Below are positions 1 to 32,061 of a stretch of 32,061 bases of DNA, piece after piece. Position numbers and translations under genes: made by a program. The notes beneath the pieces are model-generated. The model worked only from the letters and a program-made list of their open reading frames with translations. It was not told the DNA's origin and searched no databases. Positions within the stretch are counted from its first letter, which is position 1, and every line of letters starts with the position of its first letter. The DNA is from an uncultured bacterium (GTDB lineage: Bacteria; Planctomycetota; UBA1135; GCA-002686595). The DNA is taken from positions 1-32,061 of the forward strand of contig CALHGQ010000128.1 in NCBI GenBank assembly GCA_938030175.1, given 5' to 3'.

Positions 1-27
1 GATCAGCGCTCTCCTAGGCGCTGGAAG

Positions 28-1542
28 CTAGGGCTTCGGGAGCTTCGCTAGAAGCTCCGCCACAACCTCTTCCGACGTGACCTCGGTCGCGGGGGTCGGG
101 TCCTCGCTGGCGCTGCAGTCGAAGACGCGCGGGTTCGTCCAGACGCCTTCCTTGCGTCGAGCGATCAATCGATGTCGGTCGGTTCGGACCGTTCCCCACA
201 TGGCCTTTGTCGATCCGAAGTAGGCGGCGGTCTCCGTCCGAACAGTCTGCGTTGGATCGGCCAGGACAGGGGCCAGGTCGAGCCCGTCGAGGGGGGCCGC
301 CATGGGGGAGTCCTGGAGTTCGCATAGGCCCAAGAGGGTCGGCGCCAGGTCGATCGAAGAGGCCAGCGAAACCGTTTGCGTGCCCGGGACGGTGACGCCC
401 GGCGCGCGCACGAGCAGCACGCTGCGCAGGGACCGATCCAGCATCGTGTGCTTGCCCCAAACCCCGCTCTCCCCGAGGTGCCAGCCGTGGTCGCCCCAGA
501 TGACGACGATGGTTGACTCGGCGAGCCCTTCGGATTCTAAAGCTTCGAGGACCTGGCCAATCTGCCGATCCACGTAGCGCACGCATGCGAGGTAGGCGCG
601 GCGGGCTTCGACCGCTTCTTCGTCCGTCAGCGGAAGACGACCCTCGGGGCCATCGAACCAAGGGGAGTCGTAGCGCTTGAACTCGCCGCTGCCGTGGGCG
701 GACGGGACGCTCCAATCCTTCGGCCACGTGGGCGCGCTGATCTCTACGTCCGCCATGGCCTCCCGATCCGCGCGGGGGGCGACGAAGGGGAGGTGCGGCT
801 TGAAGAAACCGAGCCCCATGAAGAACGGCTTGCCGGCCTCTTTGAGCTCGCCCAGCTTCTCCGAGGCGGCCTCCGCCATGAGGCCGTCCGGCAGGTCGGT
901 ATCGGACTCCGCGGTGAACTCGGTGAGTGCTCGGTGCCCTTCACCGTCTTCGCGGTGGGCGCCGCCCGCGTAGGCGAAGAAGCTGCCCCAGCCACGGGCC
1001 CAGGGGCCGAACGGAGTCGCTAGCTCATCCCAGGCGTTCGGCAGCTCCGGCCGGCCGTCACCTTGGCCGTTGTAGGCGAAGACCCGTCCGTCCGGCGTGT
1101 GGGAGATCTTGCCGATGCAGACGGTGTGGTAGCCGCCGCGCCGGAACGCTTCGGGCAACGACTGGGCGCCCTCTGCCTCGGCGCGCAAACGGGTGGAGCC
1201 GCGATAGAGCGCCTCGTTCCCGAGCGCTCCTGAGGAGGCGGGACTGCGACCGGTGAGGAGCGCGTAGCGCGAAGGCCCGCAGGAGGGAGCCTGGACGTAG
1301 TGCCGGTCGAAGCGCAGCGCGGTCTCTGCGAACGCATCCATGTGGGGCGTGCGCGCCGCCGATGATCCGTAGCAGCCGAGCTCAGGTCGGAGGTCGTCGA
1401 CGGCGATGAAGAGGACGTTCTTGGCTGAGCGTTCCGCCTGCTTCTCCTGCGCCGCCGTGGGCAAGGGCAGGGCACCTAGCAGGATGAGTCCAAGGGCCAA
1501 ACCAAGGGCCGCCAGCGCGGCGCCGCTCCGACGCCCGTCCAT
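28..1542 (-). CDS. Exported sulfatase, iduronate-2-sulfatase-like
   Basis: 504 residues. The N-terminus is a signal peptide (hydrophobic core about 8-28, then an AAQ-type cleavage region), so the enzyme should act in the periplasm or outside the cell. The sulfatase core follows: metal-binding Asp-Asp in FIAVDDLRPELGCYG (about 44-58), then the formylglycine signature CGPSRYALLTGRSP with Cys88, Pro90 and Arg92 intact, and a late WGDHGWHLGE metal/active-site segment near 350. The overall pattern resembles iduronate-2-sulfatase-type enzymes, which cleave sulfate esters from polysaccharides. Activity would require maturation of Cys88 by a formylglycine-generating enzyme, not seen in this window. 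The ATG overlaps the stop of the upstream 69-residue gene by one base (TAATG), suggesting translational coupling. The substrate cannot be read from sequence. Family assignment is firm; substrate is not. Confidence 0.95.
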   Translation of the reverse strand: MDGRRSGAALAALGLALGLILLGALPLPTAAQEKQAERSAKNVLFIAVDDLRPELGCYGSSAARTPHMDAFAETALRFDRHYVQAPSCGPSRYALLTGRSPASSGALGNEALYRGSTRLRAEAEGAQSLPEAFRRGGYHTVCIGKISHTPDGRVFAYNGQGDGRPELPNAWDELATPFGPWARGWGSFFAYAGGAHREDGEGHRALTEFTAESDTDLPDGLMAEAASEKLGELKEAGKPFFMGLGFFKPHLPFVAPRADREAMADVEISAPTWPKDWSVPSAHGSGEFKRYDSPWFDGPEGRLPLTDEEAVEARRAYLACVRYVDRQIGQVLEALESEGLAESTIVVIWGDHGWHLGESGVWGKHTMLDRSLRSVLLVRAPGVTVPGTQTVSLASSIDLAPTLLGLCELQDSPMAAPLDGLDLAPVLADPTQTVRTETAAYFGSTKAMWGTVRTDRHRLIARRKEGVWTNPRVFDCSASEDPTPATEVTSEEVVAELLAKLPKP

Positions 1543-1751
1543 TACTTCTTATCTTCCGCGGCGATCTTTCCGCGCTTGCGCGGCGGCACGCCGTCGATCT
1601 CGATGGTGCCGTCCTCAAGGAGGGCTTTGATCTTCGGCTCTTCGCCCTGCTTGGGCGAGATCTGCCCCTTGCCGCCGGGCGTGAGGAAGCAGCGCTTGCC
1701 GCCCTCTAGGGGGAGACGGATCGGCTTCGATGTCTTGTTTCGGATATCCAT
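1542..1751 (-). CDS. Small hypothetical protein coupled to the sulfatase
   Basis: 69 residues beginning MDIRNKTSKPIRLPLEGGK. The frame stays open further upstream to 1886, but that extension is Arg/Ser/Pro-rich and does not look coded, so I take the ATG at 1751. The protein has no signal peptide or membrane segment. It is basic, with a Gly/Pro-rich middle (LTPGGKGQISPKQGEEP), a short acidic stretch (ALLEDGTIEIDG) and a charged tail ending in EDKK. The alternating hydrophobic pattern suggests a small beta-rich fold. It ends in TAATG, overlapping the sulfatase start by one base, and lies about 70 bases downstream of the FG-GAP gene on the same strand. I do not recognise the family and assign no function. 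Confidence 0.7.
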   Translation of the reverse strand: MDIRNKTSKPIRLPLEGGKRCFLTPGGKGQISPKQGEEPKIKALLEDGTIEIDGVPPRKRGKIAAEDKK

Positions 1752-1821
1752 GGGACGGGGACGGTAAGGGAACGGCGCCTCGAGGGGGTCATGGGATCGA
1801 AGATCCCGGGTGGATGTCGCG

Positions 1822-4353
1822 CTACTTGGCTCTCTCGATGGTCTGCCAGCGATCGACAGCAGCCTCCACCTGGGAGACTTCGCCATCGGGCCACCGAACC
1901 TCGATCGAAGTCAGGCGGGTCTCTTTTCCGAGGCCAAAGTGCAGCTCGGAGGCGTTGCCGGTGAGGTAGCTCTGACCCGCGCGCACCGATCGGCGCAGTA
2001 TCGTTCCTTCGGCAGTGGTGACGGTGACCTCGGCGCCGATCGCCTGGGTGTTGTGCCCCGGTTGGCGCAGTCGAAGACCCAGCCAATGCCCCTTGCGCTC
2101 GGCGTTGTTCTGCAGGAGCACGGCGCGTCCGTTGTTGGCGGTGATCAAGAGATCGACGTCTCCATCGCCGTCGTAGTCCGCACCGATGGCGCCGCGGGAC
2201 GCCTGGGCGATGTGCCCTACGCCAGTTTCCTCTGCCGCGACTTGGGAGAACTTGCCCGTGCCGTCCCCGAGGAAGAGGTGATCCGGCTGGCCGACGCAGA
2301 TACCGGTGCTCTCGTAGTCGGGGCTCGTGTACCCGTTCGCGACGTAGAGGTCGAGGTCGCCGTCCAGGTCGAGGTCGAAGAACTCGGCGCCCCAGGAGGT
2401 CGCTCCGATCCCGCTCGGTCCAAGCCCCGAGCGCACGGTGTAGTCGTGGAAAGACGCTCGTCGCCGCTTGGAGCTGCGGTGGGACAGGATGCTGTTGAGG
2501 TACAGCGCATTGGCTTCGAGCTGCCAGTTCGTGAGGAAGACGTCCTCGTCGCCGTCCAGGTCCACGTCCCCGACGGCGAGACCCATGCCGCCGCGCGGAT
2601 CGTCGAGGCCGGTGGAGAACGACACGTCCTTGAACGTGCCGTCGCCTTCGTTGCGGAACAGCACGTTGAAGGAGACGTCGTTCGCGACGTAGAGGTCCTC
2701 GTCGCCGTCGCGGTCGAAGTCCCAGAACACGGTCTGCATGCCGCGGCCTTGGACGTCGAGAAGGCCGAGGGCCTCGGTGACGTCCTCGAAGCCGAGCTTG
2801 CCGGTTTCCGCGATGAGGTTCTTGAGGAACACGTTGCGCTGGCCCGGAAAAGCGAACGGCAGCATCTCGACCGGGTCCTCGCGCTGGTAGCGGCCGATCT
2901 CCTCCTCGGGCGGCATCTTGTCGGTGTCGTAGTCGAGGTAGCTTGTGATGTAGAGGTCGAGGTCGCCGTCGCCGTCGTGGTCGGCGGCGGTGACGCTCGC
3001 GCTCCAGAGGTCGAGCTTCGGGAGCAGGTTTTCCGCTTCGGTGAACGTGCCGTCGCCCTGGCCGAGGTAGAGCTTGTCCTGGCCGTAGTTCGCGCAGTAA
3101 AGGTCCAGCGACCCGTCGCCGTCGATGTCCAGGAGGAGCGCGCCCATGCCAGCGTCGCCGCGGCCGAGGCCCGCACCGTGCGTGATGTCCTCGAAGCGGC
3201 CGCCCTCTAGGCCCCTGTAGACCCTGTCGGCGAGGGCTTCGACGCCCGGACGTCCACCGCCCTGAAGGATCACTACGTCCAGTCGTCCGTCCCCGTCGAT
3301 GTCGCCCCACGCGGCGCCCGGGCCCATGGTGGGCCGGATGTCCAGCTGTTCGGCTTCGCCCTCGAAGTGGACCGCGTCGATGCCGCACGAAGCCGTGACA
3401 TCAACGAGCGGCCCGTGAGCGGCTGGGCTGCTTGACCCAGGCGTCTGTCGCGTCAGCTCGGACTCCGTCAAGGTCGACTCGACCTGCACCCACAGGGTCA
3501 GGGCGGTCTCGGGCTTCTCCAGCTCCGCCATGAGCGTCGGCGAGAGTCGGCATGCGAAGGAGTTAGGCTCGCCCGGTACGCTCGGTCCCGCGGGGCTGCA
3601 TTCAAGGGCCGCCGTGACTCGGGGGGCTCCTTGTGTGACGTACATCGCTGCGTCGAGTGACCAGCCCTTCGCGGTTGAGCCGATCAGGGTCGGCGCTCCC
3701 GAAGCCTCGGCGACGAGCGGCCGAAGTGGGTGGTTCACGAGCTGTGAGTCCACGCCGTCCACCTGGATCCGGCTCACCGAGAGCCGGCTGTCCGGTTGCG
3801 TTTCGGTGCCGAAGAGAAGGAGCATCCTTTCCTCCTCGCTCTCCTTCGACATCGGGGTCAGCGTGAGGTTGAGCGGGGCGTCGCCTTTCGATTCGACAGC
3901 GTGCCCGTCGCGCCGGACAAGGTGGGCGGTGTCCCAGGTCTGTGCTGAGGCGGCTTCGTCACCGCTGGCCCGTGCCGAGTGCGGCGCTTCGTGCTGGGCC
4001 ACAACCTGTGGTCGCGGCCCGTCGAGGATCACGAACTCATCGGCTCCGTGAACCAGGGCGGTCACCTGGACCTTCTTCTCCGGATCGGCGCCGCCGACTC
4101 GGAACTGGAACGCTCCGCGGCGCAGGGCGGGGCGCCGCACGAGCGGAGACAAGGACGTGAGCGGCGCGAGGAAGCTGGGAGAGTCCTCGTAGTGGCCGAG
4201 GGCTTCCATGCCGTTTTCTGTGCGGACCTCGACAAGGCTGCTCGGGCCGTCCGGGTCAGCGGCCTCCTGCGCGCTTTTGGCGTAGGTCGTTCCAAGGAGC
4301 AGCGTGGCTACGGCGACGTGCGCCACAGTCGATCGGCAAGGGGCAGGTTTCAT
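1822..4353 (-). CDS. FG-GAP/VCBS repeat protein with ASPIC/UnbV C-terminus
   Basis: 843 residues with an N-terminal signal peptide (about 1-30). Roughly residues 30-320 form a region I do not recognise. Then come at least seven FG-GAP/VCBS-type repeats, each with a calcium-loop signature: DIDGDGRLD, DIDGDGSLD, DHDGDGDLD, DFDRDGDED, DVDLDGDED, DLDLDGDLD and DYDGDGDVD. These build a beta-propeller. The last about 70 residues (RAGQSYLTGNASELHFGLG, then IEVRWPDG) match the ASPIC/UnbV domain, as in CRTAC1-type proteins. This family is extracellular or periplasmic and calcium-binding; its biochemical role in bacteria is mostly unknown. It is transcribed divergently from the second FG-GAP protein at 4502 and lies upstream of the small gene and sulfatase, possibly in one transcript. 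The long opposite-strand frames here are mirror images of the Asp/Gly repeats. Confidence 0.93.
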   Translation of the reverse strand: MKPAPCRSTVAHVAVATLLLGTTYAKSAQEAADPDGPSSLVEVRTENGMEALGHYEDSPSFLAPLTSLSPLVRRPALRRGAFQFRVGGADPEKKVQVTALVHGADEFVILDGPRPQVVAQHEAPHSARASGDEAASAQTWDTAHLVRRDGHAVESKGDAPLNLTLTPMSKESEEERMLLLFGTETQPDSRLSVSRIQVDGVDSQLVNHPLRPLVAEASGAPTLIGSTAKGWSLDAAMYVTQGAPRVTAALECSPAGPSVPGEPNSFACRLSPTLMAELEKPETALTLWVQVESTLTESELTRQTPGSSSPAAHGPLVDVTASCGIDAVHFEGEAEQLDIRPTMGPGAAWGDIDGDGRLDVVILQGGGRPGVEALADRVYRGLEGGRFEDITHGAGLGRGDAGMGALLLDIDGDGSLDLYCANYGQDKLYLGQGDGTFTEAENLLPKLDLWSASVTAADHDGDGDLDLYITSYLDYDTDKMPPEEEIGRYQREDPVEMLPFAFPGQRNVFLKNLIAETGKLGFEDVTEALGLLDVQGRGMQTVFWDFDRDGDEDLYVANDVSFNVLFRNEGDGTFKDVSFSTGLDDPRGGMGLAVGDVDLDGDEDVFLTNWQLEANALYLNSILSHRSSKRRRASFHDYTVRSGLGPSGIGATSWGAEFFDLDLDGDLDLYVANGYTSPDYESTGICVGQPDHLFLGDGTGKFSQVAAEETGVGHIAQASRGAIGADYDGDGDVDLLITANNGRAVLLQNNAERKGHWLGLRLRQPGHNTQAIGAEVTVTTAEGTILRRSVRAGQSYLTGNASELHFGLGKETRLTSIEVRWPDGEVSQVEAAVDRWQTIERAK

Positions 4354-4436
4354 GATGGGATGCTAGCTAGGGGAACGCTGGGGGTGGGCCCTGTTCCAGG
4401 CTCCAGGAATCGAAGAGCCGCAGTAAACTCGCCGTT

Positions 4437-4456
4437 CCGGGGGCGGTAGACCCCGG
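4437..4456 (+). promoter_or_regulatory. 5'-leader hairpin before the FG-GAP gene
   Basis: CCGGGG (4437-4442) pairs with CCCCGG (4451-4456) around an 8-base loop in the 148-base divergent region between the two FG-GAP genes. It lies about 45 bases before the ATG at 4502. I found no clear promoter hexamers. The role is unknown; it could be a leader structure or chance in GC-rich DNA. Confidence 0.3.
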
Positions 4457-4488
4457 TAGCACCCTGACTCGCCCCTATCTCCCTACCC

Positions 4489-4494
4489 AAGGAG
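4489..4494 (+). promoter_or_regulatory. Shine-Dalgarno site AAGGAG
   Basis: AAGGAG lies 7 bases before the ATG at 4502. It is one of the few strong ribosome binding sites in this window and fixes the start of the FG-GAP propeller gene. Confidence 0.8.
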
Positions 4495-4501
4495 CTCCAC
4501 C

Positions 4502-6457
4502 ATGGCCCCATTCGACTCGTCATTTCCCTTCCCAATGGCCGTAGCCCTCGCCGGGGCCGCGCTGATCCAAGGCCGTTCTGAGGCCGCTCCACTGACGCTG
4601 CCGGCCGCGCAAGGCGTGCCGCTGACCCAGGACCTCTACCTCAAGGCATCTAACACAGGCATCGAGGATCGGTTCGGTGCGGCGGTCGCTGCGTTCGGCG
4701 ATCGCATCGTGGTGGGGGCGCCCGGGGAGGACAGCAACGCGACGGGGGTGAACGGATCTGGCAGCAACAACAGCATGTCGCTCGCGGGGGCCGCCTACGT
4801 CTTCCGCTTTGTCGGTGGGGAGTGGGTCCAGGAGGCGTACCTCAAGGCATCCAACACGAATGACGGTGATGTGTTTGGCACCTCCGTTGCGCTCGGTGAG
4901 GACGTGGTCGTCGTTGGTGCACCGGGCGAAGACGGCGACGGGGTCAATCAGAGTCAGAACGGCGTGTCCAACAGCGGAGCCGTGTACGTGTTCCGCTTTA
5001 CGGAGGGCGTGGGTTGGGCCCAGACCAACTACCTCAAAGCGTCCAACGCGGAGGGGGATGATCTCTTCGGTGAGTCGGTCGCCATCGACGGCGAGTGGCT
5101 CATCGTCGGTGCCGACGGCGAAGACAGCTCGACGATCAGCGACCCTGCGAACAACGCGGCAGTGTCCGCGGGTGCGGCTTACGTCTTCCGGGAGGCGGCC
5201 GCGAACGTCTGGGTCGAGGACGCCTACCTGAAGTCGAGCGACCCCGACGACGGCGATGAGTTCGGGTGCGCGGTGGACATTTGGGAAGACGAATCCGGCG
5301 ACGCTTTCGCGCTGGTCGGAGCGCGCTTCGAGGACAGCTCCTCGACGGGGGTGGGGGGGGACCCCTTCAGCAACGGCTCGGCGAACTCCGGCGCCGCGTT
5401 CCTCTTCAAGGAGGACGGTCTTGGCTGGTCCAGCGAGGAGTACTTCAAGGCATCCAACGCTGGGGCGGGCGACAGCTTTGGCTTCTCCGTCGCCATCGAT
5501 GGGACCCAGATCGCGATTGGGGCCCCGGACGAGGACAGCTCGGTCGGCGGGATCAATCCCATGAACCCGGACAACACCCTGACGAGCGCTGGCGCCGCTT
5601 ACTTCTTCTCGGACGGATTTGGCGGATGGGTCGAAGACAGCTACGTGAAGTCCTCCACGCCGGGGCCCCTCGACCGATTCGGTTTCCGCGTCGCTTGCGC
5701 GGACGGGCGCTTCCTCGTGTCGGCGGTGGGGGAGGCGAGCTCGGCCCGCGGAATCAACGGCAACGAGTCGAGCAACAGCGCGGGCTTCTCCGGCGCCGCC
5801 TACTTGTTTGAGGCGATCCAATTCGTCGGGCTCGGCCAGACCGCCTACATCAAGTCCTCGAACTCTGACCCGAACGATTCCTTCGCCGCAGGGATCGCAC
5901 TGACGGATCGCTGGGCCCTCTCCGGGGCCAGTCGAGAGGACGGCGCGGGCACGGGGACGATGGCGTCGCAGCTTTCGAACTTTGGCACGGACTCGGGAGC
6001 GGCGTACATCTTCCGCCTTGGGGACGGTCCGTTCCTGAGCTACTGCTTCGCCGCGCTGAACAGCTCGGGGTCCTTTGGTCGCCTGAGCGCCACGGGCTCT
6101 GGCTTGATCACGGACAACGATGTGGTCCTGCAGGCCTCTTCCCTGCCGGCGAACGTGTTCGGCTTCTTCATTGTGGGCAACAGCCGCAGCTTTGTGATGT
6201 TCCCAGGTGGAAGCCTCGGCAACATCTGCATTGGCGGCAGCATGATCGGTCGCTACGTGGGGCCGGGTCAAACCCAGAACAGCGGCCCCGGCGGATCGAT
6301 CTCATTGGCGATCGACGCAACGGCGATCCCCTTTGCACTGGGCCCGGTCGCGGCGCAGCCGGGGGAGGAGTACCACTTCCAGGCCTGGTTCCGGGACTCG
6401 TCCTTCGGGGCGCCCGCATCGAACTTCACCCAGGGACTCACGGTGCTGTTTAGGTAG
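4502..6457 (+). CDS. Exported seven-repeat FG-GAP beta-propeller protein
   Basis: 651 residues. The start is set by the AAGGAG site. A short hydrophobic segment (about 11-23) ending in SEA suggests a signal peptide, although the n-region lacks basic residues. From residue 45 to about 509 there are seven repeats of about 62-70 residues, each opening YLKASN or YxKSS, then a D-x-FG motif, an IVVGAPGEDS-like strand and a closing SGAAYVFR strand. Seven FG-GAP repeats predict a seven-bladed propeller like that of integrin alpha chains. The segment 511-651 (starting YCFAALNSSGSFG and ending with a hydrophobic strand) is a separate beta-rich domain resembling C-terminal modules I associate with planctomycete surface proteins. 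It is likely cell-surface or secreted; ligand unknown. The first blade-like motifs are nearly identical, which suggests internal duplication. Confidence 0.92.
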   Translation: MAPFDSSFPFPMAVALAGAALIQGRSEAAPLTLPAAQGVPLTQDLYLKASNTGIEDRFGAAVAAFGDRIVVGAPGEDSNATGVNGSGSNNSMSLAGAAYVFRFVGGEWVQEAYLKASNTNDGDVFGTSVALGEDVVVVGAPGEDGDGVNQSQNGVSNSGAVYVFRFTEGVGWAQTNYLKASNAEGDDLFGESVAIDGEWLIVGADGEDSSTISDPANNAAVSAGAAYVFREAAANVWVEDAYLKSSDPDDGDEFGCAVDIWEDESGDAFALVGARFEDSSSTGVGGDPFSNGSANSGAAFLFKEDGLGWSSEEYFKASNAGAGDSFGFSVAIDGTQIAIGAPDEDSSVGGINPMNPDNTLTSAGAAYFFSDGFGGWVEDSYVKSSTPGPLDRFGFRVACADGRFLVSAVGEASSARGINGNESSNSAGFSGAAYLFEAIQFVGLGQTAYIKSSNSDPNDSFAAGIALTDRWALSGASREDGAGTGTMASQLSNFGTDSGAAYIFRLGDGPFLSYCFAALNSSGSFGRLSATGSGLITDNDVVLQASSLPANVFGFFIVGNSRSFVMFPGGSLGNICIGGSMIGRYVGPGQTQNSGPGGSISLAIDATAIPFALGPVAAQPGEEYHFQAWFRDSSFGAPASNFTQGLTVLFR

Positions 6458-6459
6458 TC

Positions 6460-6575
6460 GCGGTCCGGCCTGGCGAAGAACTCGCAGGCAGGGAAAACGC
6501 CACTCGCCCCCGAGTCTCGGAGCAAAGCTCCATGACCCGGGGGCGAGTGGCGTTCGTTTCGCCAGGCCGGACCGC
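6460..6575. terminator. Two-tier inverted repeat between convergent genes
   Basis: Two nested perfect inverted repeats begin three bases after the FG-GAP stop codon. The outer arms are 18 bp (6460-6477 and 6558-6575). The inner arms are 17 bp (6496-6512 and 6538-6554). They are separated by an asymmetric spacer, 18 bases on the left and 3 on the right, and the inner loop is 25 bases. The position between convergent genes (plus ending 6457, minus ending 6610) fits a bidirectional terminator. It is far longer than a usual intrinsic terminator and has no T-run directly after either stem, so a mobile or protein-bound palindrome is also possible. Confidence 0.7.
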
Positions 6576-6609
6576 ACGTGGCGGCTTCTGGCTTGGCTGT
6601 GTGTTGCGG

Positions 6610-6858
6610 CTACGCCAGCTTGAGCTCTCGGATGGTCTCGATCAAAAAGTCGATCGAGGTCTCCTTGTCCACGTCGATGACGCGGCCACTGCCCTTGAAG
6701 GGGTTGAAGATCAAGGCGCCCGTCGCTGCGCGACCGTCCTTGAAGTAAACCGTGACCTTGTCAGCTGTTCGTGCGCCTTGGAGCGCGTCGTAGATCTTCT
6801 CTTGGGTCATCTGACGGGCCTTACGGACCGATGTTGGGGCGGGTGCGGTGAATGCCAT
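6610..6858 (-). CDS. Small hypothetical protein, possible Sm-like beta fold
   Basis: 82 residues from the ATG at 6858. A second ATG at 6810 would give 66 residues starting MTQEKIYDALQG and is preceded by AAGG at usable spacing, so the start is uncertain. The frame remains open to 7209, but that extension is Arg-rich and looks non-coding. The core, DKVTVYFKDGRAATGALIF, is a pair of predicted beta strands around a DGR turn, followed by a third strand (GRVIDVDKE) and a C-terminal helix (FLIETIRELKLA). A beta core of this kind recalls small Sm-like or DUF6982-like domains, but I cannot confirm homology. No signal peptide or membrane segment is seen. It is 185 bases downstream of the NUDIX gene on the same strand. 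Confidence 0.7.
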   Translation of the reverse strand: MAFTAPAPTSVRKARQMTQEKIYDALQGARTADKVTVYFKDGRAATGALIFNPFKGSGRVIDVDKETSIDFLIETIRELKLA

Positions 6859-7006
6859 AGTTGTCACATTGCGCTTGCGCGCTTCTCCTGTGCGGTGCGC
6901 TCCCAATGGGCAAGCCCATTGGAGATCGCGGAAAAGACGTCGGATGCGTAGCTGAAGTTCTTCGCGGGGAAGTGGAGCTCGGAACTCGTCATAGCGAGTC
7001 GTTCCT

Positions 7007-7040
7007 GAACCCCTCTCTGGCGTGCGTACCAGAGGGGCCC
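7007..7040 (-). terminator. Hairpin downstream of the NUDIX gene
   Basis: CCCCTCT (7010-7016) pairs with AGAGGGG (7031-7037), extended inward by GG/CC after a two-base bulge. It lies just past the NUDIX stop codon at 7044. There is no clear T-run on the minus strand, so termination is probable rather than certain. It may separate the NUDIX transcript from the small gene at 6610-6858. Confidence 0.45.
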
Positions 7041-7043
7041 GGT

Positions 7044-7820
7044 TCAAACGGTTGCGGTAGCTTGATCTGACGCCAAAGATGATTTGTCCACGTCTTCGCC
7101 ACGTCGGGTGTGTCCACCGTTCGCGCTCAGGTTCGTGGTTTGACCGCCCGCTCCGCTGTCGGAGAGGGCGAGGATTTGATCCAAATGGGGAACGATGAGA
7201 CTGGACCAAGTCTCGAAGTTAGCGCCCTCTTCCAGCCGCTCTCGCAGCGTCGAAGCGGGCACGAACTCACCCCTCAGTTGATCGGTCTCGCGGACTTGGG
7301 CGTCTCCACCCTGCAGGTGAAGCACCTGCACAAAGCCCACGTGAACGGCACCAACTGGGTTACTGTCATCATTGATGAGACCGACCGGGACCAGTTGGGT
7401 CGCGCCGGTGACGGTCAGTTCCTCTTCCATCACTTCACGGCGAGTGGCCGCGGGAAGAGGATCGAGGATTCGCTCGGCGTCAGAGCCGCCGGAGGATCCC
7501 TGGGGGAAGGCGTCCACGGGATTCACATGACCCCCGACGCCGATCGTGAGCTTGTCGTGGAGGCGGGCATCACCGCCGCCCTTCGTGCGCCTGAGGAGCA
7601 AAATGTCATCCCCCCGCGCGACAAGCGTGTACGGGATGACCTGCTTCAAGGTCGGGGTGCGCTCGGCGTACGGCCGCTCCACAAAGAAGCCCGTCTCCCG
7701 GATGCACGCATCGAATTCGGCTCGCGACCAGTCATCCGTCCGTTCGCCAAAGAGGCTCAGCCCGTGGGGGGCATGCTCTGGGAACAGCGCGACTCTTGGC
7801 ACGACGAAGACGAATTCCAT
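7044..7820 (-). CDS. NUDIX-superfamily hydrolase with split Nudix box
   Basis: 258 residues, no signal peptide, so cytoplasmic. The segment TLKQVIPYTLVARGDDILLL then RRTKGGGDARLHDKLTIG and VGGHVNPVD is the strand and glycine part of a Nudix fold. The helix part of the box follows as AATRREVMEEELTV. In a standard box (GX5EX7REUXEEXGU) these are adjacent; here about 20 residues, rich in Gly/Ser, separate them. The conserved REVxEE residues that bind the metal remain, while the usual EExG glycine is Leu. The pattern is known in proteins annotated as putative phosphoesterases of the NUDIX superfamily, which hydrolyse nucleoside diphosphate-linked compounds; the actual substrate is unknown. The last 35 residues are polar and probably disordered. 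Confidence 0.85.
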   Translation of the reverse strand: MEFVFVVPRVALFPEHAPHGLSLFGERTDDWSRAEFDACIRETGFFVERPYAERTPTLKQVIPYTLVARGDDILLLRRTKGGGDARLHDKLTIGVGGHVNPVDAFPQGSSGGSDAERILDPLPAATRREVMEEELTVTGATQLVPVGLINDDSNPVGAVHVGFVQVLHLQGGDAQVRETDQLRGEFVPASTLRERLEEGANFETWSSLIVPHLDQILALSDSGAGGQTTNLSANGGHTRRGEDVDKSSLASDQATATV

Positions 7821-8516
7821 AGCGGTGAATGAATAGGGCCGGCGGCAAGTGGGTGAAGCGGGCGGTGAGTGGAGCCCCGTGTCGAATCGAAGACTGGGTC
7901 AGATCGAGGAGTCGCTGTCCTCGGGAGTGACCCCAAGGGAGCAAATTCATCGGAATGACAAGCCCGGCAGGATTTTTCAAACCAGCGGGCAAGGGGACTA
8001 GGGACCGGGCCGATGCACTGAGTCCGAAGGCGAAAGAGCTGCTGCTGTGCGAAGCGAGCGGCTCACAGGAGCGATCCTGTCTCCCCAGTGCTGGCCGATC
8101 GTTCGCGATCTTGGCGGGCGCCGGAGTGAGAGGGGTTGTCCCTGGGGAAGGCCGTGTGCGGTGCTCTTCCCAGCCTCATCTTTTCAAACCCGGGGTGCGT
8201 CGTTACCGAAGCGGCAGAAGCACCCTGGACGAGCCGTATTCGTTGAATTCAGCCACGCGCCCTTAGGATGAGCGGGCTCCAACGATCCGTCAAGGCGTCC
8301 AGTGCAAGATCCTGCGTGACAGGAGCGTCCATGCGCTAGATCCAGTGGTGCTGCTTCCCCGGAAGCGGACTGGGACCGCGCTGTGGCTGTGGGTACGCAA
8401 GTGGTTGTAGCACAACCCGTTGTATAGGCCGATGTCTTCCTCTCCGGTCCTTTGCCACCGGGGAATGCCCCTGTTAGGTAGGCGGAATCGTCCCCGGCAA
8501 CCTCGGGAAAGAAAGT
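7821..8516. other. Gene-less region between NUDIX gene and rnpB
   Basis: About 700 bases without a convincing protein gene. The best frame (7955-8266, plus, 103 codons, starting MTSPAGFFKPAGKG) has no well-spaced ribosome binding site and uneven third-position GC, so I do not call it. The region holds three plus-strand hairpins (listed separately), a GGTTGT/ACAACC hairpin (8403-8417), a GCTTCC/GGAAGC hairpin near 8360, and a longer imperfect stem (8452-8464 with 8491-8500). The last lies just past the 3' end of rnpB and could terminate it. No tRNA was found. Confidence 0.5.
8064..8185 (+). ncRNA. Candidate structured RNA, three consecutive hairpins
   Basis: Hairpin one is ACAGGA-GCGA-TCCTGT (8064-8079), closed by a GNRA tetraloop. 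Hairpin two is GATCG-TTCG-CGATC (8096-8109), extended by GCC/GGC. Hairpin three joins CTGGGGAAG (8141-8149) with CTTCCCAG (8165-8172) through one bulge and is followed by CTCATCTTTTC, which resembles an intrinsic terminator on the plus strand. Stable tetraloops plus a terminator-like end in a gene-less region suggest a small transcript. It matches no RNA family I recognise (not tmRNA, tRNA or SRP RNA). The start is unknown. Confidence 0.3.
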
Positions 8517-8927
<411 letters not shown>

Positions 8928-8934
8928 GCGCAGC

Positions 8935-8965
8935 ATGATACGGCCTCGGAAGTCGGTCCGGTCAA
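8935..8965 (-). promoter_or_regulatory. Promoter of rnpB
   Basis: On the minus strand TTGACC (8960-8965) and TATCAT (8935-8940) match the -35 and -10 hexamers of a housekeeping sigma factor in five of six positions each. The spacer is 19 bases, a little long. The -10 box ends about 7 bases before the predicted 5' end of rnpB at 8927, as expected for the start of transcription. Confidence 0.7.
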
Positions 8966-9107
8966 GAACTCCCGCCTGACGCTCTGATTGGGTTCGGAGG
9001 GCATAGGCCCGGTGGGAACTCCGCTCTGCCACTACACTGCGGACTCGTCCGCGCCCCCCCCCTCGGGGCCGCCGCCCCGACAGACGACCTCCTCCATTCA
9101 CCACACG

Positions 9108-9998
9108 ATGGCCCTCGACGACGACTTCTTCCTCACGAACCTAGAGCTCCGCGACTCCAACGAGGCAGGAGAGGTGGCCGAGGGCCTCTCGCACTCGTCG
9201 ATGAAGGGCATGTTCTTGCTCACCGTGCTCGAGCTCGCCGCCCGCGGCGAGCCAAAGGGCGCGGTCACGGTGCTGCACGACGCGGGCGACACGGGCGACC
9301 GGTACAAATCGTTCGCCGGCGACCTCGCCGAGGCGGGATGGGCGGTGGCGCTCCCCGATCTCCGCGGGCACGGTTTGACTGAAGGCGACCGCGGTCACTC
9401 CAACGGGCTGCGCGAGGTTTGCCGCGACGTCCAAGAGATCCAGGACCACTTGGCCTACCGCATGCCCCACGAGCCGAAGGTCTTGGTGGGCATTGGGCTC
9501 GGCGCGAACTACGCCGCCACGTACGCCGTGGAGAACCCCGGCGTGCTTGCGGGGCTCGTTCTTATCGCACCCCTTTGGGACCCGAAGTTCGAGCGCCCCG
9601 CTGCGCCGAAGGGCCTCTCGAAGTTCTTCAAGAAGGTCAGCCTCACCGACGCTGGCAGCACAGGCTACACCGCGGACGGTCTGACCTCCGCGGCCGCCCA
9701 GGCCACGGCGTGGTCCGCGTCAGAGCTCACGCACTCGGCGATTTCCCTGCGCTCCATCGACGAGGCAGAGCGCAGTGCACGCGAGCATCTACCCAAAGCC
9801 GCGGGCCTCGGGCTACCGACTCTCTTTGTGCACGGCGACGCCGACCCGATCAGCTCCGTCGAACCAACGCGTAGCCAGTCTGGCGAGCACGTCGAAGTGC
9901 ACATCGCCGAAGGACAGCGCCACCATCCGCTTCACGACAAGAAGAGCGCCGAGCTGCGCTCGCACATTGTCGCGTGGCTTGCGCGCATCATTGACTAG
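9108..9998 (+). CDS. Alpha/beta-hydrolase, S33/monoglyceride-lipase-like, nucleophile missing
   Basis: 296 residues from the ATG at 9108; the frame is open upstream to 8988, but that part is low-complexity Pro/Ser and I exclude it. The fold is that of the Hydrolase_4/lysophospholipase group: VTVLHDAGDTGDRYKSFAGD takes the place of the usual HGxxEHSxRY segment, followed by ALPDLRGHGLTEGDRG, the nucleophile elbow, FVHGDADPISS near 240 and GQRHHPLHD near 270. The elbow reads VGIGLGANY: Gly130 (codon GGG at 9495-9497) stands where the catalytic Ser of GxSxG is expected. The oxyanion HG is HD. The candidate acid (Asp246) and His (272/273) remain. It is therefore either a pseudoenzyme or uses different chemistry. 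No signal peptide; cytoplasmic. No clear ribosome binding site. Confidence 0.88.
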   Translation: MALDDDFFLTNLELRDSNEAGEVAEGLSHSSMKGMFLLTVLELAARGEPKGAVTVLHDAGDTGDRYKSFAGDLAEAGWAVALPDLRGHGLTEGDRGHSNGLREVCRDVQEIQDHLAYRMPHEPKVLVGIGLGANYAATYAVENPGVLAGLVLIAPLWDPKFERPAAPKGLSKFFKKVSLTDAGSTGYTADGLTSAAAQATAWSASELTHSAISLRSIDEAERSAREHLPKAAGLGLPTLFVHGDADPISSVEPTRSQSGEHVEVHIAEGQRHHPLHDKKSAELRSHIVAWLARIID

Positions 9999-10034
9999 GA
10001 GTCTGTCGCGCATAGCCGAATCCGCGTAGCACGC
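9998..10034. repeat. Imperfect direct repeat, copy 1
   Basis: A segment beginning GGAGTCTGTCGCGCAT, with core CCGAATCCGCGTAGC, directly after the hydrolase stop. It recurs at 10081-10116 with about six differences, 83 bases further on. The function is unknown; it may be the trace of a short duplication. Confidence 0.55.
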
Positions 10035-10080
10035 GCACAATTCCGGTGGGCTGCGTTGCCCCCAGACGCCGGTGACTACT

Positions 10081-10116
10081 GGAGTCTTTCGCGCATGGGC
10101 GAATCCGCCTAGCGCG
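10081..10116. repeat. Imperfect direct repeat, copy 2
   Basis: Second copy, beginning GGAGTCTTTCGCGCAT with core GCGAATCCGCCTAGC, in the gap between the convergent hydrolase and ruvX genes. No T-run or clear stem accompanies it, so it is not an obvious terminator. Confidence 0.55.
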
Positions 10117-10175
10117 CTCTCCGAACGGCAATGCAGCGTTAGCTCGAACCCGTGTGGCGACTGGGGGCGAACGCC

Positions 10176-10613
10176 TTAGACGGGCTCGCCTTCGCGAATC
10201 CAGTCCTCAAGCAACACCATGGCGCTCCACGGGTCGCGACGTGCCTTGCGGTCGGCGCCGTGGTAGCCGGCTTCCCTCAGACGCTCTTCGGCTTCCTTCG
10301 TGGACAGGCGTTCGTCCTGGCGCACGATGATGAGCTCGGGATAGAGCTTGACGACGGCGTCGATGAAGACGTCCACTTCGGCGGCGCGGCCGCCCTTGGT
10401 CCCGTCCATGTTCCACGGGTAGCCCACCACGAGGTGGCTGATGTCGCGCTCCTCCAGGAGCTTCGCGAGCTCCTTGAGCGCGGCGGGATCGCCCCCCTCG
10501 GGAGCCTCGAGCGGCGTCACGATGAGTCGCATCGGGTCCGTGGCGGCGAAGCCGGTTCGCTTGGAACCATGGTCCACGGCGAGGGCGCCCTTCTTTTTGA
10601 TCGGTGAGGTCAT
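10176..10613 (-). CDS. ruvX: RuvX/YqgF-family Holliday-junction resolvase-like nuclease
   Basis: 145 residues, the normal size. The RNase H-like fold is shown by ALAVDHGSKRTGFAATDP (first strand with the catalytic Asp and the KRTG motif), VVGYPWNMDGTKG (the conserved GxPxxxDG segment) and QDERLSTKEAEERL (the second acidic motif). In bacteria this family is implicated in pre-16S rRNA 5'-end processing and was first described as a putative Holliday-junction resolvase. The first motif is D-H-G rather than the usual D-x-G with a small residue, but the catalytic Asp is kept. It lies 57 bases downstream of the AsmA-like gene on the same strand and is probably co-transcribed with it. Confidence 0.93.
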   Translation of the reverse strand: MTSPIKKKGALAVDHGSKRTGFAATDPMRLIVTPLEAPEGGDPAALKELAKLLEERDISHLVVGYPWNMDGTKGGRAAEVDVFIDAVVKLYPELIIVRQDERLSTKEAEERLREAGYHGADRKARRDPWSAMVLLEDWIREGEPV

Positions 10614-10670
10614 GGGATCGGCCAGGAGTCTAACCTCAGCGTCCCCCCGACGCAGCGTCCCATAAGCGCC

Positions 10671-13600
10671 CTAGAAACGCTTCGGGCGTTCGCTGAAGCC
10701 CGGAAGCGGCAGCCTGTCTCGCTCGTCGCTGGGCGCGAACAGCTGGGAGATCAGGCCGCGCAGCACCACTGTCGGACGGTCCATGGTGCCGCGGATCGAC
10801 ACTCGCAGCAGGCTGTTCTGGATGTAGTAGAGCAGTCGCGTGAGGGGCCCCAGCTTGTCGACCAGGCTGTACCGCACTTCCAGGTCGCTTGTGACGTCGC
10901 CCTCGAACGTCATGAGCCCCGTGCCGACGAGGGACATCAGGTCGCTGTCCACCCGCATGCGGTCGATCGCGAGGGAGCCATCCTCGATGGTGTAGTCACA
11001 GAGCATCTCACGGAAGAGCACCGTTGTGTCGATGCCGAGTCGCTGGGACAGAGCGCGGAACACGGGGATCGCCCACAGCGCTGAGTCCTTGACCCGGATC
11101 TCGCCGCCGCCGCGCATGTCGATCAGATGCTCGAAGTCGCCGGCGAGGCGCATCGAGAGATTCATCACGCCGCGGTTGGCGAAGTTTGAGTCGAAGACGC
11201 CGCGCAAGAACTCCCCGATGTCGACGTCGCTCATCTGCGCGGCGAGGCGGAACGGGAACGGGGCCTTGAGGTCGATGGCGAAGAGATCCGCGCCGTTGGC
11301 GACGTCGCTGCCCAAAGCTCGCAGTCGTCCGCCCTCGAACCCACCGTCGAAAGCCTCGATGACCAACCGGCTGCCGACGTAGGTCATTTGCATGCGCGCG
11401 TTTTCCAGGCGGCGGCCCGCGATGGCGCCGAAGAGCCCGTCGATCGTTGCCCTGGAGCGCAGCTCCTTGCCCTCGTGGTTCAGGTGCAAGTCCATCGACT
11501 CCACGAGCGTGACCTCGATGGGCGCGCCAAGGTCGATGAACGCATCCTCGATCCGGATCTTGCCGTCTAGCTCCACGTGCCGCGTTCCATCACGGCGCTC
11601 CGTCAGCTCCAGCTCCGCGTCTTCGATGTCGAACGATCCTTTCGCCCGAAGGTCGTCGAGGACCGTTCGCAGCGTGTCTTCGTCGAGGAAGAAGCTGAGG
11701 TGCTCGCGGTCGATCGGCAGGCCCTGGGCGCTGAGGTTCGCACGCAGAGTGGAGCCGCCGGGGACGGGCTGGTAGACCACGCCTGAAAGCTCGATGGGGG
11801 TGGTGCCGAGGCGCGCGTCGATCTCCTCACCGATCCACTCTTCGGTGTCGCCGTCCAGGCGGAAGTGGGCGGAGACGTCGCGCAGCACTTGGTCGCCGCC
11901 AACGCCAAGCTTTTCGAGCCTGGCCTCGACGCTGATTGCGTTGTCGGTGGTGGGGAGACCCGGGGACTCGGGAAGCGTCATCTCGGCCGCAAAGTCCACG
12001 CGACCCGCCACCTCGACTTCGTCCGTGTCGACGGGATCCATGCCTCCGGTGGTCGAGCTCGCCTGTCGCGCGGCGTTCGTGAGCGACCCCACCAGGCTGC
12101 GGTTCGCGATGTCGAGCCCGGCGCCCATCGCTACGAGTCGCCCTGGCGTCGGCCCTTCGCTCGACACGCGGACCGCGACGGGCACGCTGGGTCCCACCTG
12201 GCGCCAGAGGCCCTGCATGTCCGCGGCCAGTGCCGTGTAGGGGAACTCCGGCGTATCGGCGTCGGCGAGGATGTCCGGGGGGAGGAGCGAGGTCGCTAGC
12301 AAGCGGCCTTCGACCTCGCGGGTCACGATCGGGAACTGGATCGGCTGGACGGTCAAGCCCTGGCGTCGATCGTGGGGGCGTACCTCGGCGCAGATCTTCA
12401 TGCCGCCGAGGTAGGGGACGACGTCGAGGTTCGCCCCGTCCGGATCGTCCATGAGGCTCGCCCGCAAAGCGGCGGCCTCGACGGAGGGCAGCTCGTTCAC
12501 GGCGGTCAGGGAGACGTCCACGAAGCCCGCCACACCGACGGCCTCCAGGCTGGCGGCGGCCTCTGGGTTCTTGCGCGCGACCTCTTCCCTGAGCTCCTGG
12601 GCCCGGACATTCACGCGCCGGGCGTCCAATTCAAACCAGTTGAGCGTCCGCGGGTTCCCGTCCGGTGCCCCTTCCCCTGCCACCCGGCCGACCACGTGGA
12701 AGGGATCTCGGGCGATGGGGCTCTCGGCCTCTAGGTCGAGCTGCACGAGGACGCGTCCGCGCTCCGGGCCCCCGCCGTCGGTGCGAATGCGGATCGAGCC
12801 GTCGGATCCTTCGATGGGGATGGGGAGCTCGCGCCATCGGAACCCGACGCCGTCCAACTGGGCATCGAGGTCCATGCTGAGCTCGCGGCGATGGATCGTT
12901 CGCCAAAGCTCCAGATTCAGGTCGAGGCTCCCGCCGCCCGGGTTCCAGGTAGGAATGAGCTCGCGCACTTCCGGCACTCCGTAGAGCCCGATCATCGCGG
13001 TCTCGAAGTCCTGGTTGAGGGGCAGTCGCTCGCTCTTCACGCTGAGGTGAAAGGGCGTGGGGACAAGGTCCACGAGGGACTCGTCCGCGAAGCGCCAGAT
13101 CGGCGTGAAGTGGAGCGACCCCTGCACGCTGATCGGACCGCCGGAGTGCGAACCCGTCATGTTGTAGAACGCGAGCTGGCCGGGGAAGCGGCCCTCGGGG
13201 CGGATGCTCCACGTCACGTCGCCGACGACGCGCTTGACCGGGAGCGGGAAGCCAACGTCCCGCCGTCCGGTGCGGCGGTCGATGCCGCCGTGGTAGGCGA
13301 GGCTGGCGTCGCCGCGCGCACGAATCAGGAGCAGCCGCTCCAGGGAGCGGCCGACGGGCTGGTCCGCGACACGCGCGCTTGGGAGCCGAACGCCGATGGA
13401 AACGTCTGCAGACCCCTGGGGCGCCAGCATGCGATCGATCTCGACGATGCCCTCGAGCCCGGCGCTGAGTTCGCTGAGTCTCTCGCCGAGCGGAGCACCG
13501 GGCAGGTCGAGCCATACCTCAAGATCGGAGTTCTCAGGTGCGCGCGTTCCGGCGCGGAAAGCTGCGGCACCTTGCAGCTCTTCCCACTCAGCGCTCAGCG

Positions 13601-14714
13601 TACCTACGGCGCGCCATGCGCTAGGCCGCGTGGGGTCGCCGTCTTCGCCCGCGTCGAAGCCCACCTCGGCCAGAAGGTCCACGCCCTTCACCGGCCTTGA
13701 ACGAGCGGACTTGAGCCACGGCAGGACAAGCCCGCCATCGGAGACTCGAACCTTGCAGTCGACAGCGGGGAGGAGTGAGCGGCCGATCTCGTACGTGGCT
13801 TCGAGCGAAAGGTCGAGCAGCGCCTCTGGCTCAAAGCGCGCGAGGGCCTCGACGGGCGCGAGGTGCTCCAAGGAGTCGAGGCTGAGCTGGATGGACTTGG
13901 CGACGCCGCGGACACGGGCAACCCGGTCGTCGCCGACGGTGCCGCTGAGCCAGATGGTGCCGTAGCCGCCCTCGTCACCGATGGCGGGTCCGCCGGGGGG
14001 AGGGGCGTCGGTCTCCGTTGCGATGCTCGGGGTGAAGCGGCCGGCGATCCTGGTGCCGACGGCTTCGGGAGCCTCTGATTCGCCGCGGTTGGGCTGGGTG
14101 AGCGAGAGGTTGGCCGTGCCGAGGTGCGTGATCTGTTGGTCCTCGAGGACGAGCGCGACGGAGAGGTTCCGCAGCGCCACCTCGGGGCTCTTGGCGAGCA
14201 GGTCCACCGTCGACCCGGTCGTGTCCTCGTCGGTGCCGCTCCCGAGTCCCCTCGACAGGTCGGGGGAAATCACGATGGAACCGCCGTCGACGTCGACGCG
14301 GTCCGCGTGGAATCCTGTGCCTGGCGCCCAGCCGAAACGGAGCCGAATTTTGTTCCCGACGAGCCCTCCCTGGATCCGGTCCCCGGAGGACGGGCCCATG
14401 GAAAGCTCGCGAATCTCGACGCTGCGCTTGAGCCAAAGGATGTCGACGTCTTCGATCGTGACGTCTTCTCCGAGCGGGCCCTCGACCCGGTCCGCGACGG
14501 CGCTGGCGATCCAGCGCTCCAACCTCGGGTGATGTTCCGCGCCGAGGGCCAGCACGATGAGGACGAACGAAAGCCAGCCAAGTGCCAGAATCGCGGTCCA
14601 AACGCCCCGCTGCAGGGAATTTGACGATTTCGCTGAGCCGCCCGAATACGACGTCTGAGTGGCGCTCGGGGCACCTTCTCTTTGATCGGTCGCTTTGGGG
14701 TTTTGTGGCTTCAC
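10671..14714 (-). CDS. Large AsmA-like envelope protein
   Basis: 1347 residues from a GTG start. A polar N-terminus (1-36) precedes one transmembrane helix (about 38-58, ILALGWLSFVLIVLALGAE), after which the chain is periplasmic. The segment just after the helix (VEGPLGEDVTIEDVDILWLK) is the typical opening of AsmA-type proteins. The rest is a long run of beta-strand repeats. The last 200 residues, including MSLVGTGLMTFEGDVTSDLE and RGTMDRPTVVLRGL, match the AsmA-like C-terminal region. Proteins of this superfamily (AsmA, YhdP, TamB) form elongated beta-groove bridges and help move phospholipids to the outer membrane or maintain its integrity. Which member it replaces is unclear. It supports a two-membrane envelope. 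A weak ribosome binding site leaves the exact start open. Confidence 0.87.
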   Translation of the reverse strand: MKPQNPKATDQREGAPSATQTSYSGGSAKSSNSLQRGVWTAILALGWLSFVLIVLALGAEHHPRLERWIASAVADRVEGPLGEDVTIEDVDILWLKRSVEIRELSMGPSSGDRIQGGLVGNKIRLRFGWAPGTGFHADRVDVDGGSIVISPDLSRGLGSGTDEDTTGSTVDLLAKSPEVALRNLSVALVLEDQQITHLGTANLSLTQPNRGESEAPEAVGTRIAGRFTPSIATETDAPPPGGPAIGDEGGYGTIWLSGTVGDDRVARVRGVAKSIQLSLDSLEHLAPVEALARFEPEALLDLSLEATYEIGRSLLPAVDCKVRVSDGGLVLPWLKSARSRPVKGVDLLAEVGFDAGEDGDPTRPSAWRAVGTLSAEWEELQGAAAFRAGTRAPENSDLEVWLDLPGAPLGERLSELSAGLEGIVEIDRMLAPQGSADVSIGVRLPSARVADQPVGRSLERLLLIRARGDASLAYHGGIDRRTGRRDVGFPLPVKRVVGDVTWSIRPEGRFPGQLAFYNMTGSHSGGPISVQGSLHFTPIWRFADESLVDLVPTPFHLSVKSERLPLNQDFETAMIGLYGVPEVRELIPTWNPGGGSLDLNLELWRTIHRRELSMDLDAQLDGVGFRWRELPIPIEGSDGSIRIRTDGGGPERGRVLVQLDLEAESPIARDPFHVVGRVAGEGAPDGNPRTLNWFELDARRVNVRAQELREEVARKNPEAAASLEAVGVAGFVDVSLTAVNELPSVEAAALRASLMDDPDGANLDVVPYLGGMKICAEVRPHDRRQGLTVQPIQFPIVTREVEGRLLATSLLPPDILADADTPEFPYTALAADMQGLWRQVGPSVPVAVRVSSEGPTPGRLVAMGAGLDIANRSLVGSLTNAARQASSTTGGMDPVDTDEVEVAGRVDFAAEMTLPESPGLPTTDNAISVEARLEKLGVGGDQVLRDVSAHFRLDGDTEEWIGEEIDARLGTTPIELSGVVYQPVPGGSTLRANLSAQGLPIDREHLSFFLDEDTLRTVLDDLRAKGSFDIEDAELELTERRDGTRHVELDGKIRIEDAFIDLGAPIEVTLVESMDLHLNHEGKELRSRATIDGLFGAIAGRRLENARMQMTYVGSRLVIEAFDGGFEGGRLRALGSDVANGADLFAIDLKAPFPFRLAAQMSDVDIGEFLRGVFDSNFANRGVMNLSMRLAGDFEHLIDMRGGGEIRVKDSALWAIPVFRALSQRLGIDTTVLFREMLCDYTIEDGSLAIDRMRVDSDLMSLVGTGLMTFEGDVTSDLEVRYSLVDKLGPLTRLLYYIQNSLLRVSIRGTMDRPTVVLRGLISQLFAPSDERDRLPLPGFSERPKRF

Positions 14715-14858
14715 GTGGCTCTATCGGCTGATTCTGGCCGGTTCTGCAGTGTTTCTACAGGCTCGATACAGGGGATCGTCGACCACCCTCCCGTCTTCCA
14801 TGACCCAGGATCCCGCGGAATCATGTCCTAAATGGCAGATACCCTTCGATTCTGATCG

Positions 14859-14864
14859 TTGACA
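14859..14864 (+). promoter_or_regulatory. Possible -35 box of the histone gene
   Basis: A perfect TTGACA lies 117 bases before the histone ATG in the 266-base divergent region. No good -10 hexamer follows at 16-18 bases, so it may be recognised by another factor or be chance. No strong Shine-Dalgarno sequence precedes the ATG at 14981. Confidence 0.3.
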
Positions 14865-14980
14865 TTGCCATTTCCGGTAGCCAATCTCCCATCAGCGTCA
14901 CGGATTCCAACTTTGCCACCGCACACTGGAACCCACCCCCCAAGACCCCATTCCGTTCCTTACGGACGGACACAACTGAT

Positions 14981-15250
14981 ATGGCTAAGAAGAAAGCCTC
15001 ACGTTCGAAGAAGAAGTCGACCCGCAAGGCACCCGCACGGAAGGGCGCTCGCAAGAAGACGACCCGCAAGAAGAAGGGCGCGACCGGCGACCTCATCATC
15101 AGCAAGAGCCGCACCAAGGCGATGGCCTCGCTCAACGTCTCCTCTGACTTCTACGGCGCCCTCGACGAGAAGGTCCGCGAGATGATCACGATGGCTGAGC
15201 ACCGCGCCACGGAGAACCGTCGCGCCACGCTTCGCCCCCAGGACCTCTAA
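14981..15250 (+). CDS. Bacterial histone-fold DNA-binding protein with basic N-terminal tail
   Basis: 89 residues. Residues 1-33 form a tail with 13 Lys and 5 Arg and no acidic residue, in KKK, RKK and RKKK clusters. Residues 38-89 look like a histone fold: helix 1 near KSRTKAMASL, loop NVSSD, long helix 2 FYGALDEKVREMITMAEHRA, loop RRATLR, and a very short helix 3 (PQDL) at the C-terminus. The ending TENRRATLRPQDL closely resembles the xGRKTVRPEDL ending of bacterial histones such as that of Bdellovibrio (DUF1931-related). It is inferred to bind DNA and organise the nucleoid as a dimer. It is monocistronic: divergent from the AsmA-like gene and followed by an intrinsic terminator. The tail alone could suggest an H1-like protein, but the folded core argues for a true histone fold. 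Confidence 0.88.
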   Translation: MAKKKASRSKKKSTRKAPARKGARKKTTRKKKGATGDLIISKSRTKAMASLNVSSDFYGALDEKVREMITMAEHRATENRRATLRPQDL

Positions 15251-15341
15251 AGAGTCCTGCTGGGTCCGCTCCTTCGCCCTTTTCCCCGTGCGGCTTCACG
15301 CTTCGCTGGGATCGGGCGTCCGGCGCACCCTGCGTTCTTCG

Positions 15342-15384
15342 CGCCCGCGGCTGCTTGGCTCCCAAGCAATCGTGGGCGTGTTTT
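15342..15384 (+). terminator. Intrinsic terminator after the histone gene
   Basis: A 17-bp stem (15342-15358 with 15362-15378) with two G-T wobbles and one mismatch, closed by a CTC loop and followed by TGTTTT. It lies about 90 bases after the histone stop and 30 bases before kptA, so it should isolate the histone transcript. Confidence 0.75.
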
Positions 15385-15415
15385 CGTTCAACCCTGGTCC
15401 CGCGTACTCCCCGCT

Positions 15416-15961
15416 ATGGCTGATCCCAACGTTCGGCACTCCAAGTTCATGAGCCTCGTCCTTCGGCACCGGCCGGAACTGATCGGGCTAGAGCTCGACG
15501 ACGCCGGCTGGGCTGACGTGGAAGCGCTGATGGCCGGCGCAAGGGAGCAGGGCTACGACATGGATCTCGCTAGGCTCCAGGACGTTGTGGCGACCTGCAA
15601 GAAGCAGCGCTTTGCCCTGAGCGACGACGGCAAGCGTATCCGCGCCAACCAGGGCCACTCCGTCGACGTCGAGCTGGGCCTCGAGCCCGAGACGCCGCCG
15701 GACCGGCTGTACCACGGAACCGTGGACGCTTCGCTGGCGTCGATTCGACAGAACGGCCTCAGCAAGCGAGCGCGCCATCACGTGCACCTCTCGCCGGACC
15801 TAGAGACGGCGACGGTGGTGGGGGATCGCCGCGGCGCGGCGATCGTGCTGGTGATCCTCGCCCGTGAGATGGTCGCGGCGGGGCACGAGTTCTTCGTCTC
15901 GAAGAACGGCGTTTGGCTGACGGACGAAGTGCCGCCTGAGTTCATTCGCTTTCCGGACTAA
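15416..15961 (+). CDS. kptA: RNA 2'-phosphotransferase (Tpt1/KptA family)
   Basis: 181 residues, the usual bacterial length. The family transfers a 2'-phosphate from RNA to NAD+, giving ADP-ribose 1'',2''-cyclic phosphate; in fungi this finishes tRNA splicing, while the bacterial substrate is unclear. All signature parts are present: SLVLRHRPELIGLELDDAGW (Arg17-His18), RANQGHS (Arg76 and His81), YHGT at 99-102, HVHLSPD near 122, and GDRRGAA with Arg138 near the fourth conserved arginine. It therefore looks catalytically intact. Its 3' end overlaps that of the convergent tsaB by four bases. The upstream terminator suggests a promoter of its own close to the ATG, but I see no clear hexamers and no strong ribosome binding site. 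Confidence 0.95.
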   Translation: MADPNVRHSKFMSLVLRHRPELIGLELDDAGWADVEALMAGAREQGYDMDLARLQDVVATCKKQRFALSDDGKRIRANQGHSVDVELGLEPETPPDRLYHGTVDASLASIRQNGLSKRARHHVHLSPDLETATVVGDRRGAAIVLVILAREMVAAGHEFFVSKNGVWLTDEVPPEFIRFPD

Positions 15962-16644
15962 CGGCGCCGGAGCTTCACGTCGAACGGGCGCAGGTAGAGC
16001 GGCTTGATGGCGTCCGGTCCGACGCGTTCGCTGGGCTGGCCGGCGTCGAGCATGCTGACGGACAATAGCGCTGCTGCGTCGGGTTCCACGGAGCGCACCT
16101 CGCGCGGCTTAGGGACGAGGTCGCCGATGACCTTGAGTGCGCCCTCGTCCGCGAGCCAGACGGACTCCGCCTCTAGGATCTGGCAGGCGTCCGCGGCGGC
16201 CACGCAGGTAGGCGCCTGGAACTCGATGAGTCCGCCGGCCGATCGCCCGTAGGCCGCGAGGTACAGGTTCCCACCGAACGCATTGCGAAGGACGGCGGCA
16301 CGCTCTCCCGGGGCGAGGGCGCGCAGGGCGAGGGCCTCGAACGAGGGGATCCCGAGAAGCCTCGACGCGTCCCGTGCCTTGAGCCCCAAGGACAGTCCAA
16401 GGGCCGTCGAGCAGCCTACGCGCAGGCCGGTGTAGCTCCCGGGGCCCGTGCCGACCACGATGCGCTCGATGTCCTCGGGCTGCGCGGAGGCCTTAGCCAT
16501 GAGGTCAGCCAGGAGCGGCACGAGGTCCCTCGCATGGGAGCGCTCCGGATCTAAGCTCACGAGCTCTGGGGCCGCACCGTCCACGGAAATCGCAACCGAC
16601 GACGGACGCGAGGAGGTCTCAATGGCGATAGCAACCCGTGGCAT
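15958..16644 (-). CDS. tsaB: tRNA threonylcarbamoyladenosine biosynthesis protein TsaB
   Basis: 228 residues from the ATG at 16644 (MPRVAIAIETSS, the normal family start); an upstream in-frame ATG at 16686 adds 14 unlikely residues. TsaB is an ASKHA-fold, inactive paralogue of TsaD. Together with TsaD and TsaE it makes the t6A modification at position 37 of tRNAs reading ANN codons. The hallmark GTGPGSYTGLRVG (about 65-77) and the first-strand IAIETSSRPSSVAI segment are clear. The C-terminal half is more divergent, as is usual. Stop codons of tsaB and kptA overlap tail to tail by four bases. The 113-base divergent region to the lipoprotein gene probably holds its promoter. Confidence 0.93.
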   Translation of the reverse strand: MPRVAIAIETSSRPSSVAISVDGAAPELVSLDPERSHARDLVPLLADLMAKASAQPEDIERIVVGTGPGSYTGLRVGCSTALGLSLGLKARDASRLLGIPSFEALALRALAPGERAAVLRNAFGGNLYLAAYGRSAGGLIEFQAPTCVAAADACQILEAESVWLADEGALKVIGDLVPKPREVRSVEPDAAALLSVSMLDAGQPSERVGPDAIKPLYLRPFDVKLRRR

Positions 16645-16757
16645 GGCGGCAGTATAGCCGTCCAGTGCCCGGGCCAACTCCGCCATATCTCGAACAGGGA
16701 TTCACCCGCGGAGGGGAACTGAGCGAACGGGCGACGCCTATCGTACTGTGGTTCATC

Positions 16758-19139
16758 ATGTCGTCGATCCTGCCACCCTCGCGCTTCACCCGCGCGCCTC
16801 GAACGCGGCAGCTCATGGCGCTCGTCGGGCTATTCGCCGGCGCCTTGAACGCGGTGGGCTGCGGACCTGAGCCTGAGGCTCCTTCCGCCGAGGTCCCGCA
16901 CCGGACTTCGTTCTTTGATGTTGGCGTCCAGGCGCTCGAGCTAGATGGATCGGTACAGGAGCTCGCCGCGTACCGCCTCACCTCGAACGAGCCCAAGCTC
17001 AACCGCTTCCAGGTGGACCAGGGACAGCCGCGCATGTCTCCGCTCCGCGGGACGGGCCCCCAAGGCGCCCGCTTTGCCTATGGCGCGAGGTTGCAGGGCG
17101 GTCCGTTGATGATGTCGCTGCCTTTGGATGCCTTCGGGGCTCCGGGGGTCGCGGCCTCCATGACGACCATCGAAGCGGAGGTCTACTGTCCAGGCGTAGG
17201 CGAGCTGAAGCTCTCAGCGACGCTCCTCGACGATCGTGGCAAACTGCTCGGCACCACGGACTTCCAGCTGTTCTGGCGCAAGAAGACTCCGACGAAGGTC
17301 GTGCTTGAGCTGCCCAGGAATCAGAAGCTCGAAGGGGCCGCCTCCATCAAGTTCCGGTTCTCCGGACGGGCTGGACCCGTGTCGATGGCAGCTGTGGAGC
17401 TACGGCGCTCCCCCCCAGGCTCCGAGCTTCCCAGGCTGAGTACGCCCGAGCTCATCACGCTCCGGGGGCAGTCGAGGCACGCCGGCGGCCTCGTCGAAGG
17501 TCACCCGTGGGAGGGGACGTTTCTCGGTCGCGCGGACTCCTTCATGCGGCTCTCGGTCCACACGCCGCTTCGCTACGCGCTGGGCGTTGGCTACATCGCA
17601 AAGCTTCGCGTCGACATCGAGGCGGGCGGGAAGAGTCGAACCCTCATCGTGCCCATGCCTTCCGAGACGAGGGCGACCTGGCACGACGTCAAACTCCCGC
17701 TAGAGCTCAAGCAGCCTTCCGAGGTCACGGTCCGACTGACCTGCGCTGACGACAGAGACTCGGTGGACTCTGTGCTTCTGGTGGGGGACGCCGCGGTCGT
17801 GACGCCCAAGCCTGATCCGAAGACGGTCCTCCTCATCACGTCCGATACCCATCGAGCCGACTACCTCGGCGTCGCCCGCGGCAAGGCCTCTGTGATGACG
17901 CCCGCCATCGACGACCTCGCCACGCGCGGGGTGTGGTTCCGCGACTGTCAGTCGACGATCAACACGACGACCCCGTCCCACGTCGCGATCATGACCGGGT
18001 TGCACCCGAAGGACACCGGGATCGTGGACAACGTCACGAGGATGTCCGAGCGTGCCTCCACGCTGGCGGAGGCGTTTCGCGGTGCGGGCTTCCGAACGAT
18101 CGGAGCGGTGGGGGCGCCCCACCTCGTTCCCTCCTGGACGGGACTGGGCCAGGGCTTTGATCGCTTCTCGGACCCTGTCGGTGGCGTCAGGGCTGCGAGC
18201 AAGAGCATCGAGTCCTTGATGGAGGCGCTGGACGACGCGTCCGGCGAAGACACGTTCCTTTGGCTCCATCTCTTCGACGCCCATTCGCCTTACGACCCAC
18301 CGAACCGAACGAGCGGGGTGGCCAGCGGCGCGCCTGCGATCGAGATCACGGCCGACCTGCTGGAGGTCAAGCAGGTCCCCTCTTGGCTCCAAGAGGTCGA
18401 GACCACGGGGCTCGACGAGGTTCGCGGATGGTACGGCGAGGAAGTCGAAGCCCTCGACCGGTCCCTCGCCGAGCTGTTCGATCACACCCGCGTCCAAAGT
18501 GGCTGGGTCGCCTTCACGAGCGACCACGGGGAGAACCTCGGGGAGCACCGTGCGTGGTTCAAGCACTCGGGGCTCTTTCTACCTGTCCTGCAGGTGCCGC
18601 TCATCATCGCCGGTCCAGGCATCGAACCACGGGTCAGCGACGCCCAAGTTCAGCAGTCCTCGGTGGGTCGAACGCTGCTCGATTTGCTGTCCATCGACGT
18701 GGACTTCCCGGGCAAGAACCTCCTGGAGGCTGGGTCGGCGGACGAGCCGCGCTTTGCGCTCGGGTCCAACGGCACGCAGGCGAGCATCTGCGTTGGCAAG
18801 TGGCTCCTTCTGCTCGGGCTGCGCACGGTCGACAGCAACCCGGGTGAGCCGTTCTACCTGGCCGGGCGTGTGCAGCTGTTCGACCGGACGCTGGGCATCT
18901 CCACCGAAGAGGACTTTGTCGACGCCGAGCCGGAGATTGCTAAGAAGCTACGGGCGAGCCTTGTGAAGTGGCTTGAGTCCGGCCCGGAGCTGCAGCCGCT
19001 CGCGGAGACGATCGAGGTCACGGACGCCGAGCGAAAAGACCTCGAGGAGCTGGGCTATAGCGGCGGTGGGGAAGGGCCGGTGGACAAGTGGTGGAGCGAG
19101 TCGCGCATCACGGACACCAGGTGGAAGGGGGCGTTTTGA
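16758..19139 (+). CDS. Sulfatase-superfamily lipoprotein with non-canonical active site
   Basis: 793 residues from the ATG at 16758; the frame is open from 16638, but only this start puts a lipoprotein signal (hydrophobic stretch then NAVGC) at the N-terminus. The mature protein should be lipid-anchored. Residues about 50-350 are a beta-rich region I do not recognise, with an Arg/Pro-rich linker. From about 355 the alkaline phosphatase/sulfatase fold begins: LLITSDTHRADYLG with metal Asp363, then INTTTPSHVAIMTGLHP, and TSDHGENLGEHRAWFKHSG near 587. In the second motif the position of Cys/Ser of CxPSR is Thr404 and the Arg is His408, so formylglycine cannot form. Thr is a known nucleophile in other members of the superfamily, so a phosphodiesterase or phosphotransferase-like activity is possible. 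Substrate unknown. Confidence 0.87.
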   Translation: MSSILPPSRFTRAPRTRQLMALVGLFAGALNAVGCGPEPEAPSAEVPHRTSFFDVGVQALELDGSVQELAAYRLTSNEPKLNRFQVDQGQPRMSPLRGTGPQGARFAYGARLQGGPLMMSLPLDAFGAPGVAASMTTIEAEVYCPGVGELKLSATLLDDRGKLLGTTDFQLFWRKKTPTKVVLELPRNQKLEGAASIKFRFSGRAGPVSMAAVELRRSPPGSELPRLSTPELITLRGQSRHAGGLVEGHPWEGTFLGRADSFMRLSVHTPLRYALGVGYIAKLRVDIEAGGKSRTLIVPMPSETRATWHDVKLPLELKQPSEVTVRLTCADDRDSVDSVLLVGDAAVVTPKPDPKTVLLITSDTHRADYLGVARGKASVMTPAIDDLATRGVWFRDCQSTINTTTPSHVAIMTGLHPKDTGIVDNVTRMSERASTLAEAFRGAGFRTIGAVGAPHLVPSWTGLGQGFDRFSDPVGGVRAASKSIESLMEALDDASGEDTFLWLHLFDAHSPYDPPNRTSGVASGAPAIEITADLLEVKQVPSWLQEVETTGLDEVRGWYGEEVEALDRSLAELFDHTRVQSGWVAFTSDHGENLGEHRAWFKHSGLFLPVLQVPLIIAGPGIEPRVSDAQVQQSSVGRTLLDLLSIDVDFPGKNLLEAGSADEPRFALGSNGTQASICVGKWLLLLGLRTVDSNPGEPFYLAGRVQLFDRTLGISTEEDFVDAEPEIAKKLRASLVKWLESGPELQPLAETIEVTDAERKDLEELGYSGGGEGPVDKWWSESRITDTRWKGAF

Positions 19140-19429
19140 TCGGTGCCTGGAGCTGGCTTCACCCCTGTCGCCGGCCCACAAGCTCGCCACGGGATCGCCA
19201 TCGCTCCGCGGGTCCAGCGAGCTATCCGGGACACCGAGATTCCCGATGGAATCGAGGGCTGACCCAGTTCCCGTAGGCGCAAAAGAGCCCAAGGTGCAGA
19301 TTCAGATCCTCTCACTTATTGCCGGTGAGCCAGGACGGGCCCTGTCCCCGTGACCGATCGAACACCGCTTGGGTTACGGACTGAGGGCACCATCGAGCCC
19401 TCCATCCACCAACGATGGGAGTCAGCCCC

Positions 19430-20836
19430 CTAGCCGGCTTCAGCGATCTCCGTCCGCAGGGCCTCCACGAGGTCGTCCGCGATCTCCTGAATGCGAGCCG
19501 CGTTCGGGCCCTCGATCATGACCCGCGCCTTGGGCTCGGTTCCGGAGTAGCGCACGTTGATGCGGCCGTCCGGACCCAGCTCTTGCTCGTAGCGCTCGCG
19601 TATCTCCTGGAAGCGCGGGAGCGTGTCCAGAGAAGGCTTGCTGGCGACCTTCAGGCCGAGGAGCACCTGGGGGAACGGAACGAAGGGGGCCGCGAGCTCC
19701 GAGAGCGTCTGGCCCGTCCGTGCGCGGACGCCAAGCACGTGGAGTGCCGTCAAAAGGCCGTCACCGATGAAGCCGCTGTCGGCGCCAAAGATGATGTGCC
19801 CCGACTTTTCTCCGCCAAGGCTCAGCCCGTGCTCGCGCAGGCCTTCCACGACCTGGCGGTCGCCCACGCCAACCTCGACCACGCCGACCCCGACGGGGTC
19901 CAGGGCACGGTGCAGCCCGCGGTTGCTCATGACGGTGGCGACGATCCGTGAGTCGCTCCACAGGCCGCGGGCGGCCGCGTCGCGGGCCAGGATCGCCATG
20001 ATTCCGTCCCCGTCCACGAGCTGGCCCTTCTCGTCCACAAGGAGGCAGCGATCCGCGTCGCCGTCGAGGGCTACACCGAAGTCTGCGCCACTCGCCTTGA
20101 CGCGCTCTTGGAGCGGCTCAGGGTACGTCGAGCCGCAGCCGTCGTTGATGTTGGTGCCGTCGGGTGCATTGAAGAGGGCGGTGACCTCTGCGCCGATCGC
20201 CTGGAGCACGCGGGGGCCCACGTGGCTTGCGGCTCCGTTCGCGCAGTCGATGACGACCTTGGCCCCCGCAAGATCCAGCGGCTCACCGCTCTTGGCGAGA
20301 TCGATCAGGTGCTCCGCGTACATGTCTTCCAGCTGTGCATCGAGCTGAAGCGGCTCGGCTTCGTTCGCCCCGCCGCCGTCCGGGGACACGCGCCCCACCT
20401 CCTCGCGCAGGCGCATCTCGATCTCCGCCTGCTGGGCGTCGGTCAGCTTGGAGCCACCGCCGGCGAACAGCTTGATGCCGTTGTCCTCGGCTGGGTTGTG
20501 GGAGGCGCTGATCATGGCGCCCAGCGAAACGCCTTGGGTCGCGGTCAGCCACGCGAGCCCCGGCGTGGGCAGGAGATCGGCCGTGCGGGCCGTCACGCCA
20601 GAGGCAGCGAAGCCCCGCGCGAGAGCTTCCTGCAGTGCCTTGGCGGAAGCGCGTCCGTCGTGGGCAATCAACGCCTCGGCGGCGTGTCCGGTGCCAGCGG
20701 CAGGGCCGAGAACGGCTCCAGCAGCGCGTCCGAGCGCCTCCACAGCTTCTACGGTCAGCCAGCCCTCGAGGGCTTTGCCGCGGATGCCGTCCGTTCCGAA
20801 GATCTCTTGGTTCTCGACCATTCCCGTCTTATTCAT
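19430..20836 (-). CDS. glmM: Phosphoglucosamine mutase
   Basis: 468 residues. GlmM converts glucosamine-6-phosphate to glucosamine-1-phosphate, feeding UDP-GlcNAc for peptidoglycan and lipopolysaccharide. Signatures: EIFGTDGIRG near the N-terminus, the phosphoserine loop MISASHNPAEDNGIKLF with the catalytic Ser near 112, the magnesium loop DGDADRCL, and the phosphate-binding RYSGTEPKARVMIEG near the C-terminus. I chose the ATG at 20836 because AAGGGACAGG directly precedes it and it overlaps the stop of the cyclase gene by eight bases (ATGAATAA). A start at 20821 (MVENQ) is also possible. The coupling to the diadenylate cyclase gene is notable, since CdaA and GlmM interact in Firmicutes. Confidence 0.97.
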   Translation of the reverse strand: MNKTGMVENQEIFGTDGIRGKALEGWLTVEAVEALGRAAGAVLGPAAGTGHAAEALIAHDGRASAKALQEALARGFAASGVTARTADLLPTPGLAWLTATQGVSLGAMISASHNPAEDNGIKLFAGGGSKLTDAQQAEIEMRLREEVGRVSPDGGGANEAEPLQLDAQLEDMYAEHLIDLAKSGEPLDLAGAKVVIDCANGAASHVGPRVLQAIGAEVTALFNAPDGTNINDGCGSTYPEPLQERVKASGADFGVALDGDADRCLLVDEKGQLVDGDGIMAILARDAAARGLWSDSRIVATVMSNRGLHRALDPVGVGVVEVGVGDRQVVEGLREHGLSLGGEKSGHIIFGADSGFIGDGLLTALHVLGVRARTGQTLSELAAPFVPFPQVLLGLKVASKPSLDTLPRFQEIRERYEQELGPDGRINVRYSGTEPKARVMIEGPNAARIQEIADDLVEALRTEIAEAG

Positions 20837-22910
20837 CCTGTCCCTTACCTTCGGGCGCTCTGCTGAGCGCGACCGTTCTATCCGACTCTTCAATTTCCAG
20901 GCGCAAAGACGCGCCCGGATCGTTCTTCGCGGCCCCAAACAACGGGCCGAGCGCTTCGCGCCAAAGCACGTCGACGGAGCCCACTTCCACTTCGGCGCGG
21001 AGTCCCGTCGCCTCCGTCACCCTGTCGACGTCCACGAACACGCGCGCGTTGTTGCGCACGAACTGGAGCAGCTCTTGGCGCACGGTCGTTTGCAGCGCCT
21101 CGGGGGCGGTGTCGTCGATCATGGCGCGCGTCTTGACGACGGCGGAAACCGTCTCCGTGGGCGGCAAGTAGAGAGCGCTGGTGTTCGCGGGGTCAAAGGA
21201 CACGAGCGCGACCTCCAACTCGAGCTGACCCACGACAGTTTCGCGGGGGAGCAGCGTCACGCTGGGAGATGATCTCTTCCTACGCGGCACGCTGCCCAGA
21301 TCCCTCGCCTCCATCTCCTTGGCATCCTGCTTGAGGCGCTTCACGAAGCCGGTGCCGTCAGCGCGCGAGAGGTCGACAAGCTCGAAGGCCAGGAGCGACG
21401 GATCCGCGACGAGGCGGTCCACGTCGGCCTTGGGTCCCCGAACCGTGATCGATGCCGGGTTGAACTCCATGGAGGAGGCGTCGAGCACCGCGCCCACGGG
21501 GGGCTGGATCCGCGGCTCTATCGAGTCCCCATCGCTGCGTCGCTCGAACGATGCAAGCGACGGGGCAATGGTCGCGTTCGCGTAGCTCTCGACCTTGACC
21601 ACCAGCGAGCCCTTCGGCGATCCGGACTGCACGCCGAACGTGACGTCCAGCCCTCGGATAGGCCGCTCGACGCCCCAGGTGAACTCCGCTGGTCCGACGG
21701 TCTTGTCGGTACCCACCCAGCCTTCAGGGACGACGAGGACGCCGCCGAGCTGGCCGCCGATCAGATCCAGGTCCGACTGGGCTGCGCTCGCCTTGATCTT
21801 GATGGAGCTTCCCGCGGGCGGGAAGGCGAGGTGCATGTCCTCGGACGGAAGGACGATCCGCAGCACGCCGCCGGTGGGGGTGAGCTTGGCGCTGCCGGCG
21901 ACCTCGACGCGGACGTCGAGGCTGTAGTCGTTCGATGCCCGGATGGAGCGGAAGGCGAGGAGGAAAAGCCCGACCCCGACGGCGGCGGCCATGGCCTTTT
22001 GCCCAGGGTTCGCAAAGAGGCTCTTCAGGGCCCGCCCGAGCGCGGACGCTCCGCCGCCCTTCGATGCTTTGACATCGTCATCGCCACCGAGGCGTGAGCG
22101 CAACACGTCACCCAGTTCGTCGCGGAGCACGCGGCGCTCCATCTTGCCGTCCTGGCAAACCGTGATCAGTCCGGTCTCTTCCGACACCGCAACGACGACC
22201 GCGTCGGTGTCCTCCGTCAGGCCGAGGGCCGCACGGTGCCGCGTACCGACGGACTGGGCGAGGCGGTCGTTCTCGGAGAGCGGCAGGATCGCGCCCGCCG
22301 CAACGATGCGATCCTCCCGGATCACGACGGCACCGTCGTGCAGCGCGCTGTCCGTGTGGAAGATGCTGTCGACCAAGAACCGATTCACGCGTGCGTCGAT
22401 GCGTTGGGCCGTCTGGGTCCACGGGTCGAGGGGCGTCTGGCGCTCGAAGGCGATCAGTGCGCCGCGCTTGCGCTTCGCCATCGAGACGCACGCGCTTGCC
22501 ACCTCGTCGACGACGTCCTTCGCCCGCGATCCGATCACGCGACTCAGGAGCGGATTGTCCCCGAGGCTGATGATGCCTCGGCGCAACTCGGGCTGGAACA
22601 CGATCGCGAGGATCACCACGGCGAAGCCGGTGACACCCTCCACGATGAATTGAAGCTCGGCCAGCTCAAGCCAGCGGGCGACCCCAAGGAGCGCTCCGAA
22701 GACGACGATCAGAGCGATCACGACCCCGCGAATGAGGCCGCTCCCGCGCGTGGTCCGCAGGAACGAGAGCACAATGTGCGACCCAATCGTCAGAACGACT
22801 ATCTGACCAATCGTCTTGGGGTCGAGCAGCATCGTGTCGCTGGGGAATGCCGGGGTCGGCGAGGAAGGCTGGAAAAAAGTGCGGGGCGCGTCCCAGAAGT
22901 GCACATGCAT
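20829..22910 (-). CDS. Fused diadenylate cyclase-YbbR protein (CdaA-CdaR)
   Basis: 693 residues. It starts with three membrane helices (about 34-50, 60-77, 86-105) and a DAC domain (about 125-280) holding both catalytic motifs: DSALHDGAVVI (Asp192-Gly-Ala) and GTRHRAA (222-228). This is CdaA-type, making c-di-AMP from two ATP. After a Gly/Asp/Lys linker (about 283-302) comes a further membrane helix (about 325-340) and then an extracytoplasmic region of about 340 residues with YbbR-type repeats, as in CdaR, the separate regulator of CdaA in Firmicutes. One polypeptide thus carries enzyme and regulator. The start is uncertain: the ATG at 22910 has AGGG upstream, while the ATG at 22832 (MLLDPKTIGQ) begins at the first helix. 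It overlaps glmM downstream and follows folP by about 180 bases. Confidence 0.93.
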   Translation of the reverse strand: MHVHFWDAPRTFFQPSSPTPAFPSDTMLLDPKTIGQIVVLTIGSHIVLSFLRTTRGSGLIRGVVIALIVVFGALLGVARWLELAELQFIVEGVTGFAVVILAIVFQPELRRGIISLGDNPLLSRVIGSRAKDVVDEVASACVSMAKRKRGALIAFERQTPLDPWTQTAQRIDARVNRFLVDSIFHTDSALHDGAVVIREDRIVAAGAILPLSENDRLAQSVGTRHRAALGLTEDTDAVVVAVSEETGLITVCQDGKMERRVLRDELGDVLRSRLGGDDDVKASKGGGASALGRALKSLFANPGQKAMAAAVGVGLFLLAFRSIRASNDYSLDVRVEVAGSAKLTPTGGVLRIVLPSEDMHLAFPPAGSSIKIKASAAQSDLDLIGGQLGGVLVVPEGWVGTDKTVGPAEFTWGVERPIRGLDVTFGVQSGSPKGSLVVKVESYANATIAPSLASFERRSDGDSIEPRIQPPVGAVLDASSMEFNPASITVRGPKADVDRLVADPSLLAFELVDLSRADGTGFVKRLKQDAKEMEARDLGSVPRRKRSSPSVTLLPRETVVGQLELEVALVSFDPANTSALYLPPTETVSAVVKTRAMIDDTAPEALQTTVRQELLQFVRNNARVFVDVDRVTEATGLRAEVEVGSVDVLWREALGPLFGAAKNDPGASLRLEIEESDRTVALSRAPEGKGQDE

Positions 22911-23091
22911 GATGCCCTGCTAGGTGTCCGAGTCACATCGGATCCGCGCTGATTTGTCGTCGGAGCCCTTCGGTCCGCGGTAGTTACTCATCGGCGGGCT
23001 CGGCGTCCCTGCGGGAGTCCGATTGCCCTCCGTGGACGCCTTCGCGGGGCTACGCCCCAAACGGGGGCCCCCGCGGCTCAAATGGTCCCGA
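22911..23091 (-). promoter_or_regulatory. folP-cyclase intergenic region with hairpins and a short frame
   Basis: Two GC hairpins lie early in the gap: GGGGC-TAC-GCCCC (23046-23058) and the palindrome CGGGGGCCCCCG (23063-23074). They are followed, on the minus strand, by a 23-codon frame (MSNYRGPKGSDDK..., 22991 to 22920) that ends nine bases before the cyclase ATG. This could be a leader peptide or chance. No T-run is seen, so complete termination is unlikely. Confidence 0.3.
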
Positions 23092-24087
23092 TCAGGAACA
23101 GCCTTCCACAATAGCGCGGGTGACGAGGACCGCTTCCCGCATGACGGCGACGTCATGGACGCGCAGGATCTCGACGCCCTCCCGGGCCGCGAAGACCACC
23201 GCAGCCGCCGTCCCACCGATGCGCTCCGAAGGTTCGCCCCGCCGCTCCTCGGCCAGCCAGTCGCGCTCATCCTCCGCTCCGGTGATGTGCCCGATGAAGG
23301 ACTTTCTCGAGGCTCCGACGAGCACCGGGTAGCCCAGTGAGCGGAGCTCTCCCAGGCGCCCCAGAAGGGCGAGGTTGTGGGGGAGGCGCTTGCCGAACCC
23401 GATCCCGGGGTCGAGGGCGATGCGATCCTTGGGGATGCCAGCAGCCAGCGCAGCCTCGGCCCTCTCCAAGAGGTGCTGTTTGACCTCCTCCACCGGGTCG
23501 TCGTAGATGGGCGCCACCTGCATCGTCTTGGGGTCCCCTTGGCGATGCATCAGAACGACGTGCAGGTCAGCGCCCTCGGTCCCGGCGCGGAGCTCGGCGA
23601 CAGTGGGCAGCATGCGTGGATCGGCGAGACCCGCGCTCACGTCGTTGACGATCCGTGCGCCCGCTTCCACCGCGGCCCGCGCGACGCCCGATTTCATCGT
23701 GTCGATGGAAATCGGGGCCCGGGTCGCTTGGGCGATGGCGCGGATCACGGGGACGACGCGCCGTAGCTCCTCTTCTTCGGAGACCGGGTCGGCCCCGGGG
23801 CGCGTGGACTCGCCGCCGACGTCGAGCACATCGGCGCCCTGGGCGATCAGCTCCTTGGCACGGCGGACAGCCGCCGCCGGCTCAAGGTACTTGCCGCCGT
23901 CCGAGAAGCTGTCGGGCGTGACGTTGAGCACCGCCATGATCGACGGGCGCACGGGCGGCGCGCCGCCGGTGCCCGTGAAGGGCCAAGGCATGGCAGCGGA
24001 AGGGCGCTGGGCGCCTTCCACCGTGCCGCGCGGCTCCTTTGCGCTTTCCGCTGGGAAAACGCCCGCTCCGAATCCGTGACTCGTCAC
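23092..24087 (-). CDS. folP: Dihydropteroate synthase
   Basis: FolP condenses p-aminobenzoate with 6-hydroxymethyl-dihydropterin pyrophosphate in folate synthesis. The signatures are clear: IMAVLNVTPDSFSDGGKY, DVLDVGGESTRPGADPV, then PISIDTMKSGVARAAVEAGA, IVNDVSAG, a DPGIGFGKRLPHNLALL stretch and GASRKSFIG. The start is uncertain. I give the GTG at 24087, the first plausible start past the ftsH stop (24128). The frame also opens with an ATG at 24168 inside ftsH, and an ATG at 23991 (MPWPFTGTGG) gives about 299 residues, closest to the family norm of 280. The ftsH-folP order is the same as in proteobacteria, and the pair is probably co-transcribed. Confidence 0.95.
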   Translation of the reverse strand: MTSHGFGAGVFPAESAKEPRGTVEGAQRPSAAMPWPFTGTGGAPPVRPSIMAVLNVTPDSFSDGGKYLEPAAAVRRAKELIAQGADVLDVGGESTRPGADPVSEEEELRRVVPVIRAIAQATRAPISIDTMKSGVARAAVEAGARIVNDVSAGLADPRMLPTVAELRAGTEGADLHVVLMHRQGDPKTMQVAPIYDDPVEEVKQHLLERAEAALAAGIPKDRIALDPGIGFGKRLPHNLALLGRLGELRSLGYPVLVGASRKSFIGHITGAEDERDWLAEERRGEPSERIGGTAAAVVFAAREGVEILRVHDVAVMREAVLVTRAIVEGCS

Positions 24088-24127
24088 TGCCGAAAGGAGT
24101 GCACTGCCGATGGGAGTGTCAACCGGC

Positions 24128-26509
24128 TCAGGCCGGGGACAGGCCGGACAGCGAACCGCCCTCGCCACCGATCTCTGGGCCGAGGTCCGTTTCCGGACGC
24201 GGCGGAGGCGTCGCCTTCCTTGTGCGGCGCTCTTCGCGAAGCTCCTCGGCGGTCTTCTCGCGAAGGCCCTCGGGGTCCGTTCCGGCGATGAGCTTTTGGA
24301 TCTCCGCCTTGTCGAGCGTTTCGTAGAGCATCAGGCCCTTGGTCAGCCGCTCGACGGCATCGCGTTCCTCGGTCACCAAGCGCTTGGCGAGCTGGTAGGC
24401 CTCCTTGAGGAAGCGCTTGATCTCTTCGTCGATCTCGCGCGCCGTCTCCTCGGAGTGCCACTTGCTGTTGCCGAGCTCGGTGCCCAGGAAGTCGGAGCCT
24501 TGACGCTCTGCGTAGTTGATGGGGCCGATGCTCTCGCTCATGCCGAGCTCCGTCACCATCGCACGGGTCAGCTCCGTCGCGCGGCGGATGTCGTCGGACG
24601 CTCCGGCGGAGATATCCCCGCAGAAGATCTCCTCGGCCACGCGGCCGCCAAAGAGCATCGCGAGTTGGCCCTCGAGGCGCTTCTTCTGGGTGTGATAGCT
24701 CTCCTTTTGGGGGAGCATCATCGTGGCGCCGAGGGCCCGGCCGCGGGGCACGATCGTCACCTTGTGGGGGACGTCGATCTGTCCTTCGAGCTTGGCCGCA
24801 ACGATCGTGTGCCCCGCCTCGTGGTAGGCGGTGATCTCGAGGTCTTCGGCTTCGACGTTGCGGGCGATCTTCTGGCGGCCGTAGCGCACCTTGGCCGCCG
24901 CCTCTTCGAGGTGTGACATCTCGATCTCGTCCTTCTTGTCGAGGACGGCCATGATGGCGGCCTCGTTGACGATGGCCGCAAGGTCAGCGCCGGAGTAGCC
25001 CGGCGTCGCGCGCGCCAAGTCGATGGCGTCGATGTCCTTGTTGACCTTGACCTTCTTCAGGTGGACGTTGAGGATCGCCTCGCGCCCCTCCATGTCGGGC
25101 AGGTCGATGGTGACCTCACGGTCGAATCGGCCCGGGCGCAGCAGCGCCGGGTCGAGGACGTCCGGGCGGTTGGTGGCGGCCACGACGATGATGCCCTCAT
25201 CGGTGCTGAAGCCGTCCATCTCCACGAGGATCGCGTTGAGTGTTTGCTCGCGCTCGTCGTGTCCGCCGCCCATCCCTGAGCCGCGTCGACGGCCGACGGC
25301 GTCGATCTCGTCGAGGAAGATGATGCAGGGGGAGTTCTCCCGGGCCTGCTTGAACAGGTCGCGCACTCGGCTCGCGCCGACGCCGACGAACATCTCCACG
25401 AAGTCCGAGCCGGAGATCGAGAAGAACGGGACCTCCGCCTCGCCCGCGATGGCCTTGGCGAGCAGCGTCTTGCCGCACCCGGGGGAGCCGACCAGCAGCA
25501 CGCCGCGGGGAATCCGTCCGCCGATACGGGTGAACTTGCCGGGGTTCTTCAGGAACTCCACGACCTCACGCACTTCGGCCTTCGCCTCTTGCGCGCCGGC
25601 CACGTCCTCAAACGTGACCCCGGTGTGGTTCTCTTTGGTGTACAGCTGGGCGCGGCTGCGCCCGAAGCTCATCACACCTTGGCCCGACCCTTGGCTGCGC
25701 ATCTGGCGCATGAAGAGCAGGAAGACCGCGAAGATTAGGATCCACGGGCCCCAGGCGAGGAGCATCATGGTCAGCGACCCGTCGGCGGGGCCGTGGGTCG
25801 TGCCCGCGCCCTCGCGAAGGTCGAAGGGGAAGAACTGGGTGGGGACGCCCAGTTCGCCGAGCTTGCTGCGCAGCGACGCGAGGCGCGGGGAAACCTTGGT
25901 GACCTGGAGGGCCACTACGTGATCTTCGCTTGGGTCGCTGCCCACGGTCGAGCTGAGCTTGGCGCCGGCCTTGGCGGTGCCGAAGATGAACAGCTTGTCC
26001 GTGCGACGCGTCGGGCCCTTGAGGCTGTTCTCGCTGTCGCCCGAGCTGGGCGTCTCGACGCCGTCGCCGTTGTTGCCGTTCGAGCCACTGCCGCTGAGGC
26101 CGGTGCGCTCTTGGCTGGTCTCGGTGACAAGCCAAGCCTCGCTGGGGATGAAGGTCCCCGCGGAGATGGCGCTTTCCACGTCAGCCGCTTGGACCGGTGT
26201 GTACCGGGCCTTCGCGTTCATCTCGCGCCACTTGCTCTCGTTGGCTTCGAGGCTGGCCGCCGAAGTCCTGAACCGCTGACCGTTCTCCAGGACACCTTCG
26301 ATCTCGTTGGTTCCCTTGAACTCCAAGCGCTGGATACCGCCTGTCACCAAGGAGTGCAGGAAAACGTCCTGGCTGAACTCTTTCTCGTTACGCAGGTGGC
26401 TGCCGCTGAAAGCGACGAGAACCACGACGATGACGGTGAGGAACAGGAGGAAGGAGCCGAAGGGACGCGGCTTGCGCGCCTTCTCTCCCTGATTTTGCGA
26501 ATCAGCCAT
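24128..26509 (-). CDS. ftsH: ATP-dependent membrane zinc metalloprotease FtsH
   Basis: 793 residues, longer than the usual 610-650. The first membrane helix is at about 17-36. The periplasmic region (about 37-240) is expanded by a Gly/Ser/Asn-rich insert ([19 protein letters not shown]). The second helix is at about 247-270. The AAA domain has Walker A GSPGCGKT near 340, the pore segment [17 protein letters not shown], Walker [18 protein letters not shown] and the second region of homology. The protease has zinc motif HEAGH near 562. FtsH degrades misfolded membrane proteins and regulatory proteins such as LpxC in Gram-negatives. The C-terminal 40 residues are charged and low-complexity. It leads the ftsH-folP-cyclase-glmM run, after a 218-base gap that probably contains a promoter. 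Confidence 0.98.
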
Positions 26510-26727
26510 AGCTTGGTTATCGGCTCGACCGGCGACATTCTCCAGGGGACAAGTCTCTGGAGTCCCAAGTGCCTGTGGATACAGGCCGGGGCCCGGGCCG
26601 CAGTGATGCGAGGGGCCGGGTCAATCAACGCCGAATCGGCATCACATTGTAGGGGTTCGGATCCCCTTTACCGCCCAGTAGCGGCGATCCTTCAGGTGGG
26701 GGACCGATTTTCCGCCCGGGCAGCCTT
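26510..26727 (-). promoter_or_regulatory. Leader and promoter region of ftsH, with hairpins
   Basis: The gap after the LptE-like gene has four small inverted repeats: CTCCAG/CTGGAG (26540-26545, 26557-26562), GCCTGT-GGAT-ACAGGC (26571-26586), GCCG-AAT-CGGC near 26630, and AGGGG-TTCGGAT-CCCCT near 26655. The last two could end the upstream transcript; the first two lie close to the ftsH ATG and could be operator-like. No convincing -35/-10 pair was found. Confidence 0.35.
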
Positions 26728-27525
26728 TTACGTCTTCGAATCGTCCGTGGCGGTGTCGGTGCCGCCGGTGGAAGAGCCCGCTGGGGGGGCGACCCCGGGG
26801 GAGGTCCCACTGGGGCCAGCGCCAGGGTCATCCGCGTCCCTAGGGAAAGGGGCCCGCGGCGTTTCCGCGCGGGGCCGGCGGGTCTCCGGGAGGAGCGGAT
26901 CGCCGGGTCGGGTGACGCCGTACTCAAGGCCCGCGAGCAGCAAGAGGAGCAGTCGGTCGGCCGCGTTGGAGAGCGCACGCTCCCTCACCGCGACTTCGCG
27001 TCCCGGAACGTCGATGGCGGTACCGACGGCGGGCTGAGCCTGGGCGCGTCCGAGGACGCGCCCCGTAGCTCCGTCGATGAGCTCCGCCTCGATCGTCAGG
27101 ATCTCGATCGTCTCGACGGCACGGTTGTTGGTAGTACGGGCGCCGATGCCCCGCTGGAAGTTGGCGATGCGACCACGGATGAACAGGTCGGCGCGGCTTG
27201 GGTTGACGAGGCGCATGGCGACGTGCCTGCGGGCGGCCGAGGTGAAGGCCCCGTGGAGGTCGCGCTCCAAGTTCGGTAGGAGCGACTCGTTGCCAAAGAT
27301 CTGAATGCCCAGGGATCGGCTACCCAGGGAGGCCTTGGTGGCCGCTTCGCGTGCCTCAGCGCTGAGCCCTTCGAGCGCCAAGCGCTGGCCGTCGCCGAGG
27401 GCACCCTCGGGAATCGGTTCGCGGGGCACCGCGGGGGCGAGGCCCGTGCTGTAGCCGCAGCCCGCAAGGGAAGCGGCGCACACGAGGGCACAGGCGAGCG
27501 AGTGGATCCAGTGGCGGAGCATCAC
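26728..27525 (-). CDS. LptE-like outer-membrane lipoprotein
   Basis: 265 residues. A lipoprotein signal ends at Cys23 (LAGCGYSTG), a hallmark start of LptE proteins. The following SLGIQIFGNESLLPNLERDL then LHGAFTSAARR resembles the LptE core (an I-x-x-F-x-N segment, then an E-x-x-L helix). LptE plugs the LptD channel that inserts lipopolysaccharide in the outer membrane. The C-terminal about 55 residues are Pro/Gly/Thr-rich and probably disordered, which is unusual for LptE. The start is GTG at 27525, whose GTGA overlaps the stop of the upstream BamD-like gene by four bases; the ATG next to it is an alternative. The overlap implies translational coupling of two outer-membrane assembly lipoproteins. 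Family assignment is probable. Confidence 0.75.
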   Translation of the reverse strand: MMLRHWIHSLACALVCAASLAGCGYSTGLAPAVPREPIPEGALGDGQRLALEGLSAEAREAATKASLGSRSLGIQIFGNESLLPNLERDLHGAFTSAARRHVAMRLVNPSRADLFIRGRIANFQRGIGARTTNNRAVETIEILTIEAELIDGATGRVLGRAQAQPAVGTAIDVPGREVAVRERALSNAADRLLLLLLAGLEYGVTRPGDPLLPETRRPRAETPRAPFPRDADDPGAGPSGTSPGVAPPAGSSTGGTDTATDDSKT

Positions 27526-28781
27526 AGGTCACCTCCGTTGCCCGACCCGCCGTTGTCTGGATCGGCGCCATCTCCGCCCGAATCAGGTTCGACGGTATCG
27601 GTGCTCGGCTGGATGCGGCCCGGAGTGGTGGGAAGGGAGTCGCTGAGCCCGGCAGGGCCTTGGATGCCAAGGCCCGTGTCCCCTCGGAACGCATCGTTCA
27701 CCGACCCGTCGAGGACGATGGGCGCGTCGACCCGCTCGATCTCGTCGACGCTGGCAAGGAACGCGCGGATCTCATCCTGCTGTTCCTGGTTGCCGGCGCG
27801 CTTGCCGAACTCCAGGGCACGCTCCGCGTGCTGCCGTGCGCCGTCCGGACTCTTTACGGTTCGATAGAACTTGGCGACGATCAGGTCGTTGTCGGCGATG
27901 CGCTGGAGGCAGTCGACCATGGTCCGGTCGACCTCTGGCCGGAGCTCGTGGTTCGGGTAGTCGCGAACCCACGCCTCGAGCTCGCTGAGGCTCAGGAGCA
28001 TCGCGTCGCGGTCGTAGGCTGGCCCGTCGAGGTCCGCCAGGCGTAGCCGCGGAATCTCGGCTTCGCTCTTCACGCGGAAGGGGGAGTCCGGCGACCAAAG
28101 CACGAGCTCGCGGTGCTTCTCGATGGCCTCGTCGAAGAGTCGCTGTTCGGTGTAGATCTCCGCCAGGCGCACCAGGGCGTCGTCGCTCTTCTCGTGGGTC
28201 GGGTACTCCGTCGACAGATACTCAAAGACACCGGGCGCGCGGTTGGAGTAGGGGAACAGGAAGAGCCGTCTGCGCGTGTCGTTGGCGTAGCTGGTCCCGA
28301 TGGTCCAAAGGAGGTCACCGGCTTCTTCGCGGAAGGCGTGGCTCGGGTACCGCTGGTCGATCTTCTGGAGGAGGCGGTAGCCGTCGCTTCGCTCATCGTC
28401 CGCGACCATGATCTCGGCTGCTCGCAGGCCTGCGGGGACCGCGATGCGCGAGGGCAGTTCGCTCTCCGCAAGGTCCTCCAGGTCGTAGGCGTTCATGCTG
28501 CGCTGCGAAAGCTCCTCTGCGCCTCGCTCGAGCAGCGACTGGGCCGTGACCCGCGCATCCGTGCTGATCTTTGGCGTCTTCAGAATCGAGAGCAGCTTTC
28601 CAACGGCCTTCGCCAAGGCCTTGTCGTCGGCCTGGGCCAGGTCCACGGTCCGGACGCTCGCGAGCGCATCGGGGACATCATCCAGATCGAGGGGCTTTGC
28701 CCGGGCGATCGCGCCCGAGTTGCAGCTCGTCGCCATGGCCCCGAGGGTGGTGGCGAGAAGTAAGAGACGAAGTGGTGGCAT
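27522..28781 (-). CDS. BamD/YfiO-like TPR lipoprotein
   Basis: 419 residues. A lipoprotein signal ends at Cys20 (AMATSC). Residues about 30-350 are mostly helical and contain TPR-like repeats, such as DGYRLLQKIDQRYPSHAFRE, PGVFEYLSTEYPTHEKSDDA and AEIYTEQRLFDEAIEKHREL. This pattern, with pairs of helices and a YP-x-H/S turn, matches outer-membrane assembly lipoproteins of the BamD/YfiO type, which support BamA in folding outer-membrane proteins. The protein is longer than E. coli BamD (245 residues), and its last 60 residues are Gly/Asp/Asn-rich and probably disordered. Other TPR lipoproteins look alike, so BamD function is inferred. It overlaps the LptE-like gene by four bases and follows recO by 44 bases. 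Confidence 0.75.
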   Translation of the reverse strand: MPPLRLLLLATTLGAMATSCNSGAIARAKPLDLDDVPDALASVRTVDLAQADDKALAKAVGKLLSILKTPKISTDARVTAQSLLERGAEELSQRSMNAYDLEDLAESELPSRIAVPAGLRAAEIMVADDERSDGYRLLQKIDQRYPSHAFREEAGDLLWTIGTSYANDTRRRLFLFPYSNRAPGVFEYLSTEYPTHEKSDDALVRLAEIYTEQRLFDEAIEKHRELVLWSPDSPFRVKSEAEIPRLRLADLDGPAYDRDAMLLSLSELEAWVRDYPNHELRPEVDRTMVDCLQRIADNDLIVAKFYRTVKSPDGARQHAERALEFGKRAGNQEQQDEIRAFLASVDEIERVDAPIVLDGSVNDAFRGDTGLGIQGPAGLSDSLPTTPGRIQPSTDTVEPDSGGDGADPDNGGSGNGGDL

Positions 28782-28825
28782 CGGTGTGGTCGAGGGACTC
28801 AGACGGGCTATTGAGCCCCCGCAGG

Positions 28826-29761
28826 TTAGGCGCTGGGTGAGAGCTTCGCACGGCTGTTTCGGTCCGGGGCTCCTAGGAACTCGGCGTGGCTCTTGGGTCG
28901 CGTCTCGAGCTGATGGTCCAGGAATCGACCGGTGAAATCGAGAATACGCTCGCCGAACTCGGGGCGTTCTTCCACAAGCCCCAGCAGTTGGCCCTTGGTG
29001 AGGGAGGCGTTCCCTGGATCGATCAGGCCGTGGGCCCCGTCGAGTACGTCGATGGGAAGGGTTCCTACCCGCCGTCCGGCCGCGTGGGCCTCACCGGCAT
29101 GTCGGGCGCAAAGGCGTCCCCCGGCCTCGGGGGAGAAAGGCGCACGCGGCGCTCCTTCGGGGTGACCTGCTGCGGGCGCAGGCCCTCCACAGGCGGCGCA
29201 GACGGACAGGGCCGGCTGCAGGCCGAGGCACGCGAGCAGGCGCAGCTCGAAGCGCGCGAGGCGCAGGGGCAGGGGCGCGAGCAGGGACTGGGCGGATTCC
29301 GCGTCCGCCATCCCGAGGGCTCGACCCACGGCGTTGAACTCGTCGAGGGTGCTCTCGAGCAGCGCGAAGAGGTCCGGGTCCGCGAAGCCGGCGCGGGTCG
29401 ACAGCTCGGTCAACTCGATCGCGGTGTGGGCGGCTCGGTAGGTTTCCAAGGACCCAGTGACAAAGCGGCGACGGATGTCCACGTCCCCGGTTCGGAGCGT
29501 GCCCAGTCCGCTGACCCGCGCGGCTTCGGTCCGGGCATCCGCGTCGCCCCGCGGTGGTGTCCAGTCCAGGCTGAGCGAGTCGAACCAATCGAGCACTCCG
29601 GAGAACCGCGACTTGAGTCGATGGGCTCCTTTTGCGATCAGCTCGACGCGGCCGTGCCCCGCTGTGAGCGCGTGCACCACGAGCGAAGATTCGCCGTAGG
29701 GCGTGCGCTTGAGGAGGAGCGCGCGGTCGTCCACGGGGGGGCGCGGAGGGTTCGGCCGCAT
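28826..29761 (-). CDS. recO: DNA repair protein RecO
   Basis: 311 residues from the ATG at 29761. RecO loads RecA on SSB-coated single-stranded DNA with RecR (RecF pathway). The N-terminal OB-fold segment reads ALLLKRTPYGESSLVVHALT then AGHGRVELIAKGAHR, the classical start. The helical middle contains ETYRAAHTAIELTEL and LARFELRLLACLGLQP. The zinc site has CAACGG and, about 35 residues later, CARHAGEAH; the spacer is long and Pro/Gly-rich. An upstream TTG at 29830 overlaps the CorC-type gene stop by four bases, but the 23 added residues do not match the family. Confidence 0.93.
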   Translation of the reverse strand: MRPNPPRPPVDDRALLLKRTPYGESSLVVHALTAGHGRVELIAKGAHRLKSRFSGVLDWFDSLSLDWTPPRGDADARTEAARVSGLGTLRTGDVDIRRRFVTGSLETYRAAHTAIELTELSTRAGFADPDLFALLESTLDEFNAVGRALGMADAESAQSLLAPLPLRLARFELRLLACLGLQPALSVCAACGGPAPAAGHPEGAPRAPFSPEAGGRLCARHAGEAHAAGRRVGTLPIDVLDGAHGLIDPGNASLTKGQLLGLVEERPEFGERILDFTGRFLDHQLETRPKSHAEFLGAPDRNSRAKLSPSA

Positions 29762-29826
29762 CGCTTTTCGTGCCCTGCGCTGGGGCGGGGATGCCCCGTC
29801 AATTCCAGGGGACGAGCGTGCGCGGC

Positions 29827-31698
29827 TCAAGATGCTATCGGGGGACGCTCCGATCCCTGGCCGGGGTGATCGGAACCACCGTTCTGCGATCCGTGGGGAA
29901 GGGGCTCTGCGGTTCCGTTCGTCCCTCGCTCTGGTAGATCTCCGGAGTGGCCTCTCGCACCGCCGTCGGCGCCAGTGGAAGCCTCGGAGGCGTCCTGGTG
30001 GCCCAGCGGTGTCCCCCCAGTTCGGTCGCCTTGTTGTTCGCTTGCGAGCACGATTCCACCGGCCACCGACCCGAGGATGACGCGCATCACGCGCCGGTCG
30101 GTCGCCTCGGAAACCTGGTAGGTCACGCCGTCCCTCGTGAACGAATTGCCCACCTGGGGGAACCGCCCGAACTCGGCGAGGACGAAGCCCGCGAGCGTCT
30201 CGTAGTCCTCCTCTTCGGGGATCGAAAGCGAGGCCTCCTCGTTGACCTCCGCCACGTGCTGACTCGCATCGGCCTCCACTCTCCCGTCGCTCAAGCGTTG
30301 GAACGTGGGGGCCTCCTCTTCCTCGAATTCGTCTTGGACATGACCGACGATCTCCGCCATCACGTCCGCGAGGGTGACCAGTCCGGCGGTGCCGCCATAC
30401 TCGTCGACGACGATCGCCATCTTCTGGCGCTGTTCGCGAAACTCCCCGAGCAGCTCAGGGACCAGCTGTGTCTCAGGCACGAGGAGCGGCGGTCGCATGA
30501 CGGACCGGATCGAGGTCTTGGCGACCCGATCTTCTGCGACGGCCTTGGCTGCCTCCAGCGCGGTCAAGGTGCCGATGATGGTGTCGATCGTTTCCACGTA
30601 CACCGGGATGCGACTGAACCCCGAGGAGGCGAAGACAGCGATGGCGTCGAGGAGCGTGGAGTCGGCTTCGATCGCTTCGATTTCGGTCCTGGGCGTCATG
30701 ACCTCGGCCGCGTCGGCCGCGCCAAACTCGATCACGTTGGCGATCAGTTCACGCGTCTGGGCGCCGAGGTCTCCGTGCATCTCTGCGTCCTCGACGATCG
30801 CGCGGAAACCCTCAACGAGTCGGCGCGTGTTGTAGCTGGCATCGGGGGTTCCGATGGCTCGGAGGAGAACCCTACGCACGACGGCGAGTGCGCCTGCGAC
30901 CCAGGTCATCGGTTGAAGCAGGATCGAGAGCGCAGGGACGCCAACGCGGACGATGCGATCTGCGTGGGACTGTGCCAACGCCAGCGGAATCGACATCGTC
31001 ATGAGGTGCAGCAAGAGACCCCCGACGGTGCCAGTGAAGGCGAGCGCCTTGAGGAAGCCCACAGTCGGCGGCGACGTGGGGGCGAATAGCTGCAGCGCGG
31101 CCACGAAGATGAGGACCGCTGCGAGGGCCCGTGCCACAAACGCGAGGATCCCTGCGCTCGCGGCCAGGGTCTCCGTGCGGCCGGTCGGGGCACTGACGTT
31201 CGGGACGGACCCGGGGTAGCCGCCGGGTTCGGTGCTGGGCGTTTCATCCCCTTGCACGTGCAGGGCGCGCAGGAGGCTCGTGCTCAAGGCCGAGAAAATG
31301 GCCGCTGCCGCGATGGAGGCGCCGAGGCCCATGAGCAGGGCGGCGCCGCTGGGCGTCGCGAGGGGGACCCATTCCGCCGAGGGCTCGGGCACCACCACCT
31401 CCGTCTCCGCCGTGAGGCCTTGCGCGCCGACGCCCGGCGCGGCGTCAGTCGTCGATATCTGTCCGTCGCCAGCCCCGGTGGCCGCGGGTGGCGCCGGCTC
31501 CGAAGACGGGGGCTCGTCCGAGTCCGATGGGGTCTCGTCTGCTGCCGATGGTGGGGAAGGTTGAGTCAACTGTGGCTGGGGGGCACACCCGGTGCCGCTC
31601 GTCTCTAGAGCATAGCCCACCCAGCGACGACCCCTCCAAGCTGGCGCCCTTCGCTGGGCACGGGGCGACGTAAGTCTCTCTCGGGGAATAGGCTGCAC
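29827..31698 (-). CDS. CorC/HlyC-type membrane protein with CNNM and CBS domains
   Basis: 623 residues from a GTG start. The first about 110 residues are Pro/Ser/Asp/Glu-rich and likely disordered, which is unusual for this family. Hydrophobic segments near 118-145, 185-205, 215-240 and 255-275 form the CNNM-type membrane part. Then come the paired CBS domains, with RELIANVIEFGAADAAEVMT and PRTEIEAIEAD at the start, SGFSRIPVYVETIDTIIGTL, and later FREQRQKMAIVVDEYGGTAG and LVTLADVMAEIVG. The CorC-HlyC domain follows (YETLAGFVLAEFGRFPQVGN). The family mediates Mg2+ or Co2+ efflux or resistance. The last 70 residues are low-complexity. It leads the run into recO; the upstream region holds the MITE-like element. 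Confidence 0.9.
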   Translation of the reverse strand: MQPIPRERLTSPRAQRRAPAWRGRRWVGYALETSGTGCAPQPQLTQPSPPSAADETPSDSDEPPSSEPAPPAATGAGDGQISTTDAAPGVGAQGLTAETEVVVPEPSAEWVPLATPSGAALLMGLGASIAAAAIFSALSTSLLRALHVQGDETPSTEPGGYPGSVPNVSAPTGRTETLAASAGILAFVARALAAVLIFVAALQLFAPTSPPTVGFLKALAFTGTVGGLLLHLMTMSIPLALAQSHADRIVRVGVPALSILLQPMTWVAGALAVVRRVLLRAIGTPDASYNTRRLVEGFRAIVEDAEMHGDLGAQTRELIANVIEFGAADAAEVMTPRTEIEAIEADSTLLDAIAVFASSGFSRIPVYVETIDTIIGTLTALEAAKAVAEDRVAKTSIRSVMRPPLLVPETQLVPELLGEFREQRQKMAIVVDEYGGTAGLVTLADVMAEIVGHVQDEFEEEEAPTFQRLSDGRVEADASQHVAEVNEEASLSIPEEEDYETLAGFVLAEFGRFPQVGNSFTRDGVTYQVSEATDRRVMRVILGSVAGGIVLASEQQGDRTGGTPLGHQDASEASTGADGGARGHSGDLPERGTNGTAEPLPHGSQNGGSDHPGQGSERPPIAS

Positions 31699-31773
31699 GC
31701 GGCGAGGTTGTGGGGCGGGGTCCGTGTGGAGATCAGGGGCCTAAGGGGTTGGCCAGCAGGCGGCTACGCCGAT

Positions 31774-31938
31774 CTAGCAGCCCGTTGAAGAAGGCCGCAC
31801 TACCGAGCAGCGCCCCTCGAAGCCCTGACAGCGTTGCTTGAAGGGCCCCGAATAGCTCGCTATGGGGGGCTTCAAGCGCCTTGTCAGGACTCCGATGGAC
31901 GCAGCTGGTTAGCGCGGACTTCATCAACGGGCTGCTAG
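31774..31938. mobile_element. MITE-like palindromic element
   Basis: This 165-bp element has perfect 15-bp inverted ends, CTAGCAGCCCGTTGA (31774-31788) and its complement (31924-31938). The similarity continues inward: the left arm and the complement of the right arm can be aligned along most of about 82 bases, and the centre is ATAGC-TC-GCTAT. The whole element can therefore fold as one hairpin. No transposase is present; the 64-codon frame across it (31733-31927) is an artefact of the repeat. It is compatible with a miniature inverted-repeat element moved by a transposase elsewhere in the genome. Flanking sequence shows no clear target duplication beyond CTAG. Confidence 0.65.
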
Positions 31939-32020
31939 CAGCCCCTTGAAGAAAGCCGCACTACCCAGCAGCGCCCCTCGAAGCCCTGACTGCGCTCCTT
32001 GAAGGGCCCCGAATAGCTCG
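31935..32020. repeat. Second half-copy of the palindromic element
   Basis: Starting at the shared CTAG (31935-31938), the sequence repeats the left arm of the element at 31774 with only a handful of differences, up to GGGCCCCGAATAGCTCG. It then diverges (AAGAGCCTAGATG) at the expected centre, so only one arm is present before the window's end. It is arranged head to tail with the first copy. A complete element, a broken one or a deletion derivative are all possible. Confidence 0.65.
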
Positions 32021-32061
32021 AAGAGCCTAGATGTGTCCGAATCCCGGCTAGCCCCTCGTGG

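Follow-up and report, generated by a model that had tools for sequence, protein, structure and literature searches.

The window, which is the whole 32,061-nucleotide stretch of DNA that was analyzed, carries an open reading frame that runs from ATG to TAA and is a real gene, encoding a small basic protein with a predicted histone fold (Table 1). The first 36 residues of this protein contain 13 lysines and 5 arginines, all of them within residues 1 to 33, and no aspartate or glutamate. The remaining core of 53 residues has 9 K/R against 8 D/E, and the computed net charges are about +17 for the tail and about +0.5 for the core. The protein ends in RATLRPQDL, with the stop codon directly after RPQDL. 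The original prediction, made from the sequence of the window, had described an 89-residue protein with 18 basic and no acidic residues among the first 33, which was exact on a recount. It had also placed the gene alone between a divergent gene and a terminator, and the gene is indeed solitary, with a divergent open reading frame upstream and a terminator-like hairpin downstream. The product of the divergent gene has 1347 residues, appears AsmA-like by eye, and has no Pfam match; members of the genus have a homologue in the corresponding position. Between the histone gene and tsaB there is a gene for a KptA/Tpt1-type RNA 2'-phosphotransferase, which was not found at this position in the relatives read.

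Table 1. Positions of the histone gene, its segments, and the flanking features in the window
Feature	Position	Strand	Evidence or remark
Divergent gene, AsmA-like product	10671..14714	-	
Sigma-70-like promoter, TTGACA-N17-CAATCT	14859..14887	+	TTGACA/TTGACT equally spaced before the motif in most close relatives
Conserved 13-mer GCGTCACGGATTC near predicted transcription start	14895..14907	+	single occurrence in the 7.17-Mb genome
Tailed α3-truncated (probable FtF-type) histone gene, 89 amino acids	14981..15250	+	profile matches to HTkC and HLp
N-terminal basic tail, residues 1-36, net +17, no D/E, predicted disordered	14981..15088	+	pLDDT about 50
α1 helix, residues 42-49 (full-length model; low confidence in core-only model), SKSRTK motif, K46 = FtF α1 lysine	15104..15127	+	
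α2 helix, residues 57-78, carries R75 of the FtF dimer-dimer interface	15149..15214	+	
L2 loop and one-turn α3 (N79, R81, T83, D88, L89), RxTxxxxD motif	15215..15247	+	
GC-rich hairpin, then TGTTTTCGTT, terminator-like	15340..15380	+	folding
KptA/Tpt1-type RNA 2'-phosphotransferase gene	15416..15961		

Scans of the single window protein against Pfam and NCBIfam gave no match above the cut-off (DUF1931 came out at E 0.09; the core is short), and a single-sequence search found the PDB chain 9QT0 at only E 0.045. A profile of the core, built from 13 sequences that all belong to the same order, matched HTkC of Thermococcus kodakarensis (PDB 9F2C) with an E value of 2.6e-9 and HLp of Leptospira perolatii (PDB 9QT0 to 9QT2; 9QT0 was the chain matched) with one of 4.5e-7; no other entry scored better than 0.37. 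HBb (Bd0055) of Bdellovibrio bacteriovorus (PDB 8CMP and 8FVX) was unmatched by this order-only profile at E up to 1. When other planctomycete relatives were added to the order sequences, the broader profile matched HLp at 2e-21, HTkC at 8e-14, and HBb at about 1.5e-9. One further match, G000:C703 (E 0.43), was rejected as low-complexity lysine similarity. The full-length AlphaFold2 monomer, which rested on a shallow alignment, had a disordered tail with pLDDT near 50, a confident α2, and a single-turn α3 at residues 86 to 88. A core-only model gave α2 and α3 at pLDDT 90 to 96 and brought no gain for α1, which was still below 60. In Foldseek, HLp was the top match, followed by HTkC, and no E value fell below 0.02. 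A second structural aligner placed HTkC, HLp, and HBb at Z 4.0 to 4.5, values that are low on its scale and effectively tied with one another and with eukaryotic histones. The histone-fold assignment is thus drawn chiefly from the sequence profiles, with the model agreeing and α1 weakly modelled. The profile search and the monomer prediction therefore bear out the fold that had been proposed, and the tail, whose basic character had been noted, was predicted to be disordered.

Orthologues were found in 47 of 61 relatives, nearly always as a single copy (G016 has two), and the absences may reflect incomplete assemblies. Across the phylum, matches occurred in only 40 of 294 genomes, and every match of at least 50% identity lay within the same order; among named relatives, Planctomycetes bacterium Poly30 is the closest. 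In most members of the order the histone gene converges on tsaB-glmM, which points to an old locus that has been vertically kept.

Next, we considered which class of histone the protein belongs to. According to Schwab et al. 2024 (PMC11390915), α3-truncated histones are defined by an α3 of 3 to 4 residues, and those of the face-to-face (FtF) type form a torus tetramer and conserve R48, N52, R54, T56, and D61 together with K16 of α1; HBb-type bacterial dimers are described there as being without the conserved R48 and N52, and both classes are reported from Planctomycetota. In the window protein, the modelled helix at residues 86 to 88 and the end of the chain at residue 89 leave an α3 of this truncated length, as originally predicted, and not the full α3 of about 10 residues that marks HMf-type (nucleosomal) histones. 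Residues R75, N79, R81, T83, D88, and K46 align with the published FtF signature, the spacing from R75 to D88 is identical to it, and all six residues are invariant over 20 diverse relatives. The L2 threonine, the RD clamp, the ISK.RTK motif, and the FtF interface residues are likewise strictly kept among the relatives. HLp, which has R49, N53, R55, and D62, forms tetramers both in solution and in crystals, with DNA bound along the rim of the tetramer (PMC12701072). Because the signature residues are present, HBb-type dimers as so far described lack the R48/N52 pair, and HLp with the same residues is tetrameric, FtF is the best filing that the sequence suggests for this protein. The comparison with Bdellovibrio that had been offered holds for the short helix 3, which is common to HBb, but the tetrameric FtF histones HLp and HTkC are closer by sequence and signature.

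The window histone shares with HLp the truncated α3, the R49/N53/R55 interface, the R55-D62 clamp, the α1 lysine (K17 in HLp), and an N-terminal extension, although its tail is far longer and more basic. Position T27 of HLp is V53 here, T56 is A82, and S52 of the interface is E78, and the IISKSRTK motif is specific to the order. HTkC, to which the order-level profile gave its strongest hit in the PDB, has the same fold and a short α3 but is archaeal and tail-less. HBb shares the truncated α3 histone fold and the RD clamp; it differs in having neither the R48/N52 pair nor a long tail and in being described as a DNA-bending dimer. The distance from K46 to R75 is 29 positions, compared with 32 in HLp, 34 in HTkC, and 33 in HBb, so that α1-L1 lacks 3 residues relative to HLp and 5 relative to HTkC. 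This deletion of 3 to 5 residues lies at the end of α1, the site of K21, which contacts DNA in HLp (PMC12701072) and has no counterpart here. The shorter α1-L1 and the loss of K21 could change the geometry of the bound DNA.

Tails in the order are about 10 to 56 residues long (median, 32), with just 10 to 12 residues in some members, and of the 39 tails that reach 8 residues or more, 38 contain no aspartate or glutamate. Their composition is 41% K, 24% A, and 9% R, so K and R make up about half. The entries for L048 and L056 begin at an internal ATG because of the way they were parsed, so these two orthologues should not be taken as tail-less. Because the tail is retained across the order, is nearly always free of acidic residues, and is about half K and R, its persistence goes beyond chance. 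Among 40 orthologues, those with a higher tail charge tended to have a lower core net charge (rho -0.43, p 0.006, uncorrected for relatedness), a correlation that is suggestive only. The near-neutral core and the gap in α1 suggest that a large part of the DNA affinity resides in the tail. Tails also occur in planctomycetes outside the order. L064 (G330:C1), from a planctomycete of another family, is an HLp-like histone with a tail of about 52 residues that contains 31 K/R and no D/E.

Taken together, we consider it likely that the gene encodes an α3-truncated histone of the FtF type, probably tetrameric, with an unstructured tail that binds DNA. Two chains would pair via α2 to form a dimer, and two dimers would probably join via R75, N79, R81, and the C terminus into a ring-like tetramer. 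DNA would be bound or wrapped at the tetramer rim, the arrangement seen in HLp and proposed for HTkC. The K/R tail of 36 residues probably binds DNA without sequence preference; nearly all of the positive net charge sits in it, about +17 for each chain and about +70 for a tetramer, and it may help to compact the nucleoid or bridge DNA. This reading draws on the profile matches to solved histones, the model and its structural matches (HLp, HTkC, and HBb foremost), the signature residues with the invariant α1 lysine, the orthologues mostly beside tsaB-glmM, the acid-free tails, the HLp tetramer precedent, the conserved solitary promoter, and codon usage in its own genome. The poorly predicted α1, the shorter α1-L1, the E78 in place of S52, a codon signal that is weak or absent elsewhere, and the presence of HU count against it. 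Since HU is also encoded in the genome, the main architectural role need not fall to the histone; the original call of a nucleoid protein is right as a probable one. The only HU homologue found (L038, G000:C33, positions 1399-1920) has a low-complexity, non-basic C-terminal extension of about 75 residues.

A more specific version of events, which we offer tentatively as possible, is that the FtF core of this order turned neutral and lost part of α1 while the affinity moved to the acid-free tail, such that DNA is wrapped or bridged mainly via tails, and that the gene is controlled by a promoter element of its own that occurs nowhere else in the genome. We regard as unlikely the idea that the protein is chiefly an H1-like charge neutralizer, in which the tail works on DNA and the fold is an oligomerization handle, so that DNA is coated or bridged without being wrapped. 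The charge difference between core and tail, the position of HLp K21 in the deletion, and the inverse relation of tail to core charge would all fit such a protein, but the L2 threonine, RD clamp, ISK.RTK motif, and FtF interface are kept more strictly than an oligomerization handle needs, and the shortest tails in the order also argue against it. Still less probable is an HBb-like histone that bends DNA as a dimer and uses the tail as an extra DNA-binding arm. The broader profile does match HBb, its structural Z score ties with those of HLp and HTkC, and bacterial dimers also occur in Planctomycetota according to PMC11390915; against this, the counterparts of R48 and N52, which that source describes as missing from such dimers, are present and invariant, and the profile confined to the order picks up HTkC and HLp but misses HBb. 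The last alternative, a simple basic peptide lacking the histone fold or an open reading frame that arose by chance, would explain the empty single-sequence Pfam and NCBIfam scans and has a negligible probability, having been refuted by the profile matches and being opposed by the structure model, the invariant residues, and the order-wide conservation.

The original prediction was right on identity and wrong on newness. The combination of a long tail with a short helix 3 had been thought new, a view that is outdated because PMC11390915 already reports positively charged N-terminal tails in the majority of bacterial FtF histones, a group that includes Planctomycetota. These histones share with the window protein the FtF signature, the positive and non-conserved N-terminal tail, and the phylum; no essential difference was found, and the available part of that source does not treat the members of this order individually. 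What is new is the detail: an order-wide gene that mostly lies beside tsaB-glmM, tails that hardly ever contain acidic residues, a shorter α1-L1, a near-neutral core, and a conserved promoter 13-mer. A search for planctomycete orthologues with the same tail, which had been suggested, was fruitful. Histone tails are commonly presented in teaching as a feature of eukaryotes, and the window histone is a good, not revolutionary, example of bacterial DNA packaging with histones. The order provides a vertically inherited set in which one conserved core carries tails of widely varying length, a natural series for the contribution of the tail that includes Poly30, whose genome sequence is complete.

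Finally, we examined the signals around the gene. A generic scan for promoter and terminator consensus listed neither the promoter nor the hairpin; the -35 and -10 elements and the hairpin were assigned manually, from comparison with relatives and folding. The 13-mer GCGTCACGGATTC lies upstream of the orthologue in all 8 members of the genus that were read and also in two genera outside it; several more genera have partial matches. The pattern GCGTYACGGAWTC occurs once in the genome, and TTGACA followed by GCGTYACGG was also found only at the histone gene. Candidate roles for GCGTCACGGATTC are an operator, a start-region element, or a leader element; in the genus, it is followed by an extra CACCGCAC block. 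Codon usage of the histone gene in its own genome scored 0.794 for similarity to ribosomal genes; 21 ribosomal genes themselves ranged from 0.627 to 0.765, and none of 34 background genes exceeded 0.716 (z 3.7). The protein may be abundant; codon usage was dropped as a proxy for this because the signal, strong in its own genome, was weak (z 1.5) in Poly30 and did not appear in G024. The 171-nucleotide stretch with the downstream hairpin had a folding z of -4.2, and strong hairpins that share no sequence lie 3' of the gene in most relatives read; the hairpin is plausibly the end of the transcript.
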